NCBI RefSeq assembly: GCF_029223545.1
Contig: NZ_CP097870.1
Span: 1,984,001-2,048,000 of the forward strand
Direction: 5' to 3'
Length of the DNA: 64,000 nt
Source: Thauera sp. GDN1
GTDB lineage: Bacteria; Pseudomonadota; Gammaproteobacteria; Burkholderiales; Rhodocyclaceae
Under the pieces are notes generated by a model. It did no database searches. It worked only from the letters and a program-made list of their open reading frames with translations, and was not told the origin of the DNA. Of the stretch, positions 1 to 64,000 are shown piece after piece. Position 1 is the first letter of the stretch. Each line of letters opens with the position of its first letter. A program made the position numbers and the translations under genes.

Positions 1-708
1 CATGTTGCGGGTGTTGATGCCGATCGCCTTGGCGGCGAGCTCGTCGTCGCGCATCGCCGCCCACGCCCGGCCGATGCGCGAGATCTGCAGGCGCTGGATG
101 AACAGGATCGAGGCGGCCACCGCGGCCAGGAAGAAGTAGTAGTAGAGGAACAGCGAGTTGATCGTGAAGTCCTCGCCGATGCGGATGTTGCGCGACAGGT
201 CCCAGCCGAACAGGCTGATCGGGTCGATCATGTTGATGCCCTGCGGCCCGTTGGTGATGTTGACCGGGTAGTTCAGGTTGAGCATGAAGATGCGCACGAT
301 CTCGCCGAAGCCGAGCGTCACGATGGCGAGGTAATCCCCGCGTAATCGCAGCACCGGAAAGCCCAGCATCACGCCCGCGAGCGCGGCGAAGGCGGCGCCC
401 AGCGGCAGGATCACCCAGAACGGCAGATGCACGTCGAAGTGCGGCGAGGCCAGAAAGGCGAAAGTGTAGGCGCCCACCGCGTAGAAGGCGATGTAGCCGA
501 GGTCGAGGAGGCCGGCGAAGCCGACCACCAGGTTGAGCCCCAGCGCCAGCATCATGTACAGCAGCGCGAAGTCGAGGATGCGCACCCAGCTGCGGCCGAA
601 CTGCCAGGCGATGAAGGGCGCGGCGATGGCGACGATGATGATCAGCCAGCGCGCGGCGGTGGGGTTGCGCTTGCCCAGCCAGGGCACGGCGGCGACGAGT
701 TCGTTCAT
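1..708 (-). CDS. livM: Branched-chain amino acid ABC transporter permease LivM (partial)
   Basis: Inner-membrane permease subunit of a branched-chain amino acid (HAAT family) importer; it pairs with LivH to form the channel. Only the first 236 codons are in the window and the gene runs off the left edge. The protein begins with a short cytoplasmic tail and then repeated hydrophobic helices. It has the family signature GLLDLGYIAFYAVGAY near residues 66-81, and the visible part stops in the loop AAMRDDELAAKAIGIN, which in this family contacts the ATPase. The ATG at 708 is 13 bases after the livH stop, so the two are co-transcribed. livG and livF would be expected beyond the edge. Ligand specificity cannot be read from the sequence. 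Confidence 0.93.
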   Translation of the reverse strand, partial: MNELVAAVPWLGKRNPTAARWLIIIVAIAAPFIAWQFGRSWVRILDFALLYMMLALGLNLVVGFAGLLDLGYIAFYAVGAYTFAFLASPHFDVHLPFWVILPLGAAFAALAGVMLGFPVLRLRGDYLAIVTLGFGEIVRIFMLNLNYPVNITNGPQGINMIDPISLFGWDLSRNIRIGEDFTINSLFLYYYFFLAAVAASILFIQRLQISRIGRAWAAMRDDELAAKAIGINTRNM

Positions 709-721
709 GGTGCGCGCTCGC

Positions 722-1654
722 TCAGGCCCGGTCCGACACGCGTTCGCCGAGCAGGCCAGTGGGACGGAAGATCAGCACCAGGCCGAGGATGATGAAGGCG
801 AAGATGTCCTGGTAGGAGGAGTTGAGGAAGCCGAAGGTGAGGTGCTCGATGTAGCCCGCGCCGAAGGATTCGACCAGGCCGAGCACGACGCCGCCGAGCA
901 TGGCGCCGCCGAGGTTGCCGATGCCGCCCAGCACCGCGGCGGTGAAGGCCTTGAGCCCCGGCATGAAGCCCATGCCGTAGTGGGCGATGCCGTAGTTGCT
1001 GGCGAACATCACCCCGGCCACCGCGGCCAGCGCCGCACCGATCACGAAGGTGAGGGCGATCACCGCGTTGGTGTCCACCCCCATCAGGCTGGCGACGCGG
1101 TGGTTCTCGGCGGTAGCGCGCATCGCACGCCCGATCCGGGTGCGATTGACGAGCAGCAGCAGGCCGCTCATCAGCAGCGCCGACACCACCACGATGGTGA
1201 TCTGCACCGGGGTCACGAACACGCCGGGAATCGGCTGCAGCGGGGTGGTCGGGATCAGCTGCGGGAAGGTGTGGTAGTTGCGGCCCCAGATGATCATCGC
1301 CAGGGTCTGCAGCAGGAAGGACACGCCGATCGCGGTGATCAGCGGCGCCAGGCGCGGTGCGTTGCGCAGCCGTCGATAGGCGAGCCGTTCCATCGTGAAG
1401 CCGAGCAGCATGCAGATCACCATCGCCACCGCGAGCGCGATCGCCAGCATCACCAGCGGCGACATGCCGGGCGCCATGCCCATCAGGAACATCATGGTCT
1501 GCAGCGCGACCAGCGCGCCCACCATCAGCACGTCGCCGTGGGCGAAGTTGATCAGGCCGAGGATGCCGTAGACCATCGTGTAGCCGAGCGCGATCAGGGC
1601 GTAGACGCTGCCGATCACCAGCCCGTTGATGAATTGCTGGATCAGGGTTTCCAT
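722..1654 (-). CDS. livH: Branched-chain amino acid ABC transporter permease LivH
   Basis: 310-residue inner-membrane permease, the usual LivH length. It is almost entirely hydrophobic, with about eight predicted helices. The N-terminus carries the typical QQFINGLVIGSVYALIALGY and GLINFAHGDVLMVGA stretches, and the C-terminal half has the loop GRAMRATAENHRVASLMGV, the EAA-like site that docks on the ATPase. It lies between livK and livM on the same strand. Transcripts from livK must pass a strong hairpin in the 141-base gap before reaching it, so it is probably made at lower level than the binding protein, as is common for such operons (inference). Confidence 0.95.
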   Translation of the reverse strand: METLIQQFINGLVIGSVYALIALGYTMVYGILGLINFAHGDVLMVGALVALQTMMFLMGMAPGMSPLVMLAIALAVAMVICMLLGFTMERLAYRRLRNAPRLAPLITAIGVSFLLQTLAMIIWGRNYHTFPQLIPTTPLQPIPGVFVTPVQITIVVVSALLMSGLLLLVNRTRIGRAMRATAENHRVASLMGVDTNAVIALTFVIGAALAAVAGVMFASNYGIAHYGMGFMPGLKAFTAAVLGGIGNLGGAMLGGVVLGLVESFGAGYIEHLTFGFLNSSYQDIFAFIILGLVLIFRPTGLLGERVSDRA

Positions 1655-1746
1655 GCTGCCTTCTTGTTTTCGGGGGCCGCGGGAGCGTGTGCCGGCGGCG
1701 GACGCGGGACCGATCCCTGGTCCGCCGATGTGGGCGAAGTGCTTGG

Positions 1747-1788
1747 GACCGCCTCCCGCGCCCCGTTCAGGGGGCGCGGGAGGCGGTC
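1747..1788 (-). terminator. Perfect 18-bp hairpin between livK and livH
   Basis: Arms 1747-1764 and 1771-1788 are perfect reverse complements (GACCGCCTCCCGCGCCCC on the plus strand) around a 6-base loop. The structure begins 7 bases after the livK stop in the direction of transcription. No run of T follows on the minus strand, so it is not a classical intrinsic terminator. It more likely stabilises the livK 3' end, marks a processing site, or partly attenuates transcription into livHM. Confidence 0.7.
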
Positions 1789-1795
1789 AGGACGC

Positions 1796-2908
1796 TCAGA
1801 GCGGGACCCAGGCGCCATCCTTGAAGTTGTAGATCGTCACCGCGCCTTCCTTGATGTCGCCGTTGGCGTCGAAGGAGACGTTGCCGATCACGCCCGGGAA
1901 GTCGCTCTTCTTGAGCTCGGCCAGGTACTTGGCCGGCTCGACCGAATCGGCCTTCTGCATCGCGGTGATGATCGCCATCGCGGCGTCGTAGGCGTAGGGC
2001 GAATACACCTGCACGTCGGCGTTGAAGCGCTTCTTGTAGCGCTCGCGGAAGTCGGCGCCGCCGGGCATCTTCTCGAGCGGCAGGCCGGGCATCGAGCAGT
2101 AGGCGTTCGACGACATGCCGTCGCCGGCGAGCTTGATCATCTCCGGGCTGCAGCCGCCGTCGCCGGTGAGGAACTTGGCGGTGATGCCGAGCTGCTTCAT
2201 CTGGCGCAGCATCGGGCCGGCCTGGGCGTCCATGCCGCCGTAGAAGATCACCTCGGGGTTGGTGGCGCGGATCTTGGTCAGGATGGCGTTGAAGTCGGTG
2301 GCCTTGTCGGTGGTGAACTCGCGTGCCACGACCTCGCCACCGGACCCCTTGACCGCCTTCGCGGTCTCGTCGGCCAGGCCCTGGCCGTAGGCGGTGCGGT
2401 CGTCGATGATCGCGACGCGCTTGGCGCCGAGCGCCCCGGTGGCGTACTTGCCCAGGCCGGCGCCCTGCTGCACGTCATTGGCGATGGTGCGGAACACGCC
2501 GTTGAAGTTCTGCAGGGTCAGCTTGGGGTTGGTCGACGCCGGCGACACCTGCGGAATGCCTGCCTGGTCGTAGATGCGCGAGGCCGGGATCGAGGTGCCC
2601 GAGTTGAGGTGGCCGATCACCCCCTTGACGCCCGCATCGACCAGACGCTGCGCCACCGTGGTGCCGGTGCGCGGGTCGGCCTGGTCGTCCTCGCCGATCA
2701 GCTCGAACTTCACCTTCTTGCCGCCGATGGTGATGCCCTTGGCGTTGGCCTCCTCGATGGCGAGGCGGCTGCCGTTCTCGAGATCCTTGCCCAGGTGGGA
2801 CTGGTTGCCGGTCAGCGGGGCGGCCCCGCCCAGCTTGACGACCATTTCCGCGTGGGCGGCGGTCATGCCGATGCTCATCAGTGCGACTGCGACGACGGTT
2901 CTCTTCAT
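1796..2908 (-). CDS. livK: Branched-chain amino acid ABC transporter substrate-binding protein
   Basis: 370-residue periplasmic binding protein (type I fold, Leu/Ile/Val-binding family) that delivers substrate to LivHM. The start chosen at 2908 gives a clean signal peptide, MKRTVVAVALMSIGMTAAHA followed by EMVVK. The frame is open further upstream to 3064, but that extension has no export signal and was rejected. The mature part has family landmarks such as VKLGGAAPLTGNQSHLGKDL and VIGHLNSGTSIPASRIYDQAG. It is the first gene of the liv operon. The 222 bases upstream, to the DUF429 gene, are AT-richer than average around 2950-3020 and probably hold the promoter, though I could not fix its elements. 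Confidence 0.95.
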   Translation of the reverse strand: MKRTVVAVALMSIGMTAAHAEMVVKLGGAAPLTGNQSHLGKDLENGSRLAIEEANAKGITIGGKKVKFELIGEDDQADPRTGTTVAQRLVDAGVKGVIGHLNSGTSIPASRIYDQAGIPQVSPASTNPKLTLQNFNGVFRTIANDVQQGAGLGKYATGALGAKRVAIIDDRTAYGQGLADETAKAVKGSGGEVVAREFTTDKATDFNAILTKIRATNPEVIFYGGMDAQAGPMLRQMKQLGITAKFLTGDGGCSPEMIKLAGDGMSSNAYCSMPGLPLEKMPGGADFRERYKKRFNADVQVYSPYAYDAAMAIITAMQKADSVEPAKYLAELKKSDFPGVIGNVSFDANGDIKEGAVTIYNFKDGAWVPL

Positions 2909-3130
2909 GCTCTGGATCTCCGGGGTGATCGGGAATGGTGTTTGGGTGAAGCAGAAACGCGCTCGTATTGTGCCCAAAATCAGATGGCGTGCATGTGTAA
3001 TTTTTATGGGCATATAACGAATGCGTGCCCGATGATCAAGCAGTTCCCGTGCCAGGTCGTGCAAGCGTGCTCCGCGGTGCGATGCGTCCGGCGCGCGCGG
3101 AGGGGGCGTTCTTGGACGGCCGTGCCCGCT

Positions 3131-3952
3131 TCAGGGCGTGGGGCAGCCGGCGATCCAGCCCTCGAGCGGATCCATGTCGAGCGGCAGCCCGTAGTGCGGC
3201 GCGCCATGCGTGGCGCACGCCGCGGCCTGCAACAGGGCGAGGGTCGCGTCGAGCAGATCGCCGCTTCCATCCTCGACCAGTGCCAGGCATTGCGCCGGGC
3301 TTGCCTGCAGGCCCAGTCGCGCCGGGGTGATGCCGTCGAGCAGCGCCTGGACCAGGCGCTGGCGCGCGCTCCGTCGCGCCGCGGTCTGCTTGCGGCGATC
3401 GTCGCTCTTGTACGACACGCTGCTGATCGTGCGCGCGAGCAGGCCGGGATAGGCCTCGACGGCGATGCGCTGCGGATCGCCCTCATGCATCCCGGGCACA
3501 TGCACGCCGGCGGCGAGCAGGCGTGGCGCGCCTTCCAGGAACATCAGCCCGACCGGCGGGTTGACCAGCTTCAGCGGACTGTGCGAGCGCGCCGGCAGGT
3601 CGGTGGCGCGGTGGGCGTAGCGGCGGCCGACCGGGCGAGATTCGCGATAGGCGTCGAGCGCGGCGCGGAAGGCGGGTTTGCCGAGCCGCGCGCAGTGACC
3701 GACAAGGCTGGCCCAGTCCCCTGGCCAGCCGAGGTCGACGACCGCCTCGCGGGGAAGGCCGAAGGGGAAGTCGAAGGCGCCGATCCACGGGCCGGGACGG
3801 GCGAGCAGGGCCTCGAACGCCGGCCAGTCCGGGCAGGTCTCGAAGCCGTCGAGCACGACGCGTGTCTCCTGCAGGTGGCCGCGGGCGACGGTGATCGGCT
3901 TGGCGCGACGGGGCGCGGAGGTGAAGTCCACGCCGAACAGCAGCGGCCTCAT
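3131..3952 (-). CDS. DUF429 domain-containing protein
   Basis: 273-residue soluble protein of the DUF429 family (predicted RNase H-like fold, function unknown). It begins with the strand LLFGVDFTSAP; the Asp of GVDFT is the family's conserved acidic position. Further motifs are IGAFDFPFGLP and a later VEAYPGLLART. The ATG at 3952 has GAGGAG seven bases upstream; an in-frame TTG at 3976 is possible but has a poorer site. It follows the histone-deacetylase-like gene by 36 bases on the same strand and may be co-transcribed with it. No catalytic role is assigned. Confidence 0.8.
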   Translation of the reverse strand: MRPLLFGVDFTSAPRRAKPITVARGHLQETRVVLDGFETCPDWPAFEALLARPGPWIGAFDFPFGLPREAVVDLGWPGDWASLVGHCARLGKPAFRAALDAYRESRPVGRRYAHRATDLPARSHSPLKLVNPPVGLMFLEGAPRLLAAGVHVPGMHEGDPQRIAVEAYPGLLARTISSVSYKSDDRRKQTAARRSARQRLVQALLDGITPARLGLQASPAQCLALVEDGSGDLLDATLALLQAAACATHGAPHYGLPLDMDPLEGWIAGCPTP

Positions 3953-3988
3953 TCCGGGCTCCTCGATGCGGCGCAAGCGGTGCGGCCC

Positions 3989-4906
3989 TCAGCGCGCACC
4001 GGCGCCCCGCGCCGCGCTGCAGATGGTGTTGAAGTGGATCGTCACCGTGTCCTCGATCGGCTGCGCGTAGCCGCCGGCCATCGCCACCGCGACCGGCACG
4101 CCGGCGGCGCTGCACGCGCCGAGCACGCGTTCGTCGCGCAGGCGCAGGCCGTCGATGCTCAGCGCGAGGCGGCCGAGGCGGTCGCCGGCGTAGGGGTCCG
4201 CGCCGGCGAGGTAGATCACCAGCTCAGGCCGGGCGCGCGTGAAGACAATGTCGAGCGCCGCGTCGAGCGCGGCGAGGTAGGCCTCGTCGCCGGTGTCGTC
4301 CGGCAGCTCGACGTCGAGGTCGCTCACCTGCTTGCGGAAGGGGAAGTTCTTGGCGCCATGCAGGCTGCAGGTAAACACCTCGGGGGTGTCGGCGAGGATG
4401 GTGGCGGTGCCGTCGCCCTGGTGCACGTCGCAATCGACGATCGCGATGCGTCCTGCGCGGCCCTCGGCGCGCATCGCCAGCGCGGCGATGGCGGCGTCGT
4501 TGAACACGCAGAAGCCCGAGCCGAAATCGCGGTGCGCATGATGCGTGCCGCCGGCGAGATTGGCCGCGCAGGCGCTGCCGCCCTCGCGCTCGAGCGCGCT
4601 GCGGCAGGCGGCCAGCGTGGCCCCGGCCGAGCGCCGCGAGCGCTCGACCATCGCAGCGCTCCACGGGAAACCGATGCGCCGCACTTCCGCGGCATCGAGC
4701 GTGCCGCCGGCGACGCGGGCGAGGTAGCCGGCGTCGTGGGCGCGCAGGATCTCGGTGTCGCTGGCGGCGGCGGGGACGCGGAAGTCGTCATCGGCGAACA
4801 GGCCGCTCTCGAGCAGGCGCGCGCGCAGGCGAGAGTACTTCTCCATCGGAAAGCGATGGCCCTCGGGCAGGGGCAGGACGAAATGGTCGGCGTAGTACAG
4901 CTTCAA
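3989..4906 (-). CDS. Histone deacetylase family amidohydrolase
   Basis: 305-residue enzyme of the arginase/deacetylase fold (acetoin-utilisation AcuC / acetylpolyamine amidohydrolase group). In bacteria these remove acetyl groups from small amines or lysines. Visible active-site features are the His pair in GGTHHAHRDFGSGF (about 122-123), metal ligands Asp160 and His162 in IVDCDVHQGDGTA, Asp237 in LAGADPYAGD, and a late GGY segment. The start is a TTG at 4906 giving MKLYYADHFVLP, the expected family N-terminus; no ATG lies between it and the conserved region. Substrate cannot be told from sequence. It sits between dbpA and the DUF429 gene on the same strand. Confidence 0.88.
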   Translation of the reverse strand: MKLYYADHFVLPLPEGHRFPMEKYSRLRARLLESGLFADDDFRVPAAASDTEILRAHDAGYLARVAGGTLDAAEVRRIGFPWSAAMVERSRRSAGATLAACRSALEREGGSACAANLAGGTHHAHRDFGSGFCVFNDAAIAALAMRAEGRAGRIAIVDCDVHQGDGTATILADTPEVFTCSLHGAKNFPFRKQVSDLDVELPDDTGDEAYLAALDAALDIVFTRARPELVIYLAGADPYAGDRLGRLALSIDGLRLRDERVLGACSAAGVPVAVAMAGGYAQPIEDTVTIHFNTICSAARGAGAR

Positions 4907-5010
4907 GGTGGGCGGCTTCCGGTTGAGCCCGCTCGGGGCGGCGGGGGCGTCGGCGGGCGCTTCGTTCCCGCGCGCCTTGGGACCCGGCGCGCGGCATTCA
5001 GTTTCGAAGC

Positions 5011-6474
5011 TCAGACCTCGAGTGCGCGCACCTTCACCTTCCTGCCCTTGAGCTTGCCCGCCGACAGGCGGCGCACCGCATCGCGCGCGATCGCACGCTC
5101 GACGGCGACATAGGTGAGCTGGTCGGTGACGGTGATCTTGCCGACCTGCTCGCGTGCGAAGCCGGCCTCGCCGGTGAGCGCGCCGAGCACGTCCGCGGGG
5201 CGGATCTTGTCCTTGCGCCCGCCCAGGATCAGCAGGGTGACCATCGGCGCGAGCAGCGGCTGCGGGGCGTCGTCCTGCATCTCGTCGAGCGCGTGCCACT
5301 CGGGTTCGAAGCCCATCATCTGCGCGATCCCTGCGACTCGGCGCCTGTCCGCGCTGCTGCACAGGTTCAGCGCCCAGCCGTCCTCGTCGCCGCGGCCGGT
5401 GCGGCCGATGCGGTGGATGTGGATTTCCGGATCGGGGGTGACGTCGACGTTGATCACCGCTTCGAGCCGGGCAATGTCCAGCCCGCGGGCGGCGACGTCG
5501 GTGGCGACCAGCACCGAGCAGCTGCGGTTGGCGAACTGGATCAGCACCTGGTCGCGCTCGCGCTGCTCCATCTCGCCGTTGAGGGCGAGGGCGGCGAAGC
5601 CCTGGGCGCGCAGCAGCTCGACGAGGTCGCGGCATTGCTGGCGGGTGTTGCAGAAGGCCAGCGTGCTGAGCGGGCGGTAGTGGCGCAGCAGCCGTCCGAC
5701 CGCCTCCAGCCGCGCGGCGTGCTCGACCTCGTAGAAGCGTTGGCGGATCTTGCCGTGGGCGTGCTGCTCGAGCAGCTTCACTTCCCGCGGCTGGCGCAGG
5801 AAGCGCGCGGCCAGTCGCGCGATGCCCTCGGGGTAGGTGGCGGAGAACAGCAGGGTCTGGCGTGCCGACGGGCAACGGCTGGCGACGAAGGCGATGTCGT
5901 CGTGGAAACCCATGTCCAGCATGCGGTCGGCCTCGTCCAGCACCAGGGTGTCGAGGGCGTCGAGCGCCAGGCTGCCGCGCTCGAGGTGGTCCATGATGCG
6001 CCCGGGCGTGCCGACCACGACATGGGCGCCGTGCGCCAGGCTCTCGCGCTGCGGCCGCATCGGCGTGCCGCCGCACAGCGACAGCACCTTGATGTTGGCC
6101 TCGAAGCGCGCCAGGCGGCGGATCTCCTGCGTGACCTGGTCGGCGAGCTCGCGGGTCGGGCACAGCACCATGGCCTGCACGGCGAGCTTGCGCACATCGA
6201 GCCGGGCGAGCAGCGGCAGGGCGAAGGCCGCGGTCTTGCCGCTGCCGGTCTTCGCCTGCGCGATGAGATCGTGCCCGGCGAGCGCCAGCGGCAGGCTGGC
6301 GGCCTGGATCGGGGTCATCGTCCGGTAGTCGAGCTGGCGCAGGGTGTCCAGCATGGCCGCGGAGAGGGGAAGGCCGTCGAAGGGCAGGCCGGGATCAGGC
6401 GCAGGGGGCTGCGCCAAGGTGTCGATCGGAGTGTGCGCGGGGCGCGGGGAGGAGGTGTCGGTGAATTCGGTCAT
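5011..6474 (-). CDS. dbpA: ATP-dependent RNA helicase DbpA
   Basis: 487-residue DEAD-box helicase. It has the Q-motif region, Walker A AKTGSGKT (about 74-81), PTRELA, GTPGRIMDH, DEAD in LVLDEADRMLD, SAT in LLFSATYPEG and HRIGRTGRG. After the two RecA domains comes a C-terminal DbpA-type RNA-binding domain (LILGGRKDKIRPADVLGALTG to the end), which in E. coli targets 23S rRNA helix 92 during 50S assembly. The ATG at 6474 was preferred to an in-frame TTG at 6480. A 12-bp palindrome, ATCAGGCCTGAT (6483-6494), lies just upstream of the start. Confidence 0.93.
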   Translation of the reverse strand: MTEFTDTSSPRPAHTPIDTLAQPPAPDPGLPFDGLPLSAAMLDTLRQLDYRTMTPIQAASLPLALAGHDLIAQAKTGSGKTAAFALPLLARLDVRKLAVQAMVLCPTRELADQVTQEIRRLARFEANIKVLSLCGGTPMRPQRESLAHGAHVVVGTPGRIMDHLERGSLALDALDTLVLDEADRMLDMGFHDDIAFVASRCPSARQTLLFSATYPEGIARLAARFLRQPREVKLLEQHAHGKIRQRFYEVEHAARLEAVGRLLRHYRPLSTLAFCNTRQQCRDLVELLRAQGFAALALNGEMEQRERDQVLIQFANRSCSVLVATDVAARGLDIARLEAVINVDVTPDPEIHIHRIGRTGRGDEDGWALNLCSSADRRRVAGIAQMMGFEPEWHALDEMQDDAPQPLLAPMVTLLILGGRKDKIRPADVLGALTGEAGFAREQVGKITVTDQLTYVAVERAIARDAVRRLSAGKLKGRKVKVRALEV

Positions 6475-6792
6475 GCGCAATTATCAGGCCTGATCCGAGA
6501 GCCGCCGCACAAAACTTTCCGCGGGCGGGGCGAACCGGCCCTTCCGAGGGGCGGGAACTTAGCGCGGCATCGCGCTTCAGATCCGGGTGCTTGTGGGAGC
6601 GACGGAAGTCGCGATGACAGCGCACGTGGCCAGGAAGCCATCGTCCTGGCCCGTGTTGCAGCCGCCCGCAGCAATGGCGTGCCTGAGATGCCCGCCCGCA
6701 GCACCCCGATTCCCGGCGCCGAAGGATCCACCCCCGCCCGCCTGTAATACACTCGACCTCCCCGACACAGAACACGACAACACGGTGCAGCC
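6475..6792. other. Intergenic region between divergent dbpA and M20 genes
   Basis: 318 bases without a convincing gene. It holds the palindrome ATCAGGCCTGAT at 6483-6494 by dbpA, a REP-like palindrome at 6592-6615, and a TAATAC -10-like hexamer at about 6742-6747 that could serve the M20 gene; no good -35 was seen. Short open frames here lack ribosome-binding sites and look spurious. Confidence 0.6.
6592..6615 (+). repeat. REP-like extragenic palindrome
   Basis: TGTGGGAGCGAC-GGAA-GTCGCGAT: a GTGGGAG head followed by a GCGAC/GTCGC stem and a GGAA loop. This is the layout of REP elements of the GTAGGAGCG type known from pseudomonads and xanthomonads, which are mobilised by REP-associated tyrosine transposases. 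Only one copy was noticed in the window. No transposase gene is nearby. Confidence 0.5.
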
Positions 6793-7965
6793 ATGAGCCT
6801 CATCGAAAGCGTCCGCCCCCTCAAGGACAAGCTGACCGCCATCCGCCGCGACATCCACGCCCACCCCGAGCTCGCCTTCGAGGAGCACCGCACCGCCGAA
6901 CTGGTGGCGCGCCATCTGGAGGCGCTGGGCATCGAGACCCATCGCGGCATCGGCGGCACCGGCGTGGTCGGCGTGGTGCGCGGCCGCCGCGGCCTGCGCG
7001 CGATCGGGCTGCGCGCCGACATGGACGCGCTGCCGATCACCGAGCGCAACGAGTTCGCGCACAAGTCCACCATCCAGGGCTGCATGCACGCCTGCGGCCA
7101 CGACGGTCATACGACGATGCTGCTCGGCGCGGCCGAGGCGCTCGCCGCGCGCCGTGACTTCGACGGCATCGTCTATCTGATCTTCCAGCCCGCCGAGGAA
7201 GGCGAGGGCGGCGCGCCGGCGATGATTGCCGACGGCCTCTTCGAGCGCTTCCCGATGGAGGCGGTGTTCGGCATGCACAACTGGCCGGGCATGGAGGCGG
7301 GCAGCTTCGCCATCCACGCCGGCCCGGTGATGGCCAGCGCGGACCGCTTCGACATCCGCTTCACCGGCGTCGGCGCGCACGCGGCGATGCCGCACCTGGG
7401 CGTGGATCCGGTGGTGGCGGGCGCGGCCTTCGTGCAGGCGGCGCAGACCCTGGTGAGCCGCGTGCTCGACCCGATCGACGCCGGGGTGGTGTCGGTGACC
7501 CAGTTCCACGCCGGCGAGGCCTACAACGTGATCCCCGACCGCGCCGAGCTGTGCGGCACGGTGCGCACCTTCTCCGCCGAGGTGCGGGACCGCCTCGAGC
7601 GCGGCCTGCGCCAGGTGGCCGAGGGCATCGCGCAGAGCCACGGCGTGCAGGTCGATTTCGAGTTCCGCCGCGGCTATCCCCCGACCATCAACACCGCCGC
7701 CGAGGCCGCGCTGTGCGCCGAGGCCGCACGTAGCGTGGTCGGTGGGGACCGGGTGTTCACCGACCGCCGGCCGAGCATGGGCGCGGAGGATTTCGCCTAT
7801 TTCCTGCAGGAAAAGCCGGGCGCCTACGTGTGGATCGGCAACGGCCCGGGCGAGGGCGGCTGCATGCTGCACAACCCCAACTACGACTTCAACGACGAGG
7901 TGATGCCGGCCGGCGTCGCCTACTGGTGCGCGCTGGTGCAGCGCCTGCTGGGCAGCGTGAAGTGA
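6793..7965 (+). CDS. M20 family metallopeptidase (amidohydrolase, hippurate hydrolase-like)
   Basis: 390-residue zinc hydrolase of the M20D group (hippurate hydrolase / N-acyl-amino-acid amidohydrolase / IAA-amino-acid hydrolase). It cleaves an acyl-amino acid amide bond; the substrate is not predictable. Metal-site motifs are present: MHACGHDGHT near residues 96-105, PAEEGEGGA near 135-143, FGMHNWPG and a late SMGAEDFAYFL. The dimerisation domain lies in the middle (about 180-290). No signal peptide, so cytoplasmic. It starts a plus-strand run through purT, with 10 bases to the next gene. Confidence 0.92.
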   Translation: MSLIESVRPLKDKLTAIRRDIHAHPELAFEEHRTAELVARHLEALGIETHRGIGGTGVVGVVRGRRGLRAIGLRADMDALPITERNEFAHKSTIQGCMHACGHDGHTTMLLGAAEALAARRDFDGIVYLIFQPAEEGEGGAPAMIADGLFERFPMEAVFGMHNWPGMEAGSFAIHAGPVMASADRFDIRFTGVGAHAAMPHLGVDPVVAGAAFVQAAQTLVSRVLDPIDAGVVSVTQFHAGEAYNVIPDRAELCGTVRTFSAEVRDRLERGLRQVAEGIAQSHGVQVDFEFRRGYPPTINTAAEAALCAEAARSVVGGDRVFTDRRPSMGAEDFAYFLQEKPGAYVWIGNGPGEGGCMLHNPNYDFNDEVMPAGVAYWCALVQRLLGSVK

Positions 7966-7975
7966 GCGCTGGCCG

Positions 7976-10474
7976 ATGATGCGAACGCTGCGCCTCGCCC
8001 TGCGCATGATGCTGCGCGACCTGCGCGCGGGCGAACTGCACCTGCTCGGGCTGGCGATCGTGATCGCGGTGGCGAGCCTGACCAGCGTCGGCTTCCTTGC
8101 CGATCGTGTCGGGCGCGCGCTCGACCGCGAGGCCAATCAGCTGCTCGGCGGCGACCTGCTGCTGCGCGCCGATCGCCCGTGGCCGGAGGCCTTCGTCGAC
8201 GCGGCGCGCGAACGCGGCCTGCAGACGGCGAAGACGGTGCTGTTCACCAGCATGGCGAGCACCGCAGAAACCGCGGCCTTGGGCGGGGTCAAGGTGGTGG
8301 AAGACGGCTACCCGTTGCGCGGCGCGATCCGCATCGCACCCGGACCCAACCAGCCGGACGCGCCTGCCGGGCGGGCGCCGGCGGCGGGCGAACTGTGGCT
8401 GGACGAGCGCCTGTTCGCCGAGCTCGGCGTCAAGGTCGGCGACACCGTCGGGTTGGGCGAAGTCGAGTTCCGCGTCGGCGCGATGGTCAGCTTCGAGTCC
8501 GACCGCGGCGCCAACTTCTTCAGCCTGCTGCCGCGGGCGATCTTCAACCTCGCCGATCTCGAGCGCAGCGGCCTGATCGCCGAGGGCAGCCGCGCCACCT
8601 GGCGCCTGCATGTCGCCGGTACGCCGCAGGCGGTCGAGGGCTACGAGAAATGGGTGCGCGCCAATCTCGGCCGCGGCCAGCGCGTGGAAACGGTCGAGAA
8701 CGCCCGCCCCGAAGTGCGCGCCGCGCTCGACCAGGCCCAGCGTTTCCTGCGCCTGGCGGCGCTGCTCGCGGTGATCCTGGCCGCGGTCGCGGTCGGCCTG
8801 TCGGCGCGCCGCTTCATGGCGCGTCACCTTGACGGCTGCGCGGTAATGCGGGTGCTGGGCGCGCGTCAGGCGCAGGTGCTCGGGATCGTGGTCGGCGAGT
8901 TCCTGATCTTCGGCCTTGCCGCGGCGGTCGCCGGCAGCGCGCTCGGCTGGAGCGTGCAGTGGGGCCTGGCGGGCGGGCTGCGCGAGATCCTCGCCACCGA
9001 GCTGCCCGCGCCCTCGCTGCTGCCGCTGGCGCATGGGCTGGTGGTCGGCATGGCGCTGCTCGCCGGCTTCGTGCTGCCGCAGCTGCTGCGCCTGGGCAAG
9101 GTCAGCACGCTGCGCGTGCTGCGGCGCGAGTTCGAGTTCGCCGAGCCGGTGTCGGGCGCGGCCTGGGCGCTGGGCCTCGCGGCGCTGCTCGGGTTGATCT
9201 TCTGGATCGCCGCCGATGCGCGCCTGGGGGCGATGGTGGCAGCGGGCTTCGCGGTCGCACTCGGCGTGTTCGCGCTCGCGGCCTGGGGCGTGCTGCGCCT
9301 GGCCGGTCGGCTTAAAGGACAGGGCAGCCTGCGCGGCGGTGGCTGGCGCTACGGCATCGCCGCGCTCGGCCGGCGCATGGGCAGCAGCGTGATCCAGGCC
9401 GCCGCGCTCGGCCTCGGCATGACCGCGCTGCTGCTGCTCACCCTGGTGCGCGCCGACCTGCTCGACAACTGGCGGCGGATGGCGCCACCGGACGCGCCCA
9501 ACCGCTTCGTCATCAACATCCAGCCCGACCAGCGCGCGGGCATCGCCGCCGCGTTCGCCACCGAAGGCCTGCCGGTGCCGGCGATCCAGCCGATGATCCG
9601 CGGCCGCATGGTGGCGATCAACGGCGAGGCCGTCGTCCCCGCGCAGTTCGAGGACGAGCGCACGCGCCGGCTCGCCGAGCGCGAGTTCAACCTGTCCTAC
9701 GGCGCGGCGCTGCCCGCCGGCAACGAGGTGCAGGCCGGACGCTGGCATGACGAGGCGACCGTGCCCCAGTTCTCGGTGGAAGCCGGGCTGGCGCAGACCT
9801 TCGGGCTCGCGGTCGGCGACCGTGTGAGCTTCGAGATCGCCGGCCGGCGCGTCGAGGCGCCGATCACCAGCGTGCGCAAGCTCGACTGGGACTCGATGCG
9901 GGTCAATTTCTTCTTCATCGCTTCCGAGGGCGTGCTGGAGAACTACCCGGCGAGCCTGATCACCAGCTTCCACCTGCCGCCCGAGCGCCACGACTTCACC
10001 ACCAGGCTGGTCGCCGCCTTCCCCAACCTCACCGTGATCGACATCGCCGCGGTGATCGCCCAGGTGCAGGCGATGACCGACAAGTTGATCGTGATCGTGC
10101 AGTTCGTGTTCGGCTTCGCGGTGCTCGCCGGGCTGGTCGTGCTCTACGCCGCGCTGCAGTCGACGCACGACGAGCGCGACTACGAGCTCGCCATGCTGCG
10201 CACGCTGGGTGCGCGCAACCGCCAGGTGCGCCAGGCGCTGTTCGCCGAGTTCCTGGTGCTCGGCGGGGTGGCCGGCGTGCTGGCCGGCATCGGCGCGAGC
10301 GCGATCGGCTGGGTGCTCGCCGAACAGGTCTTCCGCATGGCCTACGTGCCGGCGCTGCTGCCGGTCGTGGTGGCGGTGGTGCTGGGCGCGGCCGGTGTCG
10401 TGGCGGGCGGCTGGCTGGGCACGCGCGCGCTGCTGAACCGGCCGCCGCTGGCGAGCCTGCGTGCGCTGGGCTGA
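7976..10474 (+). CDS. FtsX-family ABC transporter permease (YbbP-like)
   Basis: 832-residue inner-membrane protein with an N-terminal helix, a large periplasmic domain, and two FtsX/MacB-like blocks of three to four helices (about 255-440 and 710-830). This is the architecture of the YbbP-type permeases that pair with a YbbA ATPase and have been linked to lipoprotein or lipid handling. Tandem start codons occur at 7976 and 7979. No ABC ATPase is encoded beside it, unlike the ybbA-ybbP arrangement; the partner must be elsewhere. It follows the M20 gene by 10 bases. Confidence 0.9.
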   Translation: MMRTLRLALRMMLRDLRAGELHLLGLAIVIAVASLTSVGFLADRVGRALDREANQLLGGDLLLRADRPWPEAFVDAARERGLQTAKTVLFTSMASTAETAALGGVKVVEDGYPLRGAIRIAPGPNQPDAPAGRAPAAGELWLDERLFAELGVKVGDTVGLGEVEFRVGAMVSFESDRGANFFSLLPRAIFNLADLERSGLIAEGSRATWRLHVAGTPQAVEGYEKWVRANLGRGQRVETVENARPEVRAALDQAQRFLRLAALLAVILAAVAVGLSARRFMARHLDGCAVMRVLGARQAQVLGIVVGEFLIFGLAAAVAGSALGWSVQWGLAGGLREILATELPAPSLLPLAHGLVVGMALLAGFVLPQLLRLGKVSTLRVLRREFEFAEPVSGAAWALGLAALLGLIFWIAADARLGAMVAAGFAVALGVFALAAWGVLRLAGRLKGQGSLRGGGWRYGIAALGRRMGSSVIQAAALGLGMTALLLLTLVRADLLDNWRRMAPPDAPNRFVINIQPDQRAGIAAAFATEGLPVPAIQPMIRGRMVAINGEAVVPAQFEDERTRRLAEREFNLSYGAALPAGNEVQAGRWHDEATVPQFSVEAGLAQTFGLAVGDRVSFEIAGRRVEAPITSVRKLDWDSMRVNFFFIASEGVLENYPASLITSFHLPPERHDFTTRLVAAFPNLTVIDIAAVIAQVQAMTDKLIVIVQFVFGFAVLAGLVVLYAALQSTHDERDYELAMLRTLGARNRQVRQALFAEFLVLGGVAGVLAGIGASAIGWVLAEQVFRMAYVPALLPVVVAVVLGAAGVVAGGWLGTRALLNRPPLASLRALG

Positions 10475-10483
10475 CGGGTGGGC

Positions 10484-11752
10484 ATGCTGCAACTGAGCCC
10501 ATCCGAGATGCTGCTCGCCGGCCTGCTGGCCGCGGTGCTGGTGCTGCTGGCGTGGCTGCTGGTGCGCAGCTACACCAGCGGGCGCGCGCTGACGACACGG
10601 CTGACGACCCAGCTCGGCGACGAACTTTCCGAACTGATGGAGCAGCAGCTCGCCGCCCAGCACCGCGAACTGCTGCGCGACCTGCACGACGGCCTTGGCC
10701 GCCAGACCGACCGCATCGGCGAGCATGCGCGTGCCGACCGCGAGCTGCTGCAGCGTGGCCTCACCGCCGCCTCGCTGCAGCTGTCGCGCGGCATGCAGGC
10801 GCTGACGCAGAGCGTCGACGGCCGCCTCGACACCTTGTCCGGCCAGGTCAACCAGCGCCTGGACGAGGGCTTCCGCAAGACCAACGAGACCTTCGCCAGC
10901 GTGATGGCGCGCCTGGCGACGATCGACGAGGCGCAGAAGAAGATCGACGGCCTCACCACCAACGTCGTCAGCCTGCAGGAGCTGCTCGGCGACAAGCGCG
11001 CGCGCGGCGCCTTCGGCGAGGTCCAGCTCGAGGCCCTGGTGCAGAACGCGCTGCCGCCCGACGCCTACGCCTTCCAGGCGGTGCTGCCGAACAACACCCG
11101 CGTCGACTGCCTGCTGACCCTGCCGGCCCCCACCGGCAAGGTCGCGGTCGATGCCAAGTTCCCGCTCGAGAACTACCACCGCATGTTCGACACCGAGGCG
11201 GCCGAACTCGACCGCCGCGCCGCGCAGCAGGCCTTCCGCGCCGACGTGAAGCGCCACGTCGACGCCATCGCGTCCAAGTACATCCTGCCCGGCACCACCT
11301 CGGACGGCGCGGTGATGTTCCTGCCCGCCGAAGCGGTGTTCGCCGAGCTGCACGCCTACCACCCCGAGGTCGTCGCCTACGCGCAGGGCAGGCGCGTGTG
11401 GATCGTGTCGCCCACGACGCTGATGGCGGTGCTCAACACCGCGCGCGCGGTGCTGAAGGACGTCGAGACGCGCAAGCAGATCCACGTCATCCAGGACGCG
11501 CTCGGCAAGCTGGCGAAGGATTTCCGCCGCTTCGATGAACGCATGGCGGCGCTGGCGCGCCACATCGAGCAGGCCAGCCGCGACGTGCAGGACGTGCACA
11601 CCTCCAGCCGCAAGATCACCGCGCACTTCCGCAAGATCGAGTCGGTGCAGCTGGAGGAGGACGATGCCGACACGCCCGGTGGCGCACCGGCGATCGAGGG
11701 CGGCGAAGCGACTGCGAATTACGCGCTGCCGGCGACCGACCGCCAGACTTGA
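10484..11752 (+). CDS. rmuC: DNA recombination protein RmuC
   Basis: 422 residues. An N-terminal membrane helix (LLAGLLAAVLVLLAWLLV) is followed by a long predicted coiled coil (about 40-150) and the RmuC nuclease-like domain, with KRARGAFGEVQLEAL, FPLENYHRM and VMFLPAEAVFAELH. RmuC limits inversions at short inverted repeats and is proposed to be a nuclease acting on unusual DNA structures. The ATG at 10484 is used; an in-frame GTG six bases earlier is possible. It lies 9 bases after the permease gene, so is probably in the same transcript. Confidence 0.93.
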   Translation: MLQLSPSEMLLAGLLAAVLVLLAWLLVRSYTSGRALTTRLTTQLGDELSELMEQQLAAQHRELLRDLHDGLGRQTDRIGEHARADRELLQRGLTAASLQLSRGMQALTQSVDGRLDTLSGQVNQRLDEGFRKTNETFASVMARLATIDEAQKKIDGLTTNVVSLQELLGDKRARGAFGEVQLEALVQNALPPDAYAFQAVLPNNTRVDCLLTLPAPTGKVAVDAKFPLENYHRMFDTEAAELDRRAAQQAFRADVKRHVDAIASKYILPGTTSDGAVMFLPAEAVFAELHAYHPEVVAYAQGRRVWIVSPTTLMAVLNTARAVLKDVETRKQIHVIQDALGKLAKDFRRFDERMAALARHIEQASRDVQDVHTSSRKITAHFRKIESVQLEEDDADTPGGAPAIEGGEATANYALPATDRQT

Positions 11753-11828
11753 CCGGGAACAGGGACGCGCGCGCCGGACCTCCGTATGGTCCTGAAACCT
11801 TGAAATTTTTCACGAGATACCCGAACCG

Positions 11829-12113
11829 ATGTCCTCGATTCCCTTCCCGATCCTCTTCATCATGGCGGTGTTCTTCGTCTTCTGGCTGATCCTGCGCAAG
11901 TTCCACCGCCTGGAGCAGAAGAAGCGATCGCTGCCCGACCTCAACGGCTACCTCTACGCCAACAACCAGACCGAGGCGCGTTGCCACGCCTGCGACGCGA
12001 CCGAACTCAAGGACGAGGGGCTGACCCACGGCAAGGACGAGCGCCGTATCATCTCCTGCGCCCGCTGCAACACCATGCTCTACCGCTTCAACCCGCCGGA
12101 ACAATCCACCTGA
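11829..12113 (+). CDS. Small membrane-anchored zinc-ribbon protein
   Basis: 94-residue protein that I cannot place in a named family. Residues 5-22 form one hydrophobic helix ([18 protein letters not shown]). A basic, charged linker follows, then two Cys pairs, C52-H-A-C55 and C77-A-R-C80, which should bind one zinc (rubredoxin-like knuckles). The likely topology is a short periplasmic N-terminus, one helix and a cytoplasmic zinc ribbon. It lies between rmuC and purT on the same strand, 76 bases after rmuC. Its role is unknown; tethering a nucleic acid or protein partner at the membrane is only a guess. Confidence 0.8.
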
Positions 12114-12145
12114 GCTGTACCGACAAGCACGGAAGGAGACCCTCG

Positions 12146-13345
12146 ATGAATCTCGGAACCCCGCTGTCGCCGGCCGCCCTGCGCGTGATGCTGCTGGGCG
12201 CCGGCGAGCTCGGCAAGGAAGTCATCATCGCGCTGCAGCGCCTGGGTGTGGAGGTGATTGCGGTCGATCGCTATCCGAACGCACCCGGCCACCAGGTGGC
12301 GCACCGCGCCCACGTGATCCCGATGACCGACGGCGCCGCGCTGCGCGCGCTGGTCGAGCGTGAGCGCCCGCACTTGATCGTGCCCGAGATCGAGGCCATC
12401 GCCACCGACATGCTGGCCGAGATCGAGGCCGCCGGGCTGGCCGAGGTCATCCCCACCGCGCGCGCCGCCCAGCTCACGATGAACCGGGAAGGCATCCGCC
12501 GCCTGGCCGCGGAGGCGCTCGGCCTGCCGACCTCGCCCTACCGCTTCGCCGATTCGCTCGAGGAGCTGCAGGCGGCGATCGATGGCGGCATCGGCTATCC
12601 GTGCATCGTCAAGCCGGTGATGTCGTCCTCCGGCAAGGGGCAGTCGATGCTGCGCGGGCCGGAGGACGTGAAGAAGGCCTGGGACTACGCGATGCAGGGC
12701 GGCCGGGTGGCGCAGAGCCGCATCATCGTCGAGGGTTTCGTCGACTTCGAGTACGAGATCACGCTGCTCACGGTGCGGGCGCGCGACGCCGGCGGCGAGG
12801 TCCGGACGTATTTCTGCGAGCCGATCGGCCACGTGCAGGTCGCCGGCGACTACGTCGAGTCCTGGCAGCCGCAGGCGATGCGCCCGGCGGCGCTGGCGCG
12901 GGCGAAGGAGATCGCCGCGGCGGTGACCGGCAACCTGGGCGGGCGCGGGGTGTTCGGCGTGGAGCTGTTCGTGAAGGGCGACGAGGTATGGTTCTCGGAG
13001 GTCAGCCCGCGTCCGCACGACACCGGGCTGGTCACGCTGTGCTCGCAACGCTTCTCCGAGTTCGAGCTGCATGCGCGCGCCATCCTCGGCCTGCCGGTGG
13101 ATACCGCGCTGCGCGAGCCGGGGGCGTCGGCGGTGATCTATGGCGGCGTCGATGCGCAGACGATGCGCTTCGAGGGCGTGGCCGAGGCGCTCGCGGTGCC
13201 GCGCAGCGACCTGCGCCTGTTCGGCAAGCCCGAGTCCTTCGTCAAGCGCCGCATGGGCGTCGCGGTGGCCAATGGCGCGGATGTCGCCGAGGCGCGCGAG
13301 CGCGCGAAACTGGCGGCGAGCCGGGTCAAGCCGGTCGCGCGCTGA
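12146..13345 (+). CDS. purT: Formate-dependent phosphoribosylglycinamide formyltransferase PurT
   Basis: 399-residue ATP-grasp enzyme that makes formyl-GAR from GAR, formate and ATP in purine synthesis, bypassing folate-dependent PurN. Landmarks are [12 protein letters not shown] at the N-terminus, [19 protein letters not shown], the ATP-grasp core [15 protein letters not shown], and [14 protein letters not shown]. Length matches the family. The ATG at 12146 follows a strong GGAAGGAG site. It ends the plus-strand run, convergent with the sulfatase-like gene 28 bases away. Confidence 0.95.
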
Positions 13346-13372
13346 GCGCATCCGCGCGCCCGGGCCGAGGCT

Positions 13373-15112
13373 TCAATCGGTCCGGTCGAAGGCGTCGACC
13401 AGGATCGGCGTCAGCGCATGGGTCGGCCCGAGCGGGGTGGCCGGCGGCTGCAGTCCGGCGACGAATCCGGCGGCTTCTAAGCGTTCGAGCAGCGCGGGGT
13501 TGTCGGCGATGACGTGCACCGGCACGTCCCAGGGCTGGTCGGGGCCGCTCACCGTGCCGATCGGCTGGTGGTCGCCGATCACGATCGTCACCAGGTTTGC
13601 GGGCGCGTGGCGGGCGAGATAGTCCCCAAGCCAGTCGAACTGGTAGCGCATCGAGTCGATGTAGGCGGGCAGCGGGTTCGACCAGCTCGTCGGCTCCGCT
13701 TCGGCCGCCTCCACCTCCTCGGCGCTGAAGGCCTCGGGGCCGAGCAGGCTCGTCCAGTCGGCGCGGAAAGGCGGCAGCGCGCGAAAAGGCGCGTGCGTGG
13801 TGACGGTCGGAAACACGATCAGCCGCGGCGGACGTGTGGGGCCGCCAGCGATCGCAGTCCGCCGGCCGGATGCGGCCAACTCGTCGGCCTTGTCCGCGTC
13901 GGCTGTCTTGCCCGCAGCCGCACCAGTACCAGACTCGGAGTTCGCGTCGTACGTGGTCTGGAAGTCCCCGCCGAATTCCTGCGCATGGATCAGCGCCATC
14001 GAGGCCTGGTCCGGGATGCGCCAGAAGCCGAAGGGCCGACCGCGGTAGCCGATGCGTTCGGCGTCGGCGTAGCGCTCGAAGCCGTAGAAGACGCCCTCCG
14101 GCCAGGCTAGCTGGATCCCCGGCAACCAGCCGACGGTGCGATAGCCGTTGGCCGCGAAGTGGCGTACCAGGGTGGGGCGGTCGGTGGTGAGCAGCAGCTG
14201 GTAATCGCCCGGGTCGCGCATGTCGAGGCCGGAGAGCAGGCTGGCATGGGCGAGCCAGGAGGCGCCGCCGAAGGTGGGCGACACCAGCCGTGCGGAGACC
14301 ACCTGGCGGCCGCTGGCGGTGATCGCAGCGGCGAGCCGCGCGCGGTGGCCGCCCAGTTCGCGGGCGATCTCGGGGCGGTCGAGGGTCACCGCACCGTAGG
14401 CTTCGGCGAACACGATCAGCACGTCCGCGCCGCGCAGCCCGGCGAGCGTGCCGGCGAAATTCGGACCGGGGCCGAGACGCGCGGCGCCGGCGGTGCGCGA
14501 AAGGGCTGTCGACAGCAGCCGGTGCTGTTCGAGCACCATGGCGGTGACGGGCGCTGCGAAGAGCTGCGTCTGCGGTCGGCCGCTGACGGCCTGCGCCAGC
14601 CACAACACCAGGGTGACGCCCGCGAAGGCCAGCATCAGCCAGCGCCCGGGTCGCCCTTCCGCGCCGCGGGCGAGGAGGGCGACGCAGCGGCGCACGATCA
14701 GGTACAGGGCGGCGAGCACCAGGACGGCGCCGGCCAGCGCCAGGAGCACCTGGACCGTCGCGCCGGCGCTGCCGCTCATGTTGAGGACCGCGCCCAGGTG
14801 GGGTGCATCCCAGTAGAGATTGATGCGGCGCCCGAGCACGGCGGGCACGGTAACGTCGAGGTAGTGCAGCACCACCCACAGCGTGCCGATGACCGCGAGC
14901 AAGGTCTCCAGCCGGCGCGGCACCCGCGTTCGCACCACGGCCCAGGCGGCGATCAGCGCCACCGCGGGCGCGAGCTCGAGCGCGAGCCGCCATTCCAGCG
15001 CAGGCCACAGCGTCGGCCAGGCGTTGCCGTGGGCCAGCAGGAGGTTCAGCACGCCCAACGCGAGCGCGACGCCGGCCAGCGGACCGAGGCGCGAGCGCGG
15101 CGCGGGGTTCAT
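13373..15112 (-). CDS. Membrane alkaline-phosphatase-superfamily (sulfatase-like) protein
   Basis: 579 residues. The N-terminal 190 or so contain about five membrane helices. The rest is a periplasmic catalytic domain of the alkaline-phosphatase/sulfatase fold: a metal-binding VLIVFAEAYGAVTLD, a SPTFGGASWLAHASLLSG segment where the nucleophile should lie, THAPF, and the closing metal site VIGDHQP. The sulfatase C-x-P-x-R signature is absent, so Ser or Thr is the likely nucleophile, as in phosphoethanolamine, phosphoglycerol and lipoteichoic-acid transferases. Substrate unknown. The ATG at 15112 puts the first helix right at the start; it is divergent from the creatininase gene 71 bases away. 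Confidence 0.8.
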   Translation of the reverse strand: MNPAPRSRLGPLAGVALALGVLNLLLAHGNAWPTLWPALEWRLALELAPAVALIAAWAVVRTRVPRRLETLLAVIGTLWVVLHYLDVTVPAVLGRRINLYWDAPHLGAVLNMSGSAGATVQVLLALAGAVLVLAALYLIVRRCVALLARGAEGRPGRWLMLAFAGVTLVLWLAQAVSGRPQTQLFAAPVTAMVLEQHRLLSTALSRTAGAARLGPGPNFAGTLAGLRGADVLIVFAEAYGAVTLDRPEIARELGGHRARLAAAITASGRQVVSARLVSPTFGGASWLAHASLLSGLDMRDPGDYQLLLTTDRPTLVRHFAANGYRTVGWLPGIQLAWPEGVFYGFERYADAERIGYRGRPFGFWRIPDQASMALIHAQEFGGDFQTTYDANSESGTGAAAGKTADADKADELAASGRRTAIAGGPTRPPRLIVFPTVTTHAPFRALPPFRADWTSLLGPEAFSAEEVEAAEAEPTSWSNPLPAYIDSMRYQFDWLGDYLARHAPANLVTIVIGDHQPIGTVSGPDQPWDVPVHVIADNPALLERLEAAGFVAGLQPPATPLGPTHALTPILVDAFDRTD

Positions 15113-15183
15113 GCGGCTTCCCGTGCGCGCCACGGTTCGCCGCGGTGCCGGCAGGCTATGATCGCTGGCGTCGACAGCCTCGC

Positions 15184-16029
15184 ATGGAAACCGCAAGCAT
15201 GATTGCCGAAACTGCTCTGCCCTGGTGGCAGGACCTCACGCCGCGCCAGATCGCCAGGATTGCCGATGCGGACGGTGTCGCGATCCTGCCGCTGGCGGCC
15301 ATCGAACAGCACGGCGAACATCTGCCGCTGTCCACCGACCTCGACATCGCGCTCGGCCTGCTCGAGGCCGCCCTGCCCAAGCTCCGCCCGGGGCTGCCGC
15401 TGTGCGTGCTGCCGCCGCTCGCAGTGGGGCTGAGCCTCGAGCACTGTGCCTTCGCGGGAACGCTGAGCCTGAGCCCAGAGACCGCGCTCGCGAGCCTGGT
15501 GGAACTGGGCGACAGCGTGGCGCGCGCGGGTTTCCGGCGCCTGGTGCTGTTCAACAGCCATGGCGGCAACAAGGCCGTCGTCGACCTCGCCGCCCTGAAG
15601 CTGCGCGTGGCGCACCGGATACTGGTGGTGCGCGCGAACTATTTCCGCTTCGCGCCCCCGCCCGACGCGCTGCCCGCGGCCGAACTGCGCCACGGCCTGC
15701 ATGGCGGCGCGCTGGAGACGGCGATGATGCTGCACCTCGCGCCGCACAAGGTGCGCACCGAGGCGATCGCCGACTTCGCGTCGATCGGCCGCGACATGGC
15801 CGCGCAGGCGGGCGTGCTCGGGCCGGAGGGCGAGGCCGGTTTCGGCTGGATGGCGCAGGACCTGAACGCGGGCGGCGCGACCGGCGACGCCCGCCTCGGC
15901 GATGCCGTCCTCGGCGCGCGTCTGGTCGATCACTTTGCGGGCACCCTCGCGCGCGTCATCGAGGATGCGCGCGATTTCGAGCTTGCAAGCCTGGTCGCGG
16001 CCGCGGGGCGTGCAGCGCCGGGAGGCTGA
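15184..16029 (+). CDS. Creatininase family amidohydrolase
   Basis: 281-residue metal-dependent hydrolase of the creatininase fold. Metal ligands are visible at Glu41, His43 and Asp52 (IEQHGEHLPLSTD), His126 (NSHGGN) and Glu178 (HGGALETAM). The family includes creatininase, mycofactocin MftE and the archaeal formamide hydrolase ArfB, which acts on a GTP-cyclohydrolase product. Its position next to ribA and a RibD-type reductase makes an ArfB-like deformylase role worth testing (inference). The ATG at 15184 is used; 15199 is an alternative start. A TATGAT -10-like hexamer lies at 15157-15162. Confidence 0.85.
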   Translation: METASMIAETALPWWQDLTPRQIARIADADGVAILPLAAIEQHGEHLPLSTDLDIALGLLEAALPKLRPGLPLCVLPPLAVGLSLEHCAFAGTLSLSPETALASLVELGDSVARAGFRRLVLFNSHGGNKAVVDLAALKLRVAHRILVVRANYFRFAPPPDALPAAELRHGLHGGALETAMMLHLAPHKVRTEAIADFASIGRDMAAQAGVLGPEGEAGFGWMAQDLNAGGATGDARLGDAVLGARLVDHFAGTLARVIEDARDFELASLVAAAGRAAPGG

Positions 16030-16105
16030 CGCGGCAGTGCGGCGGGCTCCGCTGCCTGCTTCGCCGGGCTCCCGCATCACCATGGTCGCCGCCGGATCGG
16101 CACGC

Positions 16106-17263
16106 TCAGAGGTGGCTGGCGGCGCCCGGCGCTGGCAGGCGCTCGGGTTCGGCCGAGGCCGGCTCGTCCTGCTCCGAGAGCAGCTCGTGCAGCCAGTGGC
16201 CATGGCGATTGGCCTTGGTGCGCAGGTAGCGCTGATTCTGGGTCGTGACCTCGCCGTAGATCGCCTGGCGGGCGACGACGTTGATGCCCGCGTGCTGCAG
16301 GGCCTCGACCTTGCTCGGGTTGTTGGTCAGCAGCAGAACCTTCTGCACGCCGAGCTGGTCGAGCATCTCGTGGGCGACGCGGAAGTCGCGTTCGTCCTTG
16401 GAAAAGCCGATCACCTGGTCGGCGTCGATGGTGTCCAGGCCCTCGTCCTGCAGCCCGTAGGCGCGCAGCTTGTTGGCCAGTCCGATGCCGCGGCCCTCCT
16501 GCGACAGGTAGAGCAGGATGCCGCCGCCCTGGGCGTCGATCGCGGCCACACCGCGGCGCAGCTGCTCGCCGCAATCGCAGCGCAGGCTGCCGAAGAGGTC
16601 GCCGGTGAGGCAGGACGAGTGCAGGCGCACCGGCACCGCCTCGGGCCAGCGGGTGGCGTCGCCGATGACGATCGCCACGTGTTCGTGCACGCCGTCGGCC
16701 TCGCGGAAGAGCACGAAGCGGCTGTTCTCGGCTTCGGCGAGCGGGACGCGGGCTTCGCTGATGCGGGTGAGGGCGCCCGGACCGGTCTCGCACAAGCGCA
16801 GCGCCTCGGCGGCGCCGACGGCGAGCAGGTTGCCGCTGGCCACCTCGGCGGCCACGACCTCGGCTTGCGCGGGGGCCACGGTGCAGGCGAGTGCGGCGGG
16901 GACGAGCTGGGCGCGGCCGAGCAGGCGCAGGGCGGTGCGTTCGGCCGCGGTGGCCGGGGTTTCGGTGCTGCCGGCGGGCAGGGTGGCACCGCGCATCCAC
17001 GCGAGATCGCGCAGGGTTTGGGCCGAGGGCAGCGGCGACAGGGTGAGCGCGCGCGCCTCGGGGGCGCCGCGGTGGCCGAGGGCGGCCATGCGATGCTGGC
17101 TGAGCACCAGCCGCGCGGGCGAGCCGCTCAGGGATTGGAGCGCGGCGAGCGCGTCGTCATCGAGGCCCTCGACCGCCTGGATCACGATGTCGCCGGCGGG
17201 TTGGCGAAGCAGGACCGGAAGTCCGCGTCGCAGGTCGAAGAGGGCACGCTCGGCTTGGCGCAT
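16106..17263 (-). CDS. ribA: GTP cyclohydrolase II with long N-terminal extension
   Basis: 385 residues, about 190 longer than a plain RibA. The C-terminal GTP cyclohydrolase II domain (from about 165) is complete: zinc ligands Cys218, Cys229 and Cys231 in HSSCLTGDLFGSLRCDCG, the catalytic segment YLSQEGRGIGLANKLRAYGLQ, and LLTNNPSKVEAL. It converts GTP to 2,5-diamino-6-ribosylamino-pyrimidinone phosphate, formate and pyrophosphate. The first 165 residues lack the acidic DHBP-synthase (RibB) signature, so this is not a working RibBA. GGAG sits 8 bases before the ATG. Divergent from the RibD-type reductase gene, which suggests a dedicated role rather than ordinary riboflavin synthesis. Confidence 0.88.
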   Translation of the reverse strand: MRQAERALFDLRRGLPVLLRQPAGDIVIQAVEGLDDDALAALQSLSGSPARLVLSQHRMAALGHRGAPEARALTLSPLPSAQTLRDLAWMRGATLPAGSTETPATAAERTALRLLGRAQLVPAALACTVAPAQAEVVAAEVASGNLLAVGAAEALRLCETGPGALTRISEARVPLAEAENSRFVLFREADGVHEHVAIVIGDATRWPEAVPVRLHSSCLTGDLFGSLRCDCGEQLRRGVAAIDAQGGGILLYLSQEGRGIGLANKLRAYGLQDEGLDTIDADQVIGFSKDERDFRVAHEMLDQLGVQKVLLLTNNPSKVEALQHAGINVVARQAIYGEVTTQNQRYLRTKANRHGHWLHELLSEQDEPASAEPERLPAPGAASHL

Positions 17264-17358
17264 TTGTTTTTCTCCGTCGGGATGAGTACGGTCGCCCGCG
17301 CGCGATGTGCATTCGGTGCGAGCTGCGCGGGTGCAGACCGTATTTTAAGGAATGATGA

Positions 17359-18339
17359 ATGTCGGGAAGACTTCTACCAGATTGGGGCTGGGCCTGCATC
17401 CTGCAAGCGCATGGGAGTGATTGGGCCGCGCGGCGCGCGACAAGTTTCATCGTCGACGGCGTCGAGATCGAAATTCAGGCCGGCGGCGCCTGGCGCTGCG
17501 CCGCGGGGGTGGCCGCGGACACGGCCGCGCTGCTCGACCTCTTCCTGCCGCTGGTGGCGCAGGCGGGCCCGCTGGTGATCGCCCAGCTCGGGCAGAGCCT
17601 TGACGGGCGCATCGCCACCGAGAGCGGCGCGTCGCACTACATCAACGACGTCGAGGCGCGCACGCACCTGCATCGCCTGCGCGCGCTGGTCGATGCGGTG
17701 GTGGTGGGCGTGGGCACGGTGAATGCGGACGACCCGCAGCTGACCGTGCGCCATGTGCCCGGCGCCAATCCGCTGCGCGTGGTGCTCGATCCACGGCGGC
17801 GGGCGATGGCGCGGGCGCGCGTCTTTTGCGACGGCGCCGCGCCCACGCTGCATCTGGTCGCGGACGATGGGGACGCACCGGCCGCGACGGGCGCTGCGAT
17901 GCCTTCGTCCGGCGCCGCTTGGGCGCGCCGGCATGACTTGCCGGTGCCCGCGTGCCCGGCGCCTGCCGTGGTCCGTCCCGCGCCGTTGTCTCCCGAGGAA
18001 GTCCGGCATTGCGTCCTGCCCTGCGCAGACGGGGGCTTCGAACCTGCGGCGGTGCTGCGCTGGCTGCATGCGGCCGGATACCGGCGGGTGCTGGTGGAAG
18101 GCGGCGGCGTGACCGTGTCGCGTTTCCTGCAGGCGGGTGTGCTCGACCGTCTGCATGTGATGGTGGCGCCGCTGCTGTTCGGTTCGGGTCGGCCCGGCCT
18201 GGTATTGCCGCCGATCGATACGCTGGGCGAGGCGATCCGTCCGGCCGCGCGGACTTTTGCCTGTGGCGGGGACATGCTGTTCGATCTCGACCTGCGCCGA
18301 AGCGCCGGGCAGGGCGCGGACGGCACGGGCGCGCACTAG
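17359..18339 (+). CDS. RibD C-terminal (reductase) family protein without deaminase domain
   Basis: 326 residues. From about residue 72 it is a RibD-C / dihydrofolate-reductase-like fold: VIAQLGQSLDGRIATESGASHYI, VVVGVGTVNADDPQLTVR, and RRVLVEGGGVTVSRFLQAG near the C-terminus. The zinc deaminase domain of bifunctional RibD is missing, and a Pro/Ala-rich loop (about 170-215) interrupts the fold. Such enzymes reduce the ribose of ribosylamino-pyrimidines or related carbonyls with NADPH. AAGGA precedes the ATG. Divergent from ribA by 95 bases. Its TAG stop overlaps, on the opposite strand, the stop of the flippase-like gene. Confidence 0.85.
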   Translation: MSGRLLPDWGWACILQAHGSDWAARRATSFIVDGVEIEIQAGGAWRCAAGVAADTAALLDLFLPLVAQAGPLVIAQLGQSLDGRIATESGASHYINDVEARTHLHRLRALVDAVVVGVGTVNADDPQLTVRHVPGANPLRVVLDPRRRAMARARVFCDGAAPTLHLVADDGDAPAATGAAMPSSGAAWARRHDLPVPACPAPAVVRPAPLSPEEVRHCVLPCADGGFEPAAVLRWLHAAGYRRVLVEGGGVTVSRFLQAGVLDRLHVMVAPLLFGSGRPGLVLPPIDTLGEAIRPAARTFACGGDMLFDLDLRRSAGQGADGTGAH

Positions 18340-19421
18340 GGCCGCGGCGCGGCGCGTTCAGTGGGTGGGGCGCGCCGGACCGGGTGGCGGAGCAGCAGCG
18401 CGCCCGGCAGGCTCGACAGCAGCACGACCACGCCGTAGGCGATGGAGATCGCCACGCCCTGCGCGGGGTCGAGGCCGGCGGCCGTCCACACCAGGGCGGC
18501 TGCGCCCTCGCGGATGCCCCAGCCCGCCACCGACAGCGGGATCGCCATCGCCAGCAGCACCCAGGGCACCAGCGGCGCCGCGGTCGCCGCCGGGGTGTCG
18601 ATGCCGATCATGCGCATGCAGCACAGATAGACGCCGACATAGCTGGCCACGATCAGCAAGGAGGCGAGCAGCTGGCGCAGGAGCACCTCGCGCGCGAGCA
18701 AGGCCTGGTGAACCGCCTGTCCCAGACGGACGAGCTGGCGCCGGCCCCGCCACAGCGCCACGCCGACGAGCACGGGCAGCAGCGCAAGCGCGAGCGGCAA
18801 GGACGAGCCCGATCCGCCGGCGGACGAGGCGAACAGCCTTGCGCCCGCCGCCTGCAGTGCGGGCGCAAAGGGCAGCGTCGCCAGCACCACGGCCAGCAAG
18901 GCCAGCTGACCCGAGGCGCGCTCGATAATGACCGCATGCCAGGCCGCGATCCCGACCGGTGTCCCGCCTTCCGCCTCGGTCCGGGGGCGACGGGCGTGGC
19001 GCCAGGCGCGCGCGGCGTCGCCCATGACGCCGCCGGGCAGGATCTGGTTGAGGAAGGTGGCGACGTAGTATTCGCGCAGCGCCTCGCCGAAGGGGAGCGG
19101 CGACCCGAGGCGCGCGGCTGTGAGCCGCCATCGCCAGGCGGACAGGGCGAGCTGGGGAAAGCTCAGGGCCAGCGCCGCCGCCAGCCATGCTGGCTCCGGC
19201 GCGGAGAAGGCCGCAGCGAGCGTTCGCGGCTCGAGCCAGAGCAGTATCGCGGCCAGCAGGCCCAGGCTCGCGGCCGGACGCAAGGCCCGCTTCAGTCGGC
19301 GCGCGGCCATGGGCGGATGGGTGCCGGTGCGCGGGGCGGCAGCGGGCGAACGCGACGAAGGCTGCGCAGGCGTGGGCAAAGAGGTGGGCAACGTGGTGGG
19401 TGAGGGGGTGGGCGAAGACAT
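18336..19421 (-). CDS. Lysylphosphatidylglycerol synthase-type transmembrane (UPF0104) protein
   Basis: 361-residue polytopic membrane protein with about eight helices, matching the flippase-like half of MprF without its aminoacyltransferase domain. Landmarks are WRWRLTAARLG near 110, EYYVATFLNQILPGGVMGDAAR and SVAGWGIREGAAA. Relatives are often found with glycosyltransferases and are thought to move or anchor lipid-linked products. The N-terminus from 19421 holds a P-T-x-x tetrapeptide repeat from a 12-bp DNA repeat; an in-frame ATG at 19310 (MAARRLKRAL) would omit it and could be the true start. Last gene of the minus-strand run that begins with the MDR dehydrogenase. Confidence 0.82.
   Translation of the reverse strand: MSSPTPSPTTLPTSLPTPAQPSSRSPAAAPRTGTHPPMAARRLKRALRPAASLGLLAAILLWLEPRTLAAAFSAPEPAWLAAALALSFPQLALSAWRWRLTAARLGSPLPFGEALREYYVATFLNQILPGGVMGDAARAWRHARRPRTEAEGGTPVGIAAWHAVIIERASGQLALLAVVLATLPFAPALQAAGARLFASSAGGSGSSLPLALALLPVLVGVALWRGRRQLVRLGQAVHQALLAREVLLRQLLASLLIVASYVGVYLCCMRMIGIDTPAATAAPLVPWVLLAMAIPLSVAGWGIREGAAALVWTAAGLDPAQGVAISIAYGVVVLLSSLPGALLLRHPVRRAPPTERAAPRP
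19370..19417. repeat. Four copies of a 12-bp tandem repeat
   Basis: Four imperfect units, each keeping GTGGG at the same phase: GCGTGGGCAAAG, AGGTGGGCAACG, TGGTGGGTGAGG and GGGTGGGCGAAG. In the minus-strand frame of the flippase-like gene they encode SPTP, SPTT, LPTS and LPTP. Since 12 is a multiple of three, copy-number change would not break the frame. Confidence 0.75.
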
Positions 19422-19441
19422 CCGAGCTTGTGCGCGCCGGT

Positions 19442-20389
19442 TCAGCGCGCGGGGTGGGGCGGGGTGGCGAACAGGTCGATGTGGCCGACCTCGAGCGTGC
19501 TGCCGCCGGCTCCGCCATGAGGACCGCCGCCGGCCTCGCAGTCCGCAATGCGCCGGGCGTGCCACGCCGTGATGCGCGCACGCGCGTCCGGGCGCTGGGC
19601 ACAGGCGGCGTCGCGCCAGCCGTCGATCAGCGCGCGGGCGAGTGCGGCATGTGCGGGTTCGGCCAGACGAAGCCGCCACGGACTCGCCGCGAGCCGGACC
19701 TCGAAGCCGCGCCGCTCCAGGCATGCGGCGAGCGCGGGCGCGGCGTCCGGGCCGAGCGCGGCGCCCAGGCCCTTGTCGCGGCGCTGGTGGGCGTTGAAGG
19801 TCGAGCGCACGAAGTCGTCGTCGGCATTGACGAGCGAGGCCTCTGCGGCGCTCGTCGCGGTGCCGGACAGGAAGCGCCAGGTCCCGTCCACGCTCAAGGT
19901 CACCAGCACCGCGCTGCCGGTCTCGGCGCAGGCGGCGGCGAGACGCTCGAGCCAGGCGGCCTCCACCAGGTCGAGCAGGGCCGACGCACAGACGAGGTCC
20001 GCGCCGGCCAGCGTCGGTGCATCGAGCCGGGCAAGATCCTGGTGGCGCGTCATCACATCGACCGCTGTGCCATCGGCAGCGCGCAACACGGCGCACCCGG
20101 CGCGCGCCCGGGCGAGGAGGCCGGCATCGTGATCGATCAGGGTCCAGGCCTGGGGGCCGGGCAGGCGCGGGGCTAGGTGGCAGGGGTTGGCGCCGGCGCC
20201 GCTACCCAGGTCGATGAGGCGGAGCGCCTGGCCCGCGGGCGCGGCCGCCAGGCGCTGGCACAGCCAGTCGGCGGCGCGCGCCTCCAGTTCCTGCGCGCGC
20301 GCAGCACTGTCCGCCGCCTTGCGCAGGGCGAGCCAGCTCGCGTCGAAGCAGGCATCGGAGTGAGGCTGGGCGTGATCGTTGAGGCTCAT
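19442..20389 (-). CDS. Class I SAM-dependent methyltransferase
   Basis: 315-residue protein with a Rossmann methyltransferase core. The SAM-binding loop LIDLGSGAGANPCHLAPRL lies at about 59-77, the acidic second-strand end is LIDHDAGLL, and a motif-IV-like stretch is ADLVCASALLDLV. Target unknown. It lies 20 bases upstream of the flippase-like gene and 29 bases downstream of the glycosyltransferase gene, so belongs to the same minus-strand operon. In this context it most likely methylates a small glycosylated product or its precursor, rather than RNA or protein (inference). Confidence 0.85.
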   Translation of the reverse strand: MSLNDHAQPHSDACFDASWLALRKAADSAARAQELEARAADWLCQRLAAAPAGQALRLIDLGSGAGANPCHLAPRLPGPQAWTLIDHDAGLLARARAGCAVLRAADGTAVDVMTRHQDLARLDAPTLAGADLVCASALLDLVEAAWLERLAAACAETGSAVLVTLSVDGTWRFLSGTATSAAEASLVNADDDFVRSTFNAHQRRDKGLGAALGPDAAPALAACLERRGFEVRLAASPWRLRLAEPAHAALARALIDGWRDAACAQRPDARARITAWHARRIADCEAGGGPHGGAGGSTLEVGHIDLFATPPHPAR

Positions 20390-20418
20390 CGGATGACTCG
20401 TGCGGGCTTGCGGGGCGT

Positions 20419-21495
20419 TCAGGGCCGGCTCGGGGTGGAGCACGGCGAGCGCTCCAGCGCGGTCAGCACGGCGGCGAACTCGGCGCCGGCGCGCGGCCAG
20501 TCGCGCAGCGCCGCGCGTGCCCTGCGGGCGCCGTCGCGCAGGGCGTGGCGGCGCCCGCGGTCCCTGATCAGGGCGGCCAGCGCGTCGGCGAGCGCATCGA
20601 CGTCGCCGGGCGGGACGGCGAGCCCGGCGCCCGTGGGCAGGGTCTCGGCCAGGGCGCCGCCGGTGGTGGTGAGGACCGGCAGCCCGGCCGAGATCGCCTC
20701 GGTCACCACCATGCCGTAGCCCTCGTAGTGCGAGGGCAGCACGAACAGATCGGCGCCGGTGTAGGCCGCCCGCAGGCGCGCGTCGTCGCATTCGCCGTGG
20801 AGCCGGATGCGTTCGTCGAGACCGGTTTCGGTGACGAGCGCCGCGAGCGCACGGGCAAAATCCGGATCACGCGTGCGGCTGCCGATGATGTCGCACTGCC
20901 AGGACAGCCCGCACACGCGGTGCAAGGCGCGCACCAGCAGGTCCTGGCCCTTGCGCGGGCTGAGGGTGCCGATGCACAGCAGCCGGGGCGGCTCGCCCTC
21001 GGCCATGGCCAGCGGCAGCGGCGTCACCCCGGGTTCGACCGTGCGCACACGGGCGGGCTGGAGGCCGAAGTCGGCGATCCGTCGTGCGGTGAAGCGGCTG
21101 GTGGTGATCACCTGGCGGACGGCCGCAAGCGCGGCGCGCTCGCTGGCGAGCAGGCAGTGGCGGCGCGCCACGCTCAGCCCGCGTTCGTCGCCGAGCGGGT
21201 GGTGCACCAGGGCGACGAGCGCGAGACGGTGGCCGTGGCGGATCGCGACCTCGGGGAGGCCGCCGAGGGCCAGCCCATCGACGATCACCTGGCGTCCGTC
21301 GGGCAGTGCGGCGAGGGTGCGCTCGAGGGCGGCGCGCGCGCCCGCATCGTCCTCGGGAAAGCGTCCGGGGAGGCCATGCACATCGACCGTCCACCCCAGC
21401 CGGCGCAGCTCGGCGACGATGTGGGCGTCGTACAGATAGCCGCCGGTGCGCTGGCCGGGGTCGCCCGGCACGATGAAGTCGAGGCGCGGCGTCAT
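20419..21495 (-). CDS. Glycosyltransferase family 4 protein
   Basis: 358-residue GT-B-fold retaining glycosyltransferase. The N-terminal acceptor domain starts LDFIVPGDPGQRTGGYLYD. The nucleotide-sugar domain has LLCIGTLSPRKGQDLLVRAL, ADLFVLPSHYEGYGMVVTEAISAG (containing the E-x7-E motif of GT4 enzymes) and GLAVPPGDVDALADAL. No signal peptide or helix is visible, so it is cytoplasmic or peripheral at the membrane. The 112-base gap to the PTPS-like gene upstream is very GC-rich and I saw no gene in it. Within this cluster it would add a sugar to the pterin/pyrimidine product or to a lipid carrier (inference). Confidence 0.9.
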   Translation of the reverse strand: MTPRLDFIVPGDPGQRTGGYLYDAHIVAELRRLGWTVDVHGLPGRFPEDDAGARAALERTLAALPDGRQVIVDGLALGGLPEVAIRHGHRLALVALVHHPLGDERGLSVARRHCLLASERAALAAVRQVITTSRFTARRIADFGLQPARVRTVEPGVTPLPLAMAEGEPPRLLCIGTLSPRKGQDLLVRALHRVCGLSWQCDIIGSRTRDPDFARALAALVTETGLDERIRLHGECDDARLRAAYTGADLFVLPSHYEGYGMVVTEAISAGLPVLTTTGGALAETLPTGAGLAVPPGDVDALADALAALIRDRGRRHALRDGARRARAALRDWPRAGAEFAAVLTALERSPCSTPSRP

Positions 21496-21607
21496 GCGCT
21501 CGACGCCGCTGGGCTTGCGAAGGCGCCGCCCGCGCGACGGGCGGTGTCCTCCCCGGCGGCCCGGGCCGCTGCGCGCAGCGCGTGGTCCGGGGCTGCCGTC
21601 GCCTGCA

Positions 21608-22006
21608 TCACAGCGCGCCCTCGTAGCTCGCCCAGGCGATGTGCGATTCGTGCAGGGTGACCTTCAGGCGCTCCAGGCCCTGTGCGCCGCCGCCCAGCCG
21701 GCCGTCGCGGATCGCCGCCGCCAGGCGCTCGAAGATTTCCCGCGCCATGAACTCGGTGGTCGTGTTGCGGCCGCGGAAGGCCGGCTCTTCATCGAGGTTG
21801 CGGAAGTTGAGTCCGGCGAGCACCGCCTCGAGGGTGTCGCCGGCGAGGCCGATGTCGACCACCAGGCCGTCGGCGTCGAGCTCGCCGCGCTGGAAGCAGG
21901 CGTCGACGATGTAGGTGGCGCCGTGCACGCGTTGCGCGGGGCCGAAGATGGCGCCCTGGAAACTGTGGGCGATCATGATGTGGTCGCGGACGGTCAGGCT
22001 GTACAT
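21608..22006 (-). CDS. Divergent 6-pyruvoyl-tetrahydropterin synthase / QueD-like protein
   Basis: 132-residue member of the PTPS/QueD superfamily by length and layout: IAHSF (His14), RVHGATYIV (His28), [23 protein letters not shown] and [13 protein letters not shown] (Glu120). Several family-defining residues are changed. The zinc motif H-G-H is H-G-A (Ala30). The catalytic Cys position, four before that motif, is Ala24. The Asp-His pair of the L-D-H-x-N-L-D segment is Asn67-Phe68. Glu120, which holds the pterin ring, is kept. It may bind a pterin-like ligand but should not do standard PTPS chemistry. The start overlaps the MDR gene's end by 13 bases. Confidence 0.87.
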
Positions 22007-23037
22007 GAATCGTCTCCGGAGTTCGTGGTGGGGTCGTCCCGGGTGCCGGCGTCCGGGTAGCGGATGCGTTCGCACAGTGCGCCCGCCGGCTCGAAGGCGA
22101 GGCGCTGCATCAGCGCCGGCAGGTCCTGGAAAGCGGTTTCGCCGCTGATCAGCGCATCGAGCCGGGGATCGACGAGCAGGGACAGCGCAAGTTCCATGCG
22201 TCGGCGATACGTCCACCGCGGGCTCTTCTGCGGCGGGACGTGACCGACCTGGCTCGACTTGATGCCGAGCCGGCGGGCGTGGAAGGCGCCGCCGAGCGGC
22301 ACGCTCACCGCCGTGCGCCCGTACCAGCTCATCTCGATGACGGTCGCCTCCTGTCCGGCGAGTTCGAGCGCAGTGGCCAACCCGGCCGGGTGGCCGCTGG
22401 CGTGGAAGACGAGATCGCATTCCGCGCCGGCGGCCGCGGGCAGGCGGAAGCCGAGGCCGAGGGCGTCGGCGAGCCGGGCGCGGCCGGGATCGATGTCGAT
22501 CAGCTCGACTTCGGCGCCGGGAATGCGCGCGCACAGCCACGCGACCAGGCTGCCCACCACGCCGGCGCCGACGACGGCGATGCGGTCGCCCATTCCCGGT
22601 GCACCGTCCCAGCACGCGTTGAGCGCGGTTTCCATGTTTGCGGCGAGCACCGCGCGCGCCGGCGGCAGTCCGGGCGGCAGCGGGATGACGGCGCGCGCGG
22701 GCACGACATAGCGCGTCTGGTGCGGGTGCAGGCAGAACACCACGCGGCCGCGCAGCGCGGCGGCTTGGGCCCCGGTGCCGTCCTCGACGACGCCAACGCT
22801 GATGTAGCCGTACTTCACCGGCCCGGGGAAATCGCCCTCCTGGAAGGGCGCACGCATGCGCTGGTACTCGCTCTCGGGCACCTCGCCGCGGAAGACCAGG
22901 CTCTCGGTGCCGCGGCTGACCGCGCCGTATAGACTGCGCACGAGGACTTCGCCCGCAGCGGGCGGGTGCAAGGTCGCGGGGCGCAGTTCGCCATGGCCGG
23001 GGCATACGGTCCAGAAGGCGAGATTGGTGTCGGCCAT
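21994..23037 (-). CDS. MDR-family (zinc-type alcohol dehydrogenase-like) oxidoreductase
   Basis: 347-residue medium-chain dehydrogenase/reductase with a GroES-like N-terminal domain ([18 protein letters not shown]) and a Rossmann domain whose NAD(P) loop is [16 protein letters not shown], ending in an Asp-rich [11 protein letters not shown]. The classical GHE zinc motif is replaced by KYGYISVG and no four-Cys structural zinc loop is seen, so it may be zinc-independent. The S-R-G-T-E motif is shared with BchC-like and sugar-modifying members. GAGGA lies before the ATG at 23037. First gene of the minus-strand operon; overlaps the PTPS-like gene, pointing to translational coupling and a shared substrate. 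Confidence 0.87.
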
Positions 23038-23230
23038 CCTGTGGTCCTCGGATCGAACCCGGCGCGTATGGGGTGCCCGCGCGCCCGGCGGAGTGTCGGC
23101 GCCGCCGCGTGGTGGATCGCGCAGCGCTTGTGCGAACCCTTTGCCGCGGCGGATGATCGAAGCGGACATGGTAGCAGGGGCCCGGGATCCGGGGCTGCGG
23201 ACCGGGCGGCAACGCGGCGAGGGCTGAGGA

Positions 23231-23983
23231 TTGATCGAGGAAGGCGGATTGGCTTCGGGGCGCAGGTCCTTGCCGGTCGCGGTGCTGGAGCTGCTGGCCG
23301 CACTCGGAATGCTGCTCGGCCTGTGTGCGCTCGGTGCGACGTTCGTCGCGCTGCCCGGCCGGGCAATGTGGGCGGCCGCTGGCGTGCTGGTGGCGGCGTG
23401 CGCGCTGGTGCTGAGCCGATGGCCCGATCCGCGTACCACGCTGGGACCGGCGAACCGGGTCACGCTGGGGCGGGCGGTGCTGGTGGCGCTGGTGGCCGGA
23501 ACGCTCGCGGCACCGGTGTGGGCGCAGCACCATGCGGCCTGGGTCGCAGTGGTGGCGGGTATCGCGCTCGCCCTCGATGGTGTGGACGGTTGGGTGGCGC
23601 GCCGCTGGCGCTGTGCCAGTGCCTTCGGTGCGCGCTTCGACATGGAGCTCGACGCCTTCCTGATCCTGGTGCTGTGCGCGCATCTGCTGTTGATGGGCAA
23701 GGCGGGGAGCTGGGTGCTGGTGATCGGGGCGATGCGTTATGGATTCGTCGCCGCGATGCGGGTGTGGCCCTGGCTCGATGGTCCGCTGCCCGAAAGCGGC
23801 CGGCGCAAGCTGGTGTGCGTTTGGCAGGTCGCCAGCCTGCTGCTGTGCCTGTTGCCGGTCGTCGATGCGACGTCGGCGGCGGTGCTGCTGGCGGCCGCAC
23901 TCGGCCTGCTGGCGTGGTCGTTCGCAGTCGATGTGCGCTGGCGCTACGTGAACGGCCGCCCCGAGGGAAAGCGCGGCGGATGA
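23231..23983 (+). CDS. CDP-alcohol phosphatidyltransferase family protein
   Basis: 250-residue integral membrane enzyme with about six helices and the full CDP-alcohol phosphotransferase motif D-x2-D-G-x2-A-R-x8-G-x3-D-x3-D at about 116-141 (Asp116, Asp119, Gly120, Ala123, Arg124, Gly133, Asp137, Asp141). It moves a phosphoryl-alcohol group from a CDP-linked donor to an alcohol, often making a phospholipid; donor and acceptor are unknown. The start is TTG at 23231, or perhaps TTG at 23249, which has a better GAGGAAGG site. Divergent from the MDR gene by 193 bases and followed closely by the YceI gene. Confidence 0.87.
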
Positions 23984-24039
23984 GGTGGTGCGGTGAGTCA
24001 CGCCCGACCAATCGACGAAGTGCCAAGGAGGAGGACACG

Positions 24040-24666
24040 ATGAACACAAGAACCACCGCTTTTCCCGCCCTGCGCCGGCTGCTGGCCGCGGGTCTGGCCC
24101 TGGCCGCGGTCGGTGCGGGCCCGGCCTGGGCCGAGCCACGCACCTACACGATCGATCCGGATCATTTCTCGATCGGTTTCCAGGTCGAGCACCTGGGCTA
24201 TGCGGACGTGATCGGCATGTTCCTGAAGGGCAGCGGCAGCTTCGTCTATGACGAGGCGACACGCACGCTGTCATCCGGGCGCGTGGTGGTGGCCGCGGAC
24301 AGCGTGTTCAGCAACCACAAGGCGCGCGACCGGCACGTGCGGGACAGCGATTTCCTCGATGCCGACCGTCATCCCGAGATCGTGTTCGAGGCCACCGCCT
24401 TCGAGCTGCTGATGGAGAACGATGGGCGGCTGGACGGACGCCTGAGCGGCAAGCTCACACTGCTCGGCCAGACTCATCCGGTGACGCTGGAGGTGTCGCT
24501 GAACAAGGCGGCGACCTACCCATTCGGCCATCGCAAGCACACGCTGGGGGTCTCGGCTCGCACCAGCCTGCTGCGCAGCCAGTGGGGCATGAGCTACGGG
24601 GTCGACCGCGGCATGGTCGGCGACGAGGTGCTGCTCAGCTTCGAACTCGAGGCGATGCGCGACTGA
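24040..24666 (+). CDS. YceI family periplasmic protein
   Basis: 208 residues. The signal peptide (basic [13 protein letters not shown], hydrophobic core, AWA cut near residue 31) is followed by a YceI domain: [51 protein letters not shown] and [14 protein letters not shown]. YceI proteins are lipocalin-like barrels that bind isoprenoid or other long-chain amphiphiles in the periplasm. AAGGAGGAGG precedes the ATG. It lies 56 bases after the CDP-alcohol phosphotransferase gene on the same strand, which fits a lipid-related role. Confidence 0.92.
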
Positions 24667-24718
24667 AGCCGCGACGAGCGCCGCGTCCGTCCTGGCGACG
24701 GCTCGGCGCGGGTGCCGT

Positions 24719-25798
24719 TCAGCCGCCGATGTAGGACATCTCGATCTTGCGCAGCGCGGCGGTGTCGGCGGTGCGGATCTCGGAGTAGCGGTCCTCGCGC
24801 GCCTGCCAGACCTGGGCGATGGCCGCGTCGAGGGCCTCGTCCTCGGCACCGGTGCGCAGCAGGCTGCGCAGGTCGTGACCGTGCTGGGCGAACAGGCAGG
24901 TGTAGATCTGGCCTTCGGTGGACAGGCGGATGCGGGTGCAGGTGGAGCAGAAGGCCTGGGTGACCGAGGAGATCACGCCGATCTCGCCGGCGCCGTCCTT
25001 GTAGCGCCAGCGCTCGGCGACCTCGCCCTCGTAGTTGGGATCGATGGGTTCGAGCGGGAACAGGCGGTCGATACGGGCGATGACCTCGCGCGAGGGCAGC
25101 ACCTCGTCCATCTTCCAGCCGTTGGAAGCGCCGACGTCCATGAATTCGATGAAGCGCAGGATGTGGCCGCTGTGGCGGAAGTGCCCGGCCATGGCCTCGA
25201 TGTCGGAATCGTTGGTGCCGCGCTTGACCACCATGTTGACCTTGATCGGACCCAGGCCCACCGCCCGGGCCGCCTCGATGCCTTCCAGCACGCGGGCGAC
25301 CGGGTAGTCGGCGTCGTTCATGCGCCGGAACAGGGTGTCGTCGAGCGCGTCCAGACTGACGGTGACGCGGTGCAGCCCGGCGTCCTTGAGCCGGCGCGCC
25401 AGCTTGGGCAGCAGCACGCCGTTGGTGGTGAGCGTGATCTCGACGCCGTCGAGCGCGGCCAGCATGCCGATCAGGCGATCGACATCCTTGCGCAGCAGCG
25501 GCTCGCCGCCGGTGATGCGGATCTTGCGCACGCCGCGGGCGACGAACAGGCGGGCCACGCGCACGATCTCCTCGAAGCTGAGCAGTTCGCGCCGGGGCAG
25601 GAAGGCGTAGTCGTCGCCGAAGACCTCGCGCGGCATGCAATACACGCAGCGGAAGTTGCAGCGGTCGGTGACCGAGATGCGCAGATCGCGCACGCTGCGG
25701 CCGCGGCGATCGAACAGCAGTTCGCCGGCGGGCGGGCGCAGCGTCATGTCGGGCGTGGCGATGGCGGACGCAGCCTGCTGGATCGGGATGACTTTCAT
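24719..25798 (-). CDS. moaA: GTP 3',8-cyclase MoaA
   Basis: 359-residue radical SAM enzyme for the first step of molybdenum cofactor synthesis, turning GTP into 3',8-cyclo-GTP. The N-terminal 4Fe-4S cluster ligands are Cys47, Cys51 and Cys54 (CNFRCVYC). The second cluster is bound by CSTC and a downstream Cys (QIYTC) near 280-300. The C-terminus is the required Gly-Gly (YIGG). Full length. Convergent with yceI and divergent from the Lon-like gene. No clear molybdenum cofactor riboswitch was recognised in the 151-base upstream region. Confidence 0.96.
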
Positions 25799-25949
25799 GT
25801 TCGGCGGCGGGTTGGGGTTGGGGGATTATCGATTCGTGGACCGCGCGGCGCAAGGCGAGGTTCGCGCGGGCGGGTTTCTGATCGTGCCCCGGGGCGGGGT
25901 GTATCATTGCGCTCCCTGCCGATCCGGCACCAGAAGAAAGATCAACTCC

Positions 25950-28379
25950 ATGGCCGATCTCGTGCCGCTGCCGGCGACGGCATTGCGCAAGCGCTGCGAC
26001 CCCGCCTGTTTCAGCTTCGAAACCACCGAATCCCTTGTCGATCATGCCGGCGACCTCGGCCAGGAGCGCGCCGTCGAGGCGATCCGCTTCGGTCTCGCGA
26101 TGGGCCATACCGGCTACCACGTGTTCGTGCTCGGCGATGCCGGCAGCGGCAAGCATGCGACCACCTTCCGTCTGCTGCGCGAGCGTGCGGCGCGCGAGGC
26201 GGTGCCGCCCGACCTGTGTTACCTGCACAACTTCGACGAGGCGCTGAAGCCGAAGTTGCTGACTCTGCCCGCCGGGCGCGGCGGTGCGCTGCGGACCTGC
26301 ATGCAGACCTTCATCCGCGACCTCGGCCCGGCGCTCGGCGCCGCGCTCGACAGCGATGCCCACGTCGAGCGCGTCGAATCCCTGCAGAGTGCGCACAAGG
26401 CGCGCGAGGAGGCCGCGCTGCGCGAGCTCGGCCAGGCCTGCAACGCGGAAGGCATCGCGCTGCTGCAGACCCCCGAGGGCTTCGTGTTCGCGCCCACCAA
26501 GGATGGCGAGGCGATGTCGCCGGAAGCCTTCGAGGCCCTGCCCGAGGACGCGCGCAAGGCGATCGAGGTGCGCATCGGCGAATGGAGCGACCGCCTCGAG
26601 GATCTGCTCAACGACTTCCCCGGCTGGCGAAAGTCGGTGCGCGAGTCGATCGACCGCGCCGAGCGCGAGGTGCTCGGCCCTGCGGTGGCCCACCTGCTGC
26701 GCGAGGTGCGCGAGGCGCACGAGGACCTGCCCGAGGTGCTCGCCTTCCTCGATGCGGTCGAGCGCGACGTCATCGACAGCGCGGTGCGCGGCACCATGCT
26801 GGAAGAGGAGGACGACGAGGCGCCCGAGCCCGAGGAGAACACCCGCTACCACCGCTACCAGGTCAAGCTGCTGGTGGACCATGCCGCCTCGCAGGGCGCG
26901 CCGGTGGTGTTCGAGAACAACCCCGGCTACGGCAACCTCATCGGCCGCATCGAGCACATCGTGCAGCAGGGCAACCAGGTCAGCCACTTCAACCTCATCC
27001 GTGCCGGCGCGCTGCATCGCGCCAACGGCGGCTACCTGGTGCTCGACGCCGAGCGCCTGCTGTCGCAGCCCTTCGCCTGGGAAGGCCTCAAGCGCTCCCT
27101 GCGCGCGGGCGAGATCCGCATCGAGCCGCCGGCCGAGGCGCAGGGCTGGAGCGGGGCGCTGACGCTGGAGCCGGAGGCGGTGCCGAGCGAGCTGAAGGTG
27201 GTGCTGATCGGCGACCGCGAGGTCTACTACCTGCTGATGGAGCACGACCCGGAGTTCGCCGATCTGTTCAAGGTCGCCGCCGACTTCAACGACGACCTGC
27301 CGCGCACCCCCGAGAACGAATGCGAGTACGCCCGCCTGATGGCGCTGCTCGCGCGCGGCGCGAAGCTGCTGCCGGTGGCGCGCTGCGGCGTCGCCCGCCT
27401 GGTCGAGGAGGCCTCGCGCCTGGCCGAGGACGCCGGCCGCCTGTCGCTCAACACCCGCGCGCTCTCCGACCTGATGCGGGAGGCCGATTTCCACGCCCGT
27501 CAGAAGGGCCTGGCCGCCACCGGCCGCGCCGAGGTCGAGGACGCGCTGGCGGCGCGCGCGCGGCGCGCCAACCGCTATCCCACGCGGGTGCTGGAGTCCA
27601 TCCTCGAAGGCACGACGCTGATTTCCACCGACGGCGAGCGCGCCGGCCAGATCAACGGCCTGGTAGTGATCGAGCTCGCCGGCGAGCACTTCGGCCATCC
27701 GGTGCGCATCACCGCCACCGTGCGCATGGGCGAGGGCGACGTGGTCGACATCGAGCGCGAGACCGAGCTCGGCGGCGCGATCCACTCCAAGGGCGTGCTG
27801 ATCCTGTCCGCCTTCCTAGCCGCGCGCTACGCCCGCCACCAGCCGCTGTCGCTGTCGGCGAGCCTGGTGTTCGAGCAGTCCTACGCGCCGGTCGAGGGCG
27901 ACTCGGCCTCGCTCGCCGAGCTGTGCGCGCTGCTGTCGGCGCTGACGCAGATTCCGATCCGCCAGCGCTTCGCGATCACCGGCTCGGTGAACCAGTTCGG
28001 CGAGGTGCAGGTGATCGGCGGCGTGAACGAGAAGATCGAGGGTTTCTTCGACCTGTGCAAGGCGCGCGGGCTCGACGGATCGCATGGCGTGGTGATCCCC
28101 GCCGCCAGCGTGCGCCACCTGATGCTGCGCGAGGACGTGGTCCAGGCGGCGGCCGACGGCCGTTTCCACATCCATGCGGTGCAGACCGTGGACGAGGCGA
28201 TGACGGTGCTGACCGGCGTCGAGGCTGGCGAGCCGGACGCCAAGGGCGTGATCCCGAAGGGCACGCTCAACCACAAGGTCGCCACCGTACTGGCGGAGAT
28301 GACGGCGGCGCGCAACGCCCACGCCGACGGCGACGGCTCGGCCGGCTCGCGCCAGCATCGGCGGCGGCACGGGGTGTAG
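25950..28379 (+). CDS. Lon-related AAA+ ATP-dependent protease (YcbZ/LonB-like)
   Basis: 809-residue protein of the Lon-related family (COG1067 type). It has an N-terminal AAA+ region with Walker A VLGDAGSGKHATTF near 57-70 and a large helical insertion (about 130-300). Then come NGGYLVLDAERLLSQPFAWE (Walker B region) and a C-terminal Lon peptidase domain with the catalytic Ser in VEGDSASLAEL and Lys in GGVNEKIEGFFD. It lacks the N-terminal LON substrate domain of classical Lon. It likely degrades or remodels proteins in the cytoplasm; targets unknown. A TATCAT -10-like hexamer lies at 25902-25907. The gene ends two bases before a hairpin. Confidence 0.92.
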   Translation: MADLVPLPATALRKRCDPACFSFETTESLVDHAGDLGQERAVEAIRFGLAMGHTGYHVFVLGDAGSGKHATTFRLLRERAAREAVPPDLCYLHNFDEALKPKLLTLPAGRGGALRTCMQTFIRDLGPALGAALDSDAHVERVESLQSAHKAREEAALRELGQACNAEGIALLQTPEGFVFAPTKDGEAMSPEAFEALPEDARKAIEVRIGEWSDRLEDLLNDFPGWRKSVRESIDRAEREVLGPAVAHLLREVREAHEDLPEVLAFLDAVERDVIDSAVRGTMLEEEDDEAPEPEENTRYHRYQVKLLVDHAASQGAPVVFENNPGYGNLIGRIEHIVQQGNQVSHFNLIRAGALHRANGGYLVLDAERLLSQPFAWEGLKRSLRAGEIRIEPPAEAQGWSGALTLEPEAVPSELKVVLIGDREVYYLLMEHDPEFADLFKVAADFNDDLPRTPENECEYARLMALLARGAKLLPVARCGVARLVEEASRLAEDAGRLSLNTRALSDLMREADFHARQKGLAATGRAEVEDALAARARRANRYPTRVLESILEGTTLISTDGERAGQINGLVVIELAGEHFGHPVRITATVRMGEGDVVDIERETELGGAIHSKGVLILSAFLAARYARHQPLSLSASLVFEQSYAPVEGDSASLAELCALLSALTQIPIRQRFAITGSVNQFGEVQVIGGVNEKIEGFFDLCKARGLDGSHGVVIPAASVRHLMLREDVVQAAADGRFHIHAVQTVDEAMTVLTGVEAGEPDAKGVIPKGTLNHKVATVLAEMTAARNAHADGDGSAGSRQHRRRHGV

Positions 28380-28380
28380 C

Positions 28381-28408
28381 CGGCGCCCGCCCCGCAGGGC
28401 GGGCGCCG
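28381..28408. terminator. Hairpin between convergent Lon-like and Yip1 genes
   Basis: Arms CGGCGCCCGCCC (28381-28392) and its reverse complement (28397-28408) with a CGCA loop. A perfect 12-bp GC stem placed between two convergent genes, one base after the Lon-like stop. No T-run on either side, so a Rho-independent role is not certain. Confidence 0.6.
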
Positions 28409-28420
28409 CCGGTGAAGGCC

Positions 28421-29017
28421 TCAGCGCAGGCCGACGATCATGCTCAGCAGCAGGGCGAGCACCACCATCAGCGCCAGCCAGGCGACGACGCCGGTGGTGA
28501 GCACGAAGCTGCCCAGCAGCCGCGAGCGCGAATGGTCTTCGAGCTTGAACAGCGGTTCGATGCCGTGATAGATGAGCGCTGCCGAAGCCACCCAGGCCAC
28601 GGCCATCGCCGCGACGGCGAACCAGGCCGACGGCACGAACAGTGCCAGCGCGCACAGCCACAAGGGTGCCGGTGCCACCGCGGCGAGCATGAAGGCGTCG
28701 TGATAGTCGGGGCGTGCGTTCGCGACATCGCCGAGCTGCTGGATGACCGAGGCCATCAGCGGCACCATCACCAGCTGCGCGGCGTAGAAGCAGACGAACA
28801 GCAGGGTGGCCTCGAAGCCGGTGATCTGTGGCACCGCAGCGGGGAAGATGGCGCCGGGCGTCACGTACATCGAGTACAGGAACATGGCCGGCGGAATCAG
28901 CGACATCGGCATCACGAACATCGTGAACATCCTCGTCACCGACGGGTGGATGCTGATCAGGTCGGACCAGCCTTCGCTGTAGGAGTACAGCATCTTGGGA
29001 AGCTTATGCACATGCAT
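28421..29017 (-). CDS. Yip1 family integral membrane protein
   Basis: 198 residues with five predicted membrane helices in the Yip1/YIF1-like layout: a short N-terminal amphipathic stretch (LYSYSEGWSDLISIHPSVTRMF), then helices near 30-50, 68-90, 110-130, 135-155 and 172-196. Bacterial Yip1-domain proteins are poorly characterised. Full length, starting at ATG 29017. A 232-base gap separates it from the DUF2238 gene upstream on the same strand; I saw no gene in that gap. Confidence 0.85.
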   Translation of the reverse strand: MHVHKLPKMLYSYSEGWSDLISIHPSVTRMFTMFVMPMSLIPPAMFLYSMYVTPGAIFPAAVPQITGFEATLLFVCFYAAQLVMVPLMASVIQQLGDVANARPDYHDAFMLAAVAPAPLWLCALALFVPSAWFAVAAMAVAWVASAALIYHGIEPLFKLEDHSRSRLLGSFVLTTGVVAWLALMVVLALLLSMIVGLR

Positions 29018-29249
29018 GATCGTCTCCTTGTGTCCCGGTTCTCCTCTTCATCACGGTTACGCCCGGTCACGGGCACACCGTGGAAAAGTAGACCAGCACG
29101 CGCCGATTTCGTGCCGGTGGTGACGACGATCGATGTTCCTCTGCGGGCAGGTGGCTTCCGTCGGTGCCGACCCGGGTCACCTGCACGCCGATCGGACTCG
29201 GCGCCTGCGGTACCCCGCGTTCGGGCAGCGCCGACCCAGCGCACAGCCC

Positions 29250-29867
29250 CTATCGCGAGACCTTCGTCCGCGTCAGTCGCGCCAGCTGGCGGTCGTGTGT
29301 GCCGGCGAGCAGCAACTGCACCAGCATCGCCCCCAGCAGCGCCATCAGCATGTCGGCCTGGGCGTCCCACGGGTCGCCCTGGGTGCCGAGGAACTCCACC
29401 GCACCGCCGCCCCAGAATACGGCCGACGCCCACTCGATCAGTTCGTACAGCGCGCTGATGCCGAGGCAGCTCAGCGAGAGCAGCGCGAACAGCCACTTGC
29501 CGGGGCGCAGCGGCGAGGTGCGCAGCAGCAGCTCGCGGCCGAGGATGGCCGGGGTCACGCCCTGGAAGAAATGGCCGAAGCGATCGTAGGGGTTGCGCGC
29601 GAGATCGAACCAGTCCTGCACCACGAAGCCGATCGGCACGCGCGCATAGGTGTAGGTGCCGCCCAGGATCAGGATCAGCGCGAAGAAGGCGATCAGGCCG
29701 TAGGTGAGCGGGGTGAGCGGGAAACGCCGCGCGGTGAGGACGAGGATCGGCAGTGCGATCAGCACCGGCATCACCTCCGCCCACCACACGCCGCGGTCGT
29801 GGGGGGCCACGCCCGAGGCGAGGAGGGCGGCGAGGACGAGGATCAGCAGGACGACGCGCAGGCTCAT
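29250..29867 (-). CDS. DUF2238 (YjdF-like) membrane protein
   Basis: 205-residue integral membrane protein with about six helices. Conserved DUF2238 features include GTYTYARVPIGFVVQDWFDLARNPYDRFGHFFQG, ALYELIEWASAVF and GDPWDAQADM. The repeated polar His, Asp and Glu residues near membrane faces are typical of the family, whose function is unknown. The ATG at 29867 follows the TGA of the lipoprotein gene with a one-base gap, so the pair is certainly co-transcribed. Confidence 0.88.
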   Translation of the reverse strand: MSLRVVLLILVLAALLASGVAPHDRGVWWAEVMPVLIALPILVLTARRFPLTPLTYGLIAFFALILILGGTYTYARVPIGFVVQDWFDLARNPYDRFGHFFQGVTPAILGRELLLRTSPLRPGKWLFALLSLSCLGISALYELIEWASAVFWGGGAVEFLGTQGDPWDAQADMLMALLGAMLVQLLLAGTHDRQLARLTRTKVSR

Positions 29868-29868
29868 G

Positions 29869-30501
29869 TCAGCGGATCACTCCGGCTTCCTTCATCGCCT
29901 CGACGGTGACCCTGGTCAGTGCCGATACCTGCGCGCCGGCGTCGCCATCGACTTCGGTGCGCGCGCTGCCCGCCCATACCACCGTGCCGCGCCCGAGATC
30001 GGTCAGCGTGGTGCTGGAGGACATCTCCTGGCGCTGGCTCACGCCACCGCCGCCGATCGGCAGCGAGACGCCGATGCCGCCGAAGCTGAAACCGCCGCTG
30101 CCGCCACCGATGCCGAATCCGACCTGCGGGCCGGGCTGGAACACCGCATGGCTGCCCTGTGCGAGCTTCATGCGTACCACCGCGCTCGCCCCGGTCGCAC
30201 GCGCGGCATCGTCGATCCGCGCCGGGTCGTTGCCGGCGTCCGCGGGGAGGGTGGCGGCGCCATAGCTGCGCACCACCGCGATGCCCTCGGCGCGCATGCG
30301 TTCGGTCCACGCGTCTTCGCACAGCCGGCGCAGGCTGTCGACTGCGGTCTCGCAGGCGACGAACACGCGCGCGCCGGCTGCCAGGCCGTCGTGGAAGCTT
30401 CGGTCGAGCCACTGGCTGTCCATGCGCGCGCTCGAGCACCCCGCCACGACCAGGCAGGTGACAAGCGGCAGCGAGTGCGCCTGGATCCGGCTGAGCTTCA
30501 T
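29869..30501 (-). CDS. Putative outer-membrane lipoprotein, glycine-rich
   Basis: 210 residues. A lipobox LVVAGC puts the lipidated Cys at 22, followed by Ser-Ser, which favours sorting to the outer membrane. The mature part has two folded stretches (a DUF4136-like DSQWLDRSFHDGLAAGARVFVACE and a C-terminal VSALTRVTVEAMKEAGVI) around a Gly-rich repeat (about 130-160, GFGIGGGSGGFSFGGIGVSL). The last segment resembles lipoproteins that form beta-rich assemblies, but no family can be stated firmly. It is followed one base later by the DUF2238 gene. Confidence 0.78.
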   Translation of the reverse strand: MKLSRIQAHSLPLVTCLVVAGCSSARMDSQWLDRSFHDGLAAGARVFVACETAVDSLRRLCEDAWTERMRAEGIAVVRSYGAATLPADAGNDPARIDDAARATGASAVVRMKLAQGSHAVFQPGPQVGFGIGGGSGGFSFGGIGVSLPIGGGGVSQRQEMSSSTTLTDLGRGTVVWAGSARTEVDGDAGAQVSALTRVTVEAMKEAGVIR

Positions 30502-30633
30502 GGAACGCCTCCCACGTGATCGGGTGCGGTGCTGGCCTTCGATTCTAACGGGCTACGTTCGATCCGGCGCGAGTCCAGTGCCGAAGCGCGCAAGTTGTGC
30601 ACGGCCCCCGATCGGGGAGCGGCTTCCGCCTCG

Positions 30634-31482
30634 CTACCGATCGGCGAGTGCCTGCGCGTGATGGCGCAGGTGGTCGTCGATGAAGCTGGCGATGAAGTAG
30701 TAGCTGTGGTCGTAGCCGGGCTGCATGCGCAGCGTCAGCGGATGGCCGGCGGCGTCGGCCGCGGCCTGCAGCGCCTCGGGCTTGAGCTGCTCGACCAGGA
30801 AGCCGTCCTTGTCGCCCTGATCGACCAGCAGCGGCAGGCGTTCGGTGGCCTCGGCAAGCAGTGCGCAGGCGTCCCATTGCCGCCAGTGCTCGCGGTCCTC
30901 GCCCAGGTAGTGCGACAGGGCCTTCTCGCCCCAGGGGCAGCGCATCGGATTGACGATGGGGGCGAAGGCCGACACCGACCGGTAGCGGCCCGGATTGCGC
31001 AGCGCGCACACCAGCGCGCCGTGGCCGCCCATCGAATGGCCGCTGATGCCGCGCCGGTCGGAGGCGGGGAAGTGGGCTTCGATCAGGGCCGGCAGTTCGT
31101 GCACCACGTAGTCGTGCATGCGGTAATGGCGCGCCCACGGGGCCCGGGTGGCGTTGACGTAGAAGCCCGCGCCGTGGCCGAAGTCCCAGGCGCCGTCCGG
31201 GTCGCCCGGGACGTCCGGCCCCCGCGGGCTGGTGTCGGGGGCGACGAGGATCAGGCCGAGCTCCGCCGCCAGACGCTGGGCTCCCGCCTTCTGCATGAAG
31301 TTCTCGTCGGTGCAGGTGAGGCCGGACAGCCAGTACAGTACCGGCAGTTTTTCACCGCTTTCGGCCTGGGGTGGCAGATAGACGGCGAAAGTCATGTCGC
31401 AATCCACCGTGCTCGAGCGGTGGCGCAGGCGCTGCAGCCAGCCGCCGAAGCAGCGCTGGGTGCCGAGTGTTTCGAGACTCAT
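30634..31482 (-). CDS. fghA: S-formylglutathione hydrolase
   Basis: 282-residue esterase-D-type alpha/beta hydrolase that splits S-formylglutathione to formate and glutathione, the last step of glutathione-dependent formaldehyde detoxification. The nucleophile Ser lies in [10 protein letters not shown], the acid in DQGDKDGFL, and His in [14 protein letters not shown]. Also typical are [18 protein letters not shown] and APDTSPRG. Length is as expected. It lies 15 bases after frmA on the same strand, forming an frmA-fghA operon. Confidence 0.95.
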
Positions 31483-31497
31483 GGGCGGCCTCCGTGA

Positions 31498-33913
<2,416 letters not shown>

Positions 33914-33977
33914 ATTACCTTTTTGCAGCGCATGCTGCGACTCGCTGTTCCTTGGAGAAACACCAAGTCCTGAAACT

Positions 33978-34053
33978 TGGCTCCCCGACCTGGGCTCGAA
34001 CCAGGGACCTACGGATTAACAGTCCGGCGCTCTACCGACTGAGCTATCGGGGA
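33978..34053 (-). tRNA. tRNA-Asn (anticodon GTT), second identical copy
   Basis: 76 bases on the minus strand, identical to the gene at 33838-33913 and separated from it by a 64-base spacer. This is the promoter-proximal copy; both share the promoter at 34066-34094 and the terminator at 33801-33830. CCA is encoded. Confidence 0.97.
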
Positions 34054-34065
34054 ACAGAGGCGCGC

Positions 34066-34094
34066 ATTCTAGGCAGGGAACGCGCTTGCGTCAA
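34066..34094 (-). promoter_or_regulatory. Sigma-70 promoter for the tRNA-Asn pair
   Basis: On the minus strand, -35 TTGACG (34089-34094), a 17-base spacer and -10 TAGAAT (34066-34071). The start of transcription would be near 34059, a few bases before the first tRNA. The discriminator between -10 and the start is GC-rich (GCGCGCC), typical of stable-RNA promoters under stringent control. Confidence 0.8.
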
Positions 34095-34150
34095 GGCGAA
34101 GGCGGCAATTTTTTGAGGACCGCCGCCTGCGCCCGGACGCGGGAAGAGAC

Positions 34151-35359
34151 TCAGCCCTTGACCACCTGCGCGATCGCCTTGGCGACGTAGCCGATGTTCT
34201 TGGAGTTGAGCGCGGCCAGGCAGATGCGGCCGGTCGACACGGCGTAGATGCCGAAGTCCGACTTCAGCTTCTCGACCTGGGTGGCGGTGAGGCCGGTGTA
34301 GGAGAACATGCCGCGCTGCTTGATCACGAAGGAGAAGTCCTGCGCCACGCCTTCGGCCTTGAGCTGCTCGACCAGGCCGGTGCGCATGGCGCGGATGCGC
34401 TCGCGCATGCCGCCCAGCTCGTCTTCCCACATCTGGCGCAGCTCGGACGAGCTCAGCACCGCAGCGACGATGGCGCCACCGTGGATCGGCGGGTTGGAGT
34501 AGTTGGTGCGGATCACGCGCTTGACCTGCGACAGCACACGGCCGGCTTCTTCCTTGCTGGCGGTGACGATGGACAGCGCGCCGACGCGCTCGCCGTAGAG
34601 CGAGAAGCTCTTCGAGAACGAGCTCGACACGAAGAACTGCAGGCCGCTGGACGACAGGGCGCGGACGGCGACGGCGTCGGCGTCGATGCCCTCGGCGAAG
34701 CCCTGGTAGGCCATGTCGAGGAAGGGGATCAGGCCACGCTCGCGGCACACGGCGACCACTTCGTCCCACTGCGCGTCCGACAGGTCGGCGCCGGTCGGGT
34801 TGTGGCAGCACGCGTGCAGGACGATGATCGAGCCCGGTTGCAGGCTGTCGAGCTTGGCCTTCATGCCGGCGAAGTTCACGCCGCGGGTGGCGGCGTCGTA
34901 GTAGGGGTAGTTCTCGACCGGGAAGCCGGCGGACTCGAACAGCGCGCGGTGGTTCTCCCAGCTCGGGTCGGAGATGTACACCGTGGCGCCGGGCACCAGG
35001 CGCTTGAGGTAGTCGGCGCCGACCTTGAGCGCGCCGGTGCCGCCGAGGGCCTCGATGGTGACGGTCTGGCCGCTGGTGGCGAGCTGCGAGTCCTTGCCGA
35101 ACAGGAGGCCCTGGACCGCGTTGTTGTAGGCGGCGGGACCTTCGATCGGCTGGTAGCCGCGCGGCGGCATGGCTTCGAGGCGGGCCTTCTCGGCGGCGCG
35201 GACGGCGGCGAGCAGCGGGATCTTGCCGTTGTCGTCGTAGTACACGCCGACGCCGAGGTTGACCTTCTCGGCGCGGGTGTCGGCGGCGAAGGCCTCGTTC
35301 AGGCCAAGGATCGGGTCACGGGGCGCCATCTCGACGGCGGCGAAGATCGAAGCGGACAT
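34151..35359 (-). CDS. tyrB: Aromatic amino acid / aspartate aminotransferase
   Basis: 402-residue fold-type-I PLP aminotransferase of the AspC/TyrB group. It exchanges amino groups between aspartate or aromatic amino acids and 2-oxoglutarate. The PLP lysine is in SSSFSKSFSLYGERVG. Other landmarks are NLGVGVYYDDNGKIPLL, YQPIEGPAAYN, HACCHNPTGADL and RTNYSNPPIHGG. The ATG at 35359 fits the family start. TyrB versus AspC specificity cannot be settled by eye, so the symbol is tentative. Divergent from uvrB across 151 bases. Confidence 0.9.
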   Translation of the reverse strand: MSASIFAAVEMAPRDPILGLNEAFAADTRAEKVNLGVGVYYDDNGKIPLLAAVRAAEKARLEAMPPRGYQPIEGPAAYNNAVQGLLFGKDSQLATSGQTVTIEALGGTGALKVGADYLKRLVPGATVYISDPSWENHRALFESAGFPVENYPYYDAATRGVNFAGMKAKLDSLQPGSIIVLHACCHNPTGADLSDAQWDEVVAVCRERGLIPFLDMAYQGFAEGIDADAVAVRALSSSGLQFFVSSSFSKSFSLYGERVGALSIVTASKEEAGRVLSQVKRVIRTNYSNPPIHGGAIVAAVLSSSELRQMWEDELGGMRERIRAMRTGLVEQLKAEGVAQDFSFVIKQRGMFSYTGLTATQVEKLKSDFGIYAVSTGRICLAALNSKNIGYVAKAIAQVVKG

Positions 35360-35510
35360 GAGGACTCCAGTCGTTCCAGTAGGGCAGCGGTAGATGCGCG
35401 TGGCGGGAACGGACTTGCGCCGTGCCTTGTCACGCGATTTGGGAAATAATCGACGTTTTCGTCCGGTGCCGCCGTGTGGCGACGCACCGGAATGGAACAG
35501 GAATTTTAGC

Positions 35511-37598
<2,088 letters not shown>

Positions 37599-37617
37599 TG
37601 ATCAGGGGAGAGGGAAG

Positions 37618-38091
37618 ATGACGAGAGTCCTGTTCGTGTGCACCGGAAACATCTGCAGGTCGCCCACCGCGGAAGGCGTGGCGCGCCATCTGATCGCGAC
37701 CGCAGGGCTGGGCGATCGGGTCGAGGTCGATTCCGCCGGGACGCATGGTTACCACGTCGGCGAGGCGCCCGATCCGCGCACGCAGAAGGCGGCCAGGCTG
37801 CGCGGCTACGATCTGTCCGGGCTGCGCGCACGCAAGCTGGAGGTGCGCGATTTCCAGGAATTCGACCTGTTGCTGGCGATGGATCGCGGGCATCTGGAAT
37901 CCATGCGGCGGCTGTGTCCGCCTGTGTACCAGCCGCGCCTGCGCCTGTTCATGGCGTTCGACGGCTCGGGGCAGTTCGAGGATGAAGTGCCGGATCCCTA
38001 TTACGGTGGCCCGCGCGGCTTCGATCTGGTGCTCGACATGTGCGAGCACGGCGTTCGGGGCTTGCTGGAAACGGTGTCGGTGCGGGCGTAG
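37618..38091 (+). CDS. Low molecular weight protein tyrosine phosphatase
   Basis: 157-residue LMW-PTP. The P-loop VCTGNICRSPTAEG (C-x5-R-S) starts near residue 6, and the general acid is in VPDPYYGGPRGF. Substrates in bacteria include phosphotyrosine on exopolysaccharide kinases or other proteins; no kinase or polysaccharide gene is nearby, so the role is open. GGGAGAGGGAAG precedes the ATG, 19 bases after uvrB. A bidirectional terminator follows. Confidence 0.94.
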   Translation: MTRVLFVCTGNICRSPTAEGVARHLIATAGLGDRVEVDSAGTHGYHVGEAPDPRTQKAARLRGYDLSGLRARKLEVRDFQEFDLLLAMDRGHLESMRRLCPPVYQPRLRLFMAFDGSGQFEDEVPDPYYGGPRGFDLVLDMCEHGVRGLLETVSVRA

Positions 38092-38131
38092 GACCCGGTT
38101 TTCCGGGGACGCCGCTACATACTGCGGAAAC

Positions 38132-38163
38132 GAGAAAGGCCATCCCGAGGGATGGCCTTTCTC
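38132..38163. terminator. Bidirectional terminator between LMW-PTP and rne
   Basis: GAGAAAGGCCATCCC (38132-38146) and its perfect reverse complement (38149-38163). A run of A precedes and a run of T follows the GC core, so it can end both the plus-strand phosphatase transcript and the minus-strand rne transcript. Confidence 0.8.
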
Positions 38164-38180
38164 ATCGGTGACGCCGCGTC

Positions 38181-41100
38181 TTACTTGCGGGTCTCGACCT
38201 GCTGCAGCGGCTCTTCGGCGATCACCGCGGCGGGCCGCGGCTTGCGGCCGAGGCGCGCCGGCGGCTCGACGGCGCCGGTGCTGAACTGCGCGAGCTTCGT
38301 CGGATCGGTCTCGATCTTGATCAGGTCGCTGCCCGTGTCCTGGGCGGAGACGATGATCGGTGCGCTCGGCGCCTGCTCGGGCCTGGTTTCACCTGCGGTT
38401 TCCTGAGCCGGCGCGATGGCGGGCGCGGCCTCGACAGCCGGTTCCGCTGCGGCCGCAAGGGTCTCGCTCGTTGCCGCCGAAGCGGCCGCGCTGCCTGCTT
38501 CCGCCTCGCTCTCGACCGGGGCGGCGGTGGTTTCGACCGCTTCCGCCTCGGTGAGGCTCACCGCGGTTTCGAACGCTTCGACGGCCTCGACGATCGCCGC
38601 AAGCGCGGGCTCGGCGGGCGCTTCGACCGCTGCCTGCACGGATTCGGTCTCGGCAACGCTGCTCTCGGTCGCGACCGGCAAGGGCGCGAGCGCCTGCTCG
38701 ATGGCCTCTGCCGGAGCGGCTTCCACCGCCTCGGGTGCAGAGGCGACGACCGGCAGCTCGGCTGCGGAGGTTTCCGCTGACGTCTCGACGGCGAGCTGGA
38801 TGGCTTCGGGTGCGGCGACTTCGCCGGCGCCAGCATCGGCCGCGGTCTGGGTCAGATCCTCGTCGCGCGCTTCCTCGCCGGTTTCACCCGCTTCCATGTC
38901 GGTGGTCGCTGCGGCCTGGCCTTCGCCCGCGCGACGGCCACGGCCGCGGCCACGGCGACGACGCTTCTCGGTCGGCGCACCTTCCTCGCCAGCGGTTTCG
39001 GTAGTGGCACCTGCTTCCGCAGCCCCGGCTTCGCCGACAGCGGCGGCGGTGGCCACCACGACAGCGGCTCCCGCTGCACCGGCCTTCAGCAGTTCCTCTT
39101 CGGCTGCGGCGCGTTCCTCGACCGGCTTCTCGATGCGTTCGCCGGCTTCCTCGGCGCGATTGCCGCGCTGGTTGCGGCCACGACCACGACCGCCCTCGGG
39201 GCGTTCGCCGCGTTCCGCGCGTTCGGCACGCTCCGGACGCTCGCCCGCGGCGCGCTGCGGCTTTTCGCCGCCTTCGGCACGCTCGCCACGCTCGGGGCGT
39301 GCGCCGCGACCGGCCTGCTGCTGGGTGTCGGCTTCACGATCGCCACGCTCGCCGCGACGCCCGCGGTTGCCGTTGCCGCGCCGGGCTTCGCCGCTGCGCT
39401 CGCCACGGCCGCGCTGTTCGCGCTTGGGCGTTTCCTCGACGACTGCCGCCGGTGCCGGTGCGGCCTCGGGCTTGCTGCCGCCGAACCAGCTCAGGATGCG
39501 GGCGAACAGGCCCTTCGCAGCCGGGGCCGCCGGGGCCGGGGTCGGAGCGGGGGCAGCCTCGGGTGCGGCGACCGGGGCGGGCTGGGCGGGGGCGATGCCC
39601 TTGACCGCAGCCTCGGGGCGCGCCGGGCGCTCGTTGGCCTTGGACGGCAGACGGGCGTCGTCCTCGGCCGGCTTCTGCACCATCTGGTAGCTGGCCAGCG
39701 CGATGTCCTCGGCGTTGAGCTGGTCGTGGCGCAGGCGGATGATCTCGTGCGCAGGCGTTTCGAGGTGGCGGTTCGGCACGATGATGAGCTGAACCTTGTG
39801 GCGCATCTCGATGCGGGCGATATCGACGCGCTTCTCGTTGAGCAGGAAGGTGGCGACGTCGACCGGCACCTGCAGATGCACCGCGCCGGTGTTGTCCTTC
39901 ATCGCCTCTTCTTCGAGGATGCGGACGATGTGCAGCGCGGACGATTCGGTGCTGCGGATGTGGCCGGTACCGTTGCAGCGCGGGCAGGTGATGTAGCTGG
40001 TCTCGGCGAGCGCCGGGCGCAGGCGCTGGCGCGACAGCTCGAGCAGGCCGAAGCGGCTGATCTTGCCGGTCTGCACGCGGGCGCGGTCATGGCGCAGCGC
40101 GTCGCGCAGGCGGTTCTCGACCTCGCGCTGGTTCTTGGCCGACTCCATGTCGATGAAGTCGATGACGATCAGGCCGCCGAGGTCGCGCAGGCGGAGCTGG
40201 CGGGCGATCTCGTCGGCGGCCTCGCAGTTGGTGCGGAAGGCGGTTTCCTCGATGTCCGAGCCTTTGGTGGCGCGGCCCGAGTTGACGTCGATCGACACCA
40301 GGGCTTCGGTGTGGTCGATGACCACGGCGCCGCCCGAGGGCAGGTTCACCTGGCGCGAGTAGGCCGACTCGATCTGGTGCTCGATCTGGAAGCGCGAGAA
40401 CAGCGGCACGTCGTCGCTGTAGCGCTTCACCCGCGACACGTTGCCGGGCATGACGTGGGCCATGAACTGGCGCGCCTGCTCGTAGATGTCGTCGGTGTCG
40501 ATCAGGATCTCGCCGATGTCGGGCTGGAAGTAATCGCGGATGGCGCGGATCACCAGGCTGCCTTCCTGATAGATCAGGAACGCACCGGACTGGCCCTGGG
40601 CCGCGCCTTCGATCGCCGTCCACAGCTGCAGCAGATAGTTCAGGTCCCACTGCAGCTCTTCGGCGCTGCGGCCGATCGCGGCCGTGCGCGCGATCATGCT
40701 CATGCCCTGCGGCACGTCGAGCTGGTCCATCGCATCGCGCAGTTCGGCGCGCTCGTCACCCTCGACGCGACGCGAGACGCCACCGCCGCGCGGATTGTTC
40801 GGCATCAGCACGAGGTAGCGGCCGGCGAGCGAGATGTAGGTCGTCAGCGCCGCGCCCTTGTTGCCGCGCTCGTCCTTCTCGACCTGGACGATCAGCTCCT
40901 GGCCTTCCTTCAGCGCTTCCTTGATGGAGGCCTTGCTGGCGTCAACGCCAGGCTGGAAGTAGGAGCGGGAGATTTCCTTGAACGGCAGGAAGCCGTGACG
41001 GTCCGCGCCATAGTCGACGAAAGCCGCTTCGAGGCTGGGCTCGATGCGGGTGATGACCGCCTTGTAGATGTTGCTCTTGCGTTCTTCCTTGGCGGCCGAT

Positions 41101-41189
41101 TCGATATCGAGGTCGATCAGTTTCTGACCGTCCACGATCGCGACGCGCAGTTCTTCGGCCTGCGTCGCATTGAAAAGCATGCGCTTCAT
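38181..41189 (-). CDS. rne: Ribonuclease E
   Basis: 1002-residue endoribonuclease that starts mRNA decay and processes rRNA and tRNA. The N-terminal catalytic half (to about 520) is canonical: [22 protein letters not shown], the S1 domain, [12 protein letters not shown] and IDFIDM (metal-binding Asp), and the zinc-link CPRCNGTG. The C-terminal half is low-complexity scaffold: an Arg/Gly/Glu-rich RNA-binding region (about 610-720, with [11 protein letters not shown] repeats) and then a long Ala/Glu/Val-rich acidic tail. The start at 41189 matches E. coli RNase E. Divergent from rluC with a 447-base leader, as in enterics, where the leader mediates autoregulation. Confidence 0.96.
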
Positions 41190-41636
41190 TTGGATCGTTC
41201 TCCCGCGAGAAGTCACACGGGCAGGACGAACGGCGCGCACCATCGCGCTTTCCGGGATCAGGAGCGATTGGGTAGGACTGCTGCTTTCATCCGGTGGGTT
41301 TGTCGGGCTGTGATGGGTCGGCTGGTCGAAATTCTCTTGCTCCCGCCCGGCGTGCCGTGTGGGCTTCGGGCCGGAGCATTTGATCCTGCGTATGTGGCTT
41401 GCGCATCAAAATCCAACCCGTGGGCTGGATGGGTATGTCGAAGGGGGTCTGTTGCGTTACCATCGGCGCCTTTTCGGCCTTGGATGGCGGGCAACGGTTG
41501 AACCGGGAGCGCTCTTCAGGGCTCTTTGCCAGCAGTCTGCGCGCGTCCTCCGGAGCAGGTGTTTCGACCTGACGGATTGTTCGACGTGCCGCACTTGGCT
41601 GGCCGCGACCGGTTTAACCGCGCAGAAGTATATTTC
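41190..41636. other. rne-rluC divergent intergenic region
   Basis: 447 bases without a convincing gene. In enteric bacteria the rne side of this gap is a long 5' leader whose hairpins let RNase E control its own mRNA; the length here fits the same plan (inference). I could not fix promoters. An open frame continuous with rluC reaches back to 41526 but has no support as coding. Otherwise I see nothing specific in it. Confidence 0.5.
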
Positions 41637-42596
41637 ATGACGATCATTGAAGGCAAAGCCATTGCAGTCCGGCACGAGCGCATCGACGAGGCCGCGGCCG
41701 GGCAGCGCATCGACAACTACCTGATGCGCATCGCCAAGGGGGTGCCGAAAAGCCACGTCTATCGCATCCTGCGCAGCGGCGAGGTGCGGGTCAACGGCCG
41801 GCGGGTGCAGCAAACCTACCGCCTGGAAGAAGGCGACGAGGTGCGCATTCCGCCGATCCGGGTGGCCGAGCCCACGCGCAGCGCGCCGGCGCCGGTGGGC
41901 AAGGCGCTGCCGGTCGTCTATGAGGACGATGCGATCCTGGTCATCGACAAGCCTTCGGGCAAGGCGGTGCACGGCGGCAGCGGCGTCAGCTACGGCGTGA
42001 TCGAGCAGCTGCGCGCGCAGCGCCCGGACGCGCGCATGCTCGAGCTTGCGCATCGCCTCGACCGCGAGACCTCGGGTCTGCTGATCGTCGCCAAGAAGCG
42101 TTCGGCGCTGACCGTGCTGCACGACATGATGCGCGAAGGCAGGGTGGAGAAGCGCTACCTCACCCTGGTGCCGGGGCGCTGGTCGAACCCGCTGCAGCAC
42201 GTCAAGGCGGCGCTGCACAAATTCCTGACCCCGGACGGCGAACGCCGGGTGCGTGTGAGCGAGGACGGCAAGCCGGCGCACAGCATCGTGCGCCTGGTCA
42301 GGCGCTGGCGCGAATACAGCCTGCTCGAGGTGGAACTGAAGACCGGCCGCACCCATCAGATCCGCGTGCATCTGACCCACCTCGGCTTTCCGCTGTGCGG
42401 TGACGACAAGTACGGCGATTTCGCGCTCAACAAGCGCCTGGAAGGCGAGGGGCTGAAGCGCATGTTCCTGCATGCGGCGCAGCTGAGCTTCGCTCACCCG
42501 CTGACCGGCGAGACGCTGGCCTTCGCGTCGCCGCTGCCGGAAGACCTGCAATCCTTCATCGACCGGCTCGACGCCGGGGAGAAAAGACATGGCTGA
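41637..42596 (+). CDS. rluC: 23S rRNA pseudouridine synthase RluC
   Basis: 319-residue RluA-family pseudouridine synthase. An N-terminal S4 RNA-binding domain (RIDNYLMRIAKGVPKSHVYRILRSGEVRVNGRRV) precedes the catalytic domain with HRLDRETSGLL (catalytic Asp), LKTGRTHQIRVH and a late FLHAAQLSFAHP. RluC makes pseudouridines 955, 2504 and 2580 in 23S rRNA. The ATG at 41637 starts MTIIEGKAIAV; upstream in-frame sequence was rejected. Overlaps the HAD phosphatase gene by 8 bases. Its location opposite rne is conserved in proteobacteria. Confidence 0.94.
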   Translation: MTIIEGKAIAVRHERIDEAAAGQRIDNYLMRIAKGVPKSHVYRILRSGEVRVNGRRVQQTYRLEEGDEVRIPPIRVAEPTRSAPAPVGKALPVVYEDDAILVIDKPSGKAVHGGSGVSYGVIEQLRAQRPDARMLELAHRLDRETSGLLIVAKKRSALTVLHDMMREGRVEKRYLTLVPGRWSNPLQHVKAALHKFLTPDGERRVRVSEDGKPAHSIVRLVRRWREYSLLEVELKTGRTHQIRVHLTHLGFPLCGDDKYGDFALNKRLEGEGLKRMFLHAAQLSFAHPLTGETLAFASPLPEDLQSFIDRLDAGEKRHG

Positions 42597-43245
42597 GCGT
42601 TTCGACCTGATCGTGTTCGACTGGGACGGCACGCTGATGGACTCGGCGGGCGCGATCGTGCGCGCGATGCAGGCCGCAGCGCGCGACCTCGGGCTGGCCG
42701 AGCCGCCGGAGGAGCGGGCGCGCTACGTCATCGGCCTCGGCCTGGGTGATGCACTGCGTCACGCGGTGCCGAATCTGGACGAGTCGGCCTATCCGCGCAT
42801 GGTCGAGCGCTACCGCCATCACTACCTGTCGTCGGATCACGAGCTGACGCTGTTCGACGGCGTGAGCGCGATGATCGATGCGCTCGCCGAGCGCGGACAC
42901 CTGCTCGCGGTGGCGACCGGCAAGAGCCGGCTCGGGCTGAATCGCGCGCTCGGCCATTCCGGGCTGGGGGCGTATTTCCATGCCACGCGTTGCGCCGACG
43001 AATGCTTCTCCAAGCCGCACCCGGCGATGCTCGAGGAGCTGATGGAGGAGCTGGGCACGGTGCCCGAGCGCACGCTGATGATCGGCGACACCACGCACGA
43101 CCTGCAGATGGCGAAGAACGCGCGCACCGCCGGGCTGGCGGTCAGCTTCGGCGCGCATCCGGTGTCGGCGCTCGAGGCCGAGTCGCCGCTCGCCTGCGTG
43201 CATACGCCGGGCGAGCTGGCGCGCTGGTTGCTGGCGAACGCCTGA
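42589..43245 (+). CDS. HAD-IA family phosphatase (phosphoglycolate phosphatase-like)
   Basis: 218-residue HAD hydrolase. Motif I is DLIVFDWDGTLMDS, motif II is VATGKS, and motifs III/IV are KPHPAMLEE and MIGDTTHDLQMAKNA. A four-helix cap lies at about 18-85. The overall form is phosphoglycolate-phosphatase-like, but substrate is not provable. It overlaps the rluC 3' end by 8 bases and so is translationally coupled to it, as in many betaproteobacteria. Confidence 0.9.
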   Translation: MAERFDLIVFDWDGTLMDSAGAIVRAMQAAARDLGLAEPPEERARYVIGLGLGDALRHAVPNLDESAYPRMVERYRHHYLSSDHELTLFDGVSAMIDALAERGHLLAVATGKSRLGLNRALGHSGLGAYFHATRCADECFSKPHPAMLEELMEELGTVPERTLMIGDTTHDLQMAKNARTAGLAVSFGAHPVSALEAESPLACVHTPGELARWLLANA

Positions 43246-43253
43246 GCCGGGCC

Positions 43254-43982
43254 TCAGGCCAGCAGCAGGAACAGGGCGGGGCGCTTGGCCAGGGCCGGGC
43301 GCTCGGCCTTGCGCCAGTCGCGTACGCTGCGGGTGAGCAGGGTTTCGTTCGCGGTGTTGAGCTCGCAGGCCACGCATAGCCGGGTGTCCGGCTTGAGCAA
43401 CTTGAGCAGGGCCTCGAGCATGCGTTCGTTGCGGTAGGGCGTCTCGATGAAGATCTGCGTCCGTCCGAGCCTGCGCGATTCGTCCTCGAGCGCGCGCAGT
43501 GCGGTATCGCGTTCGCCTTCGCTCACCGGCAGGTAACCGTGGAAGGCGAAGCTCTGGCCGTTGAGCCCCGAGCCCATCAGGCCGAGCAGGATCGAGGACG
43601 GTCCGACCAGGGGTGCGACGCGGATCCCGAGGGCGTGCGCGCGCGCCACCAGGCGGGCGCCGGGGTCGGCCACCGCCGGGCAGCCGGCGTCCGACATGAG
43701 TCCGATGTCTTCGCCGGCGAGCGCGGGCGCGAGCAGGGTGTCGAGCGCGGCCATCGCGCCGGGGCCGTCCTCGGGCAGTTCGCGGATGTCGGTCTCGCGC
43801 AGCGGGTGCGGGTAGTCGAGTTGCTTCAGGTGCGCGCGTGCGGCGCGCGCGGTCTCGACCACGAAGCGGCGCAGTCCTGCCGCGATAGCCTGCGCCTGGG
43901 TGGGCAGGAAGGCCGCCCAGGGCGTGGCTTCGCCGAGCGCGACCGGGATCAGGTAGAGCGTGCCGCGCTTGTCGTGCTGCAT
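43254..43982 (-). CDS. RsmI-like SAM-dependent methyltransferase (tetrapyrrole methylase fold)
   Basis: 242-residue protein of the tetrapyrrole-methylase superfamily nearest RsmI (16S rRNA C1402 2'-O-methyltransferase). It has GTLYLIPVALGE, LMSDAGCPAVADPGARLV and APLVGPSSILLGLMGSGLNGQSFAFHGYLP, a typical RsmI signature, plus IFIETPYRNERML. It is shorter than RsmI (about 285) because the C-terminal domain is missing, so it is probably the RsmI paralogue found in beta- and gammaproteobacteria. Convergent with the HAD phosphatase gene. Confidence 0.87.
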   Translation of the reverse strand: MQHDKRGTLYLIPVALGEATPWAAFLPTQAQAIAAGLRRFVVETARAARAHLKQLDYPHPLRETDIRELPEDGPGAMAALDTLLAPALAGEDIGLMSDAGCPAVADPGARLVARAHALGIRVAPLVGPSSILLGLMGSGLNGQSFAFHGYLPVSEGERDTALRALEDESRRLGRTQIFIETPYRNERMLEALLKLLKPDTRLCVACELNTANETLLTRSVRDWRKAERPALAKRPALFLLLA

Positions 43983-44064
43983 GTGTGCGGTTCCGGATTT
44001 GTTGTTGGTGTCGTCTTCAGGCAGACGCGTCAGCGGCCGGGAAGGTGGTGATCCGCGGACCAGG

Positions 44065-44640
44065 TCACGGCAGTTGCAGGCCTTCGGCGCGCAGCATGCG
44101 CGACAGCGCGATCAGCGGCAGGCCGATCAGTGCGGTCGGGTCCTCGCCCGGCATGGCGTCGAGGAGGGTGATGCCGAGGCCCTCGGATTTGGCGCTGCCG
44201 GCGCAGTCCAGCGGGCGTTCCTTGGCGACGTAGCGGCGGATCTCTTCGTCGCTGAGATCGCGGAAGCGTACACGGGTGGGAATGCCCTCGACCTGCAGGT
44301 GGCCGCTGCGGGTGTTCAGCAGCGCCAGTGCGGTGTGGAACACCACTGTCTGTCCGCGCATGCGCTGCAGCTGGGCGATCGCACGCGCCTCGGTGCCGGG
44401 TTTGCCGAAGATCTCGTCTCCGAGATAGGCGACCTGGTCGCTGCCGATGACCAGTGCGTCCGGCCAGCGCGCGGCGACGGCGCGCGCCTTCTCCGCGGCC
44501 AGGCGCTCGGCGATCGCCGCAGGCGCCTCGCCGGGCAGCGGGGTTTCGTCGGTTTCGGGGCGATCGGTCTCGAAGGGTAGGTGCAGGCGCTCGAGCAGCA
44601 TCTTGCGGTAGGCCGAGGTCGAGGCGAGGACGACTTTCAT
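44065..44640 (-). CDS. Maf-like nucleotide pyrophosphatase (YceF type)
   Basis: 191-residue Maf/HAM1-like house-cleaning pyrophosphatase. It has VLASTSAYRKMLLERL at the N-terminus, ETPLPGEAPAA, VIGSDQVAYLGDEIFGKP (catalytic Asp region) and DCAGSAKSEGLG. The YceF branch hydrolyses m7GTP. The neighbour across the promoter is yceD-rpmF-plsX, the same order as in E. coli (yceF divergent from yceD), which supports the subgroup. Confidence 0.93.
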   Translation of the reverse strand: MKVVLASTSAYRKMLLERLHLPFETDRPETDETPLPGEAPAAIAERLAAEKARAVAARWPDALVIGSDQVAYLGDEIFGKPGTEARAIAQLQRMRGQTVVFHTALALLNTRSGHLQVEGIPTRVRFRDLSDEEIRRYVAKERPLDCAGSAKSEGLGITLLDAMPGEDPTALIGLPLIALSRMLRAEGLQLP

Positions 44641-44714
44641 CAGTTGGGATGCGTTCGGGCTGGGGAGGGAGGCTCGGTGGTGCGCGCGGGTCCGTTTTCA
44701 AGCCAATTGAAGGC

Positions 44715-44741
44715 TTTACACGCGACTCGAAAAAATAATAT
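44715..44741 (+). promoter_or_regulatory. Promoter of yceD-rpmF
   Basis: -35 TTTACA (44715-44720), a 15-base spacer and -10 TAATAT (44736-44741); TATCAT at 44739-44744 with an 18-base spacer is an alternative -10. Either puts the transcription start at about 44748-44752, within a few bases of the yceD ATG at 44754. Confidence 0.55.
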
Positions 44742-44753
44742 CATGCGCGGCTT

Positions 44754-45278
44754 ATGTCGCAACAAGGCGTTCCGTCCAGAGTCGTATCGGACCCGTTCCG
44801 GTTTGCCGCAGAGTCCCGTTCGGTCGAAGGGGTGCTCGTAGCGGCGGATTTGCTGCGTCTGTCCGATGCGCTCGCGTCTTCGGATGGCAGCGTGCGGTGG
44901 CGGCTCGAGGGTTTCATGGTCGAGGGTGCAGCAGGCTCGGAGCCGAGGCTGCGTCTTCAGGTCGAGGGTACGCTCGACCTGCGCTGCCAGCGTTGTCTGG
45001 GCGGGCTGGAGTGGCCGCTGCGGATCGACACGCTGCTGCAGCCGGTCAGGAGCGGGCAGCCGATTCCGGAAGACGAGCTCGAAGACGACGAGGTCGACGC
45101 GATCGAGATCGACGGCGAGCTCGACGTGCTCGCCTTGCTCGAGGACGAGGTGCTTCTGGCACTGCCGATCGCTCCGCGACACCAGGTTTGTGAGGCACCA
45201 AAGCCGCAAGGCGGGGTGTCCGAAGAATCGCCTTTCGCTGCGCTGGCGTCGCTGCGAGGCAGTCACAGCGCGAAATAG
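44754..45278 (+). CDS. yceD: YceD family protein (DUF177, 23S rRNA accumulation)
   Basis: 174-residue DUF177 protein. It has [15 protein letters not shown] with a C-x2-C pair that may bind zinc, then an acidic stretch ([34 protein letters not shown]) diagnostic of the family, and a C-terminal PFAALASL motif. In bacteria and chloroplasts it helps 23S rRNA accumulate. No Shine-Dalgarno sequence is visible, and the promoter lies so close that the message may be nearly leaderless. rpmF follows after 29 bases. Confidence 0.92.
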
Positions 45279-45307
45279 GCGCGATATTTGTTTTAGGAGT
45301 CTTACTC

Positions 45308-45487
45308 ATGGCCGTTCAACAGAACAAGAAGTCCCCCTCCAAGCGTGGCATGCACCGTGCCCACGACTTCCTCACCGGCCCGGCGCTGGCCGTCGAGCCG
45401 ACCACGGGTGAAGTCCACCTGCGTCACCACATCAGCCCCAACGGTTTCTACCGTGGCAAGAAGGTGCTGAAGGCCAAGGGCGAGTAA
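45308..45487 (+). CDS. rpmF: 50S ribosomal protein L32
   Basis: 59 residues: [20 protein letters not shown] and onward, ending KKVLKAKGE. It is the cysteine-free (non-zinc) form of L32. AGGAG lies 7 bases upstream of the ATG. Immediately followed by a strong intrinsic terminator, so rpmF is the last gene most yceD-rpmF transcripts cover. Confidence 0.97.
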
Positions 45488-45509
45488 TACTGCGGCCCGT
45501 GAAGATCAG

Positions 45510-45547
45510 GGCGGCGCAAGGCGCAATGCGCCTGCGCCGCCTTTTTT
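45510..45547 (+). terminator. Strong intrinsic terminator between rpmF and plsX
   Basis: GGCGGCGCA (45510-45518) pairs with TGCGCCGCC (45533-45541). Inside, GGCGC (45520-45524) pairs with GCGCC (45528-45532) around an AAT loop, with one bulged A. Six T follow at 45542-45547. Textbook Rho-independent terminator, starting 22 bases after the rpmF stop. Confidence 0.88.
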
Positions 45548-45582
45548 CCGACCTCGAAAACCAGAAATCACGCAGGATGCCG

Positions 45583-46599
45583 ATGGGTGTCACCATTGCG
45601 ATCGACTGCATGGGTGGCGATCACGGCCCAGCCGTGACCGTGCCTGCCACGCTGTCCTTTTTGCGTACGCACGCCGACGCGAGTGCGATCCTCGTCGGGC
45701 GCGCGGAAGCGATTCAACCCCTGCTCGGCAACGCGGCAGCCGAATTCGGCGCGCGCCTGCGCCTGCATGCGGCGAGCGAAGTCGTGGCCATGGACGATCC
45801 GCCTGCGATCGCCATGCGCAACAAGAAAGACTCCTCGATGCGGGTCGCGATCGACCTGGTCAAGTCGGGCGAGGCTGCGGCCGCCGTTTCGGCGGGGAAT
45901 ACCGGCGCGCTGATGGCGATTTCGCGCTTCGTGCTCAAGACCCTGCCCGGGATCGACCGTCCCGCGATCGCCACCGTGCTGCCGTCGATGAAGGGGCACA
46001 CCTATGTGCTCGACCTCGGTGCCAACGTCGATTGCAGCGCCGAACACCTGCTCCAGTTCGGGGTGATGGGCGCCATGCTCGTCGCCGCGATCGAGCACAC
46101 CGAGCGCCCGTCGGTCGGCCTGCTCAACATCGGCGAAGAAGTCATCAAGGGCAACGACGTCGTCAAGGAAGCGGGGGAGTTGCTGCGCAACAGCGGTCTC
46201 AACTTCTACGGTAACGTCGAGGGCAACGACATCTACGAGGGCACGGTCGACGTCGTCGTCTGCGACGGTTTCGTCGGCAACGTCGCGCTCAAGACCTCGG
46301 AAGGTCTGGCGCAGATGATCGGTGCCTTCCTCAAGCAGGAGTTCAAGCGCTCGCTGCTGACGCGGCTGATGGCGGTCGTCGCCCTGCCGGTGCTCAAGCG
46401 CTTCAAGCAGCGCGTCGATCACCGGCTGTACAACGGGGCGCCGCTGCTCGGCTTGCGCGGCGTGGTCCTCAAGAGCCATGGCTCGGCCGATGCGGTGGCC
46501 TTCGGGAACGCGCTTTCGCGTGCGGCCGAGGCGGCGTCCAACCGGCTGATCGAGCGCATTACCGAACGAATGGCCAGCATGAACGAGGTGAAGGCATGA
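45583..46599 (+). CDS. plsX: Phosphate acyltransferase PlsX
   Basis: 338-residue enzyme that makes acyl-phosphate from acyl-ACP, the first step to phosphatidic acid with PlsY. Family landmarks are [12 protein letters not shown] at the start, [54 protein letters not shown] and [19 protein letters not shown]. The ATG at 45583 has AGGA six bases upstream; ATG 45577 adds two residues. It lies just past a strong terminator, so needs read-through or a local promoter. Overlaps fabH by 4 bases. Confidence 0.95.
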
Positions 46600-47561
46600 T
46601 CTACGCACGGATCGCGGGAACCGGAAGCTGCCTGCCGGGCGACCCAGTCAGCAACGACGACCTGGTGGCGCGCGGGATCGATACCTCGGACGAATGGATC
46701 GTCAGCCGCTCCGGCATCCGCAGCCGCCATCTCGCCGCCGCCGACGTCGGCGCCAGCGATCTGGCGCGCGTCGCCGCCGAGCGTGCGATCGAGGCGGCGG
46801 GCTGCGAGGCCGATGACATCGACCTCATCATCGTCGCCACCTCCACGCCCGACTACATCTTCCCCAGTACCGCCGCGCTGGTGCAGTCCAAGCTCGGCAT
46901 CCGCAACGGCGGGCCGGCCTTCGACGTGCAGGCGGTGTGCAGCGGCTTCGTGTATGCGCTGACGGTGGCGGAGAAGTTCATCCGTTCGGGCAGCCACAAG
47001 CGCGCGCTGGTCATCGGCGCCGAAGTGTTCTCGCGCATCCTCGACTGGTCGGATCGCGCGACCTGCGTGCTGTTCGGCGACGGCGCCGGTGCAGTCGTGC
47101 TCGAAGCCTCGGAGCGTCCCGGCATCCGCGCCGCCGCGCTGCATGCGGACGGCAGCCATCACCCCATCCTGTGCGTGCCCGGCGGCGTGGCCTCGGGCCA
47201 GGTGATCGGCGATCCCTTCCTGCGCATGGACGGCCAGGCGGTGTTCAAGTTTGCGGTCAAGGTGCTCGGCGAGGTCGCACAGGAAGTGCTCGACCAGGCC
47301 GGCGTCCCGGCCGACAGCGTGGACTGGCTGATTCCGCACCAGGCCAACATCCGCATCATCCAGGCCACGGCCAAGCGCCTCGGCTTGCCGATGGAGCGGG
47401 TGATCACCACGCTCGATCACCACGGCAATACCTCGGCGGCGTCGATTCCGCTCGCTCTCGACGAGGCGGTCCGCAGCGGCAAGCTGCGCGAAGGGCAGCG
47501 CGTCATCGTCGAAGGCGTCGGCGGCGGCTTCACCTGGGGCGCGGCCCTGATCGATTTCTGA
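46596..47561 (+). CDS. fabH: Beta-ketoacyl-ACP synthase III (FabH)
   Basis: 321-residue condensing enzyme that starts fatty-acid synthesis by joining acetyl-CoA and malonyl-ACP. The catalytic triad is visible: Cys in [14 protein letters not shown], His in IPHQANIRI and Asn in [20 protein letters not shown] and the C-terminal [13 protein letters not shown] are typical. The start overlaps the plsX stop (ATGA), so it is translationally coupled. fabD follows after 33 bases. Confidence 0.97.
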
Positions 47562-47594
47562 TTCCAGATCTTTTCTGACAAAGCGGAGAACAGC

Positions 47595-48524
47595 ATGGCA
47601 TTTGCGCTGGTTTTTCCTGGCCAGGGTTCGCAGTCGGTCGGCATGATGGCCGCCTACGGCGAGTCGGCCGTGATTCGTGACACCTTCGCCGAGGCCTCGG
47701 ACGCGCTGGGCGAAGACCTGTGGGCGATGGTCAATGACGGCCCCGCCGAACGTCTCGCGCTCACCGTCAACACCCAGCCGTTGATGCTGGCCGCAGGCGT
47801 GGCGGCTTACCGCGCCTGGCTGGCTGCGGGAGGTCCGAAGCCGGCCATGGTCGCCGGCCACAGCCTGGGCGAGTACTCCGCGCTGGTCGCCGCGGGCGCG
47901 ATGGCCTTCAAGGACGCCGTGCCGCTGGTGCGCTTCCGCGCGCAGGCGATGCAGGAAGCGGTGCCGGCGGGCGAGGGCGCCATGGCTGCGGTGATGGGCC
48001 TGGAGGCCGATGCGGTGCGCGAAGCTTGTGCCGAGGCGGCGCAGGGCGACGTGGTCGAGGCCGCGAACCTGAACGCGCCCGGCCAGATCGTGATCGCCGG
48101 CGCCAAGGCCGCGGTCGAGCGCGCGAGCGAGATCGCCAAGGCCAAGGGTGCCAAGCGTGCGGTGCTGCTGCCGGTGTCCGCTCCCTTCCACTGCGCGCTG
48201 ATGCGTCCGGCGGCCGAGCGTCTTGCCGAGCGCCTCGCCGGGGTGAGCATCGTCAAGCCGGAGATCGAGGTCATCAACAACGTCGACGTCGCCGTGTATG
48301 ACGATCCCGAGAAGATCCGCGACGCGCTGGTGCGCCAGGCCTTCTCGCCGGTGCGCTGGATCGAGCTGGTGCAGGCGATGGCCGCGCGCGGCATGAGCCC
48401 CGTCATCGAATGCGGCCCGGGCAAGGTGCTGGCCGGCATGACCAAGCGCATCGCCAAGGACGTCGAAGGCGGCTCGGCGCACGACGCCGCCAGTCTCGAA
48501 CAAGCCATTGCGGCAGTGAGGTAA
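47595..48524 (+). CDS. fabD: Malonyl-CoA-ACP transacylase (FabD)
   Basis: 309-residue transacylase that loads malonate on ACP. The nucleophile Ser is in VAGHSLGEYSALVAAG, preceded by the oxyanion-loop FPGQGSQSVGM; the Arg and His partners are in VRFRAQAMQEAVPAG and VSAPFHCALM. Full length. Lies between fabH and fabG in the standard fab order, 3 bases before fabG. Confidence 0.97.
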   Translation: MAFALVFPGQGSQSVGMMAAYGESAVIRDTFAEASDALGEDLWAMVNDGPAERLALTVNTQPLMLAAGVAAYRAWLAAGGPKPAMVAGHSLGEYSALVAAGAMAFKDAVPLVRFRAQAMQEAVPAGEGAMAAVMGLEADAVREACAEAAQGDVVEAANLNAPGQIVIAGAKAAVERASEIAKAKGAKRAVLLPVSAPFHCALMRPAAERLAERLAGVSIVKPEIEVINNVDVAVYDDPEKIRDALVRQAFSPVRWIELVQAMAARGMSPVIECGPGKVLAGMTKRIAKDVEGGSAHDAASLEQAIAAVR

Positions 48525-48527
48525 GAC

Positions 48528-49277
48528 ATGAGTTTTTCGCTCGAAGGGCAGGTCGCGCTGGTCACCGGAGCATCGCGCGGCATCGGTCGTGCCGTGGCGC
48601 TGGAACTGGGTCGCCTGGGTGCGACCGTGGTCGGTACCGCGACCTCGGAGTCCGGCGCCGCCGACATCGACAAGGCGCTCGCCGAGGCCGGCATCAAGGG
48701 TGCCGGCCTGGCGCTCGACGTCACCGACGCCGCTGCCTGCGAGGCGCTGGTCGGCGAGGTCGAGAAGCGCTTCGGTGCGATCGGCGTCCTGGTGAACAAC
48801 GCCGGCATCACCCGCGACAACCTCGCCATGCGCATGAAGGACGAGGAGTGGGATGTGGTGCTCGACACCAACCTGCGCGCGGTCTTCCGCATGAGCAAGC
48901 TGGTCATGCGCGGCATGATGAAGGCGCGCAACGGCCGCATCATCAACATCACCTCGGTGGTGGCCAGTTCCGGCAACCCGGGCCAGGCCAACTACGCGGC
49001 CGCCAAGGCGGGCGTGGCGGGCATGACGCGCGCGCTGGCGCGCGAGCTGGGCAGCCGCAACATCACCGTGAACTGTGTCGCTCCCGGTTTCATCGACACC
49101 GACATGACGCGTGCGCTGCCCGAAGCGGCGCGCGACGCCCTGCTCGGCAACATCGCGCTGGGTCGCCTCGGCCGTCCGGAAGAAATCGCCGGCGCCGTGG
49201 CGTTCCTCGCTTCCCCCGCTGCCGCCTACGTGACTGGGACCACCCTGCACGTCAATGGCGGCATGTACATGTCCTGA
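48528..49277 (+). CDS. fabG: 3-oxoacyl-ACP reductase (FabG)
   Basis: 249-residue short-chain dehydrogenase that reduces 3-ketoacyl-ACP with NADPH. It has the cofactor loop TGASRGIGRAV, NNAGITRD, a Ser at ITSVVASSG, catalytic Tyr and Lys in NYAAAKAG, and the C-terminal GTTLHVNGGMYM expected of FabG. Three bases after fabD. The 88 bases to acpP carry a TAGAAT -10 hexamer. Confidence 0.97.
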   Translation: MSFSLEGQVALVTGASRGIGRAVALELGRLGATVVGTATSESGAADIDKALAEAGIKGAGLALDVTDAAACEALVGEVEKRFGAIGVLVNNAGITRDNLAMRMKDEEWDVVLDTNLRAVFRMSKLVMRGMMKARNGRIINITSVVASSGNPGQANYAAAKAGVAGMTRALARELGSRNITVNCVAPGFIDTDMTRALPEAARDALLGNIALGRLGRPEEIAGAVAFLASPAAAYVTGTTLHVNGGMYMS

Positions 49278-49311
49278 TTTGCGTCGGGATAGCGGTTCCG
49301 CGGCGTTTTGG

Positions 49312-49317
49312 TAGAAT
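49312..49317 (+). promoter_or_regulatory. Possible -10 element of an acpP promoter
   Basis: TAGAAT in an AT-rich step (TTTTGGTAGAATACG) of the fabG-acpP gap, 54 bases from the start codon to the -10 start. No good -35 is present at 16-18 bases. A separate acpP promoter is expected because ACP is needed in large excess over the Fab enzymes. Confidence 0.4.
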
Positions 49318-49365
49318 ACGCCGGCTTTTTACATTCACCTGTCACCCTCAGGAAGGAGTTGGTTC

Positions 49366-49605
49366 ATGGAGAACATCGAACAGCGCGTCAAGAAGATCGT
49401 CGCTGAGCAACTTGGCGTGAACGAATCGGAGATCAAGACCGAGTCTTCGTTCGTCGATGATCTGGGCGCGGATTCGCTGGACACCGTGGAACTGGTCATG
49501 GCGCTGGAAGAAGAGTTCGAGTGCGAGATCCCGGACGAAGAGGCCGAGAAGATCACCACCGTCCAGCAGGCGATCGACTACGTCAACGCCCACCTCAAGA
49601 AGTAA
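49366..49605 (+). CDS. acpP: Acyl carrier protein
   Basis: 79-residue acidic ACP. The phosphopantetheine-bearing Ser lies in [21 protein letters not shown], the invariant DSL motif; N- and C-terminal helices are normal. AGGAAGGAG lies 9 bases before the ATG, a strong ribosome site. Followed by a terminator-like hairpin with T6 before fabF, which would set acpP expression above that of fabF. Confidence 0.98.
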
Positions 49606-49629
49606 GCATCCCGCGCTGTTCCAGCGTAC

Positions 49630-49680
49630 CCTGTCCGGCGCCTGCAGTTTCCTGCGGCATCCGGGCAGGCTTCATTTTTT
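49630..49680 (+). terminator. Terminator-like hairpin between acpP and fabF
   Basis: CCTGTCCGG (49630-49638) pairs with CCGGGCAGG (49661-49669, one G-U), enclosing a smaller CGC/GCG helix. After CTTCA a T6 run ends at 49680. Probably a partial terminator. Confidence 0.6.
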
Positions 49681-49703
49681 CAATGATTTAGACGGAGTCG
49701 CCC

Positions 49704-50939
49704 GTGTCGCGTCGTAGAGTCGTCGTCACCGGTCTCGGCGTGATCTCGCCGGTCGGCAATACTGTTCCCGAAGCCTGGGAAAACCTGATCGCTGGCAAGA
49801 GCGGCATTGGTCCGATCACGCGTTTCGACGCAAGCAATTTCGCCGCCCGCATCGCCGGCGAGGTCAAGGGCTTCGACGTTGCCGAATACCTCTCCGCCAA
49901 GGAAGCGCGCCGCATGGATGTCTTCATCCACTACGGCATGGCGGCGGGCATCCAGGCCATCCGCGACTCCGGCATCGAAGTGACCGAAGCCAACGCCGAC
50001 CGCATCGGCGTCAATATCGGCTCCGGCATCGGCGGCCTGCCGATGATCGAGGAAACGCACGACGATTTCCTCGGCGGCGGCCCGCGCAAGATTTCGCCCT
50101 TCTTCATTCCCGGCACGATCATCAACATGATCTCCGGCAACCTGTCGATCATGTTCGGCATGAAGGGCCCCAACCTGGCGGTGGTAACCGCCTGCACCAC
50201 CGGACTCCATGCGATCGGTATGAGCGCGCGCATGATCGAATACGGCGATGCCGACGTGATGGTGTGCGGTGGCGCCGAGTCGACCGTCACCAACCTGGCC
50301 ATCGGCGGCTTCGCGTCCGCCAAGGCGCTGTCCACCCGCAACGACGATCCGGCGACCGCCAGCCGTCCGTGGGACAAGGATCGCGACGGCTTCGTGCTCG
50401 GCGAGGGCGCCGGCGTGATGGTGATCGAGGAGTACGAGCACGCGGTCAGGCGCGGCGCCAAGATCTACGCCGAGCTGTCCGGCTTCGGCATGAGCGGCGA
50501 CGCCTATCACATGACCGCCCCGAACACCGATGGCCCGCGGCGCAGCATGCTCAACGCGCTCAAGAACGCCGGCGTGAATCCGGATCAGGTGCATTACCTG
50601 AATGCCCACGGCACCTCCACGCCGCTCGGCGACAAGAACGAGACCGATGCGATCAAGCTCGCCTTCGGTGAGGACAACGCCCGCAAGCTGGTGGTGAACT
50701 CCACCAAGTCGATGACCGGGCACCTGCTCGGTGGCGCCGGCGGCCTTGAGTCGGTGTTCACCGTCCTCGCGGTGCACAACCAGATCTCGCCGCCGACGAT
50801 CAACATCTTCGAACAGGATCCAGAGTGCGATCTGGACTACTGCGCCAACGTGGCGCGCGAGATGAAGATCGACGTGGCGCTGAAGAACAACTTCGGCTTC
50901 GGCGGTACCAACGGCACGCTGGTTTTCCGTCGCGTCTGA
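49704..50939 (+). CDS. fabF: Beta-ketoacyl-ACP synthase II (FabF)
   Basis: 411-residue elongating condensing enzyme. Catalytic Cys is in [13 protein letters not shown], and the two His are in [11 protein letters not shown] and [26 protein letters not shown] is at the start. It begins with GTG at 49704 after a GGAG site. Lies after the acpP terminator and 21 bases before the YgfX-like gene. Confidence 0.97.
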
Positions 50940-50960
50940 TCCCGCTCTCCCGGGCGTGGC

Positions 50961-51506
50961 ATGCGGTTTCCGGTTGAACTGAGGCTGCAGCCGTCCCGAA
51001 TCCTGATGGCGTCGGTGCTGGTCGCGCATGTTGCGGCCGCACTGGCGCTTTTTCATGTCCCCGCGCTGCATGCGTTTGCCGCGGGCGATGAGGTGTCGCT
51101 CGCGCGCTCGCTGGGCGCGGTGCTGGCCTGGGCCGCGCTGGCGCTGTCGGCGCTGCGCGCGCTGCGCGCGGAGCAGGCCAAGGACGGCCTCATACTCTGG
51201 CTGGAGGAAGACGGGCTGGTCGAGGTGTTCGCCGCAGGCGCGGAACAGGGCGTCCTCTGCCGCATCCGTCCCCATTCGGCGGTCGTGCTGCCGCGGGCGG
51301 TATGGTTCAGCCTGCAGGTGCTGGAAAATATCTCAGGTGCGACAGCTGTTCGGGCGCGCGTTCCGGCCGGCATGATGCTGCTGGCGTCCAACGTGCAGCA
51401 ACGCGATTTTCAAGAACCGCATGACGGAGACGACTGGCGCCGGCTGCGCATCTGGCTGCGCCACCGTGCCGACCGTGCTGCTGACGCGGCGGACCAGCCC
51501 GGCTGA
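50961..51506 (+). CDS. YgfX-like (CptA family) membrane protein
   Basis: 181 residues. Two adjacent membrane helices (about 15-35 and 48-66) with a short loop are followed by a cytoplasmic beta-rich domain with GLILWLEEDGLVEVF and LVLP-like VVLPRAVWF. This is the layout of E. coli YgfX/CptA, which affects division proteins and is linked to SdhE. No SdhE gene is adjacent. The assignment rests on layout and position between fabF and nadB, so is moderate. Start ATG 50961, convergent with nadB. Confidence 0.65.
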   Translation: MRFPVELRLQPSRILMASVLVAHVAAALALFHVPALHAFAAGDEVSLARSLGAVLAWAALALSALRALRAEQAKDGLILWLEEDGLVEVFAAGAEQGVLCRIRPHSAVVLPRAVWFSLQVLENISGATAVRARVPAGMMLLASNVQQRDFQEPHDGDDWRRLRIWLRHRADRAADAADQPG

Positions 51507-51557
51507 GCGTTCAGGTCGGGCGCTCGCTGCCGGGCAGCGCGCGCCGCTCGCGATGGC

Positions 51558-53156
51558 TCAGCGTGCCTTCCCGCTCCTGGCCGGGGGGCGCAGGATGGTG
51601 TCGCGCGCGCGAACGAGGGTATCGGGGTAGTCGCTCGAATGGTGCAGGCCGCGGCTTTCCTTGCGCTTGAGCGCGCAGCGCACGATCAGGTCGGCGGTCA
51701 CCACCAGGTTGCGCAGCTCGATGAGGTCGTTGCTGACCCGGAAGTTCGAGTAGAACTCGTGGATCTCGCGCGCCAGCAGGCGGATACGGTGCTGCGCACG
51801 GCGCAGGCGCTTGGTGGTGCGCACGATGCCGACGTAATCCCACATCGCCCGCCGCAGCTCGGCCCAGTTGTGCGAGATGACCACTTCCTCGTCGGCGTCG
51901 GTCACCCGGCTCTCGTCCCAGTCGGGCAGCACCGGGGCGGTCTGGCGCGGTTTGGCGAGGATGTCGCGCGCTGCGGCCTCGCCGAATACCAGGCACTCCA
52001 GCAGCGAGTTGCTCGCCAGGCGGTTGGCGCCGTGCAGGCCGGTGAAGGCCGATTCGCCCACCGAATAGAGTCCGGGCACGTCGGTGCGCGCGGCGAGGTC
52101 GGTGACGATGCCGCCGCAGGAATAGTGCGCCGCCGGCACCACCGGGATCGGCTCCCGGGTGATGTCGATGCCCAGTTCCAGGCAGCGCGCGTAGATGTTC
52201 GGGAAGTGGCCGCGCAGCCAGTCGGCAGGCTTGTGGCTGATGTCGAGGTAGACGCAGTCGAGGCCGCGCTTCTTCATCTCGAAGTCGATCGCGCGGGCGA
52301 CGACGTCGCGTGGGGCGAGTTCCTCGCGCGGGTCGTGCTCGGGCATGAAGCGGGTGCCGTCAGGCAGCTTCAGCAGCCCGCCCTCGCCGCGGACGGCTTC
52401 GGAAATCAGGAAGGATTTGGCCTGCGGGTGGTAGAGGCAGGTCGGGTGGAACTGGATGAACTCCATGTTGCCGACCCGGCAGCCCGCCCGCCAGGCCATC
52501 GCCACGCCGTCGCCGGTCGCGACGTCTGGGTTGGTCGTATACAGATAGACCTTGCCGGTGCCACCGGTGGCGAGCACGGTGTTGCGCGCGGCGAAGGTGA
52601 CGACCTTGTCGGCCTCGATGTCGAGCACGTAGGCGCCCAGGCAACCTGCGCCGGGCTGGCCGATCTTGTCGCCGATCACCAGATCGACCGCGATGTGGTG
52701 TTCGAAGATGTCGATGTTCGGGTGGTTGCGCACATGCTCGCCGAGCGTGGTCTGCACCGCGGCGCCGGTGGCGTCGGCGGCGTGGATGATGCGGCGATGC
52801 GAGTGTCCGCCTTCGCGGGTCAGGTGATACCCGAGCTGGGAGTCCGCCTCGCGGGTGAAGGGAACGCCACGGTCGATCAGCCATTCGATGGCGTGCTTTC
52901 CGTTCTCGACCACGAAGCGGGTCGATTCCGGATTGCACAGGCCGGCACCGGCGACGAAGGTGTCCTGGATGTGGGCTTCCACGCTGTCGGCGGTGTCGAG
53001 CACCGCCGCGATCCCTCCCTGCGCCCAGTTGCTCGCGCTGTCGGCGAGCTCGCGCTTGGTCACGAGGGCAACGCGCAGATGGTCGGCGAGGCGCAGCGCC
53101 ATGGATTGGCCGGCCGTGCCGCTGCCAAGGATGAGTACGTCGTACTGTTTCAGCAA
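51558..53156 (-). CDS. nadB: L-aspartate oxidase (NadB)
   Basis: 532-residue FAD enzyme that oxidises L-aspartate to iminoaspartate, the first step of NAD synthesis. FAD-binding [20 protein letters not shown] is at the N-terminus, with [44 protein letters not shown] and [24 protein letters not shown]. The C-terminal helical domain is present. TTG at 53156 is chosen, giving [10 protein letters not shown]; an in-frame GTG at 53201 would lie upstream of the predicted transcription start. An extended -10 promoter and a 20-bp dyad lie upstream. Divergent from rpoE. Confidence 0.93.
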
Positions 53157-53191
53157 GATGTCGCCCTGACGTGTCGGAAGGAACGCGGGGG

Positions 53192-53200
53192 AATATAGCA
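53192..53200 (-). promoter_or_regulatory. Extended -10 promoter of nadB
   Basis: On the minus strand, TGC-TATATT: an extended -10 (TGn) with hexamer TATATT at 53192-53197. Transcription would start near 53184, 28 bases before the TTG start of nadB. The -35 region is poor, which fits dependence on the upstream dyad or on an activator. Confidence 0.5.
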
Positions 53201-53217
53201 CGTCGTGACAGGGGCGC

Positions 53218-53237
53218 CCCCTGAACTATTTCAGGGG
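53218..53237. promoter_or_regulatory. 20-bp perfect dyad between nadB and rpoE
   Basis: CCCCTGAA (53218-53225), CTAT loop and TTCAGGGG (53230-53237): a perfect 8+8 inverted repeat centered about 43 bases upstream of the predicted nadB start. It also covers a GAACTA that resembles a sigma-E -35 facing rpoE (followed 16 bases later by TCTCT). Likely a protein-binding site for one or both genes. Confidence 0.5.
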
Positions 53238-53289
53238 TCCCGTGTCTCTTGAGTGTCTTCGATTTCGGTCGTGGCTGCGGCCGGTCGCT

Positions 53290-53295
53290 TATAAT
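53290..53295 (+). promoter_or_regulatory. -10 element of the rpoE operon
   Basis: Consensus TATAAT at 53290-53295, about 44 bases upstream of the rpoE ATG. No convincing -35 lies 16-18 bases upstream. Confidence 0.55.
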
Positions 53296-53338
53296 CCGGG
53301 TGTCTTGATTTTTGAATATCCGGAAGAACCCAGATCCC

Positions 53339-53938
53339 ATGAGCGATCGTGAAATCGATCAGCAACTCGTCGAGCGCGTCCAGCGCGGCGACAAGCAGGC
53401 ATTCGGTCTGCTGGTATCCAAGTACCAGCGCAAGCTGAATCGCTTGCTATCCAGGCTGATCCGCGACTCCGCAGAAGTCGAGGACGTTGCGCAGGAGACC
53501 TTCATCAAGGCCTACCGCGCACTCGGTTCGTTCCGCGGAGATAGTGCGTTTTACACGTGGTTGTACCGTATCGGCATCAATACGGCGAAGAACTACCTTG
53601 TATCCCAAGGGCGCAGGGCGCCGACCTCGACCAGTTTCGATTCGGAAGAGGCGGAGACTTTCGAGGACGGCGATCAGTTGCGTGACATCAACACGCCAGA
53701 GCGCCTGATGATGACGCGACAGATCGGAGAAACCGTCGATGAAGCGATGGCTGCGCTGCCCGAGGAACTGAGAACCGCCATCATGTTGCGCGAACTCGAA
53801 GGCCTGAGCTACGAGGAGATCGCCAACATCATGGAATGCCCGATTGGCACGGTGCGTTCGCGGATCTTCCGTGCGCGCGAAGCGATTGCAGAACGTCTGC
53901 GGCCCTTGCTCGATACGGCCCCGGACAAACGTTGGTAG
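53339..53938 (+). CDS. rpoE: RNA polymerase sigma factor RpoE (sigma-E / AlgU)
   Basis: 199-residue ECF sigma factor for envelope stress. Region 2 is FGLLVSKYQRKLNRLLSRLIRDSAEVEDVAQETFIKAYRAL with FYTWLYRIGINTAKNYL. Region 4 is ELRTAIMLRELEGLSYEEIANIMECPIGTVRSRIFRAREAI. The ATG at 53339 follows GGAAGAA. rseA begins 9 bases downstream, so it heads the operon rpoE-rseA-rseB-rseC-mucD-glutaredoxin. Confidence 0.97.
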   Translation: MSDREIDQQLVERVQRGDKQAFGLLVSKYQRKLNRLLSRLIRDSAEVEDVAQETFIKAYRALGSFRGDSAFYTWLYRIGINTAKNYLVSQGRRAPTSTSFDSEEAETFEDGDQLRDINTPERLMMTRQIGETVDEAMAALPEELRTAIMLRELEGLSYEEIANIMECPIGTVRSRIFRAREAIAERLRPLLDTAPDKRW

Positions 53939-53947
53939 GTGGCAAGC

Positions 53948-54490
53948 ATGAAGGACAAAGTGTCGGCGCTGCTCGACGGTGATCTCGACGAACAGGCAAC
54001 GCGCATGGTCTTCGACGGCCTCAGGCGCGACCCGGACTTGAGGCGGGACTGGGAAGCCTACTGCCTGATCGGCGATGTGTTGCGCGGCGACCGTGAGGGT
54101 TCGGACGATTTCGTCTCCCGCGTGATGGCCAATCTGGATGCCGAGCCGACGGTGCTCGCGCCGCGCGCCGCGCCGGCCTCGGCGACGCGGCAAGTGTGGC
54201 AGTCCCTGATGCCGATCGCTGCATCGGTCATGGGGGTCGCTGCGGTCGGTCTGGTCGCGGCCACGCTGTACAAGCAGGAGGCCCCGGCGCCGCAGGTGCT
54301 GGCTGGGGCGCCCGCAGTGAAGGTGGTGAGCGCCACCGCGCCGGTGCGCCCGGTCGCCCAGCCGGGCAACGAGGATGTCCTGCGCGAATACGTGTTCGCC
54401 CACCAGGGCCTGTCGCGCGGTGGTCCACTGCCGGCGGGCGTGCAGTACGTTCGCACGGTGTCTGATCAGCGTCAGGGTATCGGCCGATGA
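53948..54490 (+). CDS. rseA: Anti-sigma-E factor RseA
   Basis: 180-residue inner-membrane anti-sigma factor. The N-terminal sigma-binding domain is MKDKVSALLDGDLDEQATRMVFDGLRRDPDLRRDWEAY, followed by one membrane helix (PIAASVMGVAAVGLVAATLY, about 86-105) and a periplasmic tail that RseB covers. ATG at 53948; the upstream in-frame GTG at 53939 was rejected. Overlaps rseB by 4 bases. Confidence 0.93.
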   Translation: MKDKVSALLDGDLDEQATRMVFDGLRRDPDLRRDWEAYCLIGDVLRGDREGSDDFVSRVMANLDAEPTVLAPRAAPASATRQVWQSLMPIAASVMGVAAVGLVAATLYKQEAPAPQVLAGAPAVKVVSATAPVRPVAQPGNEDVLREYVFAHQGLSRGGPLPAGVQYVRTVSDQRQGIGR

Positions 54491-55455
54491 GGTTTTTCGC
54501 TGCAGCGCTGGGGCTCTGTGCCTTGCTGGCGCAGGGCCCTGCCTTTGCCGAAGTGCCTTCCGATCCCCTGTCCTGGCTTGGCCGGATCTCCTCGGCCGGG
54601 CAGCGGCTCAATTACGTGGGCACCTTCGTCTATCAGTCGGGCGGGCATGTCGAGACCTCGCGCATCGCGCATCGGGTCGATGCCAGCGGCGAGCACGAGC
54701 GGCTGGAAGTGCTCGACGGCAGCCCGCGCGAGGTGATCCGGCGCGGCAATGAAGTGCAGTGCGTGCTGCCGGACGAACGTACCGTCATCATCGACGAAGC
54801 GGGTGGCCGAAGGGCTTTCCCGGCGCGCCTGCCGGCATCGCTGAGCGGCCTGGCCGAGAGCTATCGCATCCGCAAGGGCGGTATCAGCCGGGTCGCGGGC
54901 TTCGAGGCGCAGGAACTGGTGCTGGAGCCGAAGGACGATCTCCGCTATGGCCATACGTTGTGGGCCGAAATGCAGACCGGCCTGCTGCTCAAAGCGCGGA
55001 TGATGGACGAGAAGGGCGGCCTGATCGAGCAGTTCAGCTTCAGCGACGTGCGCATCGGCGGCGACGTCGACGCCGAACTGCTGGAGTCGCGCTTCGAGCC
55101 CGGCGAGGGCTGGCGCGTGGTGAATGCGCGCGGCAGTGCCATGCCCGAGGATGACGTGGGCTGGGTGCTGGCCGAGCCGCTCCCCGGCTACAGCCTGAGT
55201 TCGGTGATGCGCCGGCCGCTGGGGCGCGAGCGCGGCCAGGCGGTGCACATGGTGTTCAGCGACGGGCTGGCGGCGATCTCGGTGTTCATCGAGCCGGTGG
55301 GCAAGGGCTCGGCGATCGGGCTGGGGCCGGTCTCGAACGGCGCGATCAACATCTTCAAGCGCACGGTGAACGGCCACCTGGTCACCGCGCTCGGTGAGGC
55401 GCCGGAGCGCGCGGTACGCCTGATCGGCGACAACATCCGCGCGGTGGAGCGGTGA
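54487..55455 (+). CDS. rseB: Sigma-E regulatory protein RseB/MucB
   Basis: 322 residues. A signal peptide (MRFFAAALGLCALLAQGPAFA) is followed by the two-domain MucB/RseB fold: NYVGTFVYQSGGHVETSRIAHRVDASGEHERLEVLDG, then a C-terminal domain from about 210. It sits in the periplasm, binds RseA and shields it from protease DegS, and senses mislocalised lipopolysaccharide. Overlaps rseA (ATGA) and shares its stop with the start of rseC (TGATG). Confidence 0.95.
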   Translation: MRFFAAALGLCALLAQGPAFAEVPSDPLSWLGRISSAGQRLNYVGTFVYQSGGHVETSRIAHRVDASGEHERLEVLDGSPREVIRRGNEVQCVLPDERTVIIDEAGGRRAFPARLPASLSGLAESYRIRKGGISRVAGFEAQELVLEPKDDLRYGHTLWAEMQTGLLLKARMMDEKGGLIEQFSFSDVRIGGDVDAELLESRFEPGEGWRVVNARGSAMPEDDVGWVLAEPLPGYSLSSVMRRPLGRERGQAVHMVFSDGLAAISVFIEPVGKGSAIGLGPVSNGAINIFKRTVNGHLVTALGEAPERAVRLIGDNIRAVER

Positions 55456-55922
55456 TGCAGGCGCGCGCGCGCATCCTGCGGGTCGAGAACGATGTGGCCT
55501 GGCTCGAACTTGCGGATGTCGCCGGCGGATGCGGGCGTTGCGATGAACCGGGCGGCTGCCGCTCGATGCAGCTTGCCCATGCCTTCGGCGGAGCGGAGAA
55601 GGTCTTCGCCTTGCCGCTGAGCTTTCCGGTCAAGCCCGGCGATCAGGTCGTGATCAGCATTCCGGACGGAGCGCCGCTGACCGCGGCACTCGCGGCGTAT
55701 GGGCTGGCCACCGTGCTGCTGCTGGCGGGGGCGGCGGTCGGCAGCCTGCTGGGCGGCGACGGGCGGGCGGATCTCTACGGCCTCGTCGGCGGGGTCGCGG
55801 GTCTTGCCCTGGCGTGGTCGATCAACAGGGCGCTCCCGCGCAGCCGCAACTGGCGGCATCGCCTGCGCATGGAACTCGCGCCCGAGGGCGCATGCGTGCA
55901 ATCACTTCAAACCCTTCGATGA
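55455..55922 (+). CDS. rseC: RseC/MucC-like sigma-E regulatory protein
   Basis: 155-residue inner-membrane protein. The N-terminal cytoplasmic part has a Cys cluster Cys26-x2-Cys29-x5-Cys35 (GGCGRCDEPGGC), as in RseC/RsxC-linked proteins that bind an Fe-S cluster. Two membrane helices follow (about 80-125). RseC has a mild positive effect on sigma-E and a link to SoxR reduction in E. coli. ATG 55455 overlaps the rseB stop. Its 3' end overlaps the start region of the mucD gene. Confidence 0.9.
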   Translation: MQARARILRVENDVAWLELADVAGGCGRCDEPGGCRSMQLAHAFGGAEKVFALPLSFPVKPGDQVVISIPDGAPLTAALAAYGLATVLLLAGAAVGSLLGGDGRADLYGLVGGVAGLALAWSINRALPRSRNWRHRLRMELAPEGACVQSLQTLR

Positions 55923-57376
55923 TTTCCTCCCTGACGGCCCGGCGCGTGCCCGCGAGTGCTTACCTGATCGCCCTGGTCGGCTTGCTGTGGGCATGCGTGA
56001 TCGCGTCCGCTGCCCATGCCGCCACGGTGACGCTCCCCGACTTCACCGAGCTGGCCGAGCGTCAGGGAAGGGCGGTGGTGAACATCAGCGCCTCCCAGGC
56101 GCGCCGGACACCGGCGCGGCAACCGTTCCAGATTCCGGAGCTGGACGAGTCGGACCCGATGTTCGACTTCTTCCGCAAGTTCATCCCGCGCACCCCCGAG
56201 TATCCGGGGCCGGATCCGGATGACCAGTCGCTGGGTTCGGGCTTCATCATCAGCGCGGACGGCTACATCCTGACCAATGCGCACGTGGTCGAGGAGGCTG
56301 ACGAGATCAAGGTCCGCCTGGCCGACAAGCGCGAGTTCGACGCGGTGGTGATCGGTGCCGACGCGCGCAGCGACGTCGCCCTGATCCGCATCGAGGCCAG
56401 CGGGCTGCCGCATGTCGTGCTGGGCAATCCCGAGGCGCTGAAGGTGGGCGAATGGGTGCTGGCGATCGGTTCGCCCTTCGGCTTCGAGCAATCGGTGACG
56501 GCAGGCATCGTCAGCGCCATGGGGCGCAGTCTCCCGGACGAGAATTTCGTACCATTCATCCAGACCGATGTCGCCATCAATCCGGGCAACTCGGGCGGGC
56601 CGCTGTTCAACCTGCGGGGCGAGGTGATCGGCATCAACTCGCAGATCTACAGTCGCACCGGCGGATTCATGGGGCTGTCGTTCGCGATCCCGATCGACGT
56701 CGCGATGGACGTGCAGCAGCAGTTGCGCATCAAGGGCCGGGTCGAGCGCGGCCGGATCGGCGTCGCGATCCAGGAGGTCACGCGCGACCTCGCCGACAGC
56801 TTCGGCCTGCCGCGCGCGGCGGGGGCGCTGGTGAGTTCGGTCGAGGCCGACGGTCCGGCGGCGCAGGCGGGCATCGAGCAGGGCGACGTGATCGTGCGCT
56901 TCAACGACCGTGCGGTGGAGAATTCCGCCGACCTGCCGCGCATCGTCGCCGCCGCGCAGCCGGGCTCCCGGGTCGCGGTGGAGATCTACCGCGGCGGCGC
57001 AGTACGCAAGCTGAGCGTAGCCGTCGGCGAGTGGCAGGATCCGGAGGCCGAACCGGAGGCGAGCCGCGCGGTCGGTGCCGCCGCAGCATCGAACCGGCTG
57101 GGCCTGGAACTCGCGCTGCCCACCCCGGCGCAGCGCCGGGAGCGCGGCGTCGAGCGCGGCCTGGTGGTGCAGCGTGCCGATGGCGCCGCCGCTCGCGCCG
57201 AGATCGTGCCGGGCGACATCGTGCTGGCGATTGTGGTCGGTGGCCGGCAGCTCATGCTCGACAAGGTCGAGGATTTCGAGCGCATCGCTGTGGAGCTCGC
57301 GCCGGGACAACAGGTGACGCTGCTGGTCCGCCGTGCCGATGCCACGTCCTACGTCAGCTTGCGGGCGGCCAAGTGA
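55892..57376 (+). CDS. mucD: Periplasmic serine protease MucD/DegQ
   Basis: 494-residue HtrA-family protease-chaperone. A signal peptide ends at AAHA near residue 43. The trypsin-like domain has His in LTNAHVVEEADE, Asp in ARSDVALIRI and Ser in NPGNSGGPLF; two PDZ domains follow. It degrades misfolded envelope proteins. The start at 55892 has GAGGG upstream but overlaps rseC by 31 bases; ATG 55919 (overlapping the rseC stop, ATGA) is an alternative. Next gene starts 8 bases after its stop. Confidence 0.95.
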   Translation: MRAITSNPSMISSLTARRVPASAYLIALVGLLWACVIASAAHAATVTLPDFTELAERQGRAVVNISASQARRTPARQPFQIPELDESDPMFDFFRKFIPRTPEYPGPDPDDQSLGSGFIISADGYILTNAHVVEEADEIKVRLADKREFDAVVIGADARSDVALIRIEASGLPHVVLGNPEALKVGEWVLAIGSPFGFEQSVTAGIVSAMGRSLPDENFVPFIQTDVAINPGNSGGPLFNLRGEVIGINSQIYSRTGGFMGLSFAIPIDVAMDVQQQLRIKGRVERGRIGVAIQEVTRDLADSFGLPRAAGALVSSVEADGPAAQAGIEQGDVIVRFNDRAVENSADLPRIVAAAQPGSRVAVEIYRGGAVRKLSVAVGEWQDPEAEPEASRAVGAAAASNRLGLELALPTPAQRRERGVERGLVVQRADGAAARAEIVPGDIVLAIVVGGRQLMLDKVEDFERIAVELAPGQQVTLLVRRADATSYVSLRAAK

Positions 57377-57384
57377 GCGGCGAA

Positions 57385-57696
57385 ATGAGCGGCAAGACGA
57401 CGAGCGACGGAACGCGCGCGAAGTGCGAAGCCGGTGCCGGAAAGCGCTTCACGGTGATGAGCCGGGAGTGGTGCCACCTGTGCCACGACCTGGTCGAGGC
57501 GCTGCAGCCGATCGCCGCCGAACACGGCTGGGAGATCGAGGTCGTCGATGTCGACCTGCATCCCGAGCTGGAAGCGCGCTGGGACGAACTGGTGCCCGTG
57601 CTGCTGCATGGCGATCAGGAACTATGCCACTACCACCTCGACGAAGCGGCCGTGCGCGCTTATTGCAGTGGTTTTCCGCTAGAATCACGGGCTTGA
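57385..57696 (+). CDS. Glutaredoxin-like protein (DUF836)
   Basis: 103-residue thioredoxin-fold protein with a C-H-L-C redox site (Cys30, Cys33 in SREWCHLCHDLVEAL) and VVDVDLHPELEARWDELVPVLLH, the cis-Pro loop region. It belongs to the DUF836 glutaredoxin-like group. ATG 57385 is used; GTG 57373, which overlaps the mucD stop, would add four residues. Last gene of the sigma-E operon; such a gene after mucD is common in betaproteobacteria. Role may be envelope or cytoplasmic thiol maintenance. Confidence 0.87.
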   Translation: MSGKTTSDGTRAKCEAGAGKRFTVMSREWCHLCHDLVEALQPIAAEHGWEIEVVDVDLHPELEARWDELVPVLLHGDQELCHYHLDEAAVRAYCSGFPLESRA

Positions 57697-57703
57697 CGCA
57701 GAT

Positions 57704-57722
57704 GGGGTGGTCTGGCCACCCC
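57704..57722 (+). terminator. First hairpin of the lepA leader
   Basis: GGGGTGG (57704-57710), loop TCTGG and CCACCCC (57716-57722). Perfect 7-bp stem 8 bases after the glutaredoxin stop. No T-run. The CACCC of its second arm could instead pair with GGGTG of the next hairpin. Confidence 0.6.
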
Positions 57723-57753
57723 TGGCTCCGAACCCCCGAACTCTTTCCGAAAC

Positions 57754-57775
57754 GGGTGCTGCAAGGCACCCTTTT
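57754..57775 (+). terminator. Intrinsic terminator just before lepA
   Basis: GGGTGC (57754-57759), loop TGCAAG and GCACCC (57766-57771), then TTTT (57772-57775). Flanking CGAAA and TTTCG extend the stem with one mismatch. It ends only 8 bases before the lepA ATG, where the Shine-Dalgarno sequence would be. Confidence 0.75.
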
Positions 57776-57783
57776 CGTTTCGC

Positions 57784-59580
57784 ATGAATCACATCCGAAA
57801 CTTCTCCATCATTGCCCACATCGACCACGGTAAATCGACCCTGGCCGACCGACTCATCCACTTCTGCGGCGGCCTGTCCGAGCGCGAGATGGAGGAGCAG
57901 GTGCTCGACTCGATGGACATCGAGCGCGAGCGCGGCATCACGATCAAGGCGCAGACCGCGGCCCTGCACTACAAGGCGAAGGATGGGCAGGTCTACAACC
58001 TGAACCTGATCGACACCCCGGGACACGTCGACTTCTCCTACGAGGTCAGCCGCTCGCTGGCCGCCTGCGAGGGCGCGCTGCTGGTGGTCGACGCCTCGCA
58101 GGGCGTCGAGGCGCAGACCGTGGCCAACTGCTACACCGCGCTCGACCTCGACGTCGAGGTGGTGCCGGTGCTGAACAAGATCGACCTGCCTGCAGCCGAC
58201 CCCGACAACGCCCGTGGCGAGATCGAGGACGTGATCGGCGTCGATGCCTCCGAGGCCATCCTGTGCTCGGCCAAGACCGGCCTGGGCGTCGAGGACGTGC
58301 TCGAGGCCATCGTTGCCCGTATCCCGCCGCCCAAGGGCGAGCCCGAAGGGCCGCTGAAGGCGCTGATCATCGACTCGTGGTTCGACAACTACGTCGGCGT
58401 GGTGATGCTGGTGCGCGTGGTCGATGGGGTGCTCAAGCCCAAGGACCGCATCCTGCTGATGTCGAACGGCCTGCAGTATCCGTGCGACCAGGTCGGTGTG
58501 TTCACGCCGCGCTCGGTGGCGCGCGAGCAACTGCGTGCGGGCGAGGTGGGCTTCATCATCGCCGGCATCAAGGAAATCGAAGCCGCCAAGGTGGGCGACA
58601 CGGTGACGCTCGCCAACCGCCCCGCGGCCGAGGCGCTGCCTGGCTTCAAGGAAATCAAGCCGCAGGTGTTCGCCGGCCTGTATCCGGTCGAATCCTCCGA
58701 GTACGACCAGCTCCGCGACTCGCTCGAGAAGCTGCGCCTGAACGACGCCTCGCTGCAGTTCGAGCCGGAAGTCTCGCAGGCGCTGGGCTTCGGCTTCCGC
58801 TGCGGCTTCCTCGGCCTGCTTCACATGGACATCGTGCAGGAGCGCCTGGAGCGCGAGTTCGACATGGACCTGATCACCACCGCGCCGACGGTGGTGTACG
58901 AGGTCGTGCTCAACGACGGCTCGATCATCCGCATCGAGAACCCGGCCAAGCTGCCCGACCCCGGCAAGTACCAGGAGATCCGCGAGCCGATCATCACCGC
59001 GACCATCTTCCTGCCGCAGGACTATGTCGGCCCGGTGATCACGCTGTGCAACCAGAAGCGTGGCAGCCAGATCGACATGCGCTACCACGGCCGCCAGGTG
59101 CAGCTGATCTACGAGCTGCCGATGAACGAAGTGGTGATGGACTTCTTCGACAAGCTCAAGTCGGTGTCCCGCGGCTATGCCTCGCTGGACTACGACTTCA
59201 AGGAATACCGCACGGCCGATCTGGTCAAGCTCGACCTGATGGTGGGCGGCGAGAAGGTCGATGCGCTGTCGGTGATCGTGCACCGCGCCAGCGCGCAGTA
59301 CCGCGGCCGCGAGCTGGCGAGCAAACTGCGCGGGCTGATCCCGCGCCAGATGTTCGACGTGCCGGTGCAGGCGGCGATCGGTGCGCACATCATCGCCCGC
59401 GAGACGATCAAGGCGCTGCGCAAGAACGTGCTCGCCAAGTGCTACGGCGGCGACATCTCGCGCAAGAAGAAGCTGCTCGAGAAGCAGAAGGAAGGCAAGA
59501 AGCGCATGAAGCAGGTCGGCAACGTCGAGATCCCGCAGGAAGCCTTCCTCGCCGTGCTGCGCACCGACGAAGGCAAGTGA
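57784..59580 (+). CDS. lepA: Elongation factor 4 (LepA)
   Basis: 598-residue translational GTPase that rescues or back-translocates stalled ribosomes. G motifs are [32 protein letters not shown] and NKIDLP. The C-terminal LepA-specific domain ends with [30 protein letters not shown] 57784 fits the known start. No Shine-Dalgarno sequence is seen because a terminator hairpin occupies that place. lepB follows. Confidence 0.97.
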
Positions 59581-59588
59581 TCGAACCC

Positions 59589-59612
59589 GCCGGCCCGCTG
59601 TGAGGGGCCGGC
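59589..59612 (+). terminator. Hairpin between lepA and lepB
   Basis: GCCGGCCC (59589-59596), an 8-base loop and GGGCCGGC (59605-59612): perfect 8-bp stem starting 8 bases after the lepA stop. No T-run, so more likely a transcript-stabilising or attenuating element than a terminator. Confidence 0.45.
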
Positions 59613-59628
59613 CGACGACGGATACCGC

Positions 59629-60417
59629 ATGAATTTCGCCCTGACCCTGTTCCTGCTGCTGATCGCCACCGGCGTGCTGTGGTTCTACGACCGCTTTCAC
59701 GCGCGCAAGCTGCGCCCGGCCGGTGCGCCCAGTCCGTGGTGGGTGGAGTACGGCGCGAGCTTCTTTCCGGTCATCCTGATCGTGTTCGGCCTGCGCTCCT
59801 TCGTCGTCGAGCCGTTCAAGATCCCCTCCGGCTCGATGATCCCGACCCTGCTCGTGGGCGACTTCATCCTGGTCAACAAGTGGACCTACGGCATCCGCCT
59901 GCCGGTGATCAACGCCAAGATCATCGACGTCAATGACCCCCAGCGCGGCGACGTGATGGTGTTCCGCTACCCGGCGGACCCGTCGATGGACTACATCAAG
60001 CGCGTGGTCGGCCTGCCGGGTGATCGCGTCGAGTACATCGACAAGCGCCTCACCATCAACGGCCAGTCGGTGCCGATCGCGGAAGCGGGCACCTACCTGC
60101 ACCCCGACCGCCTGTATTACTCGCCGCAATTCACCGAGAAGCTCGGCGAGGTCGAGCACTCGGTGCTGATCGAGCGCGACGCGCCGGCCTTCGTGCCGCA
60201 GGTGCTGAATTTCCCCCAGCGTGAAAACTGCACTTACACCCACTCCGGCGTGAGCTGTACGGTGCCCGACGGGCATTACTTCGTCCTCGGCGACAATCGC
60301 GACGCGAGCAGCGACAGCCGGGTGTGGGGATTCGTGCCCGAAGAGAACATCGTCGGTCGCGCCTTCTTCATCTGGTTCAACTTCGGCGACATGAAGCGGA
60401 TCGGCGGCTTTCACTGA
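59629..60417 (+). CDS. lepB: Signal peptidase I (LepB)
   Basis: 262-residue inner-membrane leader peptidase. Two N-terminal helices (about 3-18 and 43-60) precede the periplasmic domain. The catalytic Ser is in IPSGSMIPTLLVGD and Lys in DYIKRVVGLPGDRV; the C-terminal box is GDNRDASSDSRVWGFVPEENIVGRA. Full length. ATG at 59629. Between lepA and the DUF4845 gene, in the conserved order. Confidence 0.97.
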   Translation: MNFALTLFLLLIATGVLWFYDRFHARKLRPAGAPSPWWVEYGASFFPVILIVFGLRSFVVEPFKIPSGSMIPTLLVGDFILVNKWTYGIRLPVINAKIIDVNDPQRGDVMVFRYPADPSMDYIKRVVGLPGDRVEYIDKRLTINGQSVPIAEAGTYLHPDRLYYSPQFTEKLGEVEHSVLIERDAPAFVPQVLNFPQRENCTYTHSGVSCTVPDGHYFVLGDNRDASSDSRVWGFVPEENIVGRAFFIWFNFGDMKRIGGFH

Positions 60418-60432
60418 GATCGGGGGACACGC

Positions 60433-60795
60433 ATGCGCATCAAATCCCAACGCGGCCTGAGCCTGCTCGGCGTACTCGTCGTCGGCGCCCTGGCGGCATT
60501 CGTGCTGGTCGTCGGTTTTCGGACCGTGCCGGTGATCAACGAATACATGTCGGTCAAGCGCATCATCGGCATCCTGGCCGAAGAGGCGGACAACGGGACC
60601 CCGGTGCTGGAGCTGCGCCGCAGCTTCGATCGCCGCGGTCAGATCGACGACGTCTCGAGCGTGAAGGGGGCGGATCTGGTCATCGACCGCACGGGCACGC
60701 GGACGGTGATCGAGGTCGAGTACAGCCGCAGCGTGCCACTGATCGCCAACGTCAGCCTGCTCTTCGACCTGCACCCGAGCACCGAGCAACGCTGA
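60433..60795 (+). CDS. DUF4845 domain-containing membrane protein (prepilin-like N-terminus)
   Basis: 120 residues of the DUF4845 family, always found between lepB and rnc in betaproteobacteria. It opens with [28 protein letters not shown], which looks like a type III prepilin signal (basic residues, Gly, then a hydrophobic helix), but the conserved Glu at +5 is Gly. The rest is a small extracytoplasmic alpha/beta domain. Function unknown. Ends 4 bases before rnc. Confidence 0.88.
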
Positions 60796-60799
60796 CCCG

Positions 60800-61471
60800 A
60801 TGACGGTCGACCAGCTCCAGACCCGGATCGGGCACGTCTTCATCGACGCGCGCCTGCTGCAGGAGGCTTTGACGCACCGCAGCTTCGGCCAGCCGAACAA
60901 CGAGCGCTTCGAGTTTCTCGGCGACTCCATCCTCAACTGCGTGATGTCGATCGCGCTCTTCGAGCGCTTCGGCGAACTGCGCGAGGGCGAGCTGTCGCGG
61001 GTGCGCGCCTCGCTGGTGCGGCAGGATGCCCTGCACCGCATCGCGCTCGGGCTCGAGCTCGGCGACTGCCTGCGGCTGGGCGAGGGCGAGCTGAAATCCG
61101 GCGGCAGCCGGCGACCCTCGATCCTGGCCGATGCGCTGGAGGCGGTGTTCGCCGCGGTCTTCCTCGATGCCGGCTTCGGCGCCGCGAAGGCGGTCATCGA
61201 CCGTCTCTACGTGCCGCTGCTCGCCGAGGTCGATCCACGCAAGCCGAGCAAGGATCCCAAGACCGCCTTGCAGGAGTGGCTGCAGGGGCGCAGGATGCCG
61301 GTGCCGACCTACACCATGGTGCAGGCGCTGGGCGAAGCCCATGCGCAGGAATTCGAGGTCGCCTGCGACATCCCCAAACTCGGCGTGCGCACGCTGGGGC
61401 GCGGCCCCAGCCGGCGGATCGCGGAACAGCAGTCGGCCGAGCTCGCGCTCGCCGCAGTGAGAAAGAAATGA
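60800..61471 (+). CDS. rnc: Ribonuclease III
   Basis: 223-residue dsRNA endonuclease for rRNA processing. The catalytic signature [12 protein letters not shown] lies at about 35-46, with the second acidic site in [15 protein letters not shown]. The C-terminal dsRNA-binding domain runs from about 150 ([13 protein letters not shown] to the end). ATG at 60800. The stop overlaps the era start (ATGA). Confidence 0.96.
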
Positions 61472-62409
61472 GCGAAATCCCTTCCATGCCCGAACACGAC
61501 GACGTGCCGGGCAGCGAGCACGAGGCGGACGGCTTCCGCGCCGGCTTCGTCGCCATCGTCGGCCGCCCCAACGTCGGCAAGTCCACGCTGCTCAACCGCC
61601 TGATCGGGCAGAAGATCAGCATCGTCTCCAGCAAGGCGCAGACCACTCGCCACCGCGTCACCGGCATCCTCACCGAGCCGGGCGTGCAGTTCGTGTTCGT
61701 CGACACCCCGGGCTTCCAGACGCATCACCGCAACGCGCTCAACCGCTCGATGAACCGCACCGTATCGCAGGTGCTGGCCGACGTCGACCTGGTGTTCTTC
61801 GTCATCGAGGCCGGCCGCTTCACCGACGACGATCGCAAGGTGCTGGCGGTGATTCCCGAGTCTTCGAAGCTCATCCTGGTGATCAACAAGGTCGACCAGT
61901 TGAAGGACAAGTCGCGCCTGCTGCCCTTCATCGACCAGGTGCGCCAGGTGCGCGACTTCACCGAGATCGTGCCCTTGTCGGCGGAGAAGGGGCGCAACGT
62001 CGAGGAACTGGTCAAGGCCGCCACCCCGCTGCTGCCGGTCGCCGCGCCGATGTTCGAGGAAGACGAGATCACCGACCGCAGCGAGCGTTTCCTCGCCTCC
62101 GAATTCCTGCGCGAGAAGCTCTTCCGCCTGCTCGGCGACGAGCTGCCCTACGGCATCGCGGTCGAGATCGAGAAGTTCGAGGTCGAGGGCAACCTGCGCC
62201 GCATCCATGCCGCGGTGATCGTCGACAAGCCGGGCCACAAGTCGATGGTGATCGGCAAGGGCGGCGAGAAGTTGAAACGCATCTCCTCCGAGGCCCGCGT
62301 CGAGCTCGAGAAGCTCTTCGACGGCAAGGTCTTCCTCGAGGTCTGGGTCAAGGTCAAGAGCGGCTGGGCAGACGACGAGCGCGCGCTGAAGAGCCTCGGC
62401 TACGAGTAA
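61468..62409 (+). CDS. era: GTPase Era
   Basis: 313-residue GTPase needed for 30S assembly. N-terminal G domain: [31 protein letters not shown] and [10 protein letters not shown]-terminal KH domain with [15 protein letters not shown] 61468 overlaps the rnc stop, so the two are coupled; an upstream in-frame stretch within rnc was not used. recO follows after 15 bases. Confidence 0.97.
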
Positions 62410-62424
62410 TCCGGACGCCGGGTC

Positions 62425-63195
62425 ATGGCGGGAGCCAAGCAGCGCGTCGAGCAGCAGCCCGCATGGGTGCTGCACACCTATCCCTGGCGCGAGACCAGCC
62501 TGATCGTCGAGGTGTTCTCGCGCGACCACGGCCGGGTCGCCTTGGTCGCCAAGGGCGCGCGCCGTCCGCATTCGCAGCTGCGCGGCGTGCTGATGGCCTT
62601 CCAGCCGCTGTGGATGGACTGGTCGGGCGGCGGCGAGGTCAAGACCCTGGTGCGCGCCGAGTGGCAGGGCGGCCAGCCGCTGCTGACCGGGCGCGCGCTG
62701 ATCTGCGGCTACTACCTCAACGAACTGCTGGTGCGCCTGACCGCGCGCGAGGACGCCCATCCGCGCCTCTTCGATGCCTACGCCGGGGCGGTGCGCGCAC
62801 TCGGTCGCGGCGAGCCCGAGTCGCCCATCCTGCGCCGCTTCGAACTCGCCCTGCTGCAGGATCTCGGCTACGAGGCCGGACTCGATCATGAGGCGGACAG
62901 CGGCCAGCCGGTGCGGCCCGACGGGCGCTACCTTTATATAATCGAACGCGGCCCGGTCAGGCTGGAAACGCTGGAAGATGAAATGGCGGGGCAGGGCGTC
63001 GCGGCCGATGCGGTCGCGCTCGGCGACCAGCCCCTCGTGTCCGGCCAGACCCTGCTTGACATGGCGGCCGACGACTTCGCGCGCGCGGAGACGCTGGCCC
63101 AGTCCAAGCAGTTGCTGCGCATGCTGATCAACCACACCCTGGGCGGCCAGCCCTTGCAGTCGCGCCGGGTGCTCAAGGAACTGCAGGAGCTCTGA
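62425..63195 (+). CDS. recO: DNA repair protein RecO
   Basis: 256-residue recombination mediator of the RecFOR pathway. It has an N-terminal OB fold ([43 protein letters not shown]) and a helical C-terminal domain ([22 protein letters not shown]). The four-Cys zinc site of some RecO proteins is absent, as in other proteobacteria. ATG 62425. Its stop overlaps the start of pdxJ. Confidence 0.95.
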
Positions 63196-63947
63196 TGATC
63201 GAACTCGGCGTCAACATCGACCACGTCGCCACGCTGCGCCAGGCGCGCCGCACCTGGGAGCCCGATCCGGTGTGGGCCGCGGTGGAGGCCCACCTCGGTG
63301 GCGCCGACGGCATCACCATCCACCTGCGCGAGGACCGCCGCCACATCGGCGACGAGGACGTGCGCCGGCTGGCCGAGCTCACCCAGGTCAAGCTCAACCT
63401 CGAGATGGCGGCCACCGACGAGATGGTCGCGATCGCCTGCCGCACCAGGCCGCAGATGGCGATGCTGGTGCCCGAGGGCCGCCACGAGATCACCACCGAG
63501 GGCGGGCTCGACGTGCTGTCGCAGGAGGCGCGCCTGCAGGACGTGATCGCCCGCCTGGCCGACGCCGGTATCGTCACCAGCGTGTTCATCGACGCCGAGC
63601 CCGCACAGATCGAAGCCGCCGCCCGCATCGGCGCGCGCGTGTGCGAGATCCACACCGGCCCCTACGCCCACGCCTTTCACGCCGCCGGCCGCGACGCCGA
63701 GGCGCCGGCGGTGCTCGCCGAGCTGGACAAGATCCGCACGGCGGGTGAAGTGGTGCGCAGCCTGGGCATGCGCTTCAACGCCGGCCACGCGCTCAACTAC
63801 TACAACGTCGAACCGATCGCCCGCCTGCACGGCATCCGCGAGCTGCACATCGGGCACTCGATCGTCAGCCGTGCGGTCTTCGTCGGCCTGCGCGCGGCGG
63901 TGGCCGAGATGAAGCGCCTGATGCGCGAAGCGGTGCAGGCGGCCTGA
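63195..63947 (+). CDS. pdxJ: Pyridoxine 5'-phosphate synthase (PdxJ)
   Basis: 250-residue TIM-barrel enzyme that closes the ring of vitamin B6 from aminoacetone phosphate and deoxyxylulose phosphate. It has [17 protein letters not shown], a catalytic His region [28 protein letters not shown], and [15 protein letters not shown] near the C-terminus. Full length. ATG 63195 overlaps the recO stop (TGATG). Confidence 0.97.
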
Positions 63948-63972
63948 GCAGCGCGGGCACGGAACGCAGGCG

Positions 63973-64000
63973 ATGAGCGGCGGCCAGGGAGCGGGGCAGG
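63973..64000 (+). CDS. Start of next gene, possibly acpS (partial)
   Basis: An ATG at 63973 with AGG a few bases upstream opens MSGGQGAGQ and runs off the right edge. In this operon the gene after pdxJ is usually holo-ACP synthase acpS, but nine codons cannot show that. Confidence 0.3.

Follow-up and report, generated by a model that had tools for sequence, protein, structure and literature searches.

The window, a stretch of 64,000 nucleotides from Thauera sp. GDN1, harbors a compact gene group around a protein of the PTPS-IV family. The genes, with the best supporting score or reading in brackets, are arranged as follows:

13373..15112, minus strand: SULF, a membrane-anchored protein with a predicted alkaline-phosphatase-superfamily (LtaS/GacH-like) fold (start set at a conserved Met)
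15184..16029, plus strand: creatininase-family amidohydrolase, candidate FAPy-nucleotide formamidase with a BrbF-like role (PF02633, 205 bits)
16106..17263, minus strand: GTP cyclohydrolase II (RibA), PRK08815-like, with an extra N-terminal domain (PF00925, 188 bits)
17359..18339, plus strand: stand-alone RibD C-terminal-type reductase, RibD-C (PF01872, 129 bits)
18336..19421, minus strand: flippase-like LPG_synthase_TM (UPF0104) membrane protein (PF03706, 135 bits; TIGR00374 just over cut-off)
19442..20389, minus strand: class I SAM methyltransferase, MT (PF13649, 23 bits, below the cut-off of 27)
20419..21495, minus strand: GT4 glycosyltransferase (PF00534, 111 bits)
21608..22006, minus strand: PTPS-IV protein with the signature FGPAQ, a relative of SCO6650 (PDB 3d7j) (PF01242, 79 bits)
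21994..23037, minus strand: MDR-family dehydrogenase with an SxGTE motif, BchC-like (TIGR01202 bchC, 44 bits, far below cut-off)
23231..23983, plus strand: CDP-alcohol phosphotransferase (CDP-AP) with the full DG..AR..G...D...D motif (PF01066, 60 bits)
24040..24666, plus strand: YceI-family protein, a peripheral member (PF04264, 133 bits)
24719..25798, minus strand: MoaA-like flanking gene outside the cluster (named by reading the frame)

Profile searches of the window proteins recovered all ten genes that a preliminary description had placed in the interval 15184..24666, at the positions given there. The 13-base overlap it reported between the MDR and PTPS genes is likewise borne out if PTPS-IV starts at the Met conserved in its relatives. 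The SULF gene, which had been missed, adjoins this interval on the left.

Conservation and distribution of the neighbourhood

Neighbours were counted in 95 PTPS-IV loci with long flanks, and strands in 116 fetched PTPS-IV loci among the genes with a match. Co-occurrence across genomes, on which the preliminary description had staked its pathway, proved strong: MDR and GT4 genes were detected in 95/95 long-flank loci each, the methyltransferase in 93/95, and RibD-C in 80/95. All matches to MDR (116/116), GT4 (115/115), MT (111/111) and the flippase-like gene (74/74) lie on the strand of PTPS, as the preliminary description had noted for the window (MDR-PTPS-GT4-MT-flippase on one strand); a GT4 match is absent from one of the 116 loci (L071) and an MT match from five. 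The genes MDR-PTPS-GT4-MT on one strand are the core of a conserved unit. Its usual partners are RibD-C, CDP-AP (74/95) and the flippase-like gene (65/95), the first two mostly encoded on the strand opposite to PTPS (84/92 and 88/89 loci with a match, respectively), and it is often accompanied by GTP cyclohydrolase II (55/95) and the creatininase-family hydrolase (52/95). SULF is part of the conserved neighbourhood, too, with a tblastn match in 34/95 long-flank loci (the query began 28 residues upstream of the chosen start). YceI, formerly counted as a cluster gene, is present at 24040-24666 but peripheral, being found in 29/95 loci. None of 16 loci with an ordinary PTPS had a match to MDR, MT, RibD-C, CDP-AP, flippase-like, RibA or creatininase genes.

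The cluster was found in four bacterial phyla, and a scan confirmed at least 579 relatives. It also occurs in 24 plasmid records, four of which are divergent Haloarcula copies (one of these was read). In the Haloarcula PTPS both HxH histidines are present and FGPAQ is missing, and PTPS chemistry may therefore differ between lineages. No report on the product of the cluster was found in the literature; this co-inherited, multi-phylum gene set, also present on plasmids, would offer a handle on a class of GTP-derived small molecules.

The PTPS-IV protein

Canonical biopterin PTPS enzymes possess a catalytic Cys, an Asp-His pair, and three zinc-binding His. In an alignment with ordinary PTPS rows, PTPS-IV has retained the Glu and Thr/Glu positions taken here for the pterin anchor, whereas the catalytic Cys, the Asp-His pair and the second HxH histidine of those rows are gone. 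As judged from this alignment, pterin-anchoring residues are retained, and catalytic residues together with one zinc ligand are lost. With Cys, Asp-His and the second HxH His replaced, an identity as canonical biopterin PTPS was rejected. The FGPAQ signature is invariant in 27/27 alignment rows; over a set of 95 relatives plus the window protein, its conservation reaches at least 95%.

A PTPS-IV subfamily of COG0720, which includes SCO6650 (PDB 3d7j) and is marked by FGPAQ and neighbours of PF00925 and PF01872, was described in 2017; the pairing of PTPS-IV with the RibA and RibD-C families is thus already known (PMC5445326). The window protein resembles this subfamily in its signature, in its score of 184 bits against 3d7j_A in the PDB search, and in its neighbours, as both families occur in the window and at the frequencies given above in the long-flank loci. 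The accessible parts of that paper differ in giving no product and in not listing MDR, GT4, MT, flippase or CDP-AP genes. The family has a crystal structure and is an orphan in function, for which the cluster supplies testable partners.

Associated enzymes and riboflavin supply

GTP cyclohydrolase II (GCH II) is characterized by a zinc-binding Cys triad and a catalytic Tyr. Both are present in the window RibA (zinc motif CLTGD..RCDC; RAY with the catalytic Tyr), which scores 331 bits with NF006456, under the cut-off of 464. The genome contains two PF00925 genes, and only the window ribA carries the zinc motif. Of 14 own-genus genomes that have no PTPS gene, 12 retain a ribA of the same score, and in five genomes of this group, which have no cluster, ribA directly adjoins a moaA homologue. 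The Thauera ribA therefore looks like a housekeeping gene, at most shared with the cluster, a correction to the preliminary description. The proposed search for separate riboflavin genes gave a divided answer: ribE, a ribB fusion and ribH are grouped together elsewhere in the same genome, and a second RibD_C gene, whose frame reads by eye as a bifunctional RibD, also lies elsewhere, but for ribA the window copy alone has the zinc motif.

In 18 of 30 cluster genomes (seven Halomonadaceae, four Streptomyces, four Micromonospora, and three other Actinomycetota), a further RibA of at least 218 bits makes that of the cluster an extra copy. In 10 of 58 RibA rows, Met, His or Ile stands in place of the catalytic Tyr of the cluster enzyme. 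A creatininase gene accompanies 10/10 of these non-Tyr RibA loci versus 37/48 Tyr loci, a difference that is not significant (p 0.18), and RibD-C is not nearby in seven of the ten. No RibA lies in the fetched flanks of 40/95 loci. Creatininase without RibA occurs in 9/95; at one of these nine, locus L141, a PF00925 gene follows 1.7 kb past the locus end.

The window RibD-C consists of PF01872 alone, and an identity as bifunctional RibD was rejected because the N-terminal deaminase domain is absent. It reaches 133 bits with NCBIfam ribD_Cterm versus 96 bits with the archaeal reductase model, both under cut-off; its best PDB match, 6p8c, is a 2,5-diamino-6-ribosylamino-4(3H)-pyrimidinone 5'-phosphate reductase. 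The creatininase-family protein has the motifs EQHG, TD, HGG and ET, conserved over 55 relatives, and among NCBIfam models it scores highest with MftE, under the cut-off (105 vs 172 bits). SCO6655 is presumably a GCH II variant that keeps the formyl group, and a BrbF-type formamidase role, for which the cluster protein is a candidate, would fit such variants. BrbF (Sinorhizobium SMc02977) is a proven creatininase-family FAPy-nucleotide formamidase acting on a GTP-derived nucleotide (PMC9478397); the likeness is one of enzyme family by annotation.

A structure model of the MDR protein (pLDDT 93) resembles alcohol and polyol dehydrogenases. According to our own reading, the usual catalytic zinc ligands seem absent, which leaves the reaction direction unsure. 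PDB matches of GT4 are Tll1590 (best), D-inositol-3-phosphate glycosyltransferase, and phosphatidylinositol-mannoside mannosyltransferase. The methyltransferase has a D.G.G.G motif conserved over 66 relatives, and the searches returned no informative relative; the CDP-AP motif is conserved over 62 relatives. SULF yielded no Pfam or NCBIfam match and no PDB sequence match. The best PDB fold matches of its AlphaFold model (pLDDT 86) are LtaP/LtaS, an AP-superfamily protein and GacH, with E-values of 1.7e-6 to 1e-3 but a TM by target of only about 0.42-0.47; the match with E 1.7e-6 has a TM of about 0.43 and an rmsd of at least 6.6. LtaS-type phosphotransferases are marked by an alkaline-phosphatase fold, a GDH metal motif and a membrane anchor; in SULF, G513-D514-H515 is invariant in 21 rows.

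Proposed route and competing readings

The favoured reading, at a probability of roughly 0.5, is a horizontally mobile gene set that makes a pterin or diaminopyrimidine from GTP and decorates it with sugar and methyl, the product being probably fixed to the membrane or exported. Of the preliminary description, the part that finds support is a single conserved unit of several genes that likely draws on GTP or a pyrimidine and tailors it by glycosyl, methyl and membrane-linked steps; ribA in Thauera looks at most shared, and YceI is peripheral. What is seen directly is the gene content with its order, strands and conservation, the plasmid copies, and the residue losses of PTPS-IV, whereas every chemical step and the product are proposed. 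GTP cyclohydrolase II would open GTP, and the creatininase-family protein would remove the formyl group where a GCH II variant retains it. RibD-C may then convert the ribosyl side chain by reduction into a ribityl one with no deamination, and MDR may oxidise a side-chain hydroxyl. PTPS-IV is supposed to bind a pterin-like intermediate and to help in ring closure or rearrangement, after which GT4 would glycosylate and the methyltransferase methylate the product. Its attachment, movement or modification at the membrane would fall to CDP-AP and to the flippase-like and LtaS-like proteins.

The GTP-derived route is supported by the recurrence of the unit with constant strands over four phyla and on plasmids, by its absence from ordinary-PTPS loci, by the pterin-anchor positions and residue losses of PTPS-IV, by the extra RibA copies, by BrbF as a proven formamidase of the creatininase family, by the likeness of the MDR model to alcohol and polyol dehydrogenases, and by the best solved relative of RibD-C, a diaminopyrimidinone-phosphate reductase; the creatininase gene beside all ten non-Tyr RibA points the same way without significance. 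Against it count the loci without RibA, those with creatininase but no RibA, the non-Tyr RibA loci without RibD-C, and the deviating Haloarcula PTPS, as well as the nearness of RibD-C to the bacterial RibD domain rather than the archaeal reductase and of creatininase to MftE (all below cut-off), the housekeeping look of the Thauera ribA, the methyltransferase without an informative relative, and the apparent lack of MDR zinc ligands. By our own chemical deduction, if MDR oxidises C2', condensation with the 5-amino group would lead to a ring of the 7,8-dihydroneopterin type with no need for GTP cyclohydrolase I. A more specific and rather unlikely version is a novel kind of glycosylated pterin, bound to the membrane or exported and made independently of GTP cyclohydrolase I: ring opening of GTP by GCH II, reduction at C1' by RibD-C, oxidation at C2' by MDR and closure of the dihydropterin ring by PTPS-IV would precede the addition of sugar and methyl. 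If true, neopterin-type rings would have a second biosynthetic origin, spread by plasmids among bacteria and haloarchaea.

The locus might instead join two adjacent units, a riboflavin-supply module (RibA, a creatininase-type formamidase, RibD-C) and an unrelated glycan/lipid operon (GT4, MT, flippase, CDP-AP, SULF) that PTPS-IV and MDR serve via another substrate. This rather improbable arrangement would agree with the Thauera ribA, with three genomes (G001, G007, G013) that have ribA and creatininase without the remaining genes, with the 40 loci devoid of a RibA match, and with the action of BrbF in riboflavin synthesis (PMC9478397). It is at odds with the location of ribE, the ribB fusion, ribH and the second RibD elsewhere in the genome, with RibD-C accompanying the PTPS core over four phyla, and with the extra RibA copies in cluster genomes. 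Another improbable reading takes the product for a substituent on a glycan of the periplasm or membrane, in some lineages osmoregulated periplasmic glucan: a GTP-derived group would be glycosylated and handed over by the LtaS-like protein. An MdoH-like GT2 in 26/116 and MdoG in 23/116 loci, in varying positions (each family was named after a single representative, with BLAST in addition), point this way; these loci belong to Halomonadaceae, a Defluviicoccus and other non-gamma Pseudomonadota, and Gemmatimonadota. So do mdoH annotated beside a Methylosinus plasmid copy, an FkbM methyltransferase in 36 loci, and the predicted fold of SULF. Both MdoH and MdoG are, however, absent from most loci, including 15 Actinomycetota loci within the fetched flanks, and MdoG is found in 0/29 own-genus genomes, the Thauera sp. 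GDN1 genome included.

A place of PTPS-IV in F420 (deazaflavin) synthesis is disfavoured and very improbable. F420 and riboflavin have a ribityl-pyrimidine precursor in common, the own genome has cofD over cut-off (291 bits), and one Streptomyces plasmid copy has an annotated PPOX-class F420-dependent oxidoreductase in its vicinity. In a 398-genome phylum set, cofD nevertheless exceeded the cut-off in only 2/27 PTPS-IV genomes versus 3/371 others, rare in both and somewhat commoner in the first; within the own genus, the figures of 5/15 with and 4/14 without PTPS-IV reveal no association. The F420 role stated in a review from unpublished work (PMC5041015) is not borne out, as 25/27 PTPS-IV genomes of the phylum set have no cofD over cut-off, which suggests that this printed assignment should be dropped. 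Hardly any credence is given to a QueD (queuosine/preQ0) or ordinary folate/biopterin gene, the annotation given by pipelines, although many records name the gene 6-carboxy- or 6-pyruvoyl-tetrahydropterin synthase. The QueD model TIGR03367 gives 34 bits versus a cut-off of 89, the CxxxHGH motif is absent (HGAT in place of HGH, no Cys), catalytic residues are lost, and no QueC, QueE or QueF model appears among the recurrent neighbour families with an annotated representative. The co-inherited gene set suggests that hundreds of genes (at least 579 relatives) called 6-carboxytetrahydropterin synthase are misnamed.

Archaeal ArfA, ArfB and ArfC constitute the start of riboflavin and F420 synthesis. 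The favoured GTP-derived route would resemble them in the order of ring opening, deformylation and reduction, all ahead of deamination (partly after PMC9478397), but the cluster has a GCH II-type enzyme, with PTPS, MDR, GT4 and MT downstream rather than lumazine or Fo synthesis. The 8-azaguanine (ptn) cluster likewise leads to a specialised product from ring-opened GTP; among the genes named in the accessible parts of its description (PMC7109123), PTPS, GT4 and MDR do not figure, and it contains instead a putative GCH I gene and a nitric oxide synthase.

Gene content and conservation of the cluster

The ten genes named in the preliminary description were all found, with the families and strands claimed there:

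15184..24666, cluster: creatininase, RibA, RibD-C, flippase-like protein (UPF0104), methyltransferase (MT), GT4 glycosyltransferase, PTPS-like protein (PTPS-IV), MDR dehydrogenase, CDP-alcohol phosphotransferase (CDP-AP) and YceI protein
13373-15112 (-), LtaS-like membrane protein (SULF), left of the cluster
24719..25798 (-), flanking MoaA-like gene

The 13-base overlap between the MDR and PTPS genes, also claimed, is confirmed if the PTPS starts at the Met conserved in its relatives. The genome holding the window is a single contig of 3.87 Mb, and the nearest named relatives by the PTPS-like protein, among the matches listed, belong to Thauera. Family scans and PDB searches yielded no relative of known function for MT, a PDB search at E 0.01 no relative of CDP-AP, and Pfam, NCBIfam and PDB sequence searches no match for SULF. 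For the latter, the fold is the sole informative signal and a weak one: the predicted model (pLDDT 86) is best matched by LtaP/LtaS and GacH, with low TM.

The PTPS-like protein was matched in 17 of 61 near genomes, and in 15 of the 29 genomes of the own genus. A search of 398 genomes of the phylum gave 27 matches of at least 129 bits, the own one included, and the next match fell below 47 bits; given this gap, the PTPS-like proteins constitute a subfamily with sharp limits. The genome collection was also scanned with a pattern, and the best 80 of 579 confirmed relatives were taken as loci, to which 36 further loci were added (116 in total). For counting, 95 loci whose two flanks each exceed 6.5 kb were retained and 21 with short flanks excluded.

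Table. Loci with a tblastn match to window proteins (in the long-flank set, E 1e-5 anywhere in the locus). Counts are not independent events, since some regions are duplicated (L080/L087, L050/L090, L051/L098 and L055/L100, by place or gene order) and many loci are related.
Gene; best 80 of 579 loci; 95 long-flank loci
MDR; 80; 95
GT4; 80; 95
MT; 77; 93
CDP-AP; 68; 74
RibD-C; 61; 80
Flippase-like; 54; 65
Creatininase; 45; 52
RibA; 41; 55
SULF; 25; 34
YceI; 21; 29
MoaA; 2; 9

Co-occurrence, proposed earlier as a check across proteobacteria, was borne out, with MDR and GT4 in 95/95, MT in 93/95 and RibD-C in 80/95 long-flank loci and with MDR, MT and RibD-C in 0/16 control loci. These controls surround PTPS genes of the ordinary type, of which four are second copies in PTPS-IV genomes; none of the 16 had a tblastn match to CDP-AP, the flippase-like protein, RibA or creatininase either, two had a remote GT4 match, and in three (L219, L221, L228) the PTPS itself was below the tblastn limit. 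Strands of the cluster genes are nearly constant across loci, and in the 115 loci where it was measured, the distance from MDR stop to PTPS start is mostly below 50 bases, with some overlaps. We put the probability that the cluster genes act as one functional unit at roughly 0.9.

The PTPS-like protein, RibA and the proposed route

The window PTPS carries FGPAQ, given as the PTPS-IV signature in PMC5445326. For a cluster of 561 sequences, PF00925 and PF01872 neighbors had already been described in that paper. Against the solved structure 3d7j (SCO6650) it scores 184 bits. This structure reportedly lacks zinc and the catalytic triad and retains a pterin-like pocket, and SCO6655, said to be a GTP cyclohydrolase II whose catalytic Tyr is replaced by Met, reportedly releases a formylated product. 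In the alignment, PTPS-IV has lost Cys, Asp-His and one zinc His and has retained the anchor positions, and in the Streptomyces loci Met occupies the position of the catalytic Tyr in the cluster RibA; these features agree with what is reported for the two proteins. SCO6655 is listed as GTP cyclohydrolase II in PMC2853524.

Two PF00925 genes are present in the source genome, the window ribA and a ribB fusion whose second, GCH II-like domain is devoid of the zinc cysteines:

G000:C1:3757746-3758879 (L166:7747-8880), RibB fusion of PRK14019 type, in a ribE-ribB-ribH-nusB group

Several genomes of the family (e.g. G029, G035, G036) show a single PF00925 match with a low score similar to that of this fusion. 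Within the own genus, 12 of the 14 genomes devoid of PTPS-IV carry a ribA that scores 183-194 bits, similar to that of the window, and the other two (G024, G026) have the weaker fusion type only. In five genomes (G011, G014, G018, G022, G025) ribA directly adjoins moaA, uninterrupted by cluster genes. Only ribA and creatininase are present in G001, G007 and G013, and ribA alone in G003 and G028; G016 has a remnant comprising creatininase, ribA, GT4 and part of RibD-C (L208 2723-6396), and G021 a ribA on a 4-kb contig. Since ribA is kept in genomes of the genus devoid of PTPS-IV, in five of them beside moaA, the cluster in Thauera appears to sit around a housekeeping ribA. Outside Thauera, the cluster RibA is often a paralogue: the 30 cluster genomes have 2 to 4 PF00925 matches each, and 18 of them combine one such gene in the cluster with another of at least 218 bits elsewhere; in 11, the gene is absent from the fetched cluster locus, and in one more (G478) it lies 1.7 kb beyond the locus end.

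The cluster parts fit a route from ring-opened GTP in which every chemical step is predicted from the genes. GTP would be opened to a ribityl diaminopyrimidine, which MDR, with a predicted fold like that of alcohol and polyol dehydrogenases and no zinc ligands as judged from its motifs, may oxidize; PTPS-IV would then provide a pterin-binding step, followed by glycosylation and methylation, and the membrane proteins might serve attachment or export. A GTP-derived glycoside as the product is, in our estimate, an even bet, and formation of a dihydropterin ring by MDR and PTPS-IV is rather unlikely. Titles and abstracts listed by searches of the open literature, with subscription papers largely outside the search, contained no description of the product.

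Alternative roles and accessory genes

PTPS-IV is said to serve F420 in PMC5041015, which refers to unpublished work, and the source genome does encode a CofD above the curated cut-off:

G000:C1:2563533-2564429, cofD

In the phylum set of 398, cofD exceeds the cut-off in 2/27 PTPS-IV genomes vs 3/371 others, and in the own genus (9/29) in 5/15 with vs 4/14 without PTPS-IV; although PTPS-IV genomes in the phylum set are slightly more often equipped with cofD, these counts disfavor an F420 role. A QueD role was rejected on motif and model score. As stated in PMC9478397, BrbF, annotated as creatininase, strips formate from a GTP-derived FAPy nucleotide in Sinorhizobium. RibA lacking the catalytic Tyr is accompanied by creatininase in 10/10 loci vs 37/48 for the Tyr type (p 0.18, not significant, from related rows with some duplicates). 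A pairing of the Tyr-to-Met change with a deformylase was therefore not adopted; its direction is right, and the pairing of Tyr-less RibA with a creatininase deformylase is suggestive only.

Further neighbors were obtained by clustering the open frames of the 116 loci and naming families from scanned representatives, which added FkbM methyltransferase (36 loci), SULF (35), MdoH-like glucosyltransferase (26) and MdoG (23). The MdoH-like proteins share 31-85% identity with one Halomonas member and vary in position between lineages. Glucan genes near the cluster in other lineages would favor a general link to periplasmic glucan, but MdoG was found in 0/29 genomes of the own genus, so this link was rejected, and periplasmic glucan is retained solely as an accessory feature or a rival reading. 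On a Methylosinus plasmid, mdoH is annotated divergent from the cluster MDR (L214:5079-6881).

Spread across phyla and plasmids

The best 80 of 579 loci bear titles of Pseudomonadota, Actinomycetota, Acidobacteriota and Gemmatimonadota, many being metagenome bins. The PTPS tree requires 6 phylum changes vs a minimum of 3, an excess that hints at transfer and is no proof of it. The core order MDR-PTPS-GT4-MT is common to annotated neighborhoods from Streptomyces, Agrobacterium, Methylosinus and Microbacterium; the outer genes differ. Plasmid records with a PTPS relative number 24, of which four are from Haloarcula (32-36% identity). One of these plasmids (L213) harbors a divergent set of creatininase, CDP-AP, MDR, PTPS-like protein and GT4, with a hypothetical protein at the MT position that reads as methyltransferase-like and has no tblastn match:

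L213:8001-8378, PTPS-like protein of the Haloarcula plasmid; HxH intact, no Cys, no FGPAQ, gene order as elsewhere

This set may represent an earlier version of the pathway. An aldo/keto reductase is annotated near the PTPS-like gene of the same plasmid.

A possible redox role of the cluster product is raised by another neighbor, of which one representative was scanned:

L064, L065, L066, L069, L074, L075, L076, L089, L116, cytochrome b561-type protein near the cluster

A 'cytochrome b' is also annotated beside the Agrobacterium plasmid copy of the cluster.
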